Made by a program: the position numbers and the translations under genes
The notes under the pieces: model-generated
Database searches by the model: none
Told to the model about the DNA's origin: nothing
Seen by the model: only the letters and a program-made list of their open reading frames with translations
Part shown: positions 1 through 64,000 of the stretch, one piece after another
Position numbering within the stretch: position 1 is the stretch's first letter
How the letters are laid out: every line of letters starts with the position of its first letter
Virus record (IMG/VR): IMGVR_UViG_3300027969_000073
Coordinates: 27,084-91,083 of that record
Direction: 5' to 3' (one strand)
Source of the DNA: a virus
DNA length: 64,000 nucleotides

Positions 1-3000
1 TACAAAATTTTGAGACATACTTACTACTCCTGTATTAGCTTTTTGATTCTTTACTGCCTTATCTAAAATATTATAAATAGAAGCTAATTCTTCTTGAGCA
101 AGTTTAACAAAACTATTAATAGCTATATCATACTCTCCCATAGTAATTTTAGCGTCTAGTAATTTAATTTCATATTCAATTTTAGATATAGTATCTTGGC
201 TTTTAGCTCCTTTTTTGAGCATAGCCATACGTTCAATCAATTGATCACGGGCTTCTTTTAAAAAGGTTTCTTTTTGAGTAAGTAATTTATTCTTTTTTGC
301 TTCATCAATTTCTTCTATTTCTTCCTCTGGTTCTGCTTGTTCTGCTTCTTCACTCAGCTGATATAAAATTTCTGCTTCTTGTTTTTGCTGCGCAATTCTT
401 GCGTTAGTCTTTTCTATTCTTTCATTGTTCAGAATAGAAGTAGCAATTGGATTAATAGTATTCTGTAAGTCAATTCTAGCTTTAGCGTTTTTGCTAAAAA
501 TACCTTTTACCCAATTAATGAATTTAGTTTTGATAGCATTTACATAAGCAGCAATTCCTTTACTAGCATTATTGGCAGTTTCACTATTTTGGAATTGATT
601 AACAATTTCTTTAGCTAAAACTTTACCTAATGCTTCTTCACGAAATTCTTCATCTGTAGTATAGACATCTTTGTATTCTTCTAGAACTTCTCCATACTCG
701 CTTGTCAAATGAATATTTTGTATAGCTCGAAGTACAGAAATATCTCCTCTATCTTTTAAAATTCTAATAGCAAAGTGAGCTACCTCTTCAGGTAAAGTGT
801 CGATATTTCTACCGTCAGCTAAACCTATAAGTTGATTCATGAAATCTACTACTCCTAAAATGTTATTTTCGTAGCGTCCTTCAAAGCGCACCATCAAATC
901 TTCAACAGCTTCAATAGCAATATCATTATTTTTTGCCCAAACTCTAAGTTTGTCTTCTAGTTCTTTAACAGGAGCTTTAGTCTCTTGTGTAGTATTTTGC
1001 TGAGCTAAACTAGTTCCTGCTGGTACAATGTAATAACTTCCATTGGCAGCTTTTTTAAAACTTAAAGTCCCTGCACCGTTTACTTTATTGAAATCTCCTA
1101 CTAATTGTAAAGCTTCTCCATATTTCATTGGATTAATGAAGCCTTCTTTATTAGCATTTACTTTTTTAAGAATTCTTGCTTTAGCTTGAATTGCAGTTTC
1201 TTTTTGGTATAAAATAGTAGCTCGATCTCTTAGAGGAATAATTTCTACTTCATTCCAAGTATTACCATTTTCGTCTGTAACTTGTTTTACACTGTTTTTA
1301 CCAAATTGTTTATTAAGAACATTAGTTACTACATTTTCGTAAAAGTTGTAAATAGGTTTAAGAGCACCAAATCCTTCTGGTCCTTCAACTCTTTCAAGTT
1401 CTTGTTTAAGTTGGTTTATTTCATTATTATTTTTTTCTTTTTGTTCAGATAAATGTCTGTTATATGCATCAAGCAATACATTAGTAGCAGTAACAGGCTT
1501 AGTTTCATTTGTATCTAAATATGTAGCAATAAAATTATAATTACCATTTTCATTTTTTAAATAATCAACTTGGACTTTTCTATTTCTTTGAGATGTGAAT
1601 TTAAAACTTATTCTAGGAACTTGATTAGCATCTGTTACTGGCTTATTAAAATGATTATTTTCTTCTAATTCTTTAATTCTATCTTCTTTCTCTTTTTTAA
1701 ATTCTTCTAAAGTAGTATGTCCTTCAACTTTACTAGCTGTATTACCACTAGGGAATAACACTTTCTCATAGCCTTTTTTAGCAGAGTCTTGAATAATTGA
1801 TTTAACAAAGAATGTTACCCAGTTAGAATCTTTATTTAGAAGTTGTAAAAAATCATTTTTTGATACTGGGTTTTTACCTATTTTATTTTTATAAGCAGTT
1901 ATGAAAGTATCTCTATCTAAATATTGAGAAGTTCCAATAGTTAGATTTTTTATATTTATTGTTTGAGATCCTTCTAATATATCAGTTACTTCAATTAAGC
2001 CTTTATCTGTTTCAAAAGTATCTCCTACTTTTAAATCATAAGATGTTAAATCAAAACGTTTTCTACCTTTTTGAAACAAATCAGATTGCATCTCTAGTAT
2101 TCTACGAGTAGTAGGATTTTTAACAAAATCATAATTTTGACTACCGTAATTATACATCTCTAAAATTTCATTTTCATCGGTTTCAATTTCATCAGCTTGA
2201 TCAGGATTTTCAATTAACCATCCATTATCTTGTTTTGAAATAGTGTAGTTATTAACACCAACAAAAAAATTTGGAACCTCAGAAATATTTTTAGCAGGAG
2301 TTCTTAATGTTTTTGATTGGTCATCTGAACGAAACCATCCAATACCTTTATCTGTAGCAAACTGAGCATGTCCTTTAATAGAAGGTGTAATAGCTGGTGT
2401 AGCTATTTCATTCTCTGTATAATTAGTTCCTCCTGGAACTGTTAGGTTAGAGTAATATTGAGTATTTGGATTTGTAAAAGCATCATTTTTAGCTGTTTCA
2501 TACTCAATAAAATCAATAAATTCATCATCTTTTAAATACTCATTATCTTTATACTCATAAATAGAACCCGCAAAAGTAAATTCTTCGTTATTTCCTTCTT
2601 GTATTACTTGTTTTTCTTCGTTAGTTTTAGCAGTATTAATCTCAACAGTATAACTATAATTAGCAGCAATAGCCGTAGCTATTTCGTCCTTAGTCATTCC
2701 TTCTTTAGCTTCTTGTCTAAATAACTCAAGTTGTTGGCTAGAAATTCCTTGTTTTTGAAGGTCATTTATCCATCCTTGAAGTTTGTCTTTAGTAAAAACG
2801 TTTCGTTGAATTTTAGGAAGAGCTGTAACAACTCTTAAAGTTTGATTAATTTGTGAAGGGTCAATATTCAATTCCCCTAATGTAGGAAATCTGTCAACAT
2901 TATTTTCCTCCATCCAAGTACTAATTTTAGCTTTTAGTACAGAAGGATCTAATTCAGTACTTGCTAGTAAATCTAAGTACTCAGGATGAGAAGTGTTTAT

Positions 3001-3012
3001 ACAGAATGCCAT
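1..3012 (-). CDS. Giant cargo-type protein, C-terminus beyond window
   Basis: The frame is open from an ATG at 3012 down to base 1 (1004 codons seen), so the C-terminus lies outside the window. It begins MAFCINTSHPEY and follows the 3119-aa RNA polymerase gene with only 3 bases between them, so both are probably on one transcript. Recognisable stretches are a GYEKVLFPSG segment near residue 413, a LPEEVAHF segment with H746, and a long charged, coiled-coil-like C-terminal part rich in E, K and Q. I know segments like the first from large proteins of Bacteroidota phages, but no function is established. EExxH could be a decayed zincin motif, though this is weak. Position next to the virion polymerase suggests a packaged and ejected protein (inference). 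Confidence 0.8.
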   Translation of the reverse strand, partial: MAFCINTSHPEYLDLLASTELDPSVLKAKISTWMEENNVDRFPTLGELNIDPSQINQTLRVVTALPKIQRNVFTKDKLQGWINDLQKQGISSQQLELFRQEAKEGMTKDEIATAIAANYSYTVEINTAKTNEEKQVIQEGNNEEFTFAGSIYEYKDNEYLKDDEFIDFIEYETAKNDAFTNPNTQYYSNLTVPGGTNYTENEIATPAITPSIKGHAQFATDKGIGWFRSDDQSKTLRTPAKNISEVPNFFVGVNNYTISKQDNGWLIENPDQADEIETDENEILEMYNYGSQNYDFVKNPTTRRILEMQSDLFQKGRKRFDLTSYDLKVGDTFETDKGLIEVTDILEGSQTINIKNLTIGTSQYLDRDTFITAYKNKIGKNPVSKNDFLQLLNKDSNWVTFFVKSIIQDSAKKGYEKVLFPSGNTASKVEGHTTLEEFKKEKEDRIKELEENNHFNKPVTDANQVPRISFKFTSQRNRKVQVDYLKNENGNYNFIATYLDTNETKPVTATNVLLDAYNRHLSEQKEKNNNEINQLKQELERVEGPEGFGALKPIYNFYENVVTNVLNKQFGKNSVKQVTDENGNTWNEVEIIPLRDRATILYQKETAIQAKARILKKVNANKEGFINPMKYGEALQLVGDFNKVNGAGTLSFKKAANGSYYIVPAGTSLAQQNTTQETKAPVKELEDKLRVWAKNNDIAIEAVEDLMVRFEGRYENNILGVVDFMNQLIGLADGRNIDTLPEEVAHFAIRILKDRGDISVLRAIQNIHLTSEYGEVLEEYKDVYTTDEEFREEALGKVLAKEIVNQFQNSETANNASKGIAAYVNAIKTKFINWVKGIFSKNAKARIDLQNTINPIATSILNNERIEKTNARIAQQKQEAEILYQLSEEAEQAEPEEEIEEIDEAKKNKLLTQKETFLKEARDQLIERMAMLKKGAKSQDTISKIEYEIKLLDAKITMGEYDIAINSFVKLAQEELASIYNILDKAVKNQKANTGVVSMSQNFV

Positions 3013-3015
3013 AAT

Positions 3016-6000
3016 TTATTCTTTACAATTTTTAGCTTGCCAAATAGCAGTTTGCTGTTCATTTGGTGATAAAGATAAGAAATTTTCTTTATTCATCTTT
3101 CCTCCAGCTGCTGTGTATTCATCGTAATCTTTATTTCCAATTGTTTCAAATATTCCTAGTCTTTGAGATAAAGAAGTATCTACCATACTTGATAAAGCAT
3201 TTGGTTTATTAACAACTGATTTAGTATTTAAATTTTCTTCAGCTAATTTATTTAAACCAATCATAAACTTAATATCATATCCTGCATCTTTGATTGATAA
3301 TTCTGCAATTTTTTGTGGTATTTTATTGTATGAAACTGATCCATCTTTACTAATTGAAATACTGAAATCAGAATATTTAAAATCAATAGAATTAGCATTA
3401 TAAGATATATTTGGTATACCTAATTTATCTAAAACATATTGTTTGTATTCTTCTCTTTTTTGTTCAGATACATTTGACGGATTATAATTATAATCAGCAT
3501 TTACTTTTCCTGTACTAGTAACTCCTTTAATATCTGCTAAATTTTGAGTAACAGGTGCTACAGTAGTAGGAATTGTCTTAGTTTCATCAGGTTCTAATGC
3601 AGCTGCTGTTATTTGGTCCATGAAAGAATCTTGCATACTTTGAATAGGAGATTTAGGAGTTTCTGTTTTGTTTTCTTTTAAACTAGAAACATTAAGGTCT
3701 CTATTGTAGTCAAACTCAATTGCAAAATTACTCTCTCCTAAACTTGTTAATGGTACATAAGTAGCAGTAGTTAAATTAGTTCTTCCATCAAAATCAGCAA
3801 AATCATTTTTAACATCGAAGTCTGTTTTTACTAATTGGTAAATAGTAAATTGCTTACCTTTTTTAGCTACTTTAATAAATTCTACTGGTTGAGAGTTATT
3901 AGTTGTTGGAGTAAGTTGACGATTTTTAGACAAATTAACAATTAAGTTTCCTTTTGCAGTTTTAACTATTCCATTTTTAGATTCTTTAGCAGCTAAAGTT
4001 AAAACAGAATTTTCTTGTTCAGGAGTTAAGCCTTTCTCTAAAGGATTTGTTGTTACATCTACTTTTACAGTATGAGTGAAAGTTTCTTTTCCACCATGAT
4101 TCTGCATAAATTGTCTCTTAAATCTTTTCTTTATTTCCTCGTTTTTATTAATACCTGCAGCTAACGCAGTTTCTAAGAATTTATTAAAGGTTCTTCCATT
4201 AACATCAACAATGTTATTAGCTTCTTGATAAGCATCTGACCAGAATAAAACTGGTACAAGATTAGAAAAAGTAAAAGGCCCAAAGCCGTAACCAGCTGAG
4301 AAGTAAGTGTACTTAACTAATTTAAGTGCCATTTCTCTTACTTTAGGGTCAGAATCTTGTAACATGCGTTCCCAAGATTGTCTAGCATATTGACGGTCTA
4401 GTGTATCTTTTCCTGTTGCGTAGTATTGAATTCTTTTAATAGGAGAATAATCATTACTATCTACTACATATAAAGAATCAAGTAACTTTCTATAAGGAGA
4501 GTTAATAGGAGTTTCTTTTTGCCATTTAACTAATTCATCAGGAAGTTTAGTCAAAATCTCATTACTTTGAGAATGCTTAAAGAATGGGAAAGCAGAAGCT
4601 AAGAAATTGATGTAGTTGATATCAATTAAACTTGCTTCTTTTTCTGTCAAAGAATACATTTCTCCTTTTTGGTCAGAGAATTCATTCTTTAATTCTCCTA
4701 AAGCAGAATATTTTATACGACCTGTAGTACTGTCTACTTTTCCAATTGCAGAATAGATTTTATCGAAAATGTTAATAGGTTCAATAAGACCGTATTTAGT
4801 AAATGCAGGCATCATTATTTGTTCAGAAAAAGGACTTTCTATAAATGCTTCTTCTAATCCTTGAATACTATTAGTATCTTTCTCTATCTTACGAAGTAAA
4901 CGATCTTGTTTATTAATAGTAGTATAGTTATTTGCACTTGCAGGTCCTACTCCTTTAGTATCACTTTTAGAAGCTTGAATACCCATAGCTAACTCTGAAG
5001 CAATGCTGTGGTATGTTTCAAATGCTTGTAGAACATTAAGTTGATTTTGATAATATTCTAATGTACCTGAAGGTAATAAATCTCTTTCTAAAATTTCATT
5101 ACTAAAATCTGTACTTGTGTCTGCTTCTACTTCAACTCCTGCTTCTTTAATTTTATTTGCTAACAAAGTTTTCCATCTACTCATAGTAGTTCTAAAGTTT
5201 TTGTCATCTGACAAAGAACCTTTATCGTTAAAGTAGTTTCGAGTTAACTCTAAAATTACAGGCTGATTTAAGAATGCAAATACAGTTCTTTCTTCTACTC
5301 CTAAACGTTGTAACATACTTTGCACATTGGCAGTATATGTATTCATGTTTAAGAATGATGCTACTGGGTCATTGGCATTATCCACAGCTGCTGCTACGTT
5401 ACTTGCTAAAGCTTTTGAAATACGAGTTCCCGTAGGACTTTTAATTTGATTTAACTCTGTGTAAGGAATTCCATTAAAATAAATAGGAACTTTTAGCTTC
5501 ATATTAGTATACTGAGCTTTAGCATGGTGTACGTTATGATTAGCATAAATACCAATTAACTCTTTACCCGTCATACCTCTACGGAATAACTCTGATTGTG
5601 TAGAAGGATAGTTGATATTAAAGTTATCTCCTTCATCTAAAACACTTGCAGCATCTAATAGTTCACTACCTGTTAAAGTAGCTTCTTTCTTTTTACCTGC
5701 TTGAATCAAACGAATTCTTGCAGCATTTTCTTTTAGAACATCAAAGTTTCCTGGATTTAAAATAGCACTAGCTGTATTTTTGTTTGCCAAAATTCCTTGA
5801 ATAATTTCAATTTTCTTATTGTCTCTTGCAGCAGTACTATTATATTGAACAGCATTGAACTTTTCTGACATTAATTTTTTAGCAATAACGTCTATAACAT
5901 CTTGGTGTTTTTTCTGAATCTCTTGAGAAGTCTCATTGAATGGTAAGTCATTAGAAATTGCTTTATACAAAGTATCAATTTCATCTTGAATAGTTTGTAC

Positions 6001-9000
6001 AAAAGCACTATCTGGGCCATACATTAATATAGCTTGCTTCTTACTATCTTTTAATATTTTAACATCATCAAATAATTCTGATTTTTCTTCTTTAGTAAGT
6101 TTTTCAGGCAGACTGTCCATTAGTTCTCTACGAACATTCAGCATTTTTTCAAGGTTATTTCCTTCAAAATTAGTTTTTACAAATCGAGAAAAATCTCCAA
6201 AGTTTTGGAAGATGCTTTTTGCTAATTCCTTAGCTTCTGACTCACTATCTAAAGTGCTTTGGAACTTAGTATACTTTGGCTTTCCTTTAGTATCTACAGT
6301 GAAAGAACGCGTCATCAGATACGTTTTATCAATATCGAAATCGAGACCTGCAAGAGTAGTAATTTCTCTAGGTAAGATTAGCATACCTCCCATTTCAGGG
6401 GGAGTAAACCCTACAATTTTAATATTAAAAGTAGAATACTTATCCTCATTAGGAATACGTAAACCAATTATTTCTAATAGCTCAGGAGCTGTTTCTCTAA
6501 TAGTGTCAATATCTACTTCTCCATCAGCATTTAATGGGAAATATTTTCTTGAAGTCCAAGGCATCATTGCTTCAAAAGTAATGGTCCCTGTTTTTTCATC
6601 TACAATAAAATCTAAATTATCTGCTATTCCATAAGAACTGGCATTGACTACTGCTCCACCAGATATTTTCTGTTTAGTAACTCTGTTTTTAAAGAAAGAG
6701 TTCATCACTGCTTCCATTTTATAGGAAATTAATGGATGATAAAGAGGTAAAGTAGTACGATAATCTTTGTCTCCATTCTTTAAGGTAACTTCAATTGGAG
6801 CTAAAGCATCTAAATACTCTTGGCCCATATTTCTAGAAATCACTTCTTTTCTAAGTTCTTTAGCTAATTTCTGATAATCAATATTACCATCTGGCTTTAA
6901 GAACATTTCTTTAACATCCTCAAAAGAAGTACGTAAATCTTCCACAACTAGTTCTTGATATAGTCTTACTACATCTTTACCTTTCATAGTTTGATTATTG
7001 ATAGTATAATCTCCTTCAAGATCCATATCAGCAATAATCAAGTTACGTAATTGAGTACTAAAGTTTCCTTCTGAATCTATAAAGTGCTCAGGGGTTTCTT
7101 GTTGTAGTCGATAATCTGCTGCATTTAATACTACAATTTCAGGATTTGAACTTAATTTATAAGAACCATCTTTTTGTTTTGTATAAGTAGCATAGTCTTC
7201 GTTACCGTTTATAAACGACTTACTACCACCTACTTTAATTGCTGATTCAAAAATAGCACTGTCAACAGTTGTTGTTGTACCATCTTCATTTTTAATACCA
7301 TTCATTAAAGTATCGTATACAGCTTCTAGTTTTGCAAATTTAGCAGCTAATGCTCTTGTAAGTACTACTTCAGAGTTTTTAATTTGCGCAGGTACTACTG
7401 TACCATTAGAAATTCTATGGGCAAAATAGTAAGGTTTTTCAGGTCTAAATAAATCAAACTCAGTGATATCTAAAGGAATACCTTTTAATTCTTTATTATA
7501 AGCAATTTGATGTGCATCTGTCCAACGATTTAATCCTTCAAGCTGTGCTTTTCTACGATGAATACTAATCATAGTAGCACCGTCAGTAGTATTGTTTCCT
7601 TTATATTCACTACTCTTAACATCAGTTAATCCTGCTGTCCAAAGAGTAATTAATTTTTTCTTTTCTTCTGCAGTTAAATCTGAACTTTTAATAATTTCTA
7701 CAATAGCTTTGCTAGTAGCAGCTTTTGTAGGAAGTATTTCATCTTTTAAAATGATACTATTAAATGTATCAGGAATTCCTTCAGTGTTAGTAAACATACC
7801 AGGACTCATTACTTGCTTGTAACGTTTCTGGAAGTTGTCTGTATTTTTATAGAATGCTAAATCACCTGCAAAAACTGTAGTTAATTGCGTGTTCATGTAG
7901 TAAGCATTGTATAAATAGTCTGTAAAAAATGCAGCTTGGTCTTTTATCTTGTTGCTGAGTAATTTATCTGCAAAAGTAATAGCGCCTGTAACAGGGTTAA
8001 TTGATTTAATTACACCTGTTTTAAGATAAGATTGGTATTGCAACTGCAAGTAATCTTTCTCCATAAATTCTTTGATAGCTTCTTTAACTTTTTTCTCATC
8101 AAATCCTTTTTTGAAATCTAATTTATTTAAAAAAGACATTGATTGAAACTTAACTCCTCTTTTTACATAATTAGGAACTAATCTTAAAGGACTATTTGCA
8201 GGCAAGTTCTTTACCTTTACTATTCGAGAATATTCTGCTTTAGCATTTTGTAATAATCTATTTACAATTTCTTCTTTATCAAATCTTCTTGCAGTGATAA
8301 AAGGAATTGTAGGGGAATCTGCAGGAATAGGGAGTTTGAAACGACTGATTCCTCTAGCACTTTTTCCTGAATTATAGAACATACCTAACTCAGTAACCAT
8401 TAACTCGATATCAGACATTTCAGTATAGTTTACTGAACGATTCTTTCCTTTTCGTACTAGACCATCTAAGACTACTGCTTCTAAAAGACTTCCTAAATCT
8501 TCTTCAGGATTTGCTAAGTCTTTCAAGAAAGGAAGATTTTTCATATACTCATCTCCCTTAATTTCCTCCATGTATTGAGCAAACTTTTTAGGGTCCTTGA
8601 ATTTATTTAACTGCTTATTTAAGAAGTTAGATAAAATTAAGTTATAAGTAGTTTTACCTTTAATACTACGGAAAACTGCTACTACTTCTTGCTCTAAAGC
8701 AGGTTGTAGAATAGTAGCTAATCTTTCGATATTGTTTTTATTTTTCTTAACTTTTGGATCTACTACTAATTGTTCAGGTCTTGCATACAAAAATGGATTA
8801 TTTCCTAATTCTAATTCATGTGCAATGTCTGAAACTACATTGATTAAGTTGATAATATTTCCCCAAGAAGCTTTTCTAGTTTTACCTTTAGTAGGTTTCC
8901 AAACGTTAACCAAATCTTCTGGTGTCAAGTTGATATAAAGTTCTGCAAAATCTTTTGACATCATTTGAAATAGAAGGTCTACAGCTTTTTCAAATGTTTC

Positions 9001-12000
9001 ATTTTCAACACGATTATTAACATCAGCAGCTTTTTCTTTTAAACTTTGTATTTTATCAAAAATTGCTCCTGCTTTTTCTGTATTTACATTTTCAAAATTT
9101 CTAGCACCATTTTTATCTTTGCCAAATAATGCATTTTCTTGTACTAAAAAATTAGCAACAATAGTATCTTTAATAATTGCATCGTATGTTTGACGGTTAG
9201 AATTTACTACACTATAGTCTCCGTCTTTTTCATAAACAAAAGAAAATGTAGCAAAATTCTTTTGACCAATTGCTAACCATAAATCTGTTTTTAATCCAGG
9301 GTCTAAAGCAATTTGGTCTGCAATATGAGGCATAAATGTTTTATCATTTATGATTCCATCAATTTTAGCCATCATATCTGCAACAGAATAGCTGTCTGAG
9401 ATACGAGATAATAAGTATCCAAAAATATAACTAGGGCTTTCTTTCTCTTGAACGTTAAACTCATTCAATAAAGGTTTCCCATTTGCATTATATTTAGGGA
9501 TTGTAGCAAAGAAACTTTTTAGTTTTTGACTCATAGAAATTTTAGGGTCCATTTCTATGTAACCTTTCATCCATGAATTCTCTACAGTGTTTTCTTCTTG
9601 AGCATCCATGAAATCTTCTTCATCAGGTTTAAAGTCTACTGCACTTTCTTCTACTGTGTTAAGAGACATTGTAATTCCTCGAAGAGTCAAAGACTGATTA
9701 AATCTTTCTAATAAATCTGTAGGACGTTTGAATTGTAAGAATTTACTTCCTTGAATATCTACTTCTTCAACGTCTTTTAAGTTATTGGTTAAAACCCCAA
9801 CAAGTTTTTTCAAAGGCAAAGCAGCACTTGTGTTTGCTGCAATGTTAGCTTTAGTATCTGCGTAAATCTGAGAAACTAACATAGTGTAGAATTTATCTAC
9901 TCCTAAGTCTTTAATAATTTGTACATCACCTTTGAATTGATTTTCTTCTTTGCTACGAATAACATTGAAGAGTTCATCCATTACTGTTTGCATGTATACA
10001 AAAGCTTGACGTTCTTCTTCTGCAGAATTATATTTTTTATCAGTATTAACGTCCTTAGACATCATTCGAGCACTAGTAGGAAGTACTGTATTTCTAAATT
10101 GAATAGAATTTTTATATGCTCCTAAATCAATGTTTTCAAAAATTTGTTCAATATCAAATTGACGATTACGACTAAAGAAGATTTGAATCATTCTATTCAT
10201 CCCTTTAAAAGTTTTGAAAATCTCTTTAGCTTTTGATTTTTCAGCTGGGTCTACTTGCTCTTTAGCTTGCATGTATTCCATAAACTTATCTGCAAGTACT
10301 TCTTCTATTTCAATATAAGTTGGATATTCATAAGTGGTATTGCCCTCAGAGTCTACAATCTTTTTCAATGGTAACTCATCAGGATATTTTTCCATTGCTT
10401 CGTTAAGAATACGAATTCTTGAACGTAATGGCAATGCTAAATTAAATACAATGTGAAAAGCTTCGTGAAATTCTACACCAGCATCTGCATTCTTACTTAA
10501 AAATAAAGCAGCTTGAGTAAATAGACCGTGAAGTTCTTTTCCATTTTTACGTGCTTCTAAAAGCATTTCATAGGTTTCTTTAGGCAAATAGTTTTCTAAT
10601 GCTTCTAAAGAATGGAAAATGCGTACTGTGCCCTTACGGCCACTTCCTCTTTTGTATGCTTTTCCTAAAGTTCTTTTTAACCATTCTAAAGCTTCTTGTT
10701 GATTCCATTTTGTACCATCAACTTTAGGCTTTAACATAGTACGTACCTTGTCTGATTCAGGGCCGTTTTGTCTTTCTGTGCCTGTAGAATCAATATCAAA
10801 ACCTAAATCAAAATCATCAAAATTATCTACAGAAGTAGGCTCTTCTGGAGCAATTTCTGTACTGCTTGCAATAATACTATCTAAACTTTGTTGCTCTGCC
10901 ACAGGAGGAGCATCAGGTCTATTAGCTGCACTTTCTGAAGCTGCTACATCTACAGCACTTTTTAAGAAATTACTTGTAGCAGTTTTGATAATTGACTTTT
11001 TCTCTTCTGTTGGAGCTTCTGTAGGAGTTTCTTCTTTTTTTACAGACTGAGGAGTTTGTAATTTTTTTATATCTTCTCTAGCAAAGAAAGCTTTAGTAGC
11101 TTCTTGTGATTCTTTATTGTTTATAGAAAGTACCTGAACAGTTGGGTTTCCTCCTTTTCTAGGAGTTATAGCTAGTTTTTGAATAGACTTAATCGTTACT
11201 ACTCCATTTTCTACAGATGCAATTACTCTTGCAACTAAATTAGAATTTGGAATATTAATATCTCGAACTACTTCTTTATTAGCTATATCAACAGCTGCTG
11301 TAACATCATTGATTGGCGCACTAAAGATAGGGCTCTCATTTTTCTTATCTTTTGTGTTATTAACAGGCATTGTTCTAGACAATGCAAGATTAGAAAATTC
11401 GACAGAAGCTTTAGAAGTAGGCATTTTTGCCTCCATAATTAGCTCTACATTAGCTCTGTCTTCAGGGGACATTTGGTATGCCTCAATTACAAAAGAGCTT
11501 GAGCTAAAAAAGTTTCCATCTTCTGAATATAAATCTGTAGTAACAGCTCCAATTTGTGCTAAAGTTTGATTATAAGTTCCACTGTTAATCTTATCCCAAT
11601 CACAACGATATAGTAATTCTCCAATATAGTTTTGTGCCTCTTCAGCAGTATCAAATAATTGACTTACTACTTTACCTAAATTATTATCTTGTTTACTTAC
11701 TAAGATTTTATTTGTAGTAGTTCTTTCTACAGTAGTGTGGTAAAGCATTTTTTCAATTTTTCTACGTGCATTAAGAATGTCTTGGCTTTCTACAGCTTTT
11801 AACAAATTGGCTAAAGCTAATTTAACATCATTAAATTCTGTAGTTTCTTTAACTTTACTAGAACGTATTCGCATAGGATATAAACCATATGCAGAAGGAA
11901 CCATCATGTATGGAATACCTTCTTCTAAATTTTCTTTAATGTTTGCAAAAATTTCAGATTTCTCTAAAGCTTTTAATAACGCTTTGTTCTCTACATTTTC

Positions 12001-12375
12001 TTTTCCTATTTTGATTACCCCATTTACTTTGATAATCATTTTAAAAGCAATGTCTTGAGACTTAGAATCTCTATTTTTTCTTTCTTTATTGGCTTTGTCT
12101 AGTACTTCAATAGGATTATTATTGACATAATTTAAATCTCCAGGAGTACGCTCGTTATTAATTACACGTTGAATCTTTCTAAGGATTCGTAATTTAATTG
12201 GCTGTTTTTTAATTTGTTCTTTTGCAAATTCTTTAGCTTTTCTACTGTCAACTTCTAATTCAGGAATAGTCACTTTGCCTTCCTGAATTAAAGAATCTAA
12301 TAGTCCATTATTAAGAATTTGTTTAAATTCTTCTTCTGAACGCCATTTGTTATCGTACCAATACTGACAAGCCAT
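3016..12375 (-). CDS. crAss-like virion RNA polymerase fused to HExxH metalloprotease-like region
   Basis: This 3119-aa protein should be packaged in the capsid, injected with the DNA and used to transcribe early genes. The key evidence is DFDIDK at residues 2012-2017. The same DFDID triad of metal-binding aspartates is the catalytic loop of the virion polymerase gp66 of the crAss-like Cellulophaga phage phi14:2, a single-chain two-barrel enzyme related to eukaryotic RNA-interference polymerases. Upstream, HEAFH at residues 637-641 fits a gluzincin-type zinc protease; a predicted zincin region has been noted in crAss-like giant proteins. The protein is longer than phi14:2 gp66 (about 2180 aa), so about 900 residues are extra fused material, including a low-complexity P/E/T/A-rich linker around residues 440-540. 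Neighbours are the ferritin-like gene (11-base gap upstream) and another giant gene downstream. The role of the protease-like part, such as self-processing, is inference. Confidence 0.88.
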   Translation of the reverse strand: MACQYWYDNKWRSEEEFKQILNNGLLDSLIQEGKVTIPELEVDSRKAKEFAKEQIKKQPIKLRILRKIQRVINNERTPGDLNYVNNNPIEVLDKANKERKNRDSKSQDIAFKMIIKVNGVIKIGKENVENKALLKALEKSEIFANIKENLEEGIPYMMVPSAYGLYPMRIRSSKVKETTEFNDVKLALANLLKAVESQDILNARRKIEKMLYHTTVERTTTNKILVSKQDNNLGKVVSQLFDTAEEAQNYIGELLYRCDWDKINSGTYNQTLAQIGAVTTDLYSEDGNFFSSSSFVIEAYQMSPEDRANVELIMEAKMPTSKASVEFSNLALSRTMPVNNTKDKKNESPIFSAPINDVTAAVDIANKEVVRDINIPNSNLVARVIASVENGVVTIKSIQKLAITPRKGGNPTVQVLSINNKESQEATKAFFAREDIKKLQTPQSVKKEETPTEAPTEEKKSIIKTATSNFLKSAVDVAASESAANRPDAPPVAEQQSLDSIIASSTEIAPEEPTSVDNFDDFDLGFDIDSTGTERQNGPESDKVRTMLKPKVDGTKWNQQEALEWLKRTLGKAYKRGSGRKGTVRIFHSLEALENYLPKETYEMLLEARKNGKELHGLFTQAALFLSKNADAGVEFHEAFHIVFNLALPLRSRIRILNEAMEKYPDELPLKKIVDSEGNTTYEYPTYIEIEEVLADKFMEYMQAKEQVDPAEKSKAKEIFKTFKGMNRMIQIFFSRNRQFDIEQIFENIDLGAYKNSIQFRNTVLPTSARMMSKDVNTDKKYNSAEEERQAFVYMQTVMDELFNVIRSKEENQFKGDVQIIKDLGVDKFYTMLVSQIYADTKANIAANTSAALPLKKLVGVLTNNLKDVEEVDIQGSKFLQFKRPTDLLERFNQSLTLRGITMSLNTVEESAVDFKPDEEDFMDAQEENTVENSWMKGYIEMDPKISMSQKLKSFFATIPKYNANGKPLLNEFNVQEKESPSYIFGYLLSRISDSYSVADMMAKIDGIINDKTFMPHIADQIALDPGLKTDLWLAIGQKNFATFSFVYEKDGDYSVVNSNRQTYDAIIKDTIVANFLVQENALFGKDKNGARNFENVNTEKAGAIFDKIQSLKEKAADVNNRVENETFEKAVDLLFQMMSKDFAELYINLTPEDLVNVWKPTKGKTRKASWGNIINLINVVSDIAHELELGNNPFLYARPEQLVVDPKVKKNKNNIERLATILQPALEQEVVAVFRSIKGKTTYNLILSNFLNKQLNKFKDPKKFAQYMEEIKGDEYMKNLPFLKDLANPEEDLGSLLEAVVLDGLVRKGKNRSVNYTEMSDIELMVTELGMFYNSGKSARGISRFKLPIPADSPTIPFITARRFDKEEIVNRLLQNAKAEYSRIVKVKNLPANSPLRLVPNYVKRGVKFQSMSFLNKLDFKKGFDEKKVKEAIKEFMEKDYLQLQYQSYLKTGVIKSINPVTGAITFADKLLSNKIKDQAAFFTDYLYNAYYMNTQLTTVFAGDLAFYKNTDNFQKRYKQVMSPGMFTNTEGIPDTFNSIILKDEILPTKAATSKAIVEIIKSSDLTAEEKKKLITLWTAGLTDVKSSEYKGNNTTDGATMISIHRRKAQLEGLNRWTDAHQIAYNKELKGIPLDITEFDLFRPEKPYYFAHRISNGTVVPAQIKNSEVVLTRALAAKFAKLEAVYDTLMNGIKNEDGTTTTVDSAIFESAIKVGGSKSFINGNEDYATYTKQKDGSYKLSSNPEIVVLNAADYRLQQETPEHFIDSEGNFSTQLRNLIIADMDLEGDYTINNQTMKGKDVVRLYQELVVEDLRTSFEDVKEMFLKPDGNIDYQKLAKELRKEVISRNMGQEYLDALAPIEVTLKNGDKDYRTTLPLYHPLISYKMEAVMNSFFKNRVTKQKISGGAVVNASSYGIADNLDFIVDEKTGTITFEAMMPWTSRKYFPLNADGEVDIDTIRETAPELLEIIGLRIPNEDKYSTFNIKIVGFTPPEMGGMLILPREITTLAGLDFDIDKTYLMTRSFTVDTKGKPKYTKFQSTLDSESEAKELAKSIFQNFGDFSRFVKTNFEGNNLEKMLNVRRELMDSLPEKLTKEEKSELFDDVKILKDSKKQAILMYGPDSAFVQTIQDEIDTLYKAISNDLPFNETSQEIQKKHQDVIDVIAKKLMSEKFNAVQYNSTAARDNKKIEIIQGILANKNTASAILNPGNFDVLKENAARIRLIQAGKKKEATLTGSELLDAASVLDEGDNFNINYPSTQSELFRRGMTGKELIGIYANHNVHHAKAQYTNMKLKVPIYFNGIPYTELNQIKSPTGTRISKALASNVAAAVDNANDPVASFLNMNTYTANVQSMLQRLGVEERTVFAFLNQPVILELTRNYFNDKGSLSDDKNFRTTMSRWKTLLANKIKEAGVEVEADTSTDFSNEILERDLLPSGTLEYYQNQLNVLQAFETYHSIASELAMGIQASKSDTKGVGPASANNYTTINKQDRLLRKIEKDTNSIQGLEEAFIESPFSEQIMMPAFTKYGLIEPINIFDKIYSAIGKVDSTTGRIKYSALGELKNEFSDQKGEMYSLTEKEASLIDINYINFLASAFPFFKHSQSNEILTKLPDELVKWQKETPINSPYRKLLDSLYVVDSNDYSPIKRIQYYATGKDTLDRQYARQSWERMLQDSDPKVREMALKLVKYTYFSAGYGFGPFTFSNLVPVLFWSDAYQEANNIVDVNGRTFNKFLETALAAGINKNEEIKKRFKRQFMQNHGGKETFTHTVKVDVTTNPLEKGLTPEQENSVLTLAAKESKNGIVKTAKGNLIVNLSKNRQLTPTTNNSQPVEFIKVAKKGKQFTIYQLVKTDFDVKNDFADFDGRTNLTTATYVPLTSLGESNFAIEFDYNRDLNVSSLKENKTETPKSPIQSMQDSFMDQITAAALEPDETKTIPTTVAPVTQNLADIKGVTSTGKVNADYNYNPSNVSEQKREEYKQYVLDKLGIPNISYNANSIDFKYSDFSISISKDGSVSYNKIPQKIAELSIKDAGYDIKFMIGLNKLAEENLNTKSVVNKPNALSSMVDTSLSQRLGIFETIGNKDYDEYTAAGGKMNKENFLSLSPNEQQTAIWQAKNCKE

Positions 12376-12386
12376 ATTTTTTATTT

Positions 12387-12869
12387 TTACCCTTCACTTC
12401 TTTCTAACATGTCTGCATCAAATAGCAACATGTTATCTGTAAGTTTAAGACGGTTAATTAAATCACCATATTCCCCTACTGCTGATACTTGTATCATAAT
12501 AAAGTCCTGTAGCAAAATTAACACTTTTCTTGATATATTCATACTAGCAGTCTTCTCATATTCTGCTAACAAGTCTGCTTCCATTTGGTAAGCCAATTCT
12601 AAAGCGTCTCCAATAGAAGCTACACTAGTTGTTACTGGATCTAAAGACTCTGTAGAAAGCTCGCAATTCATGTCATTCATAAACTGTTCTAACTTATTAT
12701 AATGAGTACGCTCGTCCAAAGATTCTGACAAAAAGAATTTCTCTGCACCAAAGTATCCTAATGACTTCATGCGATTAGTAAGATGTTGGTAAACATGAGA
12801 AGCTGTTAATTCTAATTTACCAAACTTATTCAATTCTTTTTCTTCTATTTCTGTAAGTAATTTTTCCAT
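12387..12869 (-). CDS. Ferritin-like diiron protein
   Basis: This 160-aa helical protein has the residue pattern of the ferritin fold. A first helix carries ELTASHVYQHL with E20 as candidate iron ligand. A second carries ExxH (E53, H56; DERTHY) followed by N65. A third carries AYQMEADLLAEYEK. A fourth carries QVSAVGEYGDLINRL with candidate glutamates. This is close to the ferritin layout (helix A Glu, helix B ExxH, helix C Glu, helix D Gln/Glu) and the length matches one ferritin subunit. Iron storage or oxidation is known for the family. What it does in a phage particle or infected cell is unknown. It sits between two giant virion-cassette genes with 11-base gaps on each side, so it is expressed with the cargo proteins. 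A ferritin-like four-helix bundle that has lost iron chemistry is the alternative. Confidence 0.72.
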   Translation of the reverse strand: MEKLLTEIEEKELNKFGKLELTASHVYQHLTNRMKSLGYFGAEKFFLSESLDERTHYNKLEQFMNDMNCELSTESLDPVTTSVASIGDALELAYQMEADLLAEYEKTASMNISRKVLILLQDFIMIQVSAVGEYGDLINRLKLTDNMLLFDADMLERSEG

Positions 12870-12880
12870 TGTGATTTATT

Positions 12881-15800
12881 TTATTTACAACCTTGTGTAC
12901 TAATTTCTGCTTGTGCAGCAATATCTTTGAGGTACTTTTCTATTAATTCTTTTCTCTTACTTTGAGTATCTACTATTTCAAAAGTGTTTTTGATATCTTC
13001 TAATTTAGATTCTATATCAGCTCTTAAAGTGTCACTGATATCTGCTTCTAAGTCAAACATATAATTACCTACTACTGTATTGTATTCTTCTATAGTAGGA
13101 TTAGGATTATTTAATAATTTTTGAGCTTCTAAATCAAAATCAGTAATACGATTTTTAAGTTCTATTCGTTTTTTAATAATAGTTTTTTCTACTTTCTGAT
13201 TTGCAGTAGCTTGAGCAGCAAGTGTTATTTTTCTATTATACTCTTCATAAATAGGTTTATAGATAGCATATAAATTATCAGGCATGTTACCTTGCTTTTC
13301 TCCGTATGTATCTGGATAATCTTTTATGTTAGGAATAGCTTTAGCTAATTCTACTTGTTCTTGCGCTCTTAATGTTTCTATTGTCTGATTAGTATTAGTA
13401 CCTTTAGAAATTGTTTTTTCTTTAACAGTAGTACCAGTTTGCTGTGCCACAATGGCTTTTCTAAGTGCTAAAAAATTTGACGGCATACTTTCTTTGAAAG
13501 CTGGCAATCTTCCTAAAAATACTCCATCATTGTAAACTTCTATAATAACATTTTTATCAGATATTTCTACTAGTTCTCCTGTTTCTTTATCTCTGTAAGG
13601 TTGAGTTTCTTTTACTACAAAAGTAGCCTCAATGTTATTTTTTTCTAGTTTTTCGTTAGATAAAAAGTCAGCATCATTAATTAAAGCAGTATTAACCTTT
13701 TGGTCAGTTTGCATTTTTTTGTACTTACCTTTTTCTTTATTATAAATAGGTTTATAATTTTCGTCTAATTCTACATCGTTAAGTATTGGTATAATTCTAG
13801 CGCTTGAAACAGGACTTCCTTTTACAAATTCTGAAGTTCCAGGACCCATAAGGCTAGCAAACTGCTCTTCTAATGATAATTCTTTAGGGTTTGCTTGTGC
13901 AATATCATTAGGGTCTGCAAAGTTTAGATGAGGGTCTTTATTACTCTTTTCAACTTTTGCTTCTTGATGTAGTTGTTCAAGTGCTCCTAATACTTGTGGT
14001 ATTAAAGATGGGTTCTCACCAACTAGTTCTTCAAATGCTTCAAAACTATTTCCAATATAAATATCTTGTTCATTTAAGATATTTTTAATCTTAAGAAATA
14101 CTGCAGGCTTATGACGTAATGCTTCTAAAGAAGTAGTGTCAGAAATATGTCCTGTTAAAGTACTTAAGTCTTGTACAGGTACTCCATTTTGTATAGCTTC
14201 TTGAGTATGTCTATCTAAAATGTCTTCAATTTCTTGTAATTCATTTTTAGCTTTTTTGTCTAAAATAACATTTTCACCTGTTAATGATTTCTCATCAGCA
14301 GCTCCTTTATCAGCTCTAGAACCAGTTTTACTTTTTTCAATAGTTTCTTTAACTTTTTCTAAAGCTAATTTGGTCATATTTTCTATGTATTGTTCCTCTA
14401 ATTTTTCATAGACGTCCATATACTTTTCTGCTCCTTTTGTAGTAAATAACATGCTGTACATGCTAGCTACTTCTGCTTCTCTAGACTTAATTGAAATTAA
14501 ATCTTTGATAAGAGGAATTACCTGTTTGCTTGTAGTTTTATAACCAATAGGGTCTTCAGCTTTCCATTCATTAACTATTTGCTTAAATCTATCTTTAGCA
14601 TTAGTAATAATCTCAGCTTTGCCATCAGAAGTTGCATCTACAATTGTAGCTAATATTTTATCAGCTGTAGTAGGGTCAACTTTGTTATTAGTTATTTTAC
14701 GAATATCATCTTCTAGAACAGCTTTTCTTTCATTCAAATTTTTGTTTACTGAACGTAAGTAAGTCATTTGATCTTTTAGTCCTTCAACAGCTGCTTCATT
14801 TTTTAAGAATGGAGAGAATTTTCTATTAAAGATTTTATCCACAAAATATTTATCAGCATTAAATACTGCTTCTACTTCTTTAGTAGATTCAAGAATATCT
14901 TTAACTCTTTTTCTAGTTTTGCCTAAAGATTCTTTTCTACTTTCTTCTGTAAACTCTTGAACTCCTTCAACAGCAAACTGCTCGTTGAATTTTTTCAAAG
15001 GAATTTTTTCAAAAGAATCTAAATCTTGTAGGATAGTATCAGCTACTCCTAACTTATCACGAGTAGTAACAAAGGAATGAAGTAAGTCGTGTTCTTTATT
15101 TTTGTAATTATATATATCTCCTCTAGCTTCATAATCATCTAACTCACTTTGAATAGTAAGACTAGTGGCCATGTTTTTAAAGTTGGTTGCTAAGACTTCA
15201 TTAGTAGAAACCCCATCATTTATTTTTTGAGCTACTGCACGAGATTCTTCAATGTCTCTTCTCATGCCTTTAATCTCTTCTCTTATACCTCCAAATTTTT
15301 TGATTCCTTCGTACTTAATACCTTCTGCTTTTCCTGTCTGAGCATTATATCTAACTCCTATAGTAGGCATACGCATTCCTAGTAATCCCATAAGAGCTCC
15401 AATACTCATAGAATCTTGTCCTTCTGTACTACCTGCATAATTACGAGCAGCTTTAGACATGGCATCTATAAAACTCATAGAAGTTTCCATAGAGCCTTTA
15501 GTGTGTTTAGCTGTGTAGTAATCACTTAAACCTTCTTGAAGTACTCCTTGTGAATACTCTTCAAATCCTTCAACAACTCCTGATTTTAATCCTCCTCCAT
15601 AAATAATAGCTTCACGAGACCATTTATTCATTTTGTCAGCATTAGCAATTGCTTTTCCCTCAACTAAACTTACTCCTTTTAATGGATTAAGTCTGCTTAA
15701 TGCTTGATTAATTTTATAGCCTCCTGTAAAAGCTTTAGAGAATTGAATCATGTTAGAGAATCCTACTAAAGGCACATTAGTAAACCAGGCTGTTTCTGAA

Positions 15801-16975
15801 GCTTCCTCTGCTTTACTTTTATATAAAGCTGTTTCCGCTTCTGAAGGAGCTTTACCATTTATCTTAGTATGATTGTCTATTAAACTTTGTAAAGTTTGGT
15901 CATAAGTATCACGAGCAATTAAAGAAGATTCATATGCACCTGAACGTACCATTGAGGTAGCTGTACCTATTCCTTTTCTCCATTTCTCTGTATAAGCTTC
16001 TAGTTTAGCAGCTTTGCCTAAATCGTCTAGTTTATCTATACCTCTAAGCAATCGCATACTTTTTCCAAAGGTAATAAAGTTAGTTCCTTTGGCTGCTAAA
16101 TTTACTCCCTGTACTCCAAGTCTAGTTGCTTGAGCTCCTAATCTTGCAGTGTTAGCTGCAACTGAAGCACCTCCTGTAAAAGGAGCAGCTGCTGTTGCTA
16201 GTAACTCTGTAGCAATTGCTCCTGCTACAAAAGATATTGCAGGTGCTATATCTTCATTAATAGATTTTAATGGATGTGTCCATATACGAGAAAAGAAATT
16301 TCTATTGGTTCCATTTTCATCTTGATAATATTTGGAACCACCATAAACAAATGTACCTTCGTCAATACCACGGTCCATTGATTCCCATGCATCAAATGCT
16401 CCATTATTAAATAGCTTAGCGCTATCCCAATTAAATAGTGCAGAACCCATACCATATACTGTAGGAATAACTCCTCCAATTGCTGTTAAAGTTCTACCTA
16501 ATAATTTACCAACAGTTTTAGTGGCAGCTTCCAAGACTCCCTGATTTTCATCTAAGTCGTCTAGGTATTGGTTAACTCTTTTATTGTAAGCCTTTTCGTG
16601 GTAACGAGCAAAATCTTTTATCTCGTCGTTAAAACGAATTCCGTATTTATCTTTGTCAAGTAGTTGAACCATTTTAGGCCCATAATCATCTAAAGCTGCT
16701 GCTCTTTCTATAGGATTAGGAATAGCTTTAACTAAGTCAACTGGTGTATATAATAAAGCTGCTTTAGGGTCAATAATGAAATTAGTCTTTTGAGTAAACC
16801 CTCTTGTAGGAGCAATACTTCCAATAGAACCTAAGTTCTTTAGAAACTCTTCTTGAGGAGTATTAACAGGTCTATAATCAGAATAGGGGTCATACTTGGA
16901 AGGACGATAATCAGAAATATCACCTTTGCTAGTGTCTATACCTTTTACCTTAACTGGTTTTTCTTCTTCTTCCAT
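12881..16975 (-). CDS. Giant virion cargo/ejection-type protein (1364 aa)
   Basis: I do not recognise a catalytic domain. The N-terminus is acidic and lysine-rich (MEEEEKPVKVKG) and then Y/P-rich. Two hydrophobic, small-residue-rich stretches at about residues 160-183 and 245-275 (rich in A, G, T) could insert into or cross a membrane. The remaining part is highly charged and alpha-helical, with long coiled-coil-like stretches from about residue 550 to 900 and again near the C-terminus. It ends in STQGCK. Size, helical content and position between the 958-aa protein and the ferritin and polymerase genes match the internal cargo proteins of crAss-like virions, which are released into the host with the DNA. 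This role is inferred from context. Confidence 0.72.
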   Translation of the reverse strand: MEEEEKPVKVKGIDTSKGDISDYRPSKYDPYSDYRPVNTPQEEFLKNLGSIGSIAPTRGFTQKTNFIIDPKAALLYTPVDLVKAIPNPIERAAALDDYGPKMVQLLDKDKYGIRFNDEIKDFARYHEKAYNKRVNQYLDDLDENQGVLEAATKTVGKLLGRTLTAIGGVIPTVYGMGSALFNWDSAKLFNNGAFDAWESMDRGIDEGTFVYGGSKYYQDENGTNRNFFSRIWTHPLKSINEDIAPAISFVAGAIATELLATAAAPFTGGASVAANTARLGAQATRLGVQGVNLAAKGTNFITFGKSMRLLRGIDKLDDLGKAAKLEAYTEKWRKGIGTATSMVRSGAYESSLIARDTYDQTLQSLIDNHTKINGKAPSEAETALYKSKAEEASETAWFTNVPLVGFSNMIQFSKAFTGGYKINQALSRLNPLKGVSLVEGKAIANADKMNKWSREAIIYGGGLKSGVVEGFEEYSQGVLQEGLSDYYTAKHTKGSMETSMSFIDAMSKAARNYAGSTEGQDSMSIGALMGLLGMRMPTIGVRYNAQTGKAEGIKYEGIKKFGGIREEIKGMRRDIEESRAVAQKINDGVSTNEVLATNFKNMATSLTIQSELDDYEARGDIYNYKNKEHDLLHSFVTTRDKLGVADTILQDLDSFEKIPLKKFNEQFAVEGVQEFTEESRKESLGKTRKRVKDILESTKEVEAVFNADKYFVDKIFNRKFSPFLKNEAAVEGLKDQMTYLRSVNKNLNERKAVLEDDIRKITNNKVDPTTADKILATIVDATSDGKAEIITNAKDRFKQIVNEWKAEDPIGYKTTSKQVIPLIKDLISIKSREAEVASMYSMLFTTKGAEKYMDVYEKLEEQYIENMTKLALEKVKETIEKSKTGSRADKGAADEKSLTGENVILDKKAKNELQEIEDILDRHTQEAIQNGVPVQDLSTLTGHISDTTSLEALRHKPAVFLKIKNILNEQDIYIGNSFEAFEELVGENPSLIPQVLGALEQLHQEAKVEKSNKDPHLNFADPNDIAQANPKELSLEEQFASLMGPGTSEFVKGSPVSSARIIPILNDVELDENYKPIYNKEKGKYKKMQTDQKVNTALINDADFLSNEKLEKNNIEATFVVKETQPYRDKETGELVEISDKNVIIEVYNDGVFLGRLPAFKESMPSNFLALRKAIVAQQTGTTVKEKTISKGTNTNQTIETLRAQEQVELAKAIPNIKDYPDTYGEKQGNMPDNLYAIYKPIYEEYNRKITLAAQATANQKVEKTIIKKRIELKNRITDFDLEAQKLLNNPNPTIEEYNTVVGNYMFDLEADISDTLRADIESKLEDIKNTFEIVDTQSKRKELIEKYLKDIAAQAEISTQGCK

Positions 16976-17005
16976 AACGTATTTTATTATTCAAAGATAG
17001 TTAAA

Positions 17006-19882
17006 TTATTGGCCCATTACACTTTCTAGACTAAACTGAGCAGGTACAAAGTATTGTTCAGAACCTAAACCTGACTGATAAACTACTGCATCCATTTCAT
17101 CTCCTGTGCCAAATATTAAATTGTTTTTCATTATTTGTACTGGCAAACTTCCTGACATATCTAATGGTTTAGAAACAACTGGTTGTCTTACATATTGACC
17201 ATTAGCATCTACAATTATTTTATCTACTGTCATCAATACTTCTCCTTTACTTACTTTGTAATTAATAGTAAATCCTGATTGAGTTCCATCTGCATTTTGT
17301 TGCCATACTGCAGGTGGCTCAGTAATTTCTGTAGCTAAATGATTATTTTCAATAGCATCATTTAATCGAGCTCCCATTTCTAAATAACGTTCTCTACGTT
17401 CAGGATTAGAAATAAGGGCAATGTTGGCGTAAGATTCTAAGTTTTTATTAAATGTTACTCCTGCTTCTGGGTCACTTGCTTGTGCTTCTAAAGCAGCTTT
17501 ACCAAATTTAATGTAATTATCTTTAGCTCTTTCTGCTGGGTTAATTGTAGTACCTTCTACTACTGTATATAGGTTTACAGGGTTAGCATCGTACCAAGCT
17601 TTTTTCTCAGCAGCACTAGCACTAATTTCAGTATCAGTTAAATCTTCTGCTTTTTTACCTAGTCTATGAGCACTAATCATTTTAGCAGCATAAGCATCAG
17701 CACTTTGAGAACCTGGTTGGAATTCTTTTTTAATATTGTATCTCAGAATAGGATTACCATTTTGATCATTTCCTGCATAATGAGGAGTTTCTTCGTAAGC
17801 ATTTAAATCAAATGTTTCTCTTAAATTAGGATTAGTAATTACACTAGTTTTACCTGTTCTATCATCAAAGTTTACTCGTTCAATTGAAGAGCCTCCTGTA
17901 GTATTACTCTTAGCATAGTTGATGATATCTGTAACTGCATTGCCTGTATATTTATCAAAACGTGTGTCCATATATATTTCAGGAGAAGCTACTGCAAATT
18001 GTGTTCTAAGGTTAACTAAATAATTATCCATTACAGATTGCCCAAATTTAGCTATTGCATCAGGCTGAACATTTTCTAATTTTTTCCAATCAAGACCTGT
18101 ACCTGCAACATTTAATCCTTTATTTACAATATCTGTAGTTAAGAAATCTTTATTATGCTCTTGAATAATTTGAATCATTTTTAATGGATCTTTTTGAGCT
18201 TTTTTTTCCCAAACTTCTTTCATAGTTTGGTCTGCAGTTAATTCAATAATATTTTCAAAAGTTTTAATATCAGAGCTTTTAGCAACACTAAGTTCGAATT
18301 TATCTCCTAACATTGTTTGTAACTCGTCTATAGCAGCTTCTTTTTCTGCTCCTGAAGCACTTGCTACTTTTTTCTTTTGCAATGCTATTTTAGAATCATA
18401 GTCAGCAAGTTTTTGGTCAAACGCTGAAATTCTAAGGTCAAGAATTTTATATTGAGAAAAAGTTTTTTCTGTCTCGTTAATTCTTTCTACAATTGGCTGG
18501 CCTATAGATAAAGTTGTATTTAAATCTTCTACTAACCAAGCTCCTTGACGAGCTCTTGCCATATCTGTTAACTCATCTAAAAACTCTGCTTCCATTCCCG
18601 TAGATTTTACACCATGTAAACGTGAATACAAATCTTGACTTACTCCAGCTTCTTTAATAGCTGCTCTGTTACCTGTAGCATCTGAAGAACTTGTAATTCC
18701 TTTAGTAGAAGATTTAACTATATCTGAGTTAATTCCCCCAATAGCATTAAACTCTTCTAAAGTTTTATTGTTCTTTTCTCTTCTTGCAGTTGCTGCTGGG
18801 TCAGTTAAATTATCTGTACTGTATTTAATATTACGATAGTCTACAATATCTGCTGCAGCATCGCCAATAACATCAAATTTATTTTGACCAAAGTCTACAT
18901 ACAATTTTTCTGAAAAATCATCTAAACGTCCTTGTGCAGCATACTCTTGGTATCCTTCAAGAATATTTGCTTGTAAAGATTTAGCTTCTTTTAATTTTGC
19001 TTCTAAAATTTCTCTTTCACTTTTATCTAAAGTAGGAATTTTTAATTTTTCATTTATTTGAGCAATTTGGTCATCTACTTGACCAAATGCTCCTCTAATA
19101 ACATTTTCTTTAAATTGTTCGCCTGTTGCTGCATTAGAGTTAGCATTATAGTACCATTCTCTACGATCATAATCCTCTTGCCAATTTTTGTATTTATCAG
19201 AAGTTTTTAAAAAATTTGTTATTTCTGTAGCAATTTGCTCTCGATTTTTTTCAGTAACTTCAACATTTAATCTTTGTAATGTATCAGCATTAAGTTGACC
19301 ATATTGACCTAAACTATTAATACGTTGTTCAGGAGTCATTCCTGCTAATTGTAAAGATTCTTTTCGAATGTTTTCTTCTTCATTAGCTAAAGGAGGCTGA
19401 ACATTAATTTGATTATAAGCCTCTTCTTTAGGGTCATAGTTAGTACCTTTAAATTGGTGATTAGTCTTAAATAACCAAGTGTCATAATCTCTTTGAGTAA
19501 TTCCATTCGGTTTACCAATTTTTTCTTTCATCTCTTTTTTAGCTTCTTGTAAAGCTGTATAATTTCCTTGAATAGAAACTAATTCAGGGTCTTTTGTATA
19601 CAGTTTTTGAAGCCCTGCTAATTGCTTAGCAGCTTGAGTATAATTTTTAGAGGTTGCTAAGTTTTGAGCAATCTCGTCTCTTTTTTCTTTAAGAGTTTGC
19701 ATTAACTCTTTACTTCTAGGATCGTCTTGATTTAATTTAGAAATTTCAAAGTCAGCTGCATCTAGAGCTGCTTTGGTAGTTTCTAATTTTTCATACATCT
19801 GAGATAAAGGTTCTGCAAACGCTTCGTATCCTAAAGGTTTGTACTCAGTTTTTACTGGAGTAGAAAATGGTGTAATTGCCAT
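17006..19882 (-). CDS. Large coiled-coil virion protein (958 aa), probable cargo
   Basis: The protein starts MAITPFSTPVKTEYKPLGYEAFAEPLSQMYEKLETTK. It soon becomes a long, charged helical protein with repeated heptad-like segments (about residues 30-120, 270-310 and 480-530), then a more globular beta-rich C-terminal third that ends SLESVMGQ. No enzyme motif is visible. It lies between the 1550-aa hydrolase-bearing protein (20-base gap) and the 1364-aa protein (30-base gap), all co-directional. The gene order suggests a structural or ejected component of the same virion subassembly. I cannot name a precise homologue. Confidence 0.7.
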   Translation of the reverse strand: MAITPFSTPVKTEYKPLGYEAFAEPLSQMYEKLETTKAALDAADFEISKLNQDDPRSKELMQTLKEKRDEIAQNLATSKNYTQAAKQLAGLQKLYTKDPELVSIQGNYTALQEAKKEMKEKIGKPNGITQRDYDTWLFKTNHQFKGTNYDPKEEAYNQINVQPPLANEEENIRKESLQLAGMTPEQRINSLGQYGQLNADTLQRLNVEVTEKNREQIATEITNFLKTSDKYKNWQEDYDRREWYYNANSNAATGEQFKENVIRGAFGQVDDQIAQINEKLKIPTLDKSEREILEAKLKEAKSLQANILEGYQEYAAQGRLDDFSEKLYVDFGQNKFDVIGDAAADIVDYRNIKYSTDNLTDPAATARREKNNKTLEEFNAIGGINSDIVKSSTKGITSSSDATGNRAAIKEAGVSQDLYSRLHGVKSTGMEAEFLDELTDMARARQGAWLVEDLNTTLSIGQPIVERINETEKTFSQYKILDLRISAFDQKLADYDSKIALQKKKVASASGAEKEAAIDELQTMLGDKFELSVAKSSDIKTFENIIELTADQTMKEVWEKKAQKDPLKMIQIIQEHNKDFLTTDIVNKGLNVAGTGLDWKKLENVQPDAIAKFGQSVMDNYLVNLRTQFAVASPEIYMDTRFDKYTGNAVTDIINYAKSNTTGGSSIERVNFDDRTGKTSVITNPNLRETFDLNAYEETPHYAGNDQNGNPILRYNIKKEFQPGSQSADAYAAKMISAHRLGKKAEDLTDTEISASAAEKKAWYDANPVNLYTVVEGTTINPAERAKDNYIKFGKAALEAQASDPEAGVTFNKNLESYANIALISNPERRERYLEMGARLNDAIENNHLATEITEPPAVWQQNADGTQSGFTINYKVSKGEVLMTVDKIIVDANGQYVRQPVVSKPLDMSGSLPVQIMKNNLIFGTGDEMDAVVYQSGLGSEQYFVPAQFSLESVMGQ

Positions 19883-19902
19883 AATATTTTATATTATTTT
19901 CC

Positions 19903-22900
19903 TTAAGCTTTTTTAGCTGCTCTTCTTTTTTGGTATTCCATTGCTATCTGCTGTAAATATGGATTAGCTTCTACTCCATACTCTCCTCCTCCATGCATGT
20001 TAGCATAAGCTAAAGCAGCTAAATTAGCTTTGTCAGCATTAGTTTTTTGTCCAATACCTTCTAGTCCTGCTTGCAAGTAATTTTGTTTAGCAGCATCAAT
20101 AGCAGATTTTAATTCAAATGCTTTTAAATTAGCTTGAGATTTGTTTTGACTATTAAACATGTCTGTTTGCATTTTACTTGTGCCATAAGCATTTTCAGCT
20201 TGAGTTCGAATACCTGCTTTAGTATCAGCTTCATTTTTAGCCAACATAGCTCTGTTAGTTAAATAAGCTCCTGCTCCTGGTGCAGCATTCATCATTCCTC
20301 TTGCTGCTCCTGCATAAGCCTCTTCAGCTGCTCTTAGTTGAGGATTAATATTCATTCTGTATGGGTCTACAGGTGTAAATAAATTTTTAGCATTAGGTAC
20401 TTTAGATTTTTTACCAAAAATTCCTTGGTATAAATTATATCCAGCTCCTAAATTACTTCCTACAAATTGCCCTAAAGTTTCATTCATAGAAAACTTATCT
20501 TTCATTGCATCTTGTTCAGTCTTGTAATCAGAGAATTGATTTTTCTTTTTTTCTTCTTCTTCTTTTTCAATCTCTTTTTCTTCTTTTTTTGTAAGATAGT
20601 TTGGCATTACTGGCATATTTCCTGTATTCCAGTCGTAGGCATTTCCTGTACCTGTTAGCAATGTACCATCATTATTTAAAACTACTCCTTTATTATTTTC
20701 TCCTAAAATTTCAGGAGCTTGATAGTTTCCAAAATCATTAGGAAGAGCATCCATATCTTCACTATAATTAAAAGAAGTAGGTAAAGTATTTTCTTGTGCA
20801 GAATAATAAGGATTGTTTAGATTAGGATTAAATTGTCCGTAATCAATGTTACTAGGACGTAATAATCCGCCTTTTGGATAAAGATTAGTTAATGGCTGCC
20901 CCATAGGACCTGCATTATGCATATATCCCCCTGCTCTAAATCCTTGATAAGAAGTATCTTGCATACCTGAAATAGGATTAGTTTCTTGCATTTTTGTAAA
21001 AGCTCCTAGAGCATCTGTTCCACCTTGTACAGCAGCTTGTCCTAATACTCCTAATGTATTATTAGAAGCTTCTTGTGGAATTTGTGTTTGTACTCCAGTT
21101 AATCTTTCTTGATTAGCAGCATCCATTATAGCTTGTTGTTCTGCTCTATCTTGTCTATTTCCTTCAATGCCTCCTTTAATACCTCCAGCAAATAGTCCAA
21201 CACCAGCACCTATTGCGCCCCCAATAGCAGTTCCAATTCCAGGAACTATACTACCAATAGTAGCTCCCATAGAAGCTCCCTTACCAGCTGCTTTTAAAGC
21301 ACCTGCGCCTGCTTGAGTAAAGGCATCGTTGTTTTCTTGCATAAATCCGCCAAAGTCGTACATGTTACCTCCTTTTTTAAATTTTTCTTGGTAATTTACA
21401 TTTTTTTGTATATAATCTTCTCTTTCTTGCGTGAATTTATCTAAATTAGAATTTGTAGGAGTAAGAACTTCAACCCACTTTCCCGTTTTTGAATTATATT
21501 GTTTTCCTATTGTCATAGAATTATTAGAAGGTTCTCGTACTAATTCATTAGATAAAGAATCAATTGCTCTTACAGGTAATGTAGGTAACGTAGAAAAAGT
21601 TTTAGGCATTCCTTGATATGTGCCATCTGGTAATAAAAATACATCAAAATATTTTAAAGGCATTCCATGCTTCATTGCAATATTATTGTCTTTTACAGGA
21701 ATAGCTTTAGGAGGTATAGTTTTAGGTTTTTTCTCATCTTCTGGGTCTCCCATTAATCCTCCACCGTATTCATACATAGTGCCTCCACATTTATAAGACA
21801 TAGGGCCTCCATATCTCATCATACCTTGTTGCGCTTGCATTTGCTCCATCATAGCAGGATCCATTTGTTGTCCTTGCATTGAAGGGTCCATTTGACCTTG
21901 TTGTTGCATCATAGCCATTTCTTCTGGAGAAGGCTGTTCCATTGGAGGTTGAGCTTGCTGTTCTTGAGCTTGCATCATTTGAGCCATAAACTCAGGATGT
22001 TTTTCAGCCATTTTAGCAATGTCTTTTTGTAACTCTTCTTCTTTTTGAGTCTCTTGAGCTTGTGCTAACTTGTCTAAATCTCTAGCAATAGCATTTTGCT
22101 CAATCGTATCAGTTTCTCTTCTAGAATCTGTTCTATTGGCTTTCTTAGATGCATCTGCATAAGTCTTTCCTACAAAACGAGAGTTTATATTAAACTGTTT
22201 TGCAATACCTTTTGAAATAGTAATGTCGTCAGAATAAATAAATTCTTGGGCATTGTTTTTAGTTTCACCTTCTTGTACAAGGTTCATCCCTCCATTTGGA
22301 TTCATACCTTGTGGTATTCCTCCTAAAGGATTTTCTTCATGAGAACCTCCTTCATTAAATTCTGTTAATTGATTCATAAGGCCTCCTTGTGCAAATTTCT
22401 TTTCTTTGTTTCCTCCAAAAATAGTATTACCTCCTCCAAACCATCCTTTAGGAATTGAAGGCGCTTTTCCACTTAAATCAGGCATTTGATTTGTAGGACT
22501 AGCAGTAGTTGTGTACGGTACTATTTCTGGAGTAGTTTGCATATTCATTGGAATGTCTATAGGTCTTAAAGGCCTAATGCCTAAATTATTTATAGGTTGC
22601 ATTCCTTGTTGTATTTCTTCTTGTGGGATTATAGGAGTTTCTGTAGTAGTTGCTGCAGGGATTGCAAATTTAGTCATGTCAACTTTTGCAAGTCTTTTAG
22701 GAATAGAATTTACCATGCCCATGCCAGCGCTAACATAATTTTTTGCTTCTGCATAACCTGCTCTTTGAACTGCTTCAAAATGTTCTTTAGGAGTTTTTGC
22801 ATCAAATACACCGTTTTTTCTATAACGAGGATTGTTGATGTAAAAATCTATTTGAGCTTTTAATCCTTCTTCTGGGGTATTGTATAAACGGTATTGCCCT

Positions 22901-24555
22901 GTTTTAGGACCTGTCCAATTATCATCAGCTTTAATACCTCCAAAATTATTAGCACGTTTTACTAATGAAGAAGTACCATTTCCTGTTTCTAAAAGGATTT
23001 GTGCAACTACTCCATCAATACTTAAATTATCATTAGGACCTAATCGTCCCTCTGCTTTAGCTTGGTTTACATACTGAGTAACAGTTTGATAAATCAATGC
23101 TGTTTTTTCTGCAACACTCATATTAGCCATAGAAGCTAAAGTAGGAGTATCTAATTCTCCTCCTCCTTCAAAAATATTAACATAAGGGTTTCCTAAAAAA
23201 CCTCCCATTTCATGTTGTACTTTATGAGGGTGTCCTTGAACACTTACTGCTTGATTTCCTGGAGTTTTTTCAAAAGCTCCTGATGCATGTCCGTATCCTA
23301 GCCATGCTTTGTATGCTGCGTTTGACTTAAAGTTCATATGTCCTCCTTTTGCGTAAACTGCTGGGTATTGTTCTAAAGAAGAAGAATAGATACTATCATG
23401 TAATCCATTACCACCTTTTTTAAAACTGTCTTCAGGTAAATTAAATTTTCTATTAAATTGTCCACCGTTTTTAAATTCTCTTGAATCATCAGGCATTATA
23501 ATATTTCCAAATAAAGAATGAGTACCATTGTCTCCTTTATATATAGTAGGATATTCTTCTCCTATTCCAAAAGAAACGGGTTTTATATTAAATTCATTAG
23601 GACGACCATCTTCTTTAATAGGTAAAGAAAATTTTCTTAATCTATCAGTATCTATATCAGAAAAATTATTGTCTTTTGGAGCAATATCATTCTTTTTAAC
23701 TCTTTCTAAATTTTGTTGAATTTTATTAATTCCATAATTAATAGGGTATTTAGCGTATACCTCAGCATTAATTACAGGAGTCATTTCTACTCTTCCTGAT
23801 TCTGATTGGTCTGCATAACGATAATTATTTTTACCTTGAGTCATGTCTGCCATAACACTTCCTCTTGCTCCTAATGTTAAGTTACTATGGGGTTTAGTAT
23901 AATTTATATCACCTTTTAACCCATACCCCCAAGTAGCTTTATTTTGTCCTACATTTCCTGCAATATGACCTGCTTGACCAGGAATTACTCTATCTTGTAA
24001 AGTTCCGTAAAGGTCTTTATTTTGTAATATAGCTTTTAAAAAAGCTCCTGATGAACCTCCTAAGCCATTTCTTGTTTCAAACTTATAACCCCCTCCTGCT
24101 TCTACATTTCCGTATCCTTGACGCAATTTACTATAACCTGCTCCTAAATCAAATCTACCATATGGTCCTGACCAATCAGGATCAGGATTCATGTTAGTAG
24201 CACCTGCTTTAAATTCTAAGCCCATGTCTGCTTCACGAGGTCCTCTAGTGTAATCTGTGTATGTAGTAGGTTGCCCAAATTGTATATTAGAAACTACCTC
24301 TTGAGGATTTTCAAATTTACTTGGGTCAGCATTATATGCTCTAGAGTTATCAGCATAACTTTGAGTAAAATCCAAACTCATTGGATAATATAATCCACCT
24401 GGACTAGGTTTATGAAGAAAATTTCCTGTAGATATTCCTGCTCTATATCCTAATGAATTTAAATAATTATCATAGTTATATACCAGAGGAGAAGTATCAA
24501 ATCTCCAAGCATCTGCTTTAGGTTTTCGAATGAATTTCTTTTTATCGTCTGGCAT
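19903..24555 (-). CDS. Virion-associated glucosaminidase with glycine-zipper segment (1550 aa)
   Basis: This protein probably cuts peptidoglycan during DNA entry and may help form the entry channel. Residues about 490-640 hold a glucosaminidase (FlgJ/LytG-type) domain. It has the helix with the expected catalytic glutamate (QILLETGNGTSS), the NNFGGIK segment, a PEEGLKAQIDFY motif and a RAGYAEAKNY motif. Around residues 1088-1126 there is a glycine-zipper stretch (GIGTAIGGAIGAGVGLFAGG), typical of membrane-inserting segments. A Q/M-rich low-complexity part lies near residues 870-925. At least ten short (F/Y)xxGG motifs are scattered along the chain. The last 250 residues are alanine-rich and helical. 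It is co-directional with the other cargo genes. Enzyme class is well supported; the entry role is inference. Confidence 0.83.
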   Translation of the reverse strand: MPDDKKKFIRKPKADAWRFDTSPLVYNYDNYLNSLGYRAGISTGNFLHKPSPGGLYYPMSLDFTQSYADNSRAYNADPSKFENPQEVVSNIQFGQPTTYTDYTRGPREADMGLEFKAGATNMNPDPDWSGPYGRFDLGAGYSKLRQGYGNVEAGGGYKFETRNGLGGSSGAFLKAILQNKDLYGTLQDRVIPGQAGHIAGNVGQNKATWGYGLKGDINYTKPHSNLTLGARGSVMADMTQGKNNYRYADQSESGRVEMTPVINAEVYAKYPINYGINKIQQNLERVKKNDIAPKDNNFSDIDTDRLRKFSLPIKEDGRPNEFNIKPVSFGIGEEYPTIYKGDNGTHSLFGNIIMPDDSREFKNGGQFNRKFNLPEDSFKKGGNGLHDSIYSSSLEQYPAVYAKGGHMNFKSNAAYKAWLGYGHASGAFEKTPGNQAVSVQGHPHKVQHEMGGFLGNPYVNIFEGGGELDTPTLASMANMSVAEKTALIYQTVTQYVNQAKAEGRLGPNDNLSIDGVVAQILLETGNGTSSLVKRANNFGGIKADDNWTGPKTGQYRLYNTPEEGLKAQIDFYINNPRYRKNGVFDAKTPKEHFEAVQRAGYAEAKNYVSAGMGMVNSIPKRLAKVDMTKFAIPAATTTETPIIPQEEIQQGMQPINNLGIRPLRPIDIPMNMQTTPEIVPYTTTASPTNQMPDLSGKAPSIPKGWFGGGNTIFGGNKEKKFAQGGLMNQLTEFNEGGSHEENPLGGIPQGMNPNGGMNLVQEGETKNNAQEFIYSDDITISKGIAKQFNINSRFVGKTYADASKKANRTDSRRETDTIEQNAIARDLDKLAQAQETQKEEELQKDIAKMAEKHPEFMAQMMQAQEQQAQPPMEQPSPEEMAMMQQQGQMDPSMQGQQMDPAMMEQMQAQQGMMRYGGPMSYKCGGTMYEYGGGLMGDPEDEKKPKTIPPKAIPVKDNNIAMKHGMPLKYFDVFLLPDGTYQGMPKTFSTLPTLPVRAIDSLSNELVREPSNNSMTIGKQYNSKTGKWVEVLTPTNSNLDKFTQEREDYIQKNVNYQEKFKKGGNMYDFGGFMQENNDAFTQAGAGALKAAGKGASMGATIGSIVPGIGTAIGGAIGAGVGLFAGGIKGGIEGNRQDRAEQQAIMDAANQERLTGVQTQIPQEASNNTLGVLGQAAVQGGTDALGAFTKMQETNPISGMQDTSYQGFRAGGYMHNAGPMGQPLTNLYPKGGLLRPSNIDYGQFNPNLNNPYYSAQENTLPTSFNYSEDMDALPNDFGNYQAPEILGENNKGVVLNNDGTLLTGTGNAYDWNTGNMPVMPNYLTKKEEKEIEKEEEEKKKNQFSDYKTEQDAMKDKFSMNETLGQFVGSNLGAGYNLYQGIFGKKSKVPNAKNLFTPVDPYRMNINPQLRAAEEAYAGAARGMMNAAPGAGAYLTNRAMLAKNEADTKAGIRTQAENAYGTSKMQTDMFNSQNKSQANLKAFELKSAIDAAKQNYLQAGLEGIGQKTNADKANLAALAYANMHGGGEYGVEANPYLQQIAMEYQKRRAAKKA

Positions 24556-24598
24556 AATACTAAATTTGAAGTAAAGTTACAACTTTTTTTCTTATTTT

Positions 24599-27040
24599 TT
24601 AATCTTGTTTTGTTTGTTGCCAAGGATTAGCTAATAAAGCTGTTCCTCCTACTGCACCTGTTATAGGAACTAGCGCAGGAAGTGTTCTTGCTTTTTCTGC
24701 AAGAAATTTAGCAGGCCATCTTTTTAATAATTCTTGAGTATCTTCTGATGTTTTTGTTTTTCCTATTTGACTTTCTAAATTATTAATATTATTGAAATAT
24801 TGATTTTTTATTTTTTCCAAATCTGCTTCAGAACCTCCTGCATTTTTTATAGCACGATATTCTGCTTTCATATTATTAAATAATAAATCACCTTCTTTTT
24901 TTAATTTAGCTGCATCTAATTGGTTAATATGTTCTTCTGTAATTGGAGTAGTAAAATAATCATTAATACCTTGAGTTTTTAAATCCTCTTTAAGTTGACG
25001 TAATCTTACTTCAAATTCTGTAGGTTTTGCATGATAATCTAATCCTGTTACATAAGGATCTAAAGTGTTTTCTTCTAGATGAGATCTAGTAAGCCAATTA
25101 GGAAGAAGTTCATCAGAATTAGTTCTTTGATGGCTTAATTCATGCCAAGTTGCTACTGGATTACTTATTTGAGCAGTTCCATTATCTTCTTGATACATGT
25201 ATTCGTTAGTATTAGCATTTGCTACTTTTTGCTTAAATGTAGGAGTATGTCCTGGCATATAAGCAGCATTTGAACTATGCTTACTAGTGTAAACTCCTGA
25301 AGCTCCTTCAGGAACTTGACTAGGATTATATTCTAATTCATTTTTAAGATTTTCTAGTGTAACCTTTTTGTATTGTTCAATATCTACATCAGGATATTCT
25401 TCTTTCATTATTCTTTTAAACTCAGGACTATCATAATATGACTTCATATTTTCAACATACTCTTCTTGCAAAGATTTGTTAGTCTTAGTATTAAAAGGAA
25501 TTATTTTTCCACTTTCAGATTCTTTATAAATAATATTTGGATTAGTCTCTAAATCATGTCCGTAAGTACCAAATACTTTTTCTTCCTGACTTATTTTTTT
25601 AAGGTCCTTAAGTTTATCTGTTGCTTTTAATACTCCTTTTGCATCTTGTGCTAGAGATTTTACTCCTGTTTTTGTTGCACCTATTGAAGGTATAAATCTT
25701 AATCCTTCTAATCCTGCATTCATATAATTACCTGCTTGTAAATTTCTATATACTTTATCTCCTGCATCTAGTAAATTAAGATTAGAATTTAATGCATTTC
25801 CTACAAGATTTCTTCCTTGAACTACTCCTGGATCTATGCCTGCCATACGCATTTCATTAATATTACGAGGCATGTTTTCTACTCCTCCTCCTGATACAGC
25901 ATACTCAAAAGCAGTAAAAGGATTAGTAGCTATTTCCCAAGCTCTACTTGGTCTATCATCAGGGTTAAATTCTTTTATAGTTCCTTGATTAGGATTTCCA
26001 TAAACAACGTTTTCCCCTAAGTATTTATATTCTTCTATTTTTTTTGGATTTAAAAGAATTTCGTTTTTTTGTTCTTTAGTAAGGGTAGCAGAATTTTTTA
26101 TTGCATTAATAGTTTCTGCTCTAACAGCTTGGTTTTCTGCAGCACCTTGATTTAATTTATTTTGCATACTTTTTTGCATGCCTACATCAAAACTATTTTT
26201 AGGTACAGTACTCTCGGCTACTTGTGGCTTGTTATCTAATAACGGGGCATAAGTACGTTGGTACTTATTAGTAGTTGTTGTCATTGGAGTAGCTTGTGCA
26301 TTTAATAACGCAGTACGCTTTCCTGTTGGGTCTTTTACAGGAATAAAACCTTTAGTATGTTCAGTTTGAATATACCATTGATTGTTTACTTTTTGATAAG
26401 TAGCTCCTGGTCTACCTTTGTATGTATACAATTGGCCTCCATCAGCATATTCTCTATTAATCTTTTTTTCTTGTTTTAGCATTTGCTCAGTAGGTTCTTT
26501 TCCTGAACCTGCGTTAGCTCTGATATTATCCCACAATCCTCTTGGAGAGTAGCTACCGTCTGCACGTTTTAGCATACCTCCTTGAGCATATACATTAGGA
26601 TTATCAGCATGCCATTTTTTAGTTGCAGCAACTCCTTCTGCAATAGTATTAGCGTTTGCTTTATTTGTTAAATTAATAGTGTCCCATTGGCCTTTATCTT
26701 CAGCAGGATGATTAACCATTATATTTCCGTCTGCACTTCTGTAAATTCTATGGTACTCACCATTAGCAGTTAAAAACTTTCCTCCATTTTTGTAATAGTT
26801 TCCTAATGCTGATGCATAAATGCTGTCTCTAATTTTACCTTGACTAGTTCTATCTACTAATGGACCTCCATCTAAAAAAGGTAAACTAGTAGTGTCTCTA
26901 AAGATTTGAGTTCCTTTATCAAAATGCATTGGCAATATTGGGGCCATGTATCCTCCGCCTTTATAGTAAGCATCTTGGGCATTCTCACTAGAGAATATGC
27001 TGTGACCATTTAATGTTTGTCTAGGTTGCGCTTTTTTCAT
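24599..27040 (-). CDS. Virion-cassette protein with HExxH metallopeptidase motif (813 aa)
   Basis: The N-terminal 220 residues contain four (Y/V)YxxGG-type motifs like those in the neighbouring 1550-aa protein. The middle is helical. The C-terminal third carries WHELSHQ with H633, E634 and H637, a zinc-metallopeptidase signature, followed by a Glu-rich downstream segment (EFEVRLRQLKEDL) that could supply a third ligand. A small hydrophobic patch (ALVPITGAVGGTALL) lies near the C-terminus. Its stop codon shares a base with the start of the upstream nozzle-like gene (both use position 27040), so translation is tightly coupled. Candidate functions are processing of virion proteins or cleavage of a host surface protein; neither is shown. 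Homology outside the HExxH region is not recognised. Confidence 0.72.
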   Translation of the reverse strand: MKKAQPRQTLNGHSIFSSENAQDAYYKGGGYMAPILPMHFDKGTQIFRDTTSLPFLDGGPLVDRTSQGKIRDSIYASALGNYYKNGGKFLTANGEYHRIYRSADGNIMVNHPAEDKGQWDTINLTNKANANTIAEGVAATKKWHADNPNVYAQGGMLKRADGSYSPRGLWDNIRANAGSGKEPTEQMLKQEKKINREYADGGQLYTYKGRPGATYQKVNNQWYIQTEHTKGFIPVKDPTGKRTALLNAQATPMTTTTNKYQRTYAPLLDNKPQVAESTVPKNSFDVGMQKSMQNKLNQGAAENQAVRAETINAIKNSATLTKEQKNEILLNPKKIEEYKYLGENVVYGNPNQGTIKEFNPDDRPSRAWEIATNPFTAFEYAVSGGGVENMPRNINEMRMAGIDPGVVQGRNLVGNALNSNLNLLDAGDKVYRNLQAGNYMNAGLEGLRFIPSIGATKTGVKSLAQDAKGVLKATDKLKDLKKISQEEKVFGTYGHDLETNPNIIYKESESGKIIPFNTKTNKSLQEEYVENMKSYYDSPEFKRIMKEEYPDVDIEQYKKVTLENLKNELEYNPSQVPEGASGVYTSKHSSNAAYMPGHTPTFKQKVANANTNEYMYQEDNGTAQISNPVATWHELSHQRTNSDELLPNWLTRSHLEENTLDPYVTGLDYHAKPTEFEVRLRQLKEDLKTQGINDYFTTPITEEHINQLDAAKLKKEGDLLFNNMKAEYRAIKNAGGSEADLEKIKNQYFNNINNLESQIGKTKTSEDTQELLKRWPAKFLAEKARTLPALVPITGAVGGTALLANPWQQTKQD

Positions 27041-30000
27041 TATAGTACTTGTGGGTCGTAATACGAAATTAAACGATTCATTATAAACTCTTTATTGATA
27101 TTATTATCAAAATACAAAGTTACTATAAAATGAGTACTTCTAAATCTTCCTTGTTGAGATACAGAATTTATATCTCTAGGAAGTTTAACTCTCCATTTAT
27201 CAAATCTTCTTTTAATTCTCCCTGAAGAAAAAGGTATAATACCTGAATCTTGTACTTGTGTTTGGATTCTAAATCCTGTGATAGTTTTAGTTCTATCTAC
27301 TTGTTTTAAATCATCACGCACAATAGAATTAAACTCTAATGTACGTAAAATTTTATTAATATCAGCATTAGGATTAATTACTAATGTAATAGACGCTTCT
27401 TCTACATTACCATAAAATTCTCCCCAATTACCAATATTATGAGTATATACAATGTTTCCTTTTTTAGGATTTGCTGATAAAAGTATATCACCATTTTCTA
27501 TCCACATTTTAGGAGTAGCGCTATACTTTGAAGAAAATTGTTGCATTAATTCATCGTATACTATTGAAGTAGCATTTAATCTAGAAATTATATTTACTAA
27601 ATCTGCATATCTATCTAACTGTTCTTTTAAATCATCTGGAATACTAGAAGCAATAAATTCAATAGTAACTACATAATATAATCCTCCGCTTGTAATAATA
27701 TCTCCTGGATAATAAGTGTCACCTCCTATTACTACTAACACTCTAGGAGTAGTAGATAAGAAAGTGAAGATTACCTCGTCATTAATTCTGTCTTTTCCAA
27801 TAGTAACTCCGTAACCTTTTATTGGGTTATCTCCTTGATTTTCTTTTCTATAAAACACTCCATCAGGTAGTGCTTGTAAAAAACTGTGTATTCCTTTTAA
27901 TTCAGAAAGAGGATTATTTCCTTGTCCGTTAAATACAAAAATCTTTCTGTGAATACCATCAAATAAATATATACCAGAGTCTGTAGTTTTTATACCCCAT
28001 TGGTGAATAGCTCCATGTTCTTTTGAAATATATTGATGCTTACCAAATCCTTGACCTGTACCTAATTGCGTAGGAACTCCATCATTAGTAGAAGTAATAG
28101 CTGCACGATTGATAGCATAAGCTCCAAATCCTCTATCTTGAATAAAATAAACTGTATCTTTCCAATTGACGATTTTATTAATTGGACCATAGTCATCTAT
28201 ATCATAATAATTATTTACACCAAATTTTGTCCATGCATCAATTTTATCTCCATTGATTTTTACATTTGATAAATATGCTCGGATGTCATTAGCAGCTGAG
28301 GTATTATCAAAGTTTAATGGTTTAGTAAAAAATACTACATTACTATTTTCTTGAGAATACACTGTATTATAAGCGTACATGTACAAGTTTTCTCCGTACT
28401 GTGTATAAGTATTATTAGTTTCTTGTCTAAGTACTGTATTTTGAGTATCGTTTAAAGCTTCTGTATATTTAACTCCAGTTTTTAAAGTAGCTCCTTGTGC
28501 TAAATCAATATTTATAGAAGACTCTACTGGGAAAGCTCCTGTTGTAGAATAAGAAGTTCCAAAAGCATCAGGAGTACCTGTACCAGCATTTTTATAAAAT
28601 ATCGTATTTAACTCAAGAGTAGTTCCTTGAAAAGTAAACATGTTTATAAAAATGTCTCCTCCAAATACTTTAGGATTAGTTTCTGTTACAGGAATAATTG
28701 GAGAAGCAGAAATAAAAGTATTAGCCGCTAATACATCATCTGTGTAACCTCCGTAAACTTCTTCTTTAGGAAGAACAATATCTACAATAGGAGTATATAA
28801 ATAATTAGCTCCTGAATATGGAGTTGATGTAGAGGCTGCTACATCTGGTCCAAAATTATCATAAGCTGAAGAAGCTGGAATTGGCTGTAAAGGGTCAATT
28901 GGATCAAATAATAATTTTCCTATTCTACCTATAATTCCTGTAGCTCCTTTATTAATTAAACGAGCAGGGTCAGCTGGACCAGGTCCGTTTTGTGGGTCAT
29001 TTATTCCTGAGCCTCCTACATTATAAGTTGCAGAGTAATTTCGTAGATAAGTTGCTGTACCTCCTACATCAAATGGCCCAATTATATTATCAGTGTATTC
29101 TGAAGTAGAATACATTCCTACTTTTGATTTACCATTTGCCCAGATTTTAATATTTTCAGGAGATAAACTATCAAGATTATAAGTAGTTCTCATAGTCAAT
29201 CTGTAATCTTCTGCAAATGCGCATAAATCTTCAGGACCTGATAAATCTACTGAAGGTATATAAGTTCCTCCAGGCTGATAAAATGCTCCTGTAACAAGTA
29301 CACATGCATTATTAGAGGAGGTAATTAATTCAGGTATATTATCAAAATTGTAAGAAATATCTGCACTATGGTAAGCAATAAAGTCTCCTGGAATACTTCC
29401 ATAAGTATCGACTGCTCCATGTAAATGCTCAAAATGAGTTCCTATTACATTTTCAGGGTAAATATGATAAATATCACTACCTCCTGATATTACTGTTCCT
29501 CCTACAGGTTGAGTTAAATCAAAATCTAATCCACTACCAGTAGGTCCAATTTCAATGTCTGCAAAAGCTTTTATAATACCTGAAGTAATACGTCTTTTAT
29601 CTACATCAGTTCTTTCTAATCTTACTATTTGATAACTTTCAACTTCTGATAAAAAGTCTGGGCAAGTAGAAAAGTCTAAAGTAAATTCTACTCCTAAAGC
29701 ATACCCATAAGTAGTAGTGCCGCTAGAAGTAGTTAATGGAAAATAATTAGTACCTGAATTATTGGTTGTTCCATCTTGATCGGAAATATCTGGAAATTTA
29801 ATATCACATAAGTGCTCTACAAAAGAACTTTCTCCTTTTTTATTGTAAAACACTATTCCAAAACGATAAGTTTCTCCACGTTTATATCCTCGAAGTAATC
29901 CTGATATAAAAGGTGAAGCATTATTTGGAAAAGTAATATTTTGATAAACACCTGCTCCATCATCTAAATCATGAGGAGGAGGAGTAGGACCATAGTCAGG

Positions 30001-31299
30001 AACATTAGCCTGGTTTACAAAACCATTTGTAGGACTTCCGTCTAAAGTAAATTGTTGTAAGTGAAATTTAAAACTAATATTAGAACTTTCCCCTCCTAAA
30101 GTTACACCGTCAGATTGATATTTAAACTGGTCATCACTAAACCATCCGTCACTCCATTGAGCATCACGATTGTAACGTTGACAAAATTTATCTCCATCTG
30201 TAATAGCTCCTGAATCGTAACGTACAATAGAAGTATCAAAAGTTTCTTCTAATTCTGCTAGTCGATCTTGAATAGAAAAATTAGAGGATTTTAAATTAGC
30301 AATTACTAGTGAGCTATCTTTTTGAGTAATACTTTTAGCTGTTTTAAAAGCAAAAGATTTTAATATATATTCTGAATACTCTATAATATAAGCAGTCTCT
30401 TCATTTCCTGTAATTAGGAAATTTACTAGAGAACCTGTAATAGCTTTTGTTTCTATAAAACTTACTTTAGGAGTTCCTCTAAAGTCTTCATGAAAAATTA
30501 AAAATATATCTATTTCTGAAAAATCAGAATAGTTAGTTACATTTACATTAATGCTTAAAGCTTTTCCTGAATTAGTTCCTTTAGGCATTCCAATATATTG
30601 AGCAGACTGAGTCAGTAATTCAGACTTAGAAGTAACATGTATTAAGTTACTTGGTGGAGATATTAAAGATTCTTTACCATCAGCTGTTCTTACTCTATAA
30701 GCTACTTGATATTCTCCTACTAATAAATTACCTCCATTAAGAATGTTATTTAATAAAGGCTGAACAAAAATAGTATCTGGATAAATATCAATTAATCCTG
30801 TAGGAGTTGTTAATAGTACAGGTGAGCTAATATTTATAGAGCGTAAGTAGTTATTATAGTCTGTCCAATAAACTCTTTGAATTCCTGCTTGTTCGTATCT
30901 TCCTAATGCTTCTATTGGAAAGTTTTTGCTAAAGTTTAAATCAGCACTATAGTAAAGTAAATTAGGATAACTGGGTAATATTTCTCTAGTAGCTTCATCA
31001 TATTGAACTTCATAAATCCAACCGTTAGTATTAGAGTCATCTGCAACAAATAAAATAATTCTACTTCTAATTGTAGTGTATCCAATAATTTCTGGAATAC
31101 CTACAGCAGTTCCCCATTCTCCTGTTTTAGGAATTTCAAAAGATTCTACGTTACCTTGAATATTAGTAAATGCTCCCATAGATTCTCCTTTAGTAGTGGA
31201 GATTCTAATATCAACGGCATCTATATATAAATTAGGGGGAAGACTGTCGTAAGCAGCATCCATGTTCATTCCTCCGTATGTAGTAACGTGTGCTTCCAT
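27040..31299 (-). CDS. Large tail nozzle/muzzle-like protein (1419 aa)
   Basis: The N-terminus (TYGGMNMDAAYDSLPPNLYI followed by DAVDIRI) matches the opening seen in many podovirus tail-nozzle or stabilisation proteins (G-G-x-N-x-D, then LP, then DAxNxR). The rest is beta-rich with many Tyr, Gly and Asn, and contains repeated short strand pairs typical of beta-propeller or jelly-roll tail proteins. It lacks signal or membrane segments. It lies directly downstream of a 274-aa connector-like protein (adjacent, no gap) and upstream of the cargo genes. In crAss-like virions the tail end is closed by a large muzzle protein, and this is the best candidate here. The exact structural assignment is inferred from size, N-terminal motif and gene order. 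Confidence 0.7.
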   Translation of the reverse strand: MEAHVTTYGGMNMDAAYDSLPPNLYIDAVDIRISTTKGESMGAFTNIQGNVESFEIPKTGEWGTAVGIPEIIGYTTIRSRIILFVADDSNTNGWIYEVQYDEATREILPSYPNLLYYSADLNFSKNFPIEALGRYEQAGIQRVYWTDYNNYLRSINISSPVLLTTPTGLIDIYPDTIFVQPLLNNILNGGNLLVGEYQVAYRVRTADGKESLISPPSNLIHVTSKSELLTQSAQYIGMPKGTNSGKALSINVNVTNYSDFSEIDIFLIFHEDFRGTPKVSFIETKAITGSLVNFLITGNEETAYIIEYSEYILKSFAFKTAKSITQKDSSLVIANLKSSNFSIQDRLAELEETFDTSIVRYDSGAITDGDKFCQRYNRDAQWSDGWFSDDQFKYQSDGVTLGGESSNISFKFHLQQFTLDGSPTNGFVNQANVPDYGPTPPPHDLDDGAGVYQNITFPNNASPFISGLLRGYKRGETYRFGIVFYNKKGESSFVEHLCDIKFPDISDQDGTTNNSGTNYFPLTTSSGTTTYGYALGVEFTLDFSTCPDFLSEVESYQIVRLERTDVDKRRITSGIIKAFADIEIGPTGSGLDFDLTQPVGGTVISGGSDIYHIYPENVIGTHFEHLHGAVDTYGSIPGDFIAYHSADISYNFDNIPELITSSNNACVLVTGAFYQPGGTYIPSVDLSGPEDLCAFAEDYRLTMRTTYNLDSLSPENIKIWANGKSKVGMYSTSEYTDNIIGPFDVGGTATYLRNYSATYNVGGSGINDPQNGPGPADPARLINKGATGIIGRIGKLLFDPIDPLQPIPASSAYDNFGPDVAASTSTPYSGANYLYTPIVDIVLPKEEVYGGYTDDVLAANTFISASPIIPVTETNPKVFGGDIFINMFTFQGTTLELNTIFYKNAGTGTPDAFGTSYSTTGAFPVESSINIDLAQGATLKTGVKYTEALNDTQNTVLRQETNNTYTQYGENLYMYAYNTVYSQENSNVVFFTKPLNFDNTSAANDIRAYLSNVKINGDKIDAWTKFGVNNYYDIDDYGPINKIVNWKDTVYFIQDRGFGAYAINRAAITSTNDGVPTQLGTGQGFGKHQYISKEHGAIHQWGIKTTDSGIYLFDGIHRKIFVFNGQGNNPLSELKGIHSFLQALPDGVFYRKENQGDNPIKGYGVTIGKDRINDEVIFTFLSTTPRVLVVIGGDTYYPGDIITSGGLYYVVTIEFIASSIPDDLKEQLDRYADLVNIISRLNATSIVYDELMQQFSSKYSATPKMWIENGDILLSANPKKGNIVYTHNIGNWGEFYGNVEEASITLVINPNADINKILRTLEFNSIVRDDLKQVDRTKTITGFRIQTQVQDSGIIPFSSGRIKRRFDKWRVKLPRDINSVSQQGRFRSTHFIVTLYFDNNINKEFIMNRLISYYDPQVL

Positions 31300-32124
31300 T
31301 TATGATGTTGCTGGATTGCTACCTTGCGCAGTAGCAGATAATACATTAATTGTTGATACCAAACCAATACCTGCTTTAGGTCTAAACTTACGCATTTCAG
31401 GTAATTGCATGTTAGCAAAGAAATTGCTGTGGTCTTGTAAACTTGGAATAGTACGTACCCAAGAATTTTTTACAGTTTCTGCTTCATCTACACCGTTCCA
31501 TTGTTTAGAATGATTAACTGCTTGAGCAAAATACCAATCTCTATCTCTTTCAATAATTTGATATTTGTCTCCTGTTAATTCATTACGTAGCCAAAGTTTA
31601 AATGCTACTTTATGTCCAACATAAAAAGAAGCTGCTGCTAACCATTGTTGTTCTGCAGGGATTGTAGGATAACCACACTCGTCTGTAGGAATAGCTTCAT
31701 ACGATATTGCTAAGAATCCTTTATCAAATGAAGGAAAAACAAATCCTTGGCCTACTGTATAAGTTTCTCTAGATTCAGTTGTATAATCACGGTTGTCTTT
31801 GTGATATCTTGTATGGAAGTTATCTGTTGCCCAACGCATTGGATACATTCTTCCTTGACCGCATTCTGCTTCTTCTAAAGTATCAATACCTTCAAGATGA
31901 GCTGTTTGTTTGATTTTATGCAAATCAAATGGCAAATCTCCTCTACCGTCACATACTTGTATGTAGCCAATTTTATCTTCCATAACTACACCTGAGTTAG
32001 TGTGAGCCATGAATTCTGCTAACCATTCTACTCCTTCTTCTTCATTAATTTCATAATTAAATCCGAAGTCACGAATAACTTTGTCAATGATAGCTTTATA
32101 TGAAACGGTATTTCCTGAATGCAT
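31300..32124 (-). CDS. Conserved crAss-like structural protein, tail hub/ring candidate (274 aa)
   Basis: The N-terminus (NTVSYKAIIDKVIRDFGF) and the internal pattern AISYEAIPTDECGYPTIP, followed by a Trp/Tyr-rich helix, correspond to a protein family I associate with the tail or connector of crAss-like and other large Bacteroidota phages. A central segment is rich in aromatic and charged residues (RWATDNFHTRYHKDNRDY). No enzyme motif is present. Its start codon touches the stop of the 96-aa gene (both at 32124) and its end abuts the nozzle-like gene, so the three are translationally coupled. The choice between ring, tubular or hub protein cannot be made from sequence alone. Confidence 0.65.
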   Translation of the reverse strand: MHSGNTVSYKAIIDKVIRDFGFNYEINEEEGVEWLAEFMAHTNSGVVMEDKIGYIQVCDGRGDLPFDLHKIKQTAHLEGIDTLEEAECGQGRMYPMRWATDNFHTRYHKDNRDYTTESRETYTVGQGFVFPSFDKGFLAISYEAIPTDECGYPTIPAEQQWLAAASFYVGHKVAFKLWLRNELTGDKYQIIERDRDWYFAQAVNHSKQWNGVDEAETVKNSWVRTIPSLQDHSNFFANMQLPEMRKFRPKAGIGLVSTINVLSATAQGSNPATS

Positions 32125-32414
32125 TATCCTAAGTTTTTAAGTATTGATTCTAATCTGTTGGCGATACCTTCAGAAGAATTATCTTTCATAGGGTCTTCTG
32201 TATGAACTGATTTATCTTCATCATATTGCCAACATCCGTCTTTGTCTTTTTTACGAGTACAAATAGTTTTAATGTAGCCTCCTTCAACTTGTTCTACTTT
32301 TACTTCTTCGTAGCTTCCGTCTTCAAACTCTTTACGAGTTGAACGAACTAACGATTCTACTTCTTTTGAAGAACCTTCGTTCTCTTCTTTTCCTATACTA
32401 AACATATTATCCAT
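32124..32414 (-). CDS. Small charged hypothetical protein (96 aa)
   Basis: A lysine- and glutamate-rich small protein with no hydrophobic segment and no recognised motif. The middle (SYEEVKVEQVEGGYIKTICT) looks like a short beta hairpin, and the C-terminus (GIANRLESILKNLG) is an amphipathic helix. It overlaps the upstream 182-aa gene by 8 bases and touches the downstream 274-aa gene, so it is clearly part of the tail/connector operon. It could be an assembly factor or minor virion component; nothing in the sequence decides. Confidence 0.6.
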   Translation of the reverse strand: MDNMFSIGKEENEGSSKEVESLVRSTRKEFEDGSYEEVKVEQVEGGYIKTICTRKKDKDGCWQYDEDKSVHTEDPMKDNSSEGIANRLESILKNLG

Positions 32415-32955
32415 AATAAAATACTTTACGATTTGGATCCTTAACCACTTTGGCTAATAATCTTGAGTATTGTCTTGATGCTTTAAAATTATAGAAGACT
32501 TGGAACTTTACATTAGACGAAGTCTTATCCCAAAAGTGTCTATAAAATTCTTGTTGCGAGTGATCATTTTCATGAAATATTAAAATCTTTTTTTCAATTG
32601 CAACTATCTCTTCATCAGATACTTTATATTTATCTCTCCAATATTTCCAAGTAGCTTCCCAATTAGGCTTTAAACTAAATGAGCGTCTACCATCTTTTCT
32701 GAAGAAATTTAATTTTGTACTTTTAATTCTAATTCTTCCTACTCTACCTAATTTTAATTCTAAACCTGTAGCTACAATCTGAGTGCTAAACTCATTTAGT
32801 AATTCTTTTAGAAAAGCGTTATATTTAGGTTGAGATATTACTTTTTCTTTGGCATTATTCTTATAGTGCAAGAAGAAATTTCTTTTCTTAACATCACCAG
32901 AAAGTTTTCCTTTCCCACGTTTTAAATGCGCATTATTGCTGTGCTGGTCGTTCAT
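32407..32955 (-). CDS. Conserved basic phage protein of crAss-like type (182 aa)
   Basis: The protein is strongly basic. The core pattern is NAFLKELLNEFSTQIVATGLELKLG, then RVGRIRIKS, then a KPNWEATWKYWRD helix, then IFHENDHS followed by YRHFWDK. I recognise this arrangement (helix, a 'lpyrlG-x-IRI' strand, W-x-AT-x-x-W, H-x-NxH-S, F-x-WDK) as a small conserved protein in the structural region of crAss-like phages, but its function is not established. It overlaps the 247-aa gene by 23 bases upstream and the 96-aa gene by 8 bases downstream. The basic charge and fixed place among connector genes suggest contact with DNA or with the portal complex (inference). Confidence 0.65.
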   Translation of the reverse strand: MNDQHSNNAHLKRGKGKLSGDVKKRNFFLHYKNNAKEKVISQPKYNAFLKELLNEFSTQIVATGLELKLGRVGRIRIKSTKLNFFRKDGRRSFSLKPNWEATWKYWRDKYKVSDEEIVAIEKKILIFHENDHSQQEFYRHFWDKTSSNVKFQVFYNFKASRQYSRLLAKVVKDPNRKVFYYG

Positions 32956-33676
32956 CTAAATTTCCTCTTGATAATCCTCTACTACCTGCCACACTATCTT
33001 GAGCATCATTTGCATCATCATTAGAGAATGCCATTTTTTGTACAAGTTGCTGAACAATGTATGGCTTCATATATGCCCACATCCATTGATTTAGTGGATA
33101 AGGACTTGCAGGACTCCAACATGTATTACCTGTAGTACAATTAATAAAATCTCCAAGTACAGTAGGGTCTTCAAAAATACCAAGCATATTAATATATCTT
33201 AAGTTTAAGACAATTGGGTCTTTACTCATAACATACATATATCCTTGATACAAGAAAGCATAAATAGAACGTGCAGTTGTACGTCCATTTCCTACATAAG
33301 GTGCGCGTGAATAAGTGATTATGTTAAATCGAGGCTTCATCATATCCACTGGTCCTATTGAAGTAATTCCTTTGTTAAAATTAAACTCAATAGTATTTGG
33401 GATAGGTTTTACAGTTCTAAGTATTTTACATCCTGTTGGAACAGTAATGCAGCAATTATGTGGGTCTACTAATTCTAATTCTACACAAGGTAATTCTTGG
33501 AGAATGTAAGGGTCAATAGAACGATTTTTGTTGTATTCATTACGAATCCATAGAGATCTTTGCTCATTAATTAAATCTGTAAAGTACTCAAAAGTAAATA
33601 CAGACTCAATAGAGTTGATATTAAGAGCTTCTAAAAGCTGTGCATGTAAGTCTTCTAACTTCAACATAATAAGCAA
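32933..33676 (-). CDS. Structural connector/ring-type protein (247 aa)
   Basis: This is a globular protein with a helical N-terminal half (EYFTDLINEQRSLWIRNEYNKNR) and a beta-rich middle with a CCITVPTGCKILRTVKPIP segment. I associate this arrangement with head-tail connector proteins of crAss-like and related Bacteroidota phages. The C-terminal tail is low-complexity (NDDANDAQDSVAGSRG). An alternative start three codons downstream (MLKLEDL) is equally possible. The longer start at 33676 is kept because no spacing signal favours either. It begins the connector operon, downstream of a short basic gene at 33695-33835. Confidence 0.62.
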   Translation of the reverse strand: MLIMLKLEDLHAQLLEALNINSIESVFTFEYFTDLINEQRSLWIRNEYNKNRSIDPYILQELPCVELELVDPHNCCITVPTGCKILRTVKPIPNTIEFNFNKGITSIGPVDMMKPRFNIITYSRAPYVGNGRTTARSIYAFLYQGYMYVMSKDPIVLNLRYINMLGIFEDPTVLGDFINCTTGNTCWSPASPYPLNQWMWAYMKPYIVQQLVQKMAFSNDDANDAQDSVAGSRGLSRGNLDERPAQQ

Positions 33677-33694
33677 ATATACAATTTATTTTAA

Positions 33695-33835
33695 TTACTT
33701 ACCTTGGCCACGGTAAGCTTTCTTATAATTTCTAGACTTCTTACATTTAGAAGTTTTAGTTTTAGCATGTACTCCTGGTCTAGAAACTTTTGGTGTTGCT
33801 AATTTACCAATTCCACTTTCTTTTACTTTTGCCAT
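33695..33835 (-). CDS. Tiny very basic protein (46 aa)
   Basis: This gene has an ATG at 33835 and a stop at 33695-33697. The product reads MAKVKESGIGKLATPKVSRP, then a K/R/S-rich tail ending YRGQGK. Nearly a third of residues are Lys or Arg, and there is one Cys. Short basic proteins with this G-I-G-K-L-x-T-P-K-V-x-R-P-G-V-H-A-K pattern recur beside tail genes in Bacteroidota phages, which supports that it is real despite its size. It sits alone in the gap between the GH19 endolysin (6 bases before its stop-side neighbour) and the connector operon. Nucleic-acid binding is a reasonable guess from charge only. Confidence 0.68.
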   Translation of the reverse strand: MAKVKESGIGKLATPKVSRPGVHAKTKTSKCKKSRNYKKAYRGQGK

Positions 33836-33840
33836 AATAC

Positions 33841-34452
33841 TTAACTTAAAAGTTGATAATATTTTTTAGTTAATTCTGTTCTATGAGATAAACCATTTGT
33901 TCCTCCGTTAATTCTTTTAGTAACTGTAAGAATAGATGCATCATCCATTTTTAAACATAATGGCCAAAGTTTATTTCTTTCAAAATAAAATAAAGCTGAA
34001 GCAAATGCATAATCAGTAGCTACTACATTAGGATTAGAGATTATTTCAGGTTTATCAAGATATTTAGAAAATGCTATATAATTATCTTTTCCAGTTAATT
34101 GTAGAGCACCTCTTCCACGATACTTATAGCCTTCTCCTGTATTCTCAGGACCGTTACCCATTCTGTTAGCATAAACTTTGTTAGCAATTTTTTCAGGCTG
34201 TCTTTGGTAAGCCATTGCTATTACTTTTGTAGGAAAATACTTTTTAAATATTTTCATTAATCCGTCTGCAGAATAGTTTAAGTTTTCTGTAAATATACTA
34301 AAGCTTCCTGTTTCATGTGCTAATTGTCCAAAGAAATGTGCCGTTTGTTCTTTGGACAATTTGTAATAAACCATTGCTTTAGTTAAAGTTTCTTTACCAA
34401 ATACTCCATCAGGAGTAGCTCCTATAATTTCTTGAAATTTTGCTAAGCTCAT
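33841..34452 (-). CDS. GH19 chitinase-like endolysin
   Basis: This 203-aa protein should cut the glycan strands of peptidoglycan to release progeny. It matches the GH19 fold: HETGSF with candidate catalytic glutamate E47, ENLNYSADGL (second candidate acid E56), the N-R-M-G-N-G-P-E segment, and the family hallmark YRGRGALQLTGKDNY. The N-terminal 35 residues (TPDGVFGKETLTKAM) look like part of a peptidoglycan-binding or helical cap. There is no signal peptide, so export should need the holin encoded two genes upstream. Its start overlaps the stop of the spanin-like gene by one base (34452), and the order holin, spanin-like, endolysin makes a compact lysis cassette. Confidence 0.93.
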   Translation of the reverse strand: MSLAKFQEIIGATPDGVFGKETLTKAMVYYKLSKEQTAHFFGQLAHETGSFSIFTENLNYSADGLMKIFKKYFPTKVIAMAYQRQPEKIANKVYANRMGNGPENTGEGYKYRGRGALQLTGKDNYIAFSKYLDKPEIISNPNVVATDYAFASALFYFERNKLWPLCLKMDDASILTVTKRINGGTNGLSHRTELTKKYYQLLS

Positions 34453-34952
34453 TATTTAAGTATTGCGACTCCCGTCATTAATAATCCATAGATTGTAAGT
34501 CCTAATCTCTGTTTCTTTAATTTCTTGATATCAAATTTTTGAGTAGTAATAATAGTATCTTTTGAGTCAATAATGTAGCGCTGTGCGAGGATTATAGTAT
34601 CTTGTCGAGCAATTACATCATCTTTAAATTTATCACGCGCGTATAGCACATGAATCATTGTATCTTGAATTTGTATAATATTAAAAGTATCTCGACTATT
34701 TCTAACTTTTTCTAATTCTTGTTCTAGGTCTAAAAGACCTGCATTTAAAGTAGCAATGATTTTTTTATCATTGTTAACTCCTATTGTTTGTTTTTCAATA
34801 ATTGTTTCTTTTCCTTGTATTCTATGTTCAATAGTTTTTTGCTTAGTTACAGGATAAACTTGTTTAGGATTTTTAAGTAAAAGCAACAAAACTCCTACTC
34901 CTAAAATTAATTGAAAAATTAATGTAATATTGTGTTTTATTTTAATATCCAT
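34452..34952 (-). CDS. Spanin-like membrane coiled-coil protein
   Basis: This 166-aa protein has a short positive N-terminus (MDIKIKHN), one clear membrane helix (residues about 8-27, IFQLILGVGVLLLL), a long charged coiled-coil region (about residues 40-145) and a second hydrophobic stretch at the C-terminus (LGLTIYGLLMTGVAIL). Both ends could sit in membranes, as expected for a spanin that bridges inner and outer membranes at the last lysis step. It lies between the holin and the endolysin, the usual place of Rz-type genes. No lipobox is seen, so a two-anchor or unimolecular arrangement is the best guess. An unrelated lysis accessory protein remains possible. Confidence 0.65.
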   Translation of the reverse strand: MDIKIKHNITLIFQLILGVGVLLLLLKNPKQVYPVTKQKTIEHRIQGKETIIEKQTIGVNNDKKIIATLNAGLLDLEQELEKVRNSRDTFNIIQIQDTMIHVLYARDKFKDDVIARQDTIILAQRYIIDSKDTIITTQKFDIKKLKKQRLGLTIYGLLMTGVAILK

Positions 34953-35003
34953 ATTAGAAAGTATAATACTAAATAAGTAGTAAATAAAAGCCAGAATAAT
35001 TGT

Positions 35004-35516
35004 TTAAGGTTGAAGTTCATCTTTAGTATTTTTAATAAATGAAGTAGTGTCTTTTATACCGCTACGGATTTTTTTAACCATAGCAAATACTTTACTTAGC
35101 ATATTATTGCCAGTGATGTCAATCCAATTTTCATTTATCGAAGATACTTCAATTAAACTAAAGATAATAAGTAAAAGGTTTGTAAATAAGGCAGTTGTTA
35201 AAATAGTAATCTTATAGGATGGGGCAAATAAATCAATTCCTTTTTGTAAAAATGGAGTTAAAAAGTAAAAATCTATAGGAAAAATAGCTCCTGCTAAAAT
35301 AAAATAACCAGCTGCTTTATAGATATATCCAGTTCTAAGAACTCTTGAATTAAAAACATCTTTAAATTTGCGTCCTGTTTTTTTAGCAATACTTTTAATT
35401 GCAAATAATTTAACTAAAGTATCTATTCCCATTACTATCATTAGAATGATAACACATAATTCAATAGGAGCAAATACTCCAAAAATTCCGATTAACCAAA
35501 TAATTGCTTTTTTCAT
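35004..35516 (-). CDS. Phage holin
   Basis: This 170-aa integral membrane protein has three to four hydrophobic helices (about residues 3-33, 68-88 and 103-125). After the last helix comes the pattern SLIEVSSINENW, followed by a Gly-containing segment, matching the E-x-x-S-I-x-E-N pattern of the phage holin_4 (toxin secretion/lysis holin) family. The C-terminal tail is basic and soluble. It should form the inner-membrane lesion that lets the GH19 endolysin reach the wall. It is the first gene of the lysis cassette; the 51-base gap to the spanin-like gene shows no obvious terminator. Confidence 0.82.
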   Translation of the reverse strand: MKKAIIWLIGIFGVFAPIELCVIILMIVMGIDTLVKLFAIKSIAKKTGRKFKDVFNSRVLRTGYIYKAAGYFILAGAIFPIDFYFLTPFLQKGIDLFAPSYKITILTTALFTNLLLIIFSLIEVSSINENWIDITGNNMLSKVFAMVKKIRSGIKDTTSFIKNTKDELQP

Positions 35517-35542
35517 GAGGATAAATTTACAAAATTAATTCT

Positions 35543-35773
35543 TTATATTTCGTATTTAGTAAGTTCTACCATTGTCCATATTTTTACTTCTTTATCATTC
35601 CAATCTGTTACATAAGTAAACCCCCCAAGAGTAACTCCAAAGTTTGCTGTTGTTGTAGAAAGTAATACATCAACACTACAAGTTTTTTGTGCAATAGTAT
35701 CATGTATTGTAATTACTTCTATTGTAGGGTCAATAATTTCTACATTAAATTGAGGAAATTTATAAGTTGCCAT
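35543..35773 (-). CDS. Small beta-rich hypothetical protein (76 aa)
   Basis: A short protein, predicted all-beta by its alternating hydrophobic pattern (FNVEIIDPTIEVITIHDTI and VTLGGFTYVTDWNDKEVKIW). There is one cysteine and no membrane segment. It lies just after the lectin-like fibre gene (6-base gap) and before the holin. Placement at the end of the fibre block suggests a minor fibre or chaperone component, but the sequence does not show a function. Confidence 0.6.
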   Translation of the reverse strand: MATYKFPQFNVEIIDPTIEVITIHDTIAQKTCSVDVLLSTTTANFGVTLGGFTYVTDWNDKEVKIWTMVELTKYEI

Positions 35774-35779
35774 AATATC

Positions 35780-36373
35780 TTAAGTTAGTGTTGTTCCTGT
35801 TACTGTGAATGTTCTACATGGTATATATCTACCACCAATATCAGCTTTTGCAGTTAAATTCATCCAACTACCTGCTAATGTATGTGCTATAATATTAACT
35901 GCTGCGTATGTTGTTGAACACCAAAATGTAATTCCTGAGTAATTAAATGGTGCATAATTCAACAATTGAGTTAATTGATAGTTGCAAATGTTCTCAAGTT
36001 CTCTTTTGTTTGTCAATCTACAACCGCTAAATCCTCCAAAAGTACCTTGTGCTGCATCAATAGCAGCATTCCATGTTATATTTGGTAGACCTAAAGAAGT
36101 TATGTAGTAACCTAATACAGTTGTACCATTAGAAGTACTCCAATCAATCACCCAATTATTAGCATATGTAGTGCCACCTAAAGTATCAGTGAATCTATTT
36201 GTATTTCCAAATGGATTATTTGAAATTAATGTAAAAAAATCTGAACCTCTACCCTTTTCTAAATCACCATCATCACCAGTTCTATAAGACGTAGTTTGTC
36301 CTGTCTTCATCAACTCAGCACTAGAATAAGTTGGCGGGCTACTACTTTGTTTTATATCTATTCTTGTTGACAT
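35780..36373 (-). CDS. Lectin-like (DUF1566/Lcl-type) receptor-binding candidate
   Basis: The C-terminal two thirds (about residues 85-190) follow the DUF1566 pattern: TWNAAIDAAQ, a G-rich turn with CRLTNKRELENI, a FWCSTTY strand, and a closing G-x-x-x-PCRTF segment. This family has a C-type-lectin-like fold and is often the variable tip of phage tail fibres, where it binds host surface molecules. The N-terminal 15 residues (STRIDIKQ) resemble the start of the next gene product (STGINIKK). This suggests a shared attachment motif for two fibre proteins on the same virion site (inference). Operon neighbours are other fibre-like proteins. Confidence 0.72.
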   Translation of the reverse strand: MSTRIDIKQSSSPPTYSSAELMKTGQTTSYRTGDDGDLEKGRGSDFFTLISNNPFGNTNRFTDTLGGTTYANNWVIDWSTSNGTTVLGYYITSLGLPNITWNAAIDAAQGTFGGFSGCRLTNKRELENICNYQLTQLLNYAPFNYSGITFWCSTTYAAVNIIAHTLAGSWMNLTAKADIGGRYIPCRTFTVTGTTLT

Positions 36374-36387
36374 TAGTAATTTTTATT

Positions 36388-36876
36388 TTAAGGTATGAAA
36401 GTTAATGTTCCTGCACCTGCATTAGGGAATGCATTTCCAACAACTATTGTCCCATCAAATGAGCAATATGTACCATTATCTACAAAGTTTGAAACAATCA
36501 TTATAGAATTTGGATTTGCATTAGTTGGAATATTTATTAATAATGCTGTATTATTAAGTCTATTTGTTAGATAGCCATTTATGCCTAAACTATTAAAAGT
36601 AGTATAGTTAATTCTAATTCCAATTACATCTCCTTCTGAAGTAGAAAAATTAGCTTGCCCACTAGTAGGTGCAGCAGAAAGATTTGTGACATTATATTGG
36701 AAAGCATTAAATGGACTTGAAGAAGCTCCTCCTGAAACTGTAACAGTAACATTATTTCCAACTGTAGTAGCTGTTACACCTGCACCAACAAAATTAATAC
36801 TAGAAGCATCAGTAGTTAGACTTGAACTTTCATCTAGTATTGCGAGTCTTTTTTTTATGTTAATTCCTGTACTCAT
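36388..36876 (-). CDS. Tail-fibre/adhesin-like protein (162 aa)
   Basis: After a STGINIKKRLAIL start, the segment INFVGAGVTATTVGNNVTVT matches a beta-strand module common in phage tail-fibre stems. The rest is rich in N, T, G and S with beta-sandwich spacing. There is no signal peptide. It lies between the lectin-like protein and a jelly-roll-like protein, all on one strand with 12-14 base gaps. I take it as a trimeric fibre or head-decoration subunit; the receptor or exact site is unknown. Confidence 0.66.
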   Translation of the reverse strand: MSTGINIKKRLAILDESSSLTTDASSINFVGAGVTATTVGNNVTVTVSGGASSSPFNAFQYNVTNLSAAPTSGQANFSTSEGDVIGIRINYTTFNSLGINGYLTNRLNNTALLINIPTNANPNSIMIVSNFVDNGTYCSFDGTIVVGNAFPNAGAGTLTFIP

Positions 36877-36888
36877 TAGTATGTCTTA

Positions 36889-37371
36889 TTATGCTACATT
36901 AAATATGGTAATGTTAACAGACGGAGACAATGGTCTTGTTGGGTTAGTTCCAGCAGCAGTTGGTATAAGTCTCATTCCTGTAGCTTGTGACCACCAAAAG
37001 AATTTAATATTATCACCTGCGTTTAATTGTATTGTATCCGTTATAACAGCTAGTGTTTGATCATTTTGTGCTCCAGTAGTAGTAAACGTGTATGATGAAT
37101 TAGGAACAATATTATCATTAATTGTAAACCACACAGTTACATTATAGTTAGAAGCCCCGCCAGTAAATGCAAGTTGGAGGCTAGCAGATATAAAATACAT
37201 GGCACTATTAAGTATGTTAATACTATCTGTGCCTAACGTCATGCCAGTAGCTTGCTGCGTTGTATTAATTTTTACCTGATTAGCAGTTGTTGCTCCAGCA
37301 TTTGTCTGTAACGTAGTGTCAAAAAAAGTTCCTGAGTACAAACTTTTTGACAGTGTGATTGAGGCACTCAT
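36889..37371 (-). CDS. C1q/TNF-like jelly-roll fibre protein
   Basis: This is a 160-aa beta-rich protein. The central stretch ILNSAMYFISASLQLAF followed by YNVTVWFTINDN and a later LNAGDNIKFFWW fits the strand order of a C1q/TNF-like jelly roll, a fold often used for trimeric fibre heads. Its start overlaps the stop of the upstream 130-aa gene by one base (37371), showing coupled translation. Probable location is the virion surface. Fold assignment rests on pattern only. Confidence 0.64.
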   Translation of the reverse strand: MSASITLSKSLYSGTFFDTTLQTNAGATTANQVKINTTQQATGMTLGTDSINILNSAMYFISASLQLAFTGGASNYNVTVWFTINDNIVPNSSYTFTTTGAQNDQTLAVITDTIQLNAGDNIKFFWWSQATGMRLIPTAAGTNPTRPLSPSVNITIFNVA

Positions 37372-37763
37372 TATGTAAGAGTAATAACAAGTAATTCTGC
37401 ACCTGAAGTAGTTGCATCATAAGCAACAGCTGCAAGTGTATTATTTAAAGTTCCTGCATCAAAACTAACAGTTTCTCCTGGCTTAAGAGTTATTGTTTTA
37501 ACAGTTGCATTTGCTGTACCTACATTAGCAATAGACATGCTGTATGCACCTGCAGCAATAGTTCCTGAATTAGTATATCTAAAGATATTAGGAGTTCGTG
37601 TGCCTGCTGTTAATTTAGTATTGACAGCTGCGAGAGTTGTTTCTGTTGCAGCATTAGAACTAGAAGCTACACTGTTAACTTTAACCAACAATTCTTGTTG
37701 GCCTGTTACCATTGCTTCTGTGTTATTAGGTCCGCCTGATAAGGCTACTTTTCTATTTGGCAT
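37371..37763 (-). CDS. Short fibre/stem-like protein (130 aa)
   Basis: The N-terminal third (GGPNNTEAMVTGQQELLVKVNSV) resembles the short linkers found in phage neck or fibre proteins. A Ser/Ala/Thr-rich helix follows, then an all-beta domain (YTNSGTIAAGAYSMSIANVG and ITLKPGETVSFDAG) with immunoglobulin-like spacing. The codon use is slightly richer in G and C than in the cargo genes. It overlaps the jelly-roll gene by one base. I see no catalytic motif. Structural role is inferred from the surrounding fibre block. Confidence 0.62.
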   Translation of the reverse strand: MPNRKVALSGGPNNTEAMVTGQQELLVKVNSVASSSNAATETTLAAVNTKLTAGTRTPNIFRYTNSGTIAAGAYSMSIANVGTANATVKTITLKPGETVSFDAGTLNNTLAAVAYDATTSGAELLVITLT

Positions 37764-37783
37764 GATATCTTATTTTAAAATTA

Positions 37784-39484
37784 TTAAGCTTCGTTTCTTG
37801 TTTTGATAACTGTAAATGTAAAAGGACCTTCAAGTGCATCATTATTAGCCCATTGATATCCTGAATCTACCATAGTTAAAGTGCTTCCACAAGGATCTCC
37901 TCCTAAATTAGTTGCCCCTAATAATGTGGTATCTCCACCGCCTGCAATCCATGTTTCTACTCTACCATCAAAATGATCGTTGACAATAAGCATTCCTGAA
38001 AAATTATCAATTAATTGTGTGAATTCATCTGGATTACCTCCTCTAATGGTAACTAAATTATCAGAAGTATCATCAATAATACTATTTCCATAATTATCAA
38101 TAGTAATTTCGTGTCCTGCAGTATTAGGCGCAGTATCTAATTCTGTTCCATCAGCAAATTTAACAGCATCTCCTTGAGGAATAACTTCACGATAATAAGA
38201 ATACGCTCCTATAGCATATACAGCTGTTATTGTTATTGTTAATGGGTCTTCTGTAACACCGTCACTAAAAGTTAAAATATCTCCAACAGTGTAATTATTA
38301 CCTGGGTTTAAATATGTAACATCAGGAATTCCATCTGTAATAGTTACATAAACAAAACAACTTTCTCCTGTTCCTCCTGTAGCAATAAGCATTGCTTCTC
38401 CATCTTCATAATCTGAACCTGCATTTTCGATTGACCAAGTGTCAATTCCTCCAGGATTTTCTTCTGAATTATCCCAACTATTAAAATTAATTTTCCAATA
38501 TAAATCAGTAGTTAAATCATGCATTACTAAATTAGTCTCTATATAAGTAAATGCATCTCCATTCATAGCATTATCAAAATCTGTATAAACACGAGATTTT
38601 ACATTTGTTAAATCCTCAAAACCATTATATCCTGCACGGGTATCTGTGTATTGACTATTCCAACGAGTGTTTTTTGGAGATACTCCTTGAACGCCATTTC
38701 CTTCTATTAAAGCATTATATAGAATATTTCCACTATGATTTTTTGCTAAATGCACTCCAGCAGAAATAACATCAACAGTTACGGGAGTATTATAATTAGT
38801 GACATTTGGTTGCTCAAAAAAAACTGAAGGAAAAATTTCATAGCGGTCATAACCAAAACCGTAATCATTTTCATTTCCTATTCCCCAATAAGTAAATTCA
38901 ATTAACCAATAACGAGTTTCTCCTGATTCAGGATATGTAAACTGCATTACAGTTTTTATTCCTACATATTGAGGAGGCACTCTTTCTCCTGTTGAAGGTG
39001 CTTGAATAGCGTTTCTCCAAGTAGTAAATGTTCTATTAGCAATATTTGTTAAAGGCGCCCAATTAGTATTTGTAGCATCTATATATTGAGTATTCCAAGC
39101 AGTATATGCAGGAGCATTGTTACTATATCCTTCATCTAAAGGATAATTAAAAATACCTCCACCACTATTTCCACGAGTAATTTCTAGTAATCCTGGGATA
39201 ATAATATCTCTATTTTCGGGCTCGTCAATGTTAGCTCCACTAACTTTTATAAAACTTACTTTAGGTCCTACTGAATCTTTTTTAAAATCTAAATTAAAAC
39301 CATCTTGAATATTATCTAAAACTTCTTCCATACTTTTTTTTACAAAAGCTTGGTCAGCCATAGCAACTTCTTTACCATATTCGGTTTTATACATCAAGTC
39401 TCCAGTATTGTTGCTTTTGAATAAATCTATTCCTGTAGCAGTTTCGTGCTCTCCGTTTTGACTAAGTTTTTTATTAATATTCAT
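37784..39484 (-). CDS. Multidomain fibre protein with internal duplication (566 aa)
   Basis: The N-terminal 75 residues (DLMYKTEYGKEVAMADQAFV) look like a coiled-coil or baseplate-attachment part. Two homologous beta domains then follow. Around residues 125-215 the chain reads TAWNTQYIDATNTNWAPLTN, and around residues 270-350 it reads TRWNSQYTDTRAGYNGFEDL; both go on with an R-x-x-T segment, a long amphipathic strand pair and a W-rich end. After these comes a G-S-D-Y-E-D-G module and a NNYTVGDILTF module, common in phage fibres. The C-terminal 100 residues are Asp/Gly-rich. It is the largest fibre-block gene, likely the main fibre. Receptor specificity cannot be read. Confidence 0.7.
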   Translation of the reverse strand: MNINKKLSQNGEHETATGIDLFKSNNTGDLMYKTEYGKEVAMADQAFVKKSMEEVLDNIQDGFNLDFKKDSVGPKVSFIKVSGANIDEPENRDIIIPGLLEITRGNSGGGIFNYPLDEGYSNNAPAYTAWNTQYIDATNTNWAPLTNIANRTFTTWRNAIQAPSTGERVPPQYVGIKTVMQFTYPESGETRYWLIEFTYWGIGNENDYGFGYDRYEIFPSVFFEQPNVTNYNTPVTVDVISAGVHLAKNHSGNILYNALIEGNGVQGVSPKNTRWNSQYTDTRAGYNGFEDLTNVKSRVYTDFDNAMNGDAFTYIETNLVMHDLTTDLYWKINFNSWDNSEENPGGIDTWSIENAGSDYEDGEAMLIATGGTGESCFVYVTITDGIPDVTYLNPGNNYTVGDILTFSDGVTEDPLTITITAVYAIGAYSYYREVIPQGDAVKFADGTELDTAPNTAGHEITIDNYGNSIIDDTSDNLVTIRGGNPDEFTQLIDNFSGMLIVNDHFDGRVETWIAGGGDTTLLGATNLGGDPCGSTLTMVDSGYQWANNDALEGPFTFTVIKTRNEA

Positions 39485-39486
39485 GA

Positions 39487-39771
39487 TTATGCGTTTAAAA
39501 GTTTTTTCATTTGATTATATGTCAAGAAGTTGTAATCTGTAGTATCATTAGGAATGTCTCTAACATCATAACAATTTAAGATTTCTAAAGCTCTTCTTTT
39601 ATTTTTTAGCATTTCTAAAGCTTCACAATTAAAAGAACCAAACTGCATGTTAGTTAAATAAGACTGAACACATTGTGCAAATTCACATTGTGTTTGCCAT
39701 ACTAAAGTAATAAAGCATGCAACTTCAGGATTCATATCTTCAGTTATTTCTATAGTAGTAGAACAACTCAT
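39487..39771 (-). CDS. Small helical Cys-containing protein (94 aa)
   Basis: An acidic, helical protein with five cysteines (CSTTIEI, VACFITLVWQTQCEFAQCVQ, FNCEALEML, LNCYDV). No membrane segment is seen, though VACFITLVW is hydrophobic. It is encoded with one shared base with the collagen-like gene (39771) and two bases before the 566-aa fibre gene. Cysteine richness is shared with the neighbouring 177-aa and 277-aa proteins, suggesting that these three form a common, perhaps disulfide- or metal-stabilised assembly. That is inference. Confidence 0.6.
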   Translation of the reverse strand: MSCSTTIEITEDMNPEVACFITLVWQTQCEFAQCVQSYLTNMQFGSFNCEALEMLKNKRRALEILNCYDVRDIPNDTTDYNFLTYNQMKKLLNA

Positions 39772-40304
39772 TATGCTAATATTACAATTCTAACTCTAGT
39801 TTCTGTTACTTCAGGTAATTGTAGATAAATAGTAATTAATCCTGAAGTAGCATTTATTTCAGTGTATGCTCCTGCTACTGAAACATCATAAGAAGGAGTC
39901 ATTTGTATCCATTTAGTTCCTGCAGGATTTTTAAAATAAACTGCAATATGTAAATCGCAATATTCTGGGTCTAAACCTCCTTGAATATATCCTTCAGGAA
40001 TTACTCCTGCTGCAGCTAATTCTAATTGAGTAACAGTAAAACTTTCTCCATCAAAAATAGAATCAACTTCTTTTATAAATTTATAAGCGTTTGTTCCATC
40101 TGTTCCGTCAGTACCGTCTGTACCATCTGCTCCTGGATCACCTGGGTCACCTTGAGGACCTGTTAAATCAGGTGAAATATAAGTTGTACCGTCTGTATAT
40201 AGAAAAGTAAATGTACCGTCTTCATTATCTGTAATAGAAACAATTCCTCTACCATCGCTTCCTTTTAAAAGTGTTAAACCTTTACAATCTTTACATTTAC
40301 ACAT
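39771..40304 (-). CDS. Collagen-like virion fibre protein (177 aa)
   Basis: The N-terminus is cysteine-rich (MCKCKDCKG). A DGRGIVSI strand module of the kind that precedes collagen-like stems follows. A short G-x-y run at about residues 49-70 (GPQGDPGDPGADG and then GTD repeats) comes next, and then a beta-rich globular head. Phage collagen-like segments form trimeric stalks. The Cys cluster could cap or crosslink the trimer or bind a metal. It belongs to the surface-fibre block between the 277-aa Cys-rich protein and the 94-aa protein. Whether it decorates head or tail is not shown. Confidence 0.72.
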   Translation of the reverse strand: MCKCKDCKGLTLLKGSDGRGIVSITDNEDGTFTFLYTDGTTYISPDLTGPQGDPGDPGADGTDGTDGTDGTNAYKFIKEVDSIFDGESFTVTQLELAAAGVIPEGYIQGGLDPEYCDLHIAVYFKNPAGTKWIQMTPSYDVSVAGAYTEINATSGLITIYLQLPEVTETRVRIVILA

Positions 40305-40315
40305 AATACATTATA

Positions 40316-41149
40316 TTAACATCCTCCACAGCCACAACCGCTGCAATCAGATACTGTTTTACAATAAGTTGAAGCTGCTGTTAAAATGTTTTCAGCAGTG
40401 TCGAAATCTCCACAACTAAAAGCTGATTCAATTCCGTAAATAAACATTTCCATTTGGTCAACTTGTTCTTTAAGTTTAATAGTAGAAGGTGAAGAACAAG
40501 CATTAAGAAGTTTCATTACTAAATTATCTTTACAACTACAAAGATTGCATAAGAATAATTGGTGTTGAGTTTCATTTGTATATATGTCTACACCGTCAGT
40601 AACAATGTAAACAATTTCGTAAATTCCATCTGGATTAGACCAAGGTTGGTCTGCTAGAGCAATAAATGGTGCAGGTGTAGGAGCAGTAACATTGCCTGAG
40701 TAAACGTCTACTGTATCATTTTTTAATATGTAAGTACCCATTATAGGAGTACCACTAATTGTGATAGGTCCTACTGTTTGTGAGTAATTTACTACATAAG
40801 TTCCTCCGTTATTATTACCTGTTCCTGTGATTACAGCAATAATCATTGTTCCTGGTAGTATACCAGTTCCTGTAAGCATTTGGCCTACAGCAAAATTACC
40901 TGAAAGGTGAGTTGTATCTGTGAATAAAGTTCCTGAGATTGTTCCTGTGCCTATGGCAGTGACTATAGCTCCTGTTGAAGGAAATACATTTACTGCTGCA
41001 TAAGTAACATCGGCATCTATTGTAGTAATATTAGGACCGCCCCATCCGCCAACGTTAGTAGTTGAAACATATACTCCTGTCAATTCTTCAATTGTAACAG
41101 TATTACATTTGTTGCCTAATGATAAAGATATTTGAGGAATTAAACTCAT
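40316..41149 (-). CDS. Cys-rich structural protein with inserted beta domain (277 aa)
   Basis: The outer parts read NKCNTVTIEELTGVY...NVGGWGGPN at the start and LCNLCSCKDN...CSGCGCGGC at the end, with ten or more cysteines. Between about residues 62 and 134 lies a self-contained G/T-rich module (VLTGTG-like turn with GTGILPGTMIIAV and GGTYVVNYSQ). This module is found as an insertion in unrelated phage surface proteins, and it interrupts what looks like one strand-rich domain. The C-terminal Cys cluster may bind metal or crosslink. It is the first gene of the fibre block after a terminator at 41185-41226. Confidence 0.62.
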   Translation of the reverse strand: MSLIPQISLSLGNKCNTVTIEELTGVYVSTTNVGGWGGPNITTIDADVTYAAVNVFPSTGAIVTAIGTGTISGTLFTDTTHLSGNFAVGQMLTGTGILPGTMIIAVITGTGNNNGGTYVVNYSQTVGPITISGTPIMGTYILKNDTVDVYSGNVTAPTPAPFIALADQPWSNPDGIYEIVYIVTDGVDIYTNETQHQLFLCNLCSCKDNLVMKLLNACSSPSTIKLKEQVDQMEMFIYGIESAFSCGDFDTAENILTAASTYCKTVSDCSGCGCGGC

Positions 41150-41184
41150 AGGAATAAAATTTTATCAAAGATAAGGAAAAATAT

Positions 41185-41226
41185 AGTAGCCCACCACTCG
41201 ACAGCAAAATTTCGTGGCAGGCTACT
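41185..41226 (-). terminator. Intrinsic terminator after the 443-aa gene
   Basis: On the minus strand a hairpin with stem AGTAGCC/GGCTACT encloses a second short pairing (CCAC/GTGG). It is followed by a T-rich stretch (TATATTTTTCC). It lies 14 bases beyond the stop of the 443-aa gene and ahead of the 277-aa gene, so it would limit read-through from the abundant head genes into the fibre block. Confidence 0.72.
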
Positions 41227-41239
41227 GGGGGTTGGAGAA

Positions 41240-42571
41240 TTACGCGTTAAAGTCAGAAGGGGTAAGTCCTAAAGAAGTTACCAATTCTTTTCCTGTATTA
41301 GCTGTTCCAGAAAGACTTCCAGTTGTACTCAAGTTTAAGTACACTAATACATTTCCTTTTGCTCCTGCATTAGTCACAAGACCTTTAATGTCTTCTGTCC
41401 ATGCAATATCCAAAGATGAGTAAGTACAGTTAGCAGCTACATAACCAGCAACACCTGGGATTTTAACTACTTGGTCACGTAATGCAGGTGGAACACCTAA
41501 CATACCGTTTTGTCCTTCGAAACCGTAGTTCATGTACTCATCCATAGCAACTTGTTGCCATACACCGTTACCGTTACGAGCTCCTGTAGTCAATGTAACT
41601 AATACAGTTGAATCAGAGAAAGTTGCAGTAAAACGATTAGCATAGTAATCACGGAAAGAGTTCACGTTAAATGGAGCTTCTTTACCAGTCAAACGGATAC
41701 CAAAGTTTGCAGAAGCTGCATTAGCAGCAGTAATGTATTCTGTTGTACCAGTTCCTGCTGATGGAGCAAAACTTGCTGTTACAGGACGATCTACAGTAAG
41801 GATACCACCGTCTGCTACAGTTACAGTTGTTGCTGTAATTTTATATACAGGGTCAGAGTAGGCTGTTCCTAAACGAATAAAATCTCCTACTACAAACAAG
41901 TAAGGTAATACACCTCCTGTTTCAGTAATAACAATTTGTCTTGAACCTTCTGTTGCTACAATAGTATCAGATGCTCCTAAAGCTTCTGTACCAGCATCGC
42001 TACAAAGTAAATCAAATTTCAAATAACCATTTGCAGGTTCTCTTTTGAAATTTTGATTTCCACTTAATGCTAATAAACAAGCTAATTCTGCTTGGTTACC
42101 TGTTGCATCAGTACGAACTGGACCTGCAAACAAAGACATTGGCTGAGAACGGTTAGCCGCATCATTATCTCTTTTACGAATTTTAATCCAGAAATCTGTG
42201 TTGCTTGCTACAGGCAAAGCACCTGTTGTACCATTGTAACCAATAGTAGTAACTTGCTGAACTGCTGTTTTGTACTTAGCAATTGTTGTTTTAGTACTAC
42301 CTTTAGTAAGTACTGGAGATTTCATCAACGGTTGGTTAGCTCCTTTTCCTTGAACTATCATGAATTGATCACCGTTAGCAAGTGCTGCATACGCAGTGTT
42401 GTCCATTCTACGCAATCCTGCATCCACTAATACTACTGCTCCTGCTTCAATATTAGAAGAAGTTACCACAGTTCCTACTGGGCAAGTTGCATCTAAACCT
42501 GAACCGCCTGATGTTAATTTAGTTACGTCACTCAAAAGGACACTAAATACGTTGTTAGCTTTTCTTAACAT
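41240..42571 (-). CDS. Abundant virion protein candidate, head auxiliary or tail-type (443 aa)
   Basis: This is a Gly/Ala/Thr/Val-rich beta protein with few cysteines. Its codon use has more G and C than surrounding genes, which it shares with the major capsid gene; that suggests high expression. Segments such as LCSDAGTEALGASDTIVATE and YLNLSTTGSLSGTANTG are strand-rich and repetitive. It is followed by a strong terminator, as is the capsid gene. In crAss-like phages an abundant auxiliary capsid protein lies downstream of the connector genes, and this is the best candidate, but I do not recognise the fold. A tail-tube protein is the alternative. Confidence 0.6.
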   Translation of the reverse strand: MLRKANNVFSVLLSDVTKLTSGGSGLDATCPVGTVVTSSNIEAGAVVLVDAGLRRMDNTAYAALANGDQFMIVQGKGANQPLMKSPVLTKGSTKTTIAKYKTAVQQVTTIGYNGTTGALPVASNTDFWIKIRKRDNDAANRSQPMSLFAGPVRTDATGNQAELACLLALSGNQNFKREPANGYLKFDLLCSDAGTEALGASDTIVATEGSRQIVITETGGVLPYLFVVGDFIRLGTAYSDPVYKITATTVTVADGGILTVDRPVTASFAPSAGTGTTEYITAANAASANFGIRLTGKEAPFNVNSFRDYYANRFTATFSDSTVLVTLTTGARNGNGVWQQVAMDEYMNYGFEGQNGMLGVPPALRDQVVKIPGVAGYVAANCTYSSLDIAWTEDIKGLVTNAGAKGNVLVYLNLSTTGSLSGTANTGKELVTSLGLTPSDFNA

Positions 42572-42598
42572 TTCTGTTTGTTTTTAAATTAATAATCT

Positions 42599-43351
42599 TT
42601 ATTCTAAATCTTTAAAGGATTCTCTTATTTGTAATTTTTGTTCTTTTACACGTTCTAACATTAAGTCAGTTGCTATATCAACTATAACAACGTGTGTAGA
42701 GTAATCTAGCTCACAATTAACTTGATTTGCAGGAGTATCTCTATCGACAACTATAGCTGTTGGATTTTTAAGGTATCTCATATAATATGTAGAAACATTA
42801 AAAGTACCATCAGTTATAATTTCATGACGTTTTGCTGTTGCTGGTGATGCAGGGTTAACTCCAGATATTAATCTAGAATATTCTGCTCGCCAAACTCTAG
42901 CGTCGCCATAAGTCTTATAAAAGGGTTTTTTGTATTTACTACTTTGAAATTGTTGAATTTCATTGTAAGCAATAACTCTTATATAAGCCTTTATGAACTC
43001 TTGTGTATTACAGTCTTTTTTATCAATTGTACATTCTTCAAAGACTGTGTACATATGGTCCATCGGTAAATCAAAGAACTTTCCATTAGTATAGATTCCA
43101 ACTTGTGAAGCAGAAACCGTAAGAGCAGGAGCCGTTTTAATTAAGGCTCCTAACCCTTGGTCTCTAATTTCAGTTTCTTGAAAGCCTTTACCCTTTCTAT
43201 TGTTCATCTCATCAATAAACTTTTTGACATAAAAATGGTATGCTTCTGTAAGCACTGAAGAATAATCGAAATCTTCGTACCCCGCTGACGCAAAACTATC
43301 TACTCTATCTAGTTTTTGGTCTAATGCATCTGCCATTTCATTTGCCGTCAT
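42599..43351 (-). CDS. Conserved crAss-like structural protein, ring/adaptor candidate (250 aa)
   Basis: The N-terminal helix (LDQKLDRVDSFASAGYEDFD) and the C-terminal part (NCELDYSTHVVIVDIATDLM followed by LERV) form a pattern I associate with a structural protein family of crAss-like and other large Bacteroidota phages. No catalytic motif. It is co-directional with and 3 bases from the 312-aa gene. In order after the capsid gene such proteins usually build the connector below the portal. The exact ring cannot be named from sequence alone. Confidence 0.62.
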   Translation of the reverse strand: MTANEMADALDQKLDRVDSFASAGYEDFDYSSVLTEAYHFYVKKFIDEMNNRKGKGFQETEIRDQGLGALIKTAPALTVSASQVGIYTNGKFFDLPMDHMYTVFEECTIDKKDCNTQEFIKAYIRVIAYNEIQQFQSSKYKKPFYKTYGDARVWRAEYSRLISGVNPASPATAKRHEIITDGTFNVSTYYMRYLKNPTAIVVDRDTPANQVNCELDYSTHVVIVDIATDLMLERVKEQKLQIRESFKDLE

Positions 43352-43354
43352 AGT

Positions 43355-44293
43355 CTATTTTTTCTGAGCTAACTCAATTTTTGCTTTAATTCTTAATTTA
43401 ACTTCTTGATTGTCAGGATTCAAAAGGTAATTAATTACATCTGTAATTTCTCCTAATTCTGCACCATTATCAAGTGTATATCTTTTTTCTCCTTTACGAA
43501 TGATAGCTCCTGCTTCTACAGCTTCTTGAACAAAAATTCTTTCGTTGTATTGAGGGTGATTTACAATTTCTAAGAAGAATTTTGGATCTTTTTCAACTAC
43601 ACTAAGAACTTCATTTTTCATCCAGTCTTCTGTAGCGCTTACTGGAATAGTTCTTCCAAGAGATTTGATAAAGCCAATAGTAGTTTTCTTACTATTAGTA
43701 ACTTCTGCAAACTTAATATAAGCTTGAGATTTTACACCTGCTTCTTCTAATTTCTTAGTAGTAACTCTGCTTTCGTCTACCATCATAAACTCATAAGTTG
43801 CTTTTAATTTTCTGTCGTCATAAGACGGACAAATAAGCATCTTATTAGATAATAAGATAAGGTATTTTAACATATCTAAAGGCAGATTTAAGTTTAAACT
43901 TGTTCCTTCTTTTGACAAAGCAACACGTCCTCTTTTATCTGTTCTCCAGAAATTTGTATCTTGAGGAGCGTATGGATTTAAGTCCACACCCAACTCTTTT
44001 TCAAAGAACTCTTTTTGAGTCATTCCATTAGGAAAGGACTCCATGTATTTTTGAATCTTAACTCTACGTTGGTCATCTAAAATACTTTTTACTCCACCAC
44101 CAAGGTTTGCATTGTTAAGAGGCACTTGATAACTTCGTTTTGTTTTGTTGTACATGAAAGGGTCTTTCGATCTGTCCTGTCCTGCAACTAATAATGTATT
44201 CCATTTCCCCGATGACTCTACTGGTTTTACTGCTACAATTCTGTCTTGTAGGAATGACCCGTAAGCCACTTTTTCTTTTTCTGCTGTCTCCAT
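43355..44293 (-). CDS. Virion-region hypothetical protein (312 aa)
   Basis: A basic, mixed alpha/beta protein: KVAYGSFLQDRIVAVKPVES at the N-terminus, a DPFMYNKTKRSYQVPL segment, a helical middle (LPLDMLKYLILLSNKMLICP) and a charged helical C-terminus ending IKAKIELAQKK. I do not recognise a named family. It is the first gene after the major capsid terminator, directly before the 250-aa structural protein. Position suggests a minor head or connector component. Confidence 0.6.
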   Translation of the reverse strand: METAEKEKVAYGSFLQDRIVAVKPVESSGKWNTLLVAGQDRSKDPFMYNKTKRSYQVPLNNANLGGGVKSILDDQRRVKIQKYMESFPNGMTQKEFFEKELGVDLNPYAPQDTNFWRTDKRGRVALSKEGTSLNLNLPLDMLKYLILLSNKMLICPSYDDRKLKATYEFMMVDESRVTTKKLEEAGVKSQAYIKFAEVTNSKKTTIGFIKSLGRTIPVSATEDWMKNEVLSVVEKDPKFFLEIVNHPQYNERIFVQEAVEAGAIIRKGEKRYTLDNGAELGEITDVINYLLNPDNQEVKLRIKAKIELAQKK

Positions 44294-44328
44294 TTTTTGC
44301 TGTCTTAATTAATTCTCTTTTAAAAATG

Positions 44329-44357
44329 TCCCCTCGAGGCTTTCAACTCCGAGGGGA
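44329..44357 (-). terminator. Strong intrinsic terminator downstream of the major capsid gene
   Basis: A perfect 8-bp stem TCCCCTCG/CGAGGGGA with a 13-base loop. On the minus strand it is followed by CATTTTTAAAAG. It starts about 18 bases after the capsid stop. A strong terminator right behind the capsid gene fits the need to make much more capsid protein than downstream connector proteins. Confidence 0.85.
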
Positions 44358-44374
44358 TACATTTCTATAATTTA

Positions 44375-45886
44375 CTATCTTTCGATATTCAATTTAAGGT
44401 CTACAACTTTTGTAGGGTCTTCAATCATCATACCACCCCATTTTTGGAAGTGTACGGAATAACCGTCAATTGGTGATGCTACCATTTTAGGTGAACCTTT
44501 TCCTGCAGGAGAGAATGGATCTCTCATACCTGGGATATAAGCCCAATTGTAATCAGGAACTCCTTTTGGTTTAACACGGTAGATACCTGCGTTATCTCCA
44601 TAATCCAAAGCAAGGATACGGTGAGATTCTACGATACCTTTTCCATCTGGGTGACGTTGTGGGAAGTACACATCATCATCAAAGAAATCAACGATTTCAA
44701 CTTTGATAACAACACCATTGTACCATTCGTAAACGTTCCATTGTGGTTCCATTAAACCTTTAGTGTTTGTACCACCTAAGTTTCCTGCATCTGTATTAGA
44801 CATTAAGAATTTGTCAGAGATTACAGTGAATTTACCTGTTCCAGATTTAGCATTGATTTGTTTCGAAATTTCGATTGCACCAAATTCTCCCGTTAACAAG
44901 TGAATAACACGTTTTCCTCTTTCAATTTTCCCAACACCCATATCTAACAACAATTCTAAATGCCAATCAAGGTCATAAGTATTGTAGTAGTGAACGTTTG
45001 ATGGAGCGATTTGCTCGAAGAAACCTGAACCTGATTCGATAGCATATTTTGTCTTATCGTCTTTGTTCAAGTATTTGTGGTCAGCTGTCCAGTTTTTCTT
45101 ACCGTACATCAACATACGAGCAAACATTTCCTCACATTGGTGGTGTGCTACCAAATCTTGGTAGTTAATCCAAATAGACTCTTGTTGTCCTTTGTAGTTA
45201 AATCCAAACTCTAATGGTTCGTTTTTACCTTTGTTGATTGTGTTACCCGCAACTTCGTATTCCATACGTAAAGTAGCAGGACGGTTTTCCATTCTCCAAG
45301 GAGAAGTGAAATACGGTTTAGAACCTTCATAAGATAACGTTGAAGGAGCTAAAGAATAGAATTTAGACCAACGGCTTCCAATTATTAATTCTTCAGAAGG
45401 GACAGACATTGTAGGATTGTCAGTTACTAATTCAACTTCGAATTTGTAACGAGAACCTGCGTCCATTGCTTTTTTCACTAATAAGTGATAATCATCTACC
45501 TCTCCACGAATAACGTTTGTTGGTTCAAACAATGGTTCGTCGAAAATCATGTAGAAACGCTCACCGTTAGCTCCTATGTTTGCTGGGAAAGTACCTGCAG
45601 AAATAGTAAGACCGTTGATTGTTTCAGCATCTACTAAAGGAAGATTTTTATCGTGTTGTCCTTGCAACATCCAGTTATAAAATCCGTTTTCTTGTTCCAC
45701 TTCTTTAACAGGGAAACGATCTACGAATTCACGTAATTTACCTTGTAAATTAGTTTTGTAAATCTGGCGAATTACATTACTAATTAATTCAGGCTTTTGT
45801 TGATACAAAGCGTGGAAGTGGTTGTCTGTAACCAAACCATTGTAATCTACTGCTTCATACTTTTGTAATGGAAGTAATTGAGCCAT
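44375..45886 (-). CDS. Major capsid protein, crAss-like
   Basis: This 503-aa protein should form the icosahedral shell (HK97 fold in this phage order). Support: its place after portal and scaffold-like genes; a C-terminal pattern ASPIDGYSVHFQKWGGMMI followed by EDPT that I associate with crAss-like capsid proteins (S-P-x-D-G-Y, H-x-x-x-W-G-G, DPT); an N-terminal arm rich in Q/Y (LLPLQKYEAVDYNGLV); and codon use richer in G and C than neighbours, as expected for the most abundant protein. No prohead cleavage site is obvious. A strong terminator follows. The start at 45886 is preceded by an A-rich leader as in other genes here. Confidence 0.88.
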   Translation of the reverse strand: MAQLLPLQKYEAVDYNGLVTDNHFHALYQQKPELISNVIRQIYKTNLQGKLREFVDRFPVKEVEQENGFYNWMLQGQHDKNLPLVDAETINGLTISAGTFPANIGANGERFYMIFDEPLFEPTNVIRGEVDDYHLLVKKAMDAGSRYKFEVELVTDNPTMSVPSEELIIGSRWSKFYSLAPSTLSYEGSKPYFTSPWRMENRPATLRMEYEVAGNTINKGKNEPLEFGFNYKGQQESIWINYQDLVAHHQCEEMFARMLMYGKKNWTADHKYLNKDDKTKYAIESGSGFFEQIAPSNVHYYNTYDLDWHLELLLDMGVGKIERGKRVIHLLTGEFGAIEISKQINAKSGTGKFTVISDKFLMSNTDAGNLGGTNTKGLMEPQWNVYEWYNGVVIKVEIVDFFDDDVYFPQRHPDGKGIVESHRILALDYGDNAGIYRVKPKGVPDYNWAYIPGMRDPFSPAGKGSPKMVASPIDGYSVHFQKWGGMMIEDPTKVVDLKLNIER

Positions 45887-45914
45887 TTTGTTTTTTTATT
45901 AATTGTTAAACGAA

Positions 45915-47090
45915 TTATTTTCTAGCTTTCGTTGCCTGTTCTAGCAATGAAAGAATGTTATCTGTTTTTGGAGAAGTTTCTATGGATGTGTTACGTCCTA
46001 CTCCTCTTTGTTCTTCTGCAGAAATCACTTTGTCTAACTCTGTGATTGCTGCTGTCTTAGCAACTGCTTTTATTTTAGAAATGTCAGGTCTGAACTTTCC
46101 TTCCTTTGTAATATTAAATAATCCTAGAGTATCGTAGTAGTTAATTAACATCTCGAACTCAGATGGATTTTTCATCTGCTTGTACATAAGGCTGTTAAAT
46201 TCTCTACCACTTTTAGGGTCTTTATAAACAGGCTCAATAATATTGTTTTTTAATTTATCCTTTGAAATTTTATTAAGGTTTAATCCATCAATAAAACTAT
46301 CTCTAGAATCAATATCATTAAGCAATGATTCAAAAGCTTTTGTTTGTTCTTCTTGAGCTTTTGTATTCATTTCTTGCTTAGCTGTTCTGCTTTGTTCTAC
46401 AATAGCTGCTGACTGAGCTTTTAATTTAGGAACTGCTTCAAAAGCTTTTTGTTCTAACTTTCCTACTGCATCTGCATCTTCTACGGACTCCATTGCTTCT
46501 TGGTCACTAAAGTTTTTAGACTTTAAATGCTCAAAATACAATTGTTTTTGGAGCGTAGTATCTGCTGATATAGCATCAGTTGTAAGATTGTCAAAGAACT
46601 CTAGTCGTTGAGCCATTATAATTGCTTGGTCAGTTTGGTCAAAAGCATCTTCAATTTCTAAGAATCTTTTCTTATCACTTGGTAAACTTTTTTTCCAATC
46701 TTGCTGTTTAGCATCTACTCCTTGCTCAATGGTTTTATTTAACAACTCTTTAATAGTATCTAAGTTTCCTGGAAGTTCATCTAAGTTGTCAGCTTCTGAC
46801 GCGGTGATGATTCCTCCTAAAACTAGTTCTTTTAAAAGAGCTTTATAAACTACTTCATTGTTACCTTTCTGTCCCTCGTTAGGAACAGATTTTTTTTCTG
46901 TTGGAACTTCTTTATTCTCAGGTACATCATCTCCTACTTCTGCACGTACTGGTTCTAAAGTAAACTCCTCTTTTTCTTCAGTCTTAGGAGCTTCAGGAGT
47001 ATCCTTGTTCTCAATAGTCTGATTTAGTTCTTGGGGTGTCATAATTTGTAGACCTTCCCATAATTCATCTGAACTCATATTTGCTGTCAT
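45915..47090 (-). CDS. Scaffold-like protein (391 aa)
   Basis: The protein is acidic and mostly helical. The N-terminal 75 residues are a low-complexity E/K/P/T tail, a long coiled coil spans about residues 150-270 (KLEQKAFEAVPKLKAQSAAI and following), and the C-terminal end is basic. No enzyme motif. It lies between the portal and capsid genes, the usual scaffold position, and its composition matches scaffold proteins. It would direct capsid assembly and then leave or be degraded. A head-maturation protease is not evident. The 76-base AT-rich gap upstream could hold a promoter, but I see no clear TAnnTTTG element. Confidence 0.7.
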   Translation of the reverse strand: MTANMSSDELWEGLQIMTPQELNQTIENKDTPEAPKTEEKEEFTLEPVRAEVGDDVPENKEVPTEKKSVPNEGQKGNNEVVYKALLKELVLGGIITASEADNLDELPGNLDTIKELLNKTIEQGVDAKQQDWKKSLPSDKKRFLEIEDAFDQTDQAIIMAQRLEFFDNLTTDAISADTTLQKQLYFEHLKSKNFSDQEAMESVEDADAVGKLEQKAFEAVPKLKAQSAAIVEQSRTAKQEMNTKAQEEQTKAFESLLNDIDSRDSFIDGLNLNKISKDKLKNNIIEPVYKDPKSGREFNSLMYKQMKNPSEFEMLINYYDTLGLFNITKEGKFRPDISKIKAVAKTAAITELDKVISAEEQRGVGRNTSIETSPKTDNILSLLEQATKARK

Positions 47091-47166
47091 TAATTAGTTA
47101 CAATATTAAAATTATTTTTATACATAGAATCTATAAATTTTATAATTCTACTATAATCCTATAGCT

Positions 47167-49623
47167 TTATTTTGCTGTACCAGCTGGTTTATTTTTATCA
47201 ATCATCAATTTTTCTTTAGCTAGCTTTTCTTTAGCTAAATTAGATCTTTTAGTTTCTTCTAATTTTTGTGCATCTAAAGCCATTCTTTCTTGATTATTGT
47301 TTTCAATAATTTCTGTACGTCTTAAATCTAATTCGTCTCCAATACCATTACTATCTGTATCTATCATTAAAGAGTTACGAATATCTTTAACATGTCCATT
47401 AGCATAACCCATTTCTGCAAGATATTCTTTAGATGCAATTTCTTCACGCTTGATAGTCATCTCGTCTTCATGTTTTTTCATTTCGAAATCTCTATCTGCT
47501 TTTTGACTTGCTTCTAACATTTTAGCTTGTTCTTGCTGAGCTTGCATTTGTTGTTGTTGCATTTGGTCATTTTGTTCCTTAATCTTTTTAGCAGACTCTT
47601 CCAGTTTTCTAGCAATTTCTTGCACTGATTCTGATTGTCTAATTGCGATTAAGTCACTAATAGTAGCTTGACCATTTTGAATAGCAGCTTGAGATAATTG
47701 ACGTAAATCATTGTACAATTCTGTATCTGCATTTGAGTTGCTTAAATGGATATCGTATTCAGTAGAAACAAACTCATCAAAGTTGTTTACCATTTCTTGT
47801 CCCATATCGTCTAATAAGAACTGTCCTTTTTTAGGGTTCTTTTTATAAGAGTACTTACAACATTCTAAGAATTTAGTAAGTACACGCTTACGGAAATTAT
47901 TGTCAATAGCAAACCATTTTTCAGTAATATGGGAAGTTTGTGCAACTTCTCTTTCTACATTATTTACTGCTTCTCTATTTTGAATTTGCCCCTCACGTGC
48001 GCCTGATACTCCAGCTAGTTTACCCAGTGTGTTCTCGATATCGAGTAGTAAGTTGGTATACATGCCTATTTCTTGAGCGTCGCCCATTTGAATTTGCTGA
48101 GCAGTTAACGTATTAAATGCTCCTGCAGATTTACCTTGAGAAGGTCCTTTTAATATTTCATTAGTTGGGTCTAACCATGCAAACTTATTAATAGTTACAT
48201 ATCTCATCCATTCTTTAGGGTCCCAACCTGATGGAACTAAAGATGCATTCAATGCTGTGAAAGATCCTTTGTATGTAGCAATTGCTAGCTCACGTTTGTA
48301 GTAAGCAATATCGTATGAATATGCTAAAGGTTTCATCACATCCATTAATGATTGTACTTTATAATCATTAGTACTGTTTACACTTCCTACGTAAGGAGGA
48401 GTTCCTTTAGATTTGTTGACAATAGATTTAGATGCATATGGTACAGGTCTCATTACTGTATAAATATGGTCAGCAATTTTTGTACCTTCCATCCACTCAT
48501 TTACCCATACCCATTTAATAGTTTCACCTTTATCTTTATCAAGTACATAGTCTTCTGGAACCCAGTCTTTTTGTTCCTGGCCGTCTTCATCAAAGTAAGT
48601 AAGCTCTCCAATTTTTCTACGAGATCTCCAACATACTTTCAAGACTCTAACGTTTCCGTAAGTATCAAAAGCTCCTGCAAAAGTTCTTGTTCCCATTTCA
48701 TTAGGATGGAAAATAGAAAGAGCTCCTTGCTCTCCGTAATAGTCATACACAGAAATATCTCTGTTTAATCCTATTCCTCCACCTCCTGCTGAGGCATCTA
48801 CTTTTCCAATTTCTAAGAAATCAATATCTTCAGCTGAAATTTCGTCCCAATAATCATCAACTACTTGTCCTACAGATTTGTATCCATATTCTACAATGAT
48901 GTCTGCATCCTCAATATACATAGAGTTTCCTCCCATTGTATAAAGGTTCATTGGATTTACACGTCTCATTACAGGATTGCCTCCTAGTACTCCACAATAC
49001 ATAATCTCTTCGCCACTAGTAAGTAAATCTTCAAATGTGCGTAAGAAAGTAAAATCAAAGTCTCCTTCTTTGTATTCTTTCTTTAAGATTTTGTTTGCAG
49101 TGATTTCTGCGAGGTCTTGAAATTCGTATGTTCTGTAGTGGTTTAGTTGTTCAAGTTCTTTTTTAATTTGCTCTTCAGAAACTGCTTCTCTTTTAATGAT
49201 GTCAGTTACTGTAGCAGTAATGTGCTCCATTAATGCTTGCTCTTTTCTTGAAATACTTTCGTTATCGTTTGAAGAGATGTAGGCTTTAAATTCTTTTCGT
49301 CTTTTTGAATATTCTCCTAATAGCAAATTAATCTTAGAATTTTCTATTCCTACATGTTGAAGAGAAGCTGGTAAAGATTCTAAATCTAGATTATCAGGGT
49401 TAATAAATCTTTCAAAATCTTTAACGTTGATAATATTAGCTCTTAGATTATAATTAGCTTTTTTGTTTTTAAAGTTAGAACGAAGATTAACATCAGATGT
49501 TAATAAATGTTCAGCAAAATCAATATTTTTCTTATACCAATTATCGTCTTTTTTACTATCAGATAGTTTCTGTCTAGGGAAACTAATATAGCCTTGCATT
49601 TTAATAGGAGAACTCTGACTCAT
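47167..49623 (-). CDS. Portal protein
   Basis: An 818-aa protein directly downstream of the large terminase (27-base gap). Helical and mixed segments with many conserved aromatic positions (GEEIMYCGVLGGNPVMRRVN, a DIVEYGYKSVG strand and NREAVNNVEREVAQTSH before the long helices) agree with the portal wing and stem of large Bacteroidota phages. The C-terminal 150 residues form a Q/M/K/E-rich coiled coil (KIKEQNDQMQQQQMQAQQEQ), expected for the barrel that extends into the head. It should form the dodecameric DNA gate. Assignment combines gene order with this arrangement. Confidence 0.87.
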   Translation of the reverse strand: MSQSSPIKMQGYISFPRQKLSDSKKDDNWYKKNIDFAEHLLTSDVNLRSNFKNKKANYNLRANIINVKDFERFINPDNLDLESLPASLQHVGIENSKINLLLGEYSKRRKEFKAYISSNDNESISRKEQALMEHITATVTDIIKREAVSEEQIKKELEQLNHYRTYEFQDLAEITANKILKKEYKEGDFDFTFLRTFEDLLTSGEEIMYCGVLGGNPVMRRVNPMNLYTMGGNSMYIEDADIIVEYGYKSVGQVVDDYWDEISAEDIDFLEIGKVDASAGGGGIGLNRDISVYDYYGEQGALSIFHPNEMGTRTFAGAFDTYGNVRVLKVCWRSRRKIGELTYFDEDGQEQKDWVPEDYVLDKDKGETIKWVWVNEWMEGTKIADHIYTVMRPVPYASKSIVNKSKGTPPYVGSVNSTNDYKVQSLMDVMKPLAYSYDIAYYKRELAIATYKGSFTALNASLVPSGWDPKEWMRYVTINKFAWLDPTNEILKGPSQGKSAGAFNTLTAQQIQMGDAQEIGMYTNLLLDIENTLGKLAGVSGAREGQIQNREAVNNVEREVAQTSHITEKWFAIDNNFRKRVLTKFLECCKYSYKKNPKKGQFLLDDMGQEMVNNFDEFVSTEYDIHLSNSNADTELYNDLRQLSQAAIQNGQATISDLIAIRQSESVQEIARKLEESAKKIKEQNDQMQQQQMQAQQEQAKMLEASQKADRDFEMKKHEDEMTIKREEIASKEYLAEMGYANGHVKDIRNSLMIDTDSNGIGDELDLRRTEIIENNNQERMALDAQKLEETKRSNLAKEKLAKEKLMIDKNKPAGTAK

Positions 49624-49649
49624 AGTAATAATTTATTTAAGATACAAAT

Positions 49650-51827
49650 CTATGAATAAAAATTTGAACTTGGCGTAATTATAGGGGCCTTTTTTAAAAC
49701 TCCCATATCTCTCCAATAGGGATCATCTAGAAATGTTTTAGTATTTTCTAGTTTTTTTTCTTGTTCTTTGAACATAGTACTGTCTAACCACATTAACATA
49801 CCTAACGCAGATACACGGTCAAAGTTGCCGTCCTTGTTCCACATAATTAATTCTGTAATCATTGCAGGAGAATAGAGTGTTTCATATACACGAGTTTCTG
49901 AGTTTGATGATATCTTTTCTTGCAACCACGATTTAATCATGTTACGTGCTTCACTGTTTATTGTTCCAGAAGCATTAATCCCTTTAGATGTGTTAGTACC
50001 TGCTTTATATGTATCAGTACTTCTTAATTGATAAGGTGTATCTGCTAGTAGATAAGTACATTTATGATGGTCAAAGTGATTATATAATCCAATAAGGTTT
50101 TTCTCATACATCCCTATTGCATTGTAGTACATTAACATCTTTCTACAAATCTCATAGAAATCTTTTGCTTCACTTGTTCTACCTGTATACTCAGCAACTA
50201 CTTGACGTGTGTAACGATTTATAATTATGATAGAAGGTAAAGAACTAGTAGTAGCTAAATCTTTATCTACAACGTCAATTCCTGCAATGTATACTCCTCG
50301 AGGAACTATTCCCTCATCACTTTTTTGAGGCTTAACCCATAATTCTATACAGCCAGTTTTCTCTTCATTTTTTCCTATAGGATACTTTCTAATAGGTAGA
50401 GCATCCTGAACTGTAATAAATTCTAGTTCATCTTTTTCTCCAAATCTTAAGTGCCCCTTAAATGATGCTTCTGTATACTTAAAGTATTTACCTCCTTCAA
50501 CTTCAGCTAGTTGTTCTTTAAGCTGTAATGTAGGGAAGAATGCTCCTTCAAGTACAAGGAAAGCTTCACTTGGAACCATTGGTCTATTGATGACTTCTGT
50601 TTGGTAAACACGTTGGTCAGTAGATTTTTTAGCTAAAGTTCTATCGTGCTCTATAGCCATGGTAGCTAATTCCATATTAGTTTCCATATTAGGACCCTCT
50701 TTAAACTCATTGAGGGTTTTACTAATAGGAACAAAGTATCCAATTTTACCACGGTTCTCAAATATATCCTCGAATTCCACGCAGTTATAATCTGGTGGAT
50801 TTCTAAAAATAGTTTCTGCGTATAAGGCTGCTTGTCCAGAAACTAAACCTCCCGTACCTAGAGCCCAAATAACAAGGTTTTTCTTTTTCTTAGATGCCTG
50901 TAAGGCTTCAATTGCTCCCCAAGATTCTATGATGTTGTACATGAAACCTACCTCATCTAGGGATACTAAATTGGCACGAGTACCATTGGCAGCAAGTGGA
51001 TTATCTTTAAATGTTCTGTGATATAGTTTTGATTTACTTAAGTTTGCCGTTACAATTTTGTTAGACATAAATGACCCTGAAAATTCAGAGTGTAAAGGTG
51101 AAGGCCAAAATTCTTCTCCTTCTGTATACGATCCAGGCAATAGTTCTAAACCTACTTTTACCTTAGCCATTAATGGTTCAGAATATTTAGTGTCAATGGC
51201 GCCAATGATAGTTTCAGATGAAGTGTATTGTTTATTTTTTTTTCTGTCTAAGTAATCGTCAAAATCCGTAGCTCCATCAAAAAGAAAGTTATGTGTACTA
51301 ATTCCTGCAGATGAATATGATTTACCAGAACCACGAGCTTGTATACTCATAAAATGTTTTGCAGAGTTTTTATACAAAGGCTTTCCTAAATCTTTACCAT
51401 GGTTTTTTCGAAGGTATTCTCTTGCAGGAACATACGTCATAGACTCTGATTCTGCTTGAGTAATTCTTTTAAGCTTAAGAGATATCTCTTTTTCTGGGCC
51501 AAACTTTCTATCACATGTGAATTTAGTGTCATTACTAAAACCTGAGAAACCTCTACATTCTTCATAGATAAGAAATAGTTCCCAATCTATATCACGTAGA
51601 AAAGGTAGTCCAATAGCTTGTGCTACAGATGAATCATCCTCAAATAAGATATTGTGAAAATTGATGTAGTAGTATAAAGGCCCTGGCATCCATTTTCCAG
51701 AAACCCAGTATCCTTCAATACATCTACGTTTGTGTATTAACCAAAAATCCAAACGATCATAATACTCTAAGTCAGGATGAAAGTTTGGAATCTCTTTTAT
51801 TCGAAAATTGGAATTCTCTATCAACAT
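49650..51827 (-). CDS. terL: Terminase large subunit
   Basis: A 725-aa packaging motor and nuclease. The ATPase part has a Walker A loop ARGSGKSY with K169 and a Walker B strand LVSLDEVG with D291-E292. The nuclease part has an RNase-H-like acidic strand IAGIDVVD with D518 and a later ADTPYQLR segment. The N-terminal GPLYYYINFHNI pattern is typical of terminases of crAss-like and other large Bacteroidota phages. Nothing appears missing. It overlaps nothing and follows the 84-aa zinc-finger-like gene by 1 base. No small terminase is recognised, so one of the small upstream proteins may fill that role. Confidence 0.95.
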   Translation of the reverse strand: MLIENSNFRIKEIPNFHPDLEYYDRLDFWLIHKRRCIEGYWVSGKWMPGPLYYYINFHNILFEDDSSVAQAIGLPFLRDIDWELFLIYEECRGFSGFSNDTKFTCDRKFGPEKEISLKLKRITQAESESMTYVPAREYLRKNHGKDLGKPLYKNSAKHFMSIQARGSGKSYSSAGISTHNFLFDGATDFDDYLDRKKNKQYTSSETIIGAIDTKYSEPLMAKVKVGLELLPGSYTEGEEFWPSPLHSEFSGSFMSNKIVTANLSKSKLYHRTFKDNPLAANGTRANLVSLDEVGFMYNIIESWGAIEALQASKKKKNLVIWALGTGGLVSGQAALYAETIFRNPPDYNCVEFEDIFENRGKIGYFVPISKTLNEFKEGPNMETNMELATMAIEHDRTLAKKSTDQRVYQTEVINRPMVPSEAFLVLEGAFFPTLQLKEQLAEVEGGKYFKYTEASFKGHLRFGEKDELEFITVQDALPIRKYPIGKNEEKTGCIELWVKPQKSDEGIVPRGVYIAGIDVVDKDLATTSSLPSIIIINRYTRQVVAEYTGRTSEAKDFYEICRKMLMYYNAIGMYEKNLIGLYNHFDHHKCTYLLADTPYQLRSTDTYKAGTNTSKGINASGTINSEARNMIKSWLQEKISSNSETRVYETLYSPAMITELIMWNKDGNFDRVSALGMLMWLDSTMFKEQEKKLENTKTFLDDPYWRDMGVLKKAPIITPSSNFYS

Positions 51828-51828
51828 A

Positions 51829-52083
51829 TTATTCTTCTAAAGCTGGCCATTTGTGTATAGGACAATGTGATGCTAAACTTCTTGTTTTAAATTCTAAAGA
51901 ACATCCACAAATATTACAGCATGCTTTAATTAGTGCCGCGCATCCGTCAGTCTTTCTTTCAGTGCATTGGTTACATATAGCCATTCTTTCTGCAGCAACT
52001 TCTTCTACAAACTTATCCTTGATAAGTGTATTTGTAATACCCTCAAGAATCTCTTTCTTATGTTTCCAAATTTCTGATATCAT
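51829..52083 (-). CDS. Cys-rich zinc-finger-like protein (84 aa)
   Basis: The protein has a helical N-terminus and a Cys-rich core: CNQCTERK, then GCAALIKACCNICGCSLEFK, then SHCP. Eight or more cysteines in CxxC, CxxCxC spacing are expected to bind one or two zinc ions. Its stop is one base from the terminase start and its start overlaps the 173-aa gene by 4 bases. Small zinc proteins in this place are common before TerL in Bacteroidota phages; it could act as a terminase partner, but that is inference. Confidence 0.7.
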   Translation of the reverse strand: MISEIWKHKKEILEGITNTLIKDKFVEEVAAERMAICNQCTERKTDGCAALIKACCNICGCSLEFKTRSLASHCPIHKWPALEE

Positions 52084-52601
52084 ATGTCTCCTGTGTCTGA
52101 TAGTGATAAATTTCTTTTTCCTTTCTTTAGAGTCTTTTCTTCTTCGTAGTCCTTTTTAATCTTTTTATAATCTTCAAACATTTTAGGAGTATTAGCTAAC
52201 ATCTTATCAATCTTAACTAACTCATCAGTGTCAGAATCTTCTAACGCTTTTCTATAAAGCTCTTTAATAGAAGTATCTCTCATAGACATAATCTCTCCCC
52301 AGTTTCCAAGAGCTCTTTCTGCATCTGAAAGTACTAAATTTTTAAATATAATCACAATATCTTTTACAGAATCCCATTTAAATTTAGGATTCTTTATGAA
52401 ATTATTTTCAATAATATCAAATTTATTAGGTAGATTATAAAATTTAGACTCAGGATGATAGCAATAATAAAGACCCCACATTACTATAGAGCTTTCTGTT
52501 TTATTTTTGCTTTTATCTTTAGAATAGTAAGATTGGAACTCCTTGATAATTAAAAGTTCAGAGTTTACTTCCCAATAATTATTTTCGTGCAGAGCTTTCA
52601 T
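52080..52601 (-). CDS. Helical hypothetical protein, packaging region (173 aa)
   Basis: A charged, helical protein with aromatic N-terminus (NNYWEVNSELLIIKEFQSYY) and repeated helices up to a K/E-rich tail (KKDYEEEKTLKKGKRNLSLS). No catalytic signature. It overlaps the 66-aa gene by 23 bases and the zinc-finger-like gene by 4 bases. Position immediately before terminase makes a small-terminase role possible, but no HTH is clear. Confidence 0.6.
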   Translation of the reverse strand: MKALHENNYWEVNSELLIIKEFQSYYSKDKSKNKTESSIVMWGLYYCYHPESKFYNLPNKFDIIENNFIKNPKFKWDSVKDIVIIFKNLVLSDAERALGNWGEIMSMRDTSIKELYRKALEDSDTDELVKIDKMLANTPKMFEDYKKIKKDYEEEKTLKKGKRNLSLSDTGDI

Positions 52602-52779
52602 TTTTTATTGCTTTAAGTTTTGACCACAATTCTGCAGCAGGCATGTTACATTCAAATTGCATCCCATTAGAATAGACGATGCAAGTTTGTGGATTACTAC
52701 TTTTTCCAATAGCAGTAATATCATAAAAAGTTACACTAGTTACTTCTTGGTTGTTTATAATCTCTAGGGTGATGTCCAT
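52579..52779 (-). CDS. Small beta-rich protein (66 aa)
   Basis: A short protein of alternating hydrophobic residues (DITLEIINNQEVTSVTFYDI and TCIVYSNGMQFEC). It overlaps the HU/IHF-like gene by 44 bases at its start and the 173-aa gene by 23 bases at its end, an overlap pattern seen in other real genes of this operon. No function can be assigned. Confidence 0.55.
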   Translation of the reverse strand: MDITLEIINNQEVTSVTFYDITAIGKSSNPQTCIVYSNGMQFECNMPAAELWSKLKAIKNESSARK

Positions 52780-53023
52780 CTTTTTTTAATTTTAAGCAGT
52801 GATTTGCGTAGTTTATATTTTTAACATTAGGAACAAACTTTCCAAAGTTATCTACGTGGATAACAGGAAACTTTTCTATGTCATATAAGTCATCTGTTTT
52901 TTTATCAGGGTTAGAAATCTCTGTAGCTATCTTCTGAAGAAATAATCCCCAGACTTCTTCTGCCTGGCCAATAGTTAGTCCGTGACGTTTAGCTACATGA
53001 TGAAGAATTTCTTTTTGTGTCAT
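52736..53023 (-). CDS. HU/IHF-like DNA-bending protein
   Basis: This 95-aa protein has the HU/IHF layout. An N-terminal helix pair begins with MTQKEILHHVAKRHGLTIGQ, then comes a KIATEISNPDK helix, then a beta part with VIHVDNFGKFVPN in place of the family's G-F-G-x-F strand. It ends with a basic tail (LKLKKDGHHPRDYKQPRSN). HU/IHF-like proteins are part of the conserved gene set of crAss-like phages and are expected to bend DNA in packaging, replication or transcription. The arm is shorter than in cellular HU. It overlaps its neighbours by 4 and 44 bases. Confidence 0.72.
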   Translation of the reverse strand: MTQKEILHHVAKRHGLTIGQAEEVWGLFLQKIATEISNPDKKTDDLYDIEKFPVIHVDNFGKFVPNVKNINYANHCLKLKKDGHHPRDYKQPRSN

Positions 53024-53601
53024 TTGTTTACAGGTTCTATTGTAATATCAAAATCTTCTTCCTCAATAACAGGTGCTTGTGAAGCATCATGTTTATATTC
53101 AGTAGGAGGTTTTATAGCTTCTACAGCTGTTGCCATTTCTTGTCTAAGAGCTTCACTTTCTTCTTGATGCTTTTCTAAAATAGCTTCATCTAGTTCTTGC
53201 ACAAAAGGCTTAGGTTTCACTGCAGTCATCACTAAATTAACCTCTATTCTAAAACCATCTTCATCAGGAGTAAATAAAAGGTCTTTATGAATCTCATTAT
53301 TTTCTCCTAGTAAAGGTTTGCCTACAAAAACCTTTTTCTTTAATCGAGAAATGATAATATTAAACTGTTTTTCTTCAATTTTAAGTGCAGTTCTAATTTC
53401 TTTTCTAATATCTGTAGATAGAATAAACTTACCTCTTTTTTCTTGAGGAAGCGCTGAGTATTCATTATCTAGCCTAATAAGTTCTGCTAATACATCACGT
53501 TCTTGAGGAGTCACATTTAACATGAACCCCATAAATGCTAGAATTTGACGATAAATCTTTCCTTCATCAGTAGGAAGACTAATTACTTTTCTTTGCTTCA
53601 T
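53020..53601 (-). CDS. Winged-helix-type regulator candidate (193 aa)
   Basis: Residues about 25-100 have winged-helix features: TPQERDVLAELIRLDNEY as first helices, a LSTDIRKEIRTALKI segment, and a recognition-like helix EKQFNIIISRLKKK followed by a wing with GKPLLGENNEI. The C-terminal 70 residues are acidic and rich in E and P. Similar wHTH proteins occur in the pre-terminase block of crAss-like phages. It might control the late operon; no operator is visible. It overlaps the 95-aa gene by 4 and the 131-aa gene by 23 bases. Confidence 0.65.
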   Translation of the reverse strand: MKQRKVISLPTDEGKIYRQILAFMGFMLNVTPQERDVLAELIRLDNEYSALPQEKRGKFILSTDIRKEIRTALKIEEKQFNIIISRLKKKVFVGKPLLGENNEIHKDLLFTPDEDGFRIEVNLVMTAVKPKPFVQELDEAILEKHQEESEALRQEMATAVEAIKPPTEYKHDASQAPVIEEEDFDITIEPVNK

Positions 53602-53974
53602 CCTTAATCGCTTTTTGTAGTTCAGAATCTACTGCTAACATTTTAGATACTTCGTACCAAGTAGTTAGAGCTCCTTGAACTAGATTAGAAATTACATCTA
53701 AGATAACATGAAACTCCATATTTTTAGGGTCAATGTTGTTATCTCTTTGATATCTAAATTGTTGAATATCTCTTTCACCATAACCTGCCTCTTTTACCTT
53801 GATATCTACTACCCAACCTTTAATAGGTTCAGCACTTTTACCAAAACTAATATCGTCACATGGATAAGACTTATATCCAAAAGATAATCCTGATGCTAAA
53901 GCTTTTTCTGTAGCATTAATAAATGATGTTGCTAAAATCTCTTTAGCAATTGTTAACTTCTCCGCTGTTCCCAT
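53579..53974 (-). CDS. Hypothetical alpha/beta protein (131 aa)
   Basis: Mixed alpha/beta, with EKLTIAKEILATSFINATEK as first helix, a strand pair around KGWVVDIKVKEAGYG and a C-terminal helix ending AIKDEAKKSN. No recognisable family or catalytic motif. It overlaps the next gene (193 aa) by 23 bases and the previous (66 aa) by 32 bases, so translation is coupled. Function unknown. Confidence 0.6.
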   Translation of the reverse strand: MGTAEKLTIAKEILATSFINATEKALASGLSFGYKSYPCDDISFGKSAEPIKGWVVDIKVKEAGYGERDIQQFRYQRDNNIDPKNMEFHVILDVISNLVQGALTTWYEVSKMLAVDSELQKAIKDEAKKSN

Positions 53975-54143
53975 TAATTTGTAATTTTAAAATAAATAGA
54001 ACAGGATTTTCTGCTGCAATAAGATAAGTAAATTCTAATGTTTTACTGTGCATGGCACAATAGTGAATAAACTTCCTTCTTAAATCCTGTTCTTTGTTAA
54101 ACAATTCTTCAAACTCAGTTGATGTAAACTCTCCAATCTCCAT
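53943..54143 (-). CDS. Small hypothetical protein (66 aa)
   Basis: A short protein with an acidic helical start (MEIGEFTSTEFEELFNKEQD) and a beta-rich end (NPVLFILKLQING). It lies between the winged-helix gene (8-base gap) and the 131-aa gene (overlap 32 bases). No motif is recognised. It is kept as a gene because it has the same strand and operon spacing as its neighbours. Confidence 0.52.
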   Translation of the reverse strand: MEIGEFTSTEFEELFNKEQDLRRKFIHYCAMHSKTLEFTYLIAAENPVLFILKLQINGNSGEVNNC

Positions 54144-54151
54144 CCCAGTAG

Positions 54152-54424
54152 CTAAGTCGATAATAATTCTAAATTAATTCTGTATCTGCCTCTTACTTCA
54201 GCAGGTATTATGAATCCTCTTTCTTTAAGAGAAGCAATATGTTTGTCTAATCCAGGAGCAGATATGCCTAGTTTATTCATGATATACGTTTTATTTATTT
54301 TATCAGCGTACCACAAGTTAGTTTCAAAATTAGCTTGCTTAAGTACCCAATATAATACATGAAACGTTCTGTCATTAGACTTTAAAAGAATACTATCTTT
54401 CGTATCTAAATAAACTACAACCAT
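54152..54424 (-). CDS. Winged-helix DNA-binding protein (90 aa)
   Basis: I choose the ATG at 54424 (MVVVYLDTKD) rather than the two longer in-frame starts. It is preceded at good spacing by AGGGAG, and a TATATTTG promoter element at 54457-54464 would place the RNA start near or inside the longer versions. The product has a helix FHVLYWVLKQANFE, a helix-turn-helix NKTYIMNKLGISAPGLDKHI with recognition helix, and a wing (IIPAEVRGRYRINLELLS). This is the MarR/replication-initiator winged fold. It starts the late-direction operon, so it is a candidate transcription or replication regulator. Confidence 0.68.
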   Translation of the reverse strand: MVVVYLDTKDSILLKSNDRTFHVLYWVLKQANFETNLWYADKINKTYIMNKLGISAPGLDKHIASLKERGFIIPAEVRGRYRINLELLST

Positions 54425-54456
54425 TTTTCTCCCTTTTTTATTTCTATTAAACATTG

Positions 54457-54489
54457 CAAATATACAAATTTGATAGTACAAATATCAAA
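54457..54489 (-). promoter_or_regulatory. Bacteroidota-type promoter (TTTG...TATATTTG)
   Basis: Read on the minus strand, TATATTTG (54464 to 54457) fits the TAnnTTTG -7 consensus of Bacteroidota sigma factors. A TTTG at 54489-54486, 21 bases upstream, serves as the -33 element (another lies 14 bases upstream). It points at the winged-helix gene and should drive the first part of the minus-strand operon. Confidence 0.5.
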
Positions 54490-54532
54490 ATTAATAAGTT
54501 ACTATCCAAATTTTATAGGAAGATTGTTTTAC

Positions 54533-55315
54533 TTAGATTTCTTTTGAAGAGTTTTTTAGTTGGTATTCTACCATTTTAACGTAGGTTCTGTTGCTTACAG
54601 GATAATTTGTGTGACATCCTTTTACTTTACATTGTAAGTAGTAACGTCTTACTCCCATAGGAGTAGTATAGGATTTGGTTACTCTAGGTGTTAGTGATCC
54701 GCATTCAGGGCAAGCAAAGTTGTGGTCTCCATATAATTTACCGTAATTAAATTGGGCTTTGCCGTAAGGTCTTAATTTATCAAATACTCTCTCTAGTAAT
54801 CTAACATCCTCATCACAGTATATCCCCATTTCTTCAAGAGCCTCTGGGTCTTTACTTAAAATGATTCTATCCCATAACTCGTAATTAGTTTCTATTTTTT
54901 CACCAACTTTTAAAAACTTACCTAGTTCATCTAATTTATTTGAGTGAAATTTAAATTGAGCTTTAGCTATTTTGAGTGTATCAATGGTTTCATATCTAGG
55001 ACTCATTTGTATGCCGTGGTAAACTGCTCTACCTCTTATCCACTTTAAATCAAATCTATCTCCATTGTGAGCTACTATTTGATTTGCTTTATTTAACTCT
55101 GGTACAAACTTTTCTATTATTTGTTTGTCTGATTGCTCATCGTCCCATGATACTCTGTGGACTTTGTCTTCTCCCTCCCATTTCCAACTTATACAAATAA
55201 TCTCAGGGTATTTTATAATTTGATGTGGCCCTAATCTTTGTTCTCCTAATCTCCAAGCACTGACAATAAAGTAACTTGTTTCGATATCATAAAATAATCT
55301 TTTACGTACACTCAT
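54533..55315 (-). CDS. DEDDy 3'-5' exonuclease with zinc-ribbon tail
   Basis: A 260-aa nuclease of the RNase-H-like DEDD class. Exo I has FYDIET (D10, E12), exo II has AHNGDRFDLKW (D89), and exo III has YCDED with Y166 and D170, i.e. the DEDDy variant. The C-terminal 60 residues form a probable zinc ribbon with C202, C205, C229 and C234. Proteins with this pairing are frequent in Bacteroidota phages and are thought to act in DNA replication or host-DNA breakdown. It is the outermost minus-strand gene beside the control region, with a TAAATTTG element at 55338-55345 as possible -7 box. Confidence 0.86.
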   Translation of the reverse strand: MSVRKRLFYDIETSYFIVSAWRLGEQRLGPHQIIKYPEIICISWKWEGEDKVHRVSWDDEQSDKQIIEKFVPELNKANQIVAHNGDRFDLKWIRGRAVYHGIQMSPRYETIDTLKIAKAQFKFHSNKLDELGKFLKVGEKIETNYELWDRIILSKDPEALEEMGIYCDEDVRLLERVFDKLRPYGKAQFNYGKLYGDHNFACPECGSLTPRVTKSYTTPMGVRRYYLQCKVKGCHTNYPVSNRTYVKMVEYQLKNSSKEI

Positions 55316-55439
55316 AAGGTTTGAGTTTAAATTCCTCCAAATTTAGTAAATTCTTTTAGAATAGAATGGTTAAAAATAAATTTAATTATTTCTTGACATT
55401 ACAAAATATTTTAGTTATGAGACGTACTATAGCTCTAGG

Positions 55440-55479
55440 TATAGTAATAACATACCCCTAGAGGTATGCTGTTACTATA
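55440..55479. repeat. Long imperfect inverted repeat
   Basis: TATAGTAATAACATACC pairs with GGTATGCTGTTACTATA across a 6-base loop: 17 positions with one mismatch and one G-T pair. On both sides the motif ACTATAGCTCYAGGTATA is repeated directly (55426-55443 and 55474-55491). It could be an operator, an origin element, or a hairpin in the leader RNA. Confidence 0.75.
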
Positions 55480-55567
55480 GCTCCAGGTATAATAGTAGCG
55501 ACGGAAGAACTATAGTAAAATCTTGTAACTTATTCATTCTAAACATTTTACATTTTTAAATAGTAGT

Positions 55568-55602
55568 ATAGGTAAACCTACAACGTAGGTGGCCATACCT
55601 AT
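55568..55602. repeat. Nested double hairpin
   Basis: The outer stem ATAGGTA/TACCTAT (55568-55574 with 55596-55602) encloses the inner stem ACCTAC/GTAGGT (55576-55581 with 55585-55590) with a 3-base loop. The two stems stack with little unpaired sequence, making an unusually stable cruciform or RNA hairpin in an AT-rich spacer. Confidence 0.72.
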
Positions 55603-55691
55603 CCCACTATGGATACGGTATTGTCACGATATATTTCCTTTATTTTATACCCCTTATAATTTTATTTTTTAGGGTATGTGATTTCTTAGTC

Positions 55692-55855
55692 GTGGTTAGA
55701 ATATACCTATCTTTGAAGTCGAAATTTGCGACCTCAAGAATTCAGCCTTGGTGTTTTCTCAAAAGTGGTTAGTACATTTTTTTACACACCCCATGATATC
55801 TCGACAGTGGTTAGTGTATTTTTTTGACACTTTGTAGTTTCGCAGTAGTGGTTAG
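55692..55855 (+). repeat. Four direct GTGGTTAG repeats
   Basis: GTGGTTAG occurs at 55692, 55765, 55807 and 55848. The last three are spaced 42 and 41 bases apart. Copies two and three continue as AGTrYATTTTTTTkACAC, so the repeat unit is about 24 bases. Even spacing near four helical turns suggests protein-binding iterons (origin or activator sites) or repeated promoter cores. Confidence 0.68.
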
Positions 55856-55923
55856 TAACACAGTCAGCAACCCCCTCTTAATCTTGGACGGGGAACTCTC
55901 CCCCCACTAAAAAACCCTTTAGT

Positions 55924-56199
55924 ATGAAACTTCACGCAATTAAAATCGTAGACTGCCCAGTATGGGAGAACGATGAAATGACAGACGCAACAGAACCTCG
56001 TGTTCTCGTAGTGTTCAAGGAATCTAAAACTCTTAACGGTCTAGCAACTGGCGCTAGCAAAATTGGCTCTCTATTCCTACACAAAGGAATCACATTGGAG
56101 GAAGCTGAAGCTGCATTACCAGTAGACGATGACTACTCAGACCGAGTAGAACTCGTAGCTAAGCCAGGCTCGGACTTCTACAAGGCTGTACTCAAGTGA
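55924..56199 (+). CDS. First early gene, hypothetical 91-aa protein
   Basis: A small acidic alpha/beta protein (MKLHAIKIVDCPVWENDEMT at the start, a PRVLVVFKESK strand and a GITLEEAEAALPVDDDY helix). No family recognised. The start follows an AAACCCTTTAGT leader that is repeated before other genes here. Its codons are richer in G and C than those of the next small genes, which may mean strong expression. The stop codon lies inside a 13-bp hairpin at 56181-56210. Confidence 0.72.
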   Translation: MKLHAIKIVDCPVWENDEMTDATEPRVLVVFKESKTLNGLATGASKIGSLFLHKGITLEEAEAALPVDDDYSDRVELVAKPGSDFYKAVLK

Positions 56200-56210
56200 G
56201 TACAGCTTTG
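56181..56210 (+). terminator. Hairpin at the end of the first early gene
   Basis: CAAGGCTGTACTC pairs with GAGTACAGCTTTG (one G-T pair) around a 4-base loop; the gene's TGA stop is inside. Only three T residues follow, so it may attenuate transcription or protect the mRNA end rather than act as a full terminator. Confidence 0.5.
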
Positions 56211-56433
56211 CTGACTCCCAATTGTTGGATAAACTTCCTTAAATCCTTGTATAAAGAAGGCGTAATCACTACGAGAGTGTGATACTTTTTCCCTTTTAAC
56301 TTATTGATACTCAACACTATGGATACTTTAGTCGTTATGTCAGGTGTGGTTACTAATCTCAACTGGATTCTTAACCCTAATGCTTAAAGCATTGATAAGC
56401 CATATTCACTAACTGGATATGGCTTAATAAAAA

Positions 56434-56730
56434 ATACTCTCATCCAAGCAGGTAATGTGAGGCTACCAGAAATGGTGTCCTGCTATAAATGTATCACATA
56501 CTTCAAGGGTTGCAACCTTGTGAGAGTACTAATAAGTAGGTTTGTGTTGCAAATGCAGCAATTTAAGGAAATGTAATTGTAAAGGATCGCAACCTTTTTA
56601 CAGAGTACTACTACTTATTTATTAATGCACCATTTCTACTTCCCAAGGGTAGACAGTTGTAATCAAGTGAACAGTATCCTTAGTAGAAATACAAGATAGG
56701 ACAGTATTCCAAGTATTACAACTGAGTGCA
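56434..56730 (+). ncRNA. Candidate structured RNA with pseudoknot, about 300 nt
   Basis: No gene fits between 56200 and 56772. By hand I find three adjacent domains. Domain 1: TACTCTCA/TGAGAGTA (56435-56442 with 56521-56528) encloses AGCAGG/CCTGCT, an ACCA-GAAA-TGGT tetraloop hairpin, and CAAGG/CCTTG. Domain 2: AATAAGTAG/CTACTTATT (56531-56539 with 56611-56619) encloses TTGC/GCAA and AAAGG/CCTTT. Domain 3: TGCAC/GTGCA encloses CAGTTGTAAT/ATTACAACTG (56654-56663 with 56715-56724), crossed by ATTTCTAC/GTAGAAAT (56632-56639 with 56683-56690), which is a pseudoknot. The GAAA tetraloop exists only in the plus-strand reading. The family is unknown. Confidence 0.6.
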
Positions 56731-56772
56731 GAGGGGTAATTTAACTTAACTTTAAACTTAAAACTATAACTT

Positions 56773-56847
56773 ATGGAAATTTTAATTTGTTGGCTAGCAG
56801 TAGCAGCTGTAGTTTACTTGAAATATTATTTATTAATGAAACTTTAA
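56773..56847 (+). CDS. Tiny membrane peptide (24 aa)
   Basis: The frame is MEILICWLAVAAVVYLKYYL plus LMKL and a stop. It is one hydrophobic helix with two lysines at its end, as expected for a single-span inner-membrane peptide. It follows an A-rich leader (ACTATAACTTATGG) and is 4 bases from the next small gene. Such peptides in phage early regions often act on host membrane processes. No function can be claimed. Confidence 0.48.
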   Translation: MEILICWLAVAAVVYLKYYLLMKL

Positions 56848-56851
56848 TTAT

Positions 56852-56995
56852 ATGTTCTCTTTTACATATAAATATTACAGAAATGGAGTAGAATGTGTAA
56901 CTAATTCACTCTTAGTAGCATTAAGATCTGACTGTGGTTATTTCTTAATGCTTAATGATGAAGATTATTATTATATGAAACGTAAAATATCTTAA
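56852..56995 (+). CDS. Small hypothetical protein (47 aa)
   Basis: Starts MFSFTYKYYRNGVECVTNSL and ends YYYMKRKIS. It is Tyr-rich with two Cys, probably a small beta-alpha fold. It sits between two close co-directional genes (4 and 1 base gaps), which supports translation. No motif recognised. Confidence 0.52.
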   Translation: MFSFTYKYYRNGVECVTNSLLVALRSDCGYFLMLNDEDYYYMKRKIS

Positions 56996-56996
56996 T

Positions 56997-57224
56997 ATGG
57001 AAACTGTTTATTGGACTATGAAGAATGGTCAAAAGATTGATGTTGATACAATGGATATTAAACATTTACGCAATACTCTTAAAATGATTATTAGGAATCA
57101 AGTAAGAGTAAATGTATCTGCACCTGTAAAACCTAAGTTTGAAATACAAGGTGAAATAGCACAAAACTTTCTTGAGCAAATGCTTGAAGAAGACTATGAT
57201 TTAGATTATGATGATGAATATTAA
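56997..57224 (+). CDS. Small acidic-tailed protein (75 aa)
   Basis: A short beta start (METVYWTMKNGQKIDVDTMD), a basic helix (IKHLRNTLKMIIRNQVRVNV) and a very acidic end (EEDYDLDYDDEY). The acidic tail could mimic DNA or bind a basic host protein, as several early phage proteins do, but there is no direct evidence. One base separates it from the previous gene. Confidence 0.62.
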   Translation: METVYWTMKNGQKIDVDTMDIKHLRNTLKMIIRNQVRVNVSAPVKPKFEIQGEIAQNFLEQMLEEDYDLDYDDEY

Positions 57225-57247
57225 AAACCCTTTAAACAAATAACAGC

Positions 57248-57412
57248 ATGAAAAATATTGCATTAATTCTATCAATAGTATTTGCAATGCTAGTAGTTTT
57301 TGGAACTATACTAGCATTAGGAGGTAATTGTATAGGTGATTACTCAATAATAATTGGCTCTATTGGAGCTATATTTGCTTTAAAAAAATTAGATAAAAAC
57401 CTATCTAAATAA
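57248..57412 (+). CDS. Two-span membrane protein (54 aa)
   Basis: The frame starts MKNIALILSIVFAMLVVFGT and continues to a second hydrophobic stretch (YSIIIGSIGAIFAL) with a basic C-terminus (KKLDKNLSK). Two helices and positive inside charges predict a small inner-membrane hairpin protein. It is preceded by AAACCCTTTAAACAAATAACAGC. Function unknown; it belongs to a run of tiny early membrane proteins. Confidence 0.58.
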   Translation: MKNIALILSIVFAMLVVFGTILALGGNCIGDYSIIIGSIGAIFALKKLDKNLSK

Positions 57413-57427
57413 AACAAGGTACAAAGG

Positions 57428-57544
57428 ATGATTTCATACCTCACTGTAGTTCTTGTAGACTTTATAAGTCAGAAAGAATATCCATATTATAGCTTAATGT
57501 GGATATTCTTATTATATTTGATTAAATACAAGTTTAACTCTTAA
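57428..57544 (+). CDS. Tiny membrane peptide (38 aa)
   Basis: MISYLTVVLVDFISQKEYPY is followed by a hydrophobic stretch (YSLMWIFLLYLIKYKF) and a stop at 57542-57544. One probable membrane span. The DNA contains GACTTTATAAGTC, which recurs in the leader of the 170-aa gene, so this stretch may have a regulatory rather than coding role. I keep it at low confidence. Confidence 0.38.
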   Translation: MISYLTVVLVDFISQKEYPYYSLMWIFLLYLIKYKFNS

Positions 57545-57555
57545 ACCCTTTAAGT

Positions 57556-57828
57556 ATGCCAACTTATCAAATAACTATCAAGTTTGCTACAAATGTAGCA
57601 TTTATGACATATATCGAAGCTCCATGGGAAAATGAAGATATATTAAAAGATTTCTTTTATCAGCAGTTTGAACATGAGCAGCCTGATAAAAATGCTTATT
57701 CCGTAGTAAATTTAGAAAAAAATCCAAATGCTTTTATTGAAGCATTATTAGGTAAAGTACCTAAGAAAATTACATTAGAAAGTAGACTTGCAAATAAAGC
57801 ATTTTGCTATGCAGACAAGTATCAATAA
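57556..57828 (+). CDS. Small early protein (90 aa)
   Basis: Alpha/beta protein with YQITIKFATNVAFMTYIEAP strands, an acidic helix (WENEDILKDFFYQQFEHEQP) and a basic C-terminus. No family recognised. Preceded by AAACCCTTTAAGT right before the ATG and followed by a strong terminator, so it closes the first early transcription unit. Confidence 0.66.
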   Translation: MPTYQITIKFATNVAFMTYIEAPWENEDILKDFFYQQFEHEQPDKNAYSVVNLEKNPNAFIEALLGKVPKKITLESRLANKAFCYADKYQ

Positions 57829-57846
57829 TATTGTTTTAAAGGGGGG

Positions 57847-57887
57847 AAATGCTAGGAAATTGTGAATAAAGTACTAGCATTTTTTTA
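57847..57887 (+). terminator. Intrinsic terminator
   Basis: AAATGCTAG pairs with CTAGCATTT (9 bp) and is followed by a run of T residues (TTTTTTTA). It lies 19 bases behind the 90-aa gene and ends the first early operon. Confidence 0.88.
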
Positions 57888-57907
57888 TTCTTTACAAAAT
57901 CTTTTCT

Positions 57908-58062
57908 TTGACATAATAGACACAGTTGTTAGCATCGTCAAAAAAATACAACTAGTCATTATTTTATGGATACTAAGGATTGCTCTGCCTTATTATCCAA
58001 GACTTTATAAGTCTGAACTGGGAGCATAGTGTATATATAAAAAATCGTTTAAAAAAATCATT
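57908..58062 (+). promoter_or_regulatory. Promoter and structured leader of the 170-aa gene
   Basis: TTGACA lies at 57908-57913 but no clear -10 or TAnnTTTG follows. The downstream leader contains GGATA/TATCC (57968-57972 with 57994-57998), whose loop has GCTC (57982-57985) able to pair with GAGC (58022-58025), a possible H-type pseudoknot. A hairpin AGACTT/AAGTCT (58000-58014) lies between. An AT-rich stretch then leads to the ATG. It could be a translation control element for an abundant protein. Confidence 0.45.
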
Positions 58063-58575
58063 ATGAAAAATTTAGTTTTAGAATCAGCAAAAGCAGTAAA
58101 AGGTGGAAAAGTTCAACTTTGTTTCTCTCAAATCGTTCAAACAGGTCGTACTAATACTTCAGTATTAGGAATTTTAAATGCAAGCGATGATCGCTTTGCT
58201 CAACAAAAACCACGCTTCTGCTGGGTAACTGCTGAACCAACAGACGTTCAAAATACATTTGGTATTGACGTTTCTGGATTAGTAGAAGGTGAAACTATTG
58301 AGATTGGTATGGAAAACCCAACAATCAATGGAAATGCACTTAATATTCAAATCCTTGAGACAATTGAGGGTACTGAGTATGAAGTTGCAAACTTTGCTAA
58401 AACAGCAAAACGTGCAGGTAAAGACGGAGATTTCATCAAAACAAAAGATGGAATGTTCATTTATCAAAGAACTTCTTTGGTGATGGGTGATGCAAATCAC
58501 GTATTGATTGAAGAAACAGTACGTGTTAAAGCTGATGATGCTTCAGCTACTATTAATGAGGCATTTGGTGCTTAA
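58063..58575 (+). CDS. Abundant early protein, ssDNA-binding candidate (170 aa)
   Basis: The sequence is strand-rich with Q, T, N and G (VQLCFSQIVQTGRTNTSVLG, then VSGLVEGETIEIG and QILETIEGTEYEV), and ends in an Ala/Asp tail (VKADDASATINEAFGA). The length, the beta content and the acidic tail would fit a phage single-strand-binding protein with an OB fold, but I see no decisive motif and leave the function open. Strong expression is suggested by its own leader, its balanced codon use and the strong terminator right behind it. It is a stand-alone transcription unit. Confidence 0.68.
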   Translation: MKNLVLESAKAVKGGKVQLCFSQIVQTGRTNTSVLGILNASDDRFAQQKPRFCWVTAEPTDVQNTFGIDVSGLVEGETIEIGMENPTINGNALNIQILETIEGTEYEVANFAKTAKRAGKDGDFIKTKDGMFIYQRTSLVMGDANHVLIEETVRVKADDASATINEAFGA

Positions 58576-58600
58576 TTAATTTCATAAACATGAATTTAAA

Positions 58601-58637
58601 GGGGGAGATACTTAATCGTATCTTCCTCTTTATTTTC
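58601..58637 (+). terminator. Intrinsic terminator after the 170-aa gene
   Basis: GGGGGAGATAC pairs with GTATCTTCCTC (11 positions with two G-T pairs) around a 6-base loop, then TTTATTTTC follows. Confidence 0.85.
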
Positions 58638-58671
58638 TTAAAAAAAATTTGACGTTTTTACTTGAATATTT

Positions 58672-58935
58672 ATGAAGATAAAATCAAAACCAAGAGTAAC
58701 TCTGGAAGAAATAGGGCTTTATTTAAGAACAATCGAAATAGATTATAAGCCAAAAAACAATGCTCATAGAGCTAAGTTAATAACTGAATATTTTCCTGTA
58801 ATATGTTTAGAAGAAGATGTAGATAACTACGAAGAACTTTGTAATATACGTCAAGAAATAGTAGAAGATTATGAATTAGAAGACCGTAGACACAATTATT
58901 TTCAATCATTAAATACAAAAAATCCTTTTTTATGA
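58672..58935 (+). CDS. Small helical protein (87 aa)
   Basis: A charged helical protein: basic start (MKIKSKPRVTLEEIGLYLRT), acidic end (RQEIVEDYELEDRRHNYF). No motif recognised. TTGACG at about 58651 with an AT-rich stretch upstream could be its promoter. It overlaps the secreted protein gene by 4 bases (ATGA), so the two are translated together. Confidence 0.62.
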   Translation: MKIKSKPRVTLEEIGLYLRTIEIDYKPKNNAHRAKLITEYFPVICLEEDVDNYEELCNIRQEIVEDYELEDRRHNYFQSLNTKNPFL

Positions 58936-59375
58936 AAAAATTAATTTTACTAATAATGTTGATTGTTCCCATATTGGGAGCAGCACAATGGAGTTACGAA
59001 ATTGTAGATAACGGTTTTGATGAGCCTTATAAAATTGCTTACACTAAAAAAACAGATGGAGCTTTTCTTAAAATGGAAAATATTAATGGAAGCATTATTT
59101 TTTACATTCAAGGAGAATACTTTTGTGATACAGAAGCAGAAGTAGTACTAGCTTTTAAAACTTTAGGAAGCTATCAAAGATATAATACTATTGGTACAGT
59201 ATCTAATGATGGTAATGCTATTTTTTTAGACCCTGATTTAGCTAATAGTGAAGCAAATTATCAATTTTTACACTGTGATATATTAAGAATTAAAATTGTA
59301 GAAGGCTCATGTGCTGAACAAATTTATGAATTCAATATGACAGGAAGTACTAGAGCTTTTAATTATATGAAATAA
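58932..59375 (+). CDS. Secreted/periplasmic early protein (147 aa)
   Basis: It has a classical signal peptide: MKK, a hydrophobic core (LILLIMLIVPILG) and AAQ as likely cleavage site near residue 19. The mature part is beta-rich with three cysteines (one in FYIQGEYFCDTEAE, two near the end) and could be held by a disulfide. There is no lipobox. An exported early phage protein may change the cell surface against superinfection, but this is inference. It overlaps the next gene by one base. Confidence 0.7.
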   Translation: MKKLILLIMLIVPILGAAQWSYEIVDNGFDEPYKIAYTKKTDGAFLKMENINGSIIFYIQGEYFCDTEAEVVLAFKTLGSYQRYNTIGTVSNDGNAIFLDPDLANSEANYQFLHCDILRIKIVEGSCAEQIYEFNMTGSTRAFNYMK

Positions 59376-59533
59376 TGCCAGATATATCAATGTGCCAAAA
59401 CACAGCTTGTCCATTAAGAGAAGTATGTTATAGGTTTAAAGCTGTACCTAATGAACGTCAGGCATATGCAAATTTTGAACCTGATGATGATGGAAAATGC
59501 GAGTATTTTATAAAACTAAAAAAAGAAACATGA
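59375..59533 (+). CDS. Small Cys-rich protein (52 aa)
   Basis: The ATG at 59375 overlaps the previous stop (TAATG) and the gene ends TGA at 59531-59533. Sequence: MPDISMCQNTACPLREVCYR, then a middle part, then KCEYF near the end. The spacing CxxxxCPxxxxxC...C with four cysteines looks like a small metal-binding or iron-sulfur-type knuckle that I have seen in small phage proteins. It directly precedes the radical SAM gene (ATGA overlap), so it may work with it. Confidence 0.65.
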   Translation: MPDISMCQNTACPLREVCYRFKAVPNERQAYANFEPDDDGKCEYFIKLKKET

Positions 59534-60417
59534 TAGAAAAAGTAACAAGAAAGACTTTTACTATTAGGGAATCAGGAAGATCTAGTGATTATATTACTCC
59601 TTCATTTGGTTATGGATGCCTGTTAAAGTGTGGTTATTGTTACATGAAAAGACATAAACCTGAAGGTTTAAGTATTGCTAAAAATGTAGGAGATATACTC
59701 ACCAGCATTAATGACCATGCATATTTCTATTCTGATGTAGAAAAGCCTAATCAAACTGATGCAGAATATATCACCTATGATATAGCTTGCAATGAAGATT
59801 TTGCTCTGCATTCTAAGTATTACAATTGGGAATACATCTTTGAGTTCTTTAGAGACCATCCTGTTGCTAAAGCAACATTTGCTACTAAGATTATACCTAT
59901 TAACTTTCTAAGTTTTGACCCTCAGAATAAAGTTAGGATTAGATTTAGTCTTATGCCTCAAAAGATATCTGATGTTTTAGAGCCCAAAACTAGTAAGATT
60001 ATAGACAGAATCAAAGCAATTGATGCATTTATAGATGCTGGATATGATGTGCATGTAAACTTTTCACCTGTAGTAATTTATAAAGGTTGGGAAGAAGACT
60101 ATGAAGAGTTATTTCATATGCTAAATGATTATGTAGACTATAAATCAACAGTAAAAGCTGAAGTTATATTCTTGACTCATAATGAAAAAAAGCATTTGTA
60201 TAACTTAGAAAACAATATTTCTGGAGAAGAATTAATGTGGACACCTAGTATTCAAGAAAGTAAAACTTCTCAATATGGTGGTAAAAATGTAAGATACAGA
60301 TATGACCTTAAAAAAGATTTTATTAGTAATTTTATAAAAATCCACGATGAAATAATTCCTTGGAATACAATTAGGTATTGTTTTACTTTTTTAGTACTTT
60401 TATCTCAAATTATATAA
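59530..60417 (+). CDS. Radical SAM protein, spore-photoproduct-lyase-like
   Basis: I choose the ATG at 59530 because it overlaps the previous stop (ATGA), as other starts here do; a start 33 bases upstream is also in frame. CLLKCGYC (C30, C34, C37) is the CxxxCxxC motif that binds the [4Fe-4S] cluster and S-adenosylmethionine. The following YMKRHKPEG and the overall barrel layout recall spore-photoproduct-lyase-like proteins found in phages. Substrate is unknown; DNA or nucleotide modification or repair is possible. The end is odd: after PWNTIRYCF, where relatives tend to stop, a hydrophobic tail TFLVLLSQII is added. The next gene is a homing-type endonuclease one base away, so the C-terminus may be disturbed by its insertion. 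Confidence 0.8.
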   Translation: MIEKVTRKTFTIRESGRSSDYITPSFGYGCLLKCGYCYMKRHKPEGLSIAKNVGDILTSINDHAYFYSDVEKPNQTDAEYITYDIACNEDFALHSKYYNWEYIFEFFRDHPVAKATFATKIIPINFLSFDPQNKVRIRFSLMPQKISDVLEPKTSKIIDRIKAIDAFIDAGYDVHVNFSPVVIYKGWEEDYEELFHMLNDYVDYKSTVKAEVIFLTHNEKKHLYNLENNISGEELMWTPSIQESKTSQYGGKNVRYRYDLKKDFISNFIKIHDEIIPWNTIRYCFTFLVLLSQII

Positions 60418-60418
60418 T

Positions 60419-61006
60419 ATGGGAACAAAAGAATTAGACATCAAAGGACAGAAATTTAATAAATTAACAGCAATTAAATATGTTGGTAATGAAAAATGGG
60501 AATTTGAATGTGAATGTGGAAAGATTATTATAAAAACAACTAGTGATGTAAAAAGAGGCAAAACAAAATCTTGTTCCAGAATATGTACTACAGGAAATCC
60601 TAGTAAACACCCTTTATACCAAACCTGGGATGGTATTAAAAAAAGATGTTATCAAATTGGAGCAACTGGATATAATAATTATGGAGGCAGAGGTATTAAA
60701 ATGTGTGATGAATGGAAAAATTCATTTTGGACTTTTGTATTTGATATGGGTAATAAGCCTTTTATAGCTTCAACACTTGAAAGAATTGATAATAATTCTG
60801 ATTATTGTAAAGAAAATTGTATTTGGGCAAGTCCTAAAGAACAGGCTTCAAATAGAAGAAATAATATTTATATTACTTATCAAAATAAAATCTATACACT
60901 TTATAGTATTTGTAACCTTTTAAAACTTAAACACAGTACAATTTATTGGAGATTACAAAAAACTAATTTATCTCCTCAAAAATATTTTGAAAAGAATATT
61001 TTTTAA
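60419..61006 (+). CDS. HNH homing-type endonuclease
   Basis: This 195-aa protein matches free-standing or intron-borne phage HNH endonucleases: KFNKLTAIKYVG, a Cys-containing beta part (FECECGKI...KSCS), WDGIKKRCY, NNYGGRGIKMCDEW, LERIDNNSDYCKENCIWASP, and EQASNRRNN. The C-terminus has a helix-turn-helix-like segment (YSICNLLKLKHSTIYWRLQK) for DNA recognition. Such genes are mobile and cut unoccupied alleles to copy themselves. It starts one base after the radical SAM stop and ends just before the structured RNA region at 61011, so it may belong to an intron or may have landed beside the RNA genes. Confidence 0.87.
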   Translation: MGTKELDIKGQKFNKLTAIKYVGNEKWEFECECGKIIIKTTSDVKRGKTKSCSRICTTGNPSKHPLYQTWDGIKKRCYQIGATGYNNYGGRGIKMCDEWKNSFWTFVFDMGNKPFIASTLERIDNNSDYCKENCIWASPKEQASNRRNNIYITYQNKIYTLYSICNLLKLKHSTIYWRLQKTNLSPQKYFEKNIF

Positions 61007-61010
61007 AATA

Positions 61011-61455
61011 TTAACCTGCTGAAGATAGACATGGTGATTTTATACTCTTAGGCAGTATCTAATTGCTTTTATGCACGCCAAGTAACGTGGTAATGTGTAT
61101 TGGACGGTGAGTCTAAATATCTTTCCTCTCTGCAGAGCGACATAAGAAAGAATCTCATTCCACTTGGGGACAGGTTAAAAAATTGTAAGTAGATGACCAT
61201 GAAGCGCAACTAAACAAACTAAAAGTGCCCACGGTAGTACATGGATCAGGCACTTTATCTACTTATATTGTGTTGTTCCCTTGAGAAAGGAGGTATTGAT
61301 AAAAAAGGAAGTTGTTAAAAGTAACAATATGCTTACAACACAGAGGACTTCTCATCCTTAAGACACATAAACTTCAGTTCCCGCACAGCAGTGAGATGGG
61401 CTAAGTTATATACAATTTCTCGGAGCTGGAAGTAGAAAGCTGAAGAATGTGTTTT
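61011..61455 (+). ncRNA. Candidate ornate structured RNA beside tRNA genes
   Basis: There is no gene here. I find four consecutive domains. A: TTAACCTG/CAGGTTAA (61011-61018 with 61171-61178) encloses TAGAC/GTCTA, an ATACT/AGTAT hairpin, CGCCAA/TTGGACG and ATCTTTC/GAAAGAAT. B: an 11-bp helix (61184-61194 with 61257-61267) encloses GACCATG/CATGGATC and AAAGTGCC/GGCACTTT, which interleave as a pseudoknot. C: TGTGTTGT/ACAACACA (61269-61276 with 61335-61342) encloses CCTT-GAGA-AAGG (GNRA loop) and TTGTTA/TAACAA. D: ACACAT...CTTCAG with CTGAAG...ATGTGT (61363-61377 with 61440-61452) and further inner stems. The GNRA loop supports the plus strand. It could be a GOLLD/ROOL-type phage RNA or an intron core; neither is proved. 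Confidence 0.6.
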
Positions 61456-61458
61456 TAT

Positions 61459-61568
61459 AGTCAGGTGGCGGAATGGTAGACGCAACCAATTGAAGGGTCG
61501 GAGATAGTGGGAACCTAGTTGTTCTAGTTGTGAACCCCTCCATACAGGTTCAAATCCTGTCCTGACTA
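61459..61568 (+). tRNA. Class-II tRNA-like element 1, very long variable arm
   Basis: The acceptor stem AGTCAGG/CCTGACT (61459-61465 with 61561-61567) is perfect, the D arm is GCGGAATGGTAGACGC (leucine-type), and the T arm is ACAGG-TTCAAAT-CCTGT. Between D and T arms are 60 bases. That is about 25 more than a normal class-II tRNA, with extra GGAG/CTCC, GGG/CCC and CTAG/CTAG pairings in the variable arm. The anticodon arm pairs best with an 8-base loop (AATTGAAG) and one mismatch, so the anticodon is uncertain (GAA or TGA by the U33 rule). It may be a real unusual tRNA or a tRNA-like domain. Confidence 0.55.
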
Positions 61569-61698
61569 CGCCTTTGCAGTATGGGTAATATAGAAGCTGT
61601 AAGGTCTATGGGGTATTGCCGCCCTCGATAGATAGTGTAGTGGTATGCTACGTTTTAGCTACTCAATGCTAAATGACAGCGTGGAAAGACACGCATAT

Positions 61699-61793
61699 AG
61701 TCAGGTGGCGAAATGGTAGACGCTATCGTTACAAAGGTAGAATGGTAAATAGTTTACGCTCCATTCATATAGGTTCAAGTCCTGTCCTGACTA
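61699..61793 (+). tRNA. Class-II tRNA-like element 2, paralogue of element 1
   Basis: It has the same acceptor stem AGTCAGG/CCTGACT (61699-61705 with 61786-61792) and nearly the same D arm (GCGAAATGGTAGACGC). The T arm is ATAGG-TTCAAGT-CCTGT. The anticodon stem CTATC/GGTAG encloses an 8-base loop (GTTACAAA), so the anticodon could be TAC or ACA. The variable arm is a long hairpin: GAATGG/CCATTC outside and GTAAA/TTTAC inside. Element 1 and this one clearly arose by duplication, with divergence in the anticodon and variable arms. Confidence 0.58.
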
Positions 61794-61884
61794 CGGAGTC
61801 TGAAGTAACAGATACCTTACTCCCATATGGCACTCAGTCCGTTAAGCTGGGGAAACAGGTTGACTGCTAGGAAAGACTAGTGTA

Positions 61885-61950
61885 GGCTATTCCTCTAGTG
61901 GAAAGATACTATTTTATAGTAAACCCATGGTTCGATTCCATGGATAGCCT
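61885..61950 (+). tRNA. tRNA-Lys(UUU)
   Basis: The acceptor stem GGCTATT/GATAGCC (61885-61891 with 61943-61949) has one G-T pair. There is a short D arm TCT/AGA, an anticodon stem TACT/AGTA with 7-base loop ATTTTAT (anticodon TTT at 61913-61915, preceded by the required T), a 4-base variable loop, and a T arm CATGG-TTCGATT-CCATG. CCA is not encoded. The D stem is short (3 bp) and total length is 66 bases. Lysine AAA is frequent in this AT-rich phage, so the tRNA would help late translation. Confidence 0.72.
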
Positions 61951-61976
61951 CTCATGTTTCATGGTGGTTACATGTT

Positions 61977-62009
61977 GGCAGTCGGGAGTGGTTACTCGGC
62001 TGCCTTTTT
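61977..62009 (+). terminator. Intrinsic terminator closing the RNA locus
   Basis: GGCAGTCG pairs with CGGCTGCC and continues with AGT/ACT around a GGTT loop. The stem is followed by TTTTT. It lies 27 bases behind the tRNA-Lys and suggests that the upstream RNAs (61011 onward) are one transcript read on the plus strand. Confidence 0.8.
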
Positions 62010-62024
62010 CTAAAATTAAATCAA

Positions 62025-62123
62025 ATGGTAAGAAGACAGATAGTATCAATACTCATGCTGATGGTGCTTGTAGCATTTCATCTAGCATGCATTAAATTCA
62101 CGTTATGGTTAGTAAGTATTTAA
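62025..62123 (+). CDS. Tiny membrane protein (32 aa)
   Basis: The frame starts MVRRQIVSILMLMVLVAFHL and goes on ACIKFTLWLVSI, then TAA at 62121. It has a basic N-terminus and one hydrophobic helix. It overlaps the start of the glucosaminidase gene (62105) by 19 bases, so the two may be coupled. The position directly before a membrane-anchored muralytic protein suggests a role in lysis or wall remodelling, but there is no direct sign. Confidence 0.48.
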   Translation: MVRRQIVSILMLMVLVAFHLACIKFTLWLVSI

Positions 62124-62578
62124 TTATACCAATAGGTATAGCCTTATTCCTAACGACTAGGCACGAGGTGAGGTATGTAGAACGAGAGGTCTACGTACAG
62201 AAAATTATTCCAAAGACAGAGTTCAGTCCTGACAACCTAATAAAAAAACTCAAGCGAATGAACATCAGGCACTATAAGGTAGCGTACGCCCAGGCCTTAC
62301 TAGAGACCGGTCGGTTTACCTCAAGCATGTTTGCTAGGAACAACAACTTGTTTGGCATGAAGGTGAGCCGTCAGAGGGCTAACACGTGTAGTGGTGAGGT
62401 GATGGGTCATGCCTACTATAGGACGTGGGAGGAGTCGGTGGTTGACTATGCTCTGTACTACAACAAGTACTTGTCTCGGATGAGCGAGGATGAGCTGTAT
62501 AGCTACATGGGCAGGAACTATGCGGAGGACAAAAATTATGTAACTAAATTAAAACAAATAGTATGCGAAGTAAAATAA
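62105..62578 (+). CDS. Membrane-anchored glucosaminidase (157 aa)
   Basis: The first 18 residues form a hydrophobic anchor (LIIPIGIALFLT). The catalytic domain follows: AYAQALLETGRFTSSMF with likely catalytic E67, RNNNLFGMK, a YYRTWEESVVDYALYYNKYL segment and NYAEDKNYVTKLKQIV. This is the Bax/FlgJ glucosaminidase pattern in its minimal form. The anchor would place the enzyme in the periplasm, unlike the GH19 endolysin. It is encoded among early genes, so it may remodel the wall rather than lyse the cell. Codons are much richer in G and C than in the upstream genes, which points to a separate origin. Confidence 0.87.
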   Translation: MVSKYLIIPIGIALFLTTRHEVRYVEREVYVQKIIPKTEFSPDNLIKKLKRMNIRHYKVAYAQALLETGRFTSSMFARNNNLFGMKVSRQRANTCSGEVMGHAYYRTWEESVVDYALYYNKYLSRMSEDELYSYMGRNYAEDKNYVTKLKQIVCEVK

Positions 62579-62754
62579 TCAAGGACAAGGACGGGAAGTA
62601 TTTCGTCATGACGAAGGGACGATTCTTCTTTAATCGTTGGAGGTATGCACGTAGCAAGTTTGACAAGCTCGTGCTGGAGTTCAAGTCTGTAGCTCAGGCT
62701 GAGGAGTATATAGTGTACGGCAAGGAGCCAAGCAGGGTGAAGGTATGCAAGTAG
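62563..62754 (+). CDS. Small basic protein (63 aa)
   Basis: Very basic (MRSKIIKDKDGKYFVMTKGR at the start), with an aromatic strand RFFFNRWRYARSKF and a helix SVAQAEEYIVYG. It could be a small nucleic-acid-binding beta-alpha protein. It overlaps the glucosaminidase stop by 16 bases and the next gene by 10 bases, consistent with a compact operon. It shares the GC-rich codon style. Confidence 0.62.
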   Translation: MRSKIIKDKDGKYFVMTKGRFFFNRWRYARSKFDKLVLEFKSVAQAEEYIVYGKEPSRVKVCK

Positions 62755-63041
62755 GGTCAGTTGTAAAATGCATCGATGATTCGATCAAGGCTGAGGAGAT
62801 AGTGTTCGTCAGTAAGGCATATCGGCAGTGGGTTAAGAAGGACATGGAGTACACTGTTCGCCAAATCTTTGACAACGAGGGCATAGTGACTGGATGTGTG
62901 CTTGAGGAGATTGTCAACGGCCCGATACCTCAGAAGTTATTGGGCGGTAGATGGCAGGAGCCTGCGTTCAGGCTGTCACGTTTTGTTGAATGTGAAGAAG
63001 TTGAGCAGATGAGAAACGAATATATTAAAGAGATGATATGA
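62745..63041 (+). CDS. Hypothetical SH3-like protein (98 aa)
   Basis: A beta-rich protein (MQVGSVVKCIDDSIKAEEIV, then KDMEYTVRQIFDNEGIVTGC and GGRWQEPAFRLSRFVECEE). The pattern G-x-V-V-K-C-I, Y-T-V-R-x-I, W-x-E-x-x-F-R-L-x-R-F resembles small phage proteins with an SH3-barrel layout. Function unknown. GC-rich codons as in the previous two genes. Confidence 0.64.
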   Translation: MQVGSVVKCIDDSIKAEEIVFVSKAYRQWVKKDMEYTVRQIFDNEGIVTGCVLEEIVNGPIPQKLLGGRWQEPAFRLSRFVECEEVEQMRNEYIKEMI

Positions 63042-63166
63042 AAGCAACACGAGAACGAAGAGTAAAGCAGTTGATTAAAGAAGATTGGAAAGAACGAAAA
63101 TTAACGAGAAAAAGTACTATAGATGATAATAGATTTAATTATAAAAACAACGAAGAAGGAGCATGA
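63038..63166 (+). CDS. Small highly charged protein (42 aa)
   Basis: The ATG at 63038 overlaps the preceding stop (ATGA), and the TGA at 63164 overlaps the next start. Sequence begins MKATRERRVKQLIKEDWKER and ends NNEEGA. It is mostly K, R, E and N, probably one helix. Its DNA is AT-rich, unlike the GC-rich genes on both sides, which makes the local mosaic visible at single-gene scale. No function. Confidence 0.55.
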   Translation: MKATRERRVKQLIKEDWKERKLTRKSTIDDNRFNYKNNEEGA

Positions 63167-63519
63167 CAGATATAGAGAGTTATATAATGAGAAACACAGA
63201 GATCGAGCCGGAGGACTTGTCTCTGTACTTCACGTGCAAGAGGTACAAGGGTAAGTACTTCGCTCAGATGAAGAAGGAGGCCGTTAAGCACCTTAGATTG
63301 ATGGGCATGACCCACATGCAGATAGCACCGATAGTAGGCTATGCACAGCACTCGATGATATCGCATGTGCTGAACACACATGTAGACATCGAGAGGGACA
63401 ATTTGAACATCATCAGAGAGAACTGGCAAGCATGGGTTAGGAAGGGTCTGTACCCGAAGACTGGCAGAGATTCGTACGGATACACGGAGATTAAACTAGT
63501 AACAAAGGAAGAGTTATGA
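63163..63519 (+). CDS. DnaA domain-IV-like DNA-binding protein (118 aa)
   Basis: Residues about 30-75 follow the DnaA C-terminal (domain IV) pattern: KKEAVKHLRLMGMTHMQIAP, then IVGYAQHSMISHVLN. This corresponds to the basic loop and helices of DnaA with the signature I-G-x-x-F-G-x-R-D-H-S-T-V-x-H. Here the core reads VGYAQHSMISH, so the first residues of the signature are changed but H-S-x-x-x-H remains. No ATPase part is present. It could bind a DnaA-box-like site in the phage or host origin, or act as a regulator. Starts and stops overlap neighbours by 4 bases. Confidence 0.68.
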   Translation: MTDIESYIMRNTEIEPEDLSLYFTCKRYKGKYFAQMKKEAVKHLRLMGMTHMQIAPIVGYAQHSMISHVLNTHVDIERDNLNIIRENWQAWVRKGLYPKTGRDSYGYTEIKLVTKEEL

Positions 63520-64000
63520 AAGGATTTATTAAGCGTTACTATGGTGATGACATCGTAAATGGAAAGGGTTTAGAGGACATGCTTAAGGCATACAGAGAGG
63601 AAGTCATTAAAGAGATTGAAAGCAAAAAGATGAAAGCAAAACTGATTAAAGAAAATGGAACATATTTTTTAAAAGGAGATGGTATTCCTAACCCTGCTAA
63701 ATTAAACTTTTATAACTGTGATGAGATATTTGGAGTATTTGATGTTGAGAAGTTGGCTGATGAATATTGTATTCATGAACCTAAAAATGTAATAGAATTA
63801 AGAGATGTTAATCTTATTAAACTAGGTTTTAGAGATGGCTTCAACAAAGCAATGGAGTTGAATAAAAACAAGGTGTTTACTTTAGGTCAACTTAAAACAG
63901 CTATGGATATGGCAAGAGTTATTATTAATGATAAATATGCACATAGCGGAGAAGAAATATTTCAATCCCTCCAACAACCAACAGAAATTGAAGTGATGAT
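63516..64000 (+). CDS. Hypothetical protein, C-terminus beyond window
   Basis: The ATG at 63516 overlaps the preceding stop (ATGA) and the frame stays open to the right edge (161 codons). It starts MKGFIKRYYGDDIVNGKGLE and continues with alpha/beta parts; near the end is a MDMARVIINDKYAHSGEEIF helix. No family recognised. The first 100 bases are GC-richer and the rest is clearly AT-rich, so a recombination joint probably lies inside the gene near 63,620. Confidence 0.65.
   Translation, partial: MKGFIKRYYGDDIVNGKGLEDMLKAYREEVIKEIESKKMKAKLIKENGTYFLKGDGIPNPAKLNFYNCDEIFGVFDVEKLADEYCIHEPKNVIELRDVNLIKLGFRDGFNKAMELNKNKVFTLGQLKTAMDMARVIINDKYAHSGEEIFQSLQQPTEIEVM

What the first reader, a model, noticed from the sequence alone, without database searches (positions are those of the whole stretch)
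61011..62010. About 1 kb of continuously structured RNA with embedded tRNAs and one final terminator
The whole stretch between the HNH gene and the next reading frame can be folded into consecutive closed domains: A to D before the tRNAs, then three tRNA or tRNA-like elements with structured spacers (e.g. GCAGTA/TATTGC at 61576-61619, GGAGT/ACTCC at 61796-61824, CTAG/CTAG at 61868-61881). A strong intrinsic terminator ends it. Large ornate RNAs of unknown function (GOLLD, ROOL) are known in phages beside or around tRNA genes, so this may be a member or a new class. Helices are seen directly; the class is inference.
Basis: partly seen in the sequence, partly recalled or inferred. Interest (0 to 1): 0.85.

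Follow-up and report, generated by a model that had tools for sequence, protein, structure and literature searches.

The report
Anticodon-less tRNA-like RNA array in phage
A crAss-like phage carries a 1-kb stretch that makes no protein but strings together small folded RNA modules and tRNA look-alikes that have lost the part that reads the genetic code; the same modules are shuffled among many uncultured phages, match no known RNA family, and look as if they could still be loaded with the amino acid leucine.

Summary
Partly confirmed, and more interesting than stated. The 61,011-62,010 gap of this crAss-like phage is a non-coding chain ending in a strong intrinsic terminator. It is not GOLLD, ROOL, a group I intron or one ornate RNA, and its folding energy is ordinary; the evidence is comparative. 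At least four modules recur in other phages in other orders with compensatory changes: a kissing-loop pseudoknot (KE, 61269-61359), a pseudoknotted module (M1, 61360-61455), a GAAAGA hairpin (M7, 61674-61694) and d2 (61185-61266). None is in Rfam 15. Two 'tRNAs' (61459-61568, 61699-61793) belong to a family of >200 distinct elements with fixed acceptor, D and T arms but a hypervariable middle: an anticodon arm is no commoner than chance. They keep the bacterial leucine identity set (A73, A14, A15-U48, G18G19, A20a), which by published work allows leucylation without an anticodon arm. ARAGORN finds no ordinary tRNA in the 91-kb contig. Best explanation: a polycistronic array of folded leaders and tRNA-likes that are processed like tRNAs, probably leucylated, and cannot decode; the benefit (decoy, aminoacyl donor or RNA scaffold) is untested. 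Domain 61013-61176 and the third tRNA-like (61884-61951) remain weak.

The parts
60419..61006 (+). HNH endonuclease ORF (homing type), upstream neighbour
   Evidence: PHROG 374 HNH endonuclease, E 1.3e-53
61013..61176 (+). d1: putative closed domain AACCTG/CAGGTT; unsupported
   Evidence: no homologue in any fetched locus; folding z -0.2
61185..61266 (+). d2 module: long closing stem with inner AAAGTGCC/GGCACTTT stem
   Evidence: found in L084 (88%) and L255 (74%); inner stem compensated three ways (AAAGTGCC, AAAGCGCC, AAAGTTCC) and closing stem varies in step
61269..61359 (+). KE: kissing-loop element. P1 61269-61276/61335-61342, H1 61277-61291, H2 61343-61359, kiss UGAGAA 61282-61287 with UUCUCA 61349-61354
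61360..61455 (+). M1: pseudoknotted module, closing stem ACACAT/ATGTGT, inner stem CTTCAG/CTGAAG, conserved GGGCUAAGU and AGUAGAA
   Evidence: 19-sequence alignment; 99.3% of cells paired, 75 double changes vs 26 shuffled, score 0.537 vs 0.206
61459..61568 (+). TLE1: anticodon-less tRNA-Leu-like element (acceptor AGTCAGG/CCTGACT, D arm, T arm, A73)
   Evidence: Rfam tRNA 40.8 bits with a large insert; no canonical anticodon arm
61576..61619 (+).
   Evidence: present, but no homologue found
61674..61694 (+). M7: TGACA-GCGTG-GAAAGA-CACGC hairpin directly before TLE2
   Evidence: GAAAGA just upstream of a TLE head has a 5-bp flanking stem in 17/60 cases vs 38/2727 elsewhere, with many different stem sequences
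61699..61793 (+). TLE2: anticodon-less tRNA-Leu-like element with variable-arm-like stem GAATGG/CCATTC
   Evidence: Rfam tRNA 36.8 bits; anatomy
61794..61853 (+). spacer module with GGAGT/ACTCC
   Evidence: matches in six loci, best 81% in L142; covariation not tested
   Evidence: same loop and same position before TLE3 as M7 before TLE2; seen directly in sequence
61884..61951 (+). TLE3: weak third tRNA-like element
   Evidence: folding z -3.3; no Rfam hit, no homologue; ARAGORN's 'Pyl' call spans 61862-61951
61977..62009 (+). intrinsic terminator
   Evidence: 10-bp stem, 7 GC pairs, T-run; z -3.9

Best explanation
The stretch is a non-coding, probably polycistronic unit of a crAss-like phage: folded RNA modules (d2, KE, M1, M7) followed by tRNA-like elements (TLEs), read rightward and ended at about 62,009. 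The TLEs look like descendants of tRNA-Leu. They keep the acceptor stem, D arm, T arm and A73 but have replaced the anticodon arm by variable, often stem-forming inserts, so they cannot decode. Proposed working: the host's tRNA machinery trims them like tRNAs (RNase P at the 5' end, 3' trimming, CCA addition) and host leucyl-tRNA synthetase, which does not need the anticodon arm, can charge them. The upstream modules act as folded leaders or insulators. Shown here: anatomy, conservation, covariation, lack of an anticodon arm, presence of leucine identity positions. Inferred: transcription, processing and charging. Open: the benefit. I think a decoy or competitor for factors that act on the acceptor or elbow of tRNAs is most likely, with an aminoacyl donor or a natural tRNA scaffold for variable RNA payloads as alternatives.
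For: KE, M1, M7 and d2 recur in other phages with compensatory changes. TLEs: among 216 distinct ones a full anticodon arm occurs in 3 vs 1.2 expected from shuffles; by acceptor, AGTCAGG 4/220 vs about 300/441 for the rest. Leucine set: A15 with U48 in 82% of TLEs vs 32% of other canonical tRNAs and 100% of canonical Leu; all five scored positions 61% vs 9% vs 100%. U48 and A73, which were not in the search pattern, hold in loci not fetched with the head pattern (61/73 and 68/73). Acceptor and T stems keep pairing through double changes. The encoded N73-C74 end is the same as in the phages' canonical tRNAs. Review PMC9976931: E. coli tRNA-Leu variants lacking the anticodon arm and the variable arm remain active; A73 and D/T-loop contacts are needed, and A15-U48, G18G19 and A20a are essential elements. 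ARAGORN finds no ordinary tRNA in the 91-kb contig.
Against: No expression or biochemical data. The identity positions also occur in some non-Leu tRNAs (all five in 9% of them), and 39% of TLEs lack at least one. The host and its LeuRS are unknown and may differ from E. coli. Many loci were fetched with a pattern containing the D arm, so A14, A15 and A20a are partly selected for. KE, M7 or M1 was recognised directly upstream of only 39 of 216 TLEs, so the leader role is not general. G000 may be an incomplete genome.
Confidence: 0.5

Rival explanations
1. Processing punctuation: the TLEs are only RNase P and tRNase landmarks that cut a polycistronic RNA; the middle is free to drift and they are never charged.
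For: Acceptor, D and T arms conserved, middle hypervariable; in L074 TLEs lie between reading frames.
Against: Leucine-type A15-U48, A20a and A73 would not be needed; some middles keep loops while their stems are compensated across phages, so those are not free to drift.
Confidence: 0.2
2. Degenerate tRNA-Leu genes and recombination debris: repeats kept alive by homologous recombination between phages, with no present function.
For: The contig start repeats window 61323-61468 at 99% and then diverges inside the next TLE head, as expected for recombination at the conserved arms; an HNH endonuclease lies next to the array.
Against: Compensatory changes in KE, M1, M7, d2 and the acceptor stem; G000 keeps TLEs although no ordinary tRNA was found in it.
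Confidence: 0.15
3. Disrupted tRNA genes: the insert is an intron or bypassed segment whose removal restores an anticodon arm.
For: Large insert between D and T arms, with normal outer arms.
Against: Insert ends vary and no constant exon-side anticodon stem or splice motif was seen; full anticodon arms are at shuffle level; no group I or II match in Rfam.
Confidence: 0.05
4. A GOLLD- or ROOL-like nanocage RNA too diverged for Rfam.
For: Same neighbourhood (phage tRNA islands; PMC12286853) and kissing loops; the larger flavour-B form (L309, L268) has several further domains.
Against: No GOLLD or ROOL match; modules occur singly and in other orders.
Confidence: 0.07

Closest known systems
tRNA-Leu (Rfam RF00005) and experimentally truncated E. 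coli tRNA-Leu
   Same: Acceptor, D and T arms, A73, A15-U48, G18G19, A20a; truncated tRNA-Leu without anticodon and variable arms is still leucylated (PMC9976931)
   Different: TLEs are natural, multicopy, share one acceptor sequence across phages and carry long hypervariable inserts; no anticodon arm
GOLLD (phage RNA)
   Same: Large non-coding RNA in phage tRNA islands, sometimes with tRNA inside (PMC12286853)
   Different: No match to the Rfam model; independent shuffled modules rather than one conserved 3' region
ROOL (phage RNA)
   Same: Phage-encoded, near tRNA islands, pseudoknots (PMC12286853)
   Different: No match to the Rfam model
Theta ribozymes (HDV-like) next to phage tRNAs
   Same: Small structured RNA beside phage tRNAs (PMC10879173)
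   Different: KE's helices (P1, H1, kiss, H2) are not, by inspection, the HDV double pseudoknot, and KE lies 5' of a tRNA-like; the theta motif itself was not run
YrlA Y RNA and the tRNA-like domain of tmRNA
   Same: tRNA-like fold that does not decode
   Different: No tmRNA match in the window; 0/216 TLEs carry the Ro60-binding stem signature; a Ro60-like gene in only 6/72 records

Membership tests
GOLLD | Match to the Rfam GOLLD model | tested here: not met
   Not among cmscan matches at gathering score or at E<=5
GOLLD | Homo-oligomeric RNA nanocage | not testable with these tools
   Needs cryo-EM or native gels
ROOL | Match to the Rfam ROOL model | tested here: not met
   Not among cmscan matches
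Group I intron | Match to the Rfam group I model | tested here: not met
   No match at E<=5
Canonical tRNA | Acceptor, D and T arms of tRNA type | tested here: met
   Rfam tRNA 40.8 and 36.8 bits; acceptor and T pairs compensated in the family
Canonical tRNA | Anticodon arm of 5 bp and 7-nt loop with U33 | tested here: not met
   3/216 vs 1.2 by shuffling; neither window element has one
LeuRS substrates (bacterial tRNA-Leu identity) | A73, A14, A15-U48, G18G19, A20a | tested here: met
   Both window elements carry them by sequence; 61% of the family has all five scored positions vs 9% of other tRNAs
LeuRS substrates (bacterial tRNA-Leu identity) | Charging with leucine | not testable with these tools
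   Needs in vitro aminoacylation
tmRNA | tmRNA model match | tested here: not met
   None in the window; real tmRNAs lie beside flavour-B elements in L260 and L226
Y RNA (YrlA) | Ro60-binding stem signature | tested here: not met
   0/216 TLEs
Y RNA (YrlA) | Ro60 (TROVE) partner gene in the same genome | tested here: not met
   None in G000; 6/72 TLE/KE records vs 1/50 control records
Theta (HDV-like) ribozyme | HDV double-pseudoknot core cutting beside a tRNA | tested here: inconclusive
   No HDV-family match in Rfam; KE topology differs by inspection; the theta motif itself was not run

The most novel reading that the evidence does not exclude
A new class of phage RNA system: arrays of leucylatable, non-decoding tRNA chassis that carry interchangeable RNA payloads in place of the anticodon arm, preceded by swappable pseudoknot leaders, and spread by recombination among uncultured large phages.
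Probability: 0.35. Interest if true: 0.95.

Novelty: categorically new. Interest (0 to 1): 0.85.

Why it matters
It adds several covariation-supported RNA families (KE and its larger flavour-B form, M1, M7) that are absent from Rfam 15, and a natural counterpart of the minimal tRNA-Leu made in laboratories. It gives a concrete, cheap test (does LeuRS charge a natural tRNA-like without an anticodon arm?) that bears on the open question of why phages carry tRNA genes, including ones that look broken. Standard tRNA finders miss these elements: ARAGORN found neither of the two in the window.

Tried and rejected
Direct BLAST of the 1-kb stretch against 50,697 phage records gave no match; homologues came only from IMG/VR by a protein anchor and by patterns. 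A 20-base hit in Pseudoalteromonas phage HM1 and one in a Methanoregula MAG lack the P1/H2 context and are taken as chance. ARAGORN's tRNA-Pyl was rejected in favour of the cloverleaf at 61884-61951. Sliding-window folding energy gave no support. A second stem (P2) inside KE is only modestly enriched (51 vs 30 expected) and is not claimed. Ro60/Y-RNA link: TROVE genes occur in some of these phages but enrichment is weak (6/72 vs 1/50). Leu/Phe-transferase as a user of charged TLEs: 0/22 records. KE as a ribozyme: most of its conserved letters are explained by helices and the kiss, so not favoured.

Full report
What was checked. The window is G000:27084-91083 of a 91,083-base IMG/VR contig. Its major capsid protein and portal match phiCrAss001 gp32 and gp20, so 'crAss-like' is correct. 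Between an HNH endonuclease ORF (60419-61006) and a glucosaminidase ORF (62105-62578) there is no gene-like ORF. Rfam reports two tRNA matches (61459-61568, 61699-61793), both with large inserts, and no GOLLD, ROOL or group I match even at E<=5. A 10-bp terminator lies at 61977-62004.

Folding alone is no evidence. In 150-nt windows the stretch is not more stable than dinucleotide shuffles (mean z +0.4), and outside sequence scores lower. Delimited domains vary: d1 -0.2, d2 -1.9, KE -1.8, M1 -2.9, TLE1 -0.5, TLE2 -1.9, TLE3 -3.3, terminator -3.9. The case therefore rests on comparison.

Finding relatives. The whole stretch has no match among 50,697 phage records. Loci fetched through the glucosaminidase contained pieces of it in other arrangements. 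In 84,980 prokaryote species genomes the 19-mer occurs three times: one chance match in what looks like coding sequence, and two flavour-B elements on contigs binned into MAGs, which I take to be phage.

KE. Consensus: P1 TGTGTTGT/ACAACACA, hairpin H1 with loop UGAGAA, and hairpin H2 just 3' of P1 with loop UUCUCA, the two loops pairing as a kiss. In 46 flavour-A sequences 95.6% of cells pair, with 12 double changes vs 3.1 in shuffles. In 30 flavour-B sequences a 5' hairpin has all six pairs compensated; overall 61 double changes vs 15.5, score 0.309 vs 0.109. The fetching 19-mer pins H1 and most of P1, so these could not be tested freely there. In loci fetched by the tRNA-like head, model R1 finds 24 copies, of which L089 has TGATAA with TTATCA, a compensated kissing pair, and L143 has a compensated H1 stem. 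A descriptor search gives 26 kissing cases vs 0 in two controls, but only one sequence variant. KE is present once or twice in 20 of 22 whole records selected for KE or TLE and in 4 of 47 records not selected for it. In flavour A it often sits just before a tRNA or tRNA-like element. Flavour B is longer; in two loci a tmRNA follows (L260, L226).

M1, M7, d2. M1 (19 sequences) pairs in 99.3% of cells, 75 double changes vs 26 shuffled, score 0.537 vs 0.206, slid controls at most 0.105. A model finds it in 4 of 45 records, twice in G000. M7 is a GAAAGA-loop hairpin right before TLE heads: 17 of 60 such GAAAGA sites have a 5-bp stem vs 38 of 2727 elsewhere (Fisher p 1.5e-16), with many stem sequences. 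d2 occurs in L084 and L255 with three different versions of its inner stem; three sequences only, so weaker.

tRNA-like elements. A home-made scan of about 308 loci found 661 tRNA-shaped elements; those with acceptor AGTCAGG (220) almost never have a canonical anticodon arm (4), whereas about 300 of 441 others do. For a set of 216 within one mismatch of that acceptor, a full anticodon arm occurs 3 times vs 1.2 by shuffling. The middle is mostly 20-130 nt and hypervariable. A stem ending two bases before the T arm, where a variable arm ends, is enriched (45% vs 29% with >=5 bp), and some small families share loops while stems are compensated (L120/L181/L182/L238). The acceptor stem changes in compensated fashion. 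The outer arms carry the bacterial leucine identity set far more often than other tRNAs in the same loci, and U48 and A73, not part of the fetching pattern, hold in independently fetched loci. A review reports that E. coli tRNA-Leu variants without anticodon and variable arms remain active, depending on A73 and D/T-loop contacts (PMC9976931). ARAGORN finds no ordinary tRNA in the 91-kb contig, so here the tRNA-likes are not by-products of a tRNA island.

Mobility. The contig start repeats window 61323-61468 at 99% and then continues into a different tRNA-like middle: a recombination-like boundary inside the conserved head. The crAss portal family is found in 17 of 45 KE/TLE records; several without it are 113-362 kb, so the elements are probably not confined to crAss-like phages, although fragments could lack the portal.

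Interpretation. The anatomy is well supported (I put it near 0.85); charging by LeuRS is inferred (about 0.4); the benefit is unknown. The most economical reading is a tRNA chassis kept for processing, stability and possibly leucylation, with the decoding part replaced. Rivals are punctuation, debris, introns and a diverged nanocage RNA. No paper describing such elements was found with the searches run, but only open-licence papers were searchable.

Noticed in passing
L260, L226, L309, L310, L268, L214 (flavour-B loci): A larger RNA of about 250 nt or more built on KE (P0 hairpin, KE, GUAGUUA/UAACUAC stem, CCCUACUCUUAU/AUAAGAAAGAGGG stem, GUGCUAA end), in two loci near a tmRNA; no Rfam family.
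   Followed up: partly
L316 3852-5480; also records G007, G014, G015, G045, G048: TROVE (Ro60-like) genes in large phages with KE or TLEs, in L316 inside a 19-tRNA island; 6/72 records vs 1/50 controls.
   Followed up: partly
L249 1382-1443: Rfam freshwater-1 RNA (RF02979) beside phage tRNAs and KE.
   Followed up: no
window 59497-60417: Spore photoproduct lyase-like ORF (Pfam SPL, E 1.2e-24) in a phage, just upstream of the HNH gene.
   Followed up: no
L155 (TLE at 5695 on the minus strand), L309, L210, L057, L218: A recurring 'GAAAAAGGGTT...AACCC-GAAAGACC' RNA module that occurs both alone and inside a TLE middle.
   Followed up: no
L002 (G000 1-240): The contig start repeats the M1 module and runs into a degenerate TLE that lacks the usual D and T loops.
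   Followed up: partly
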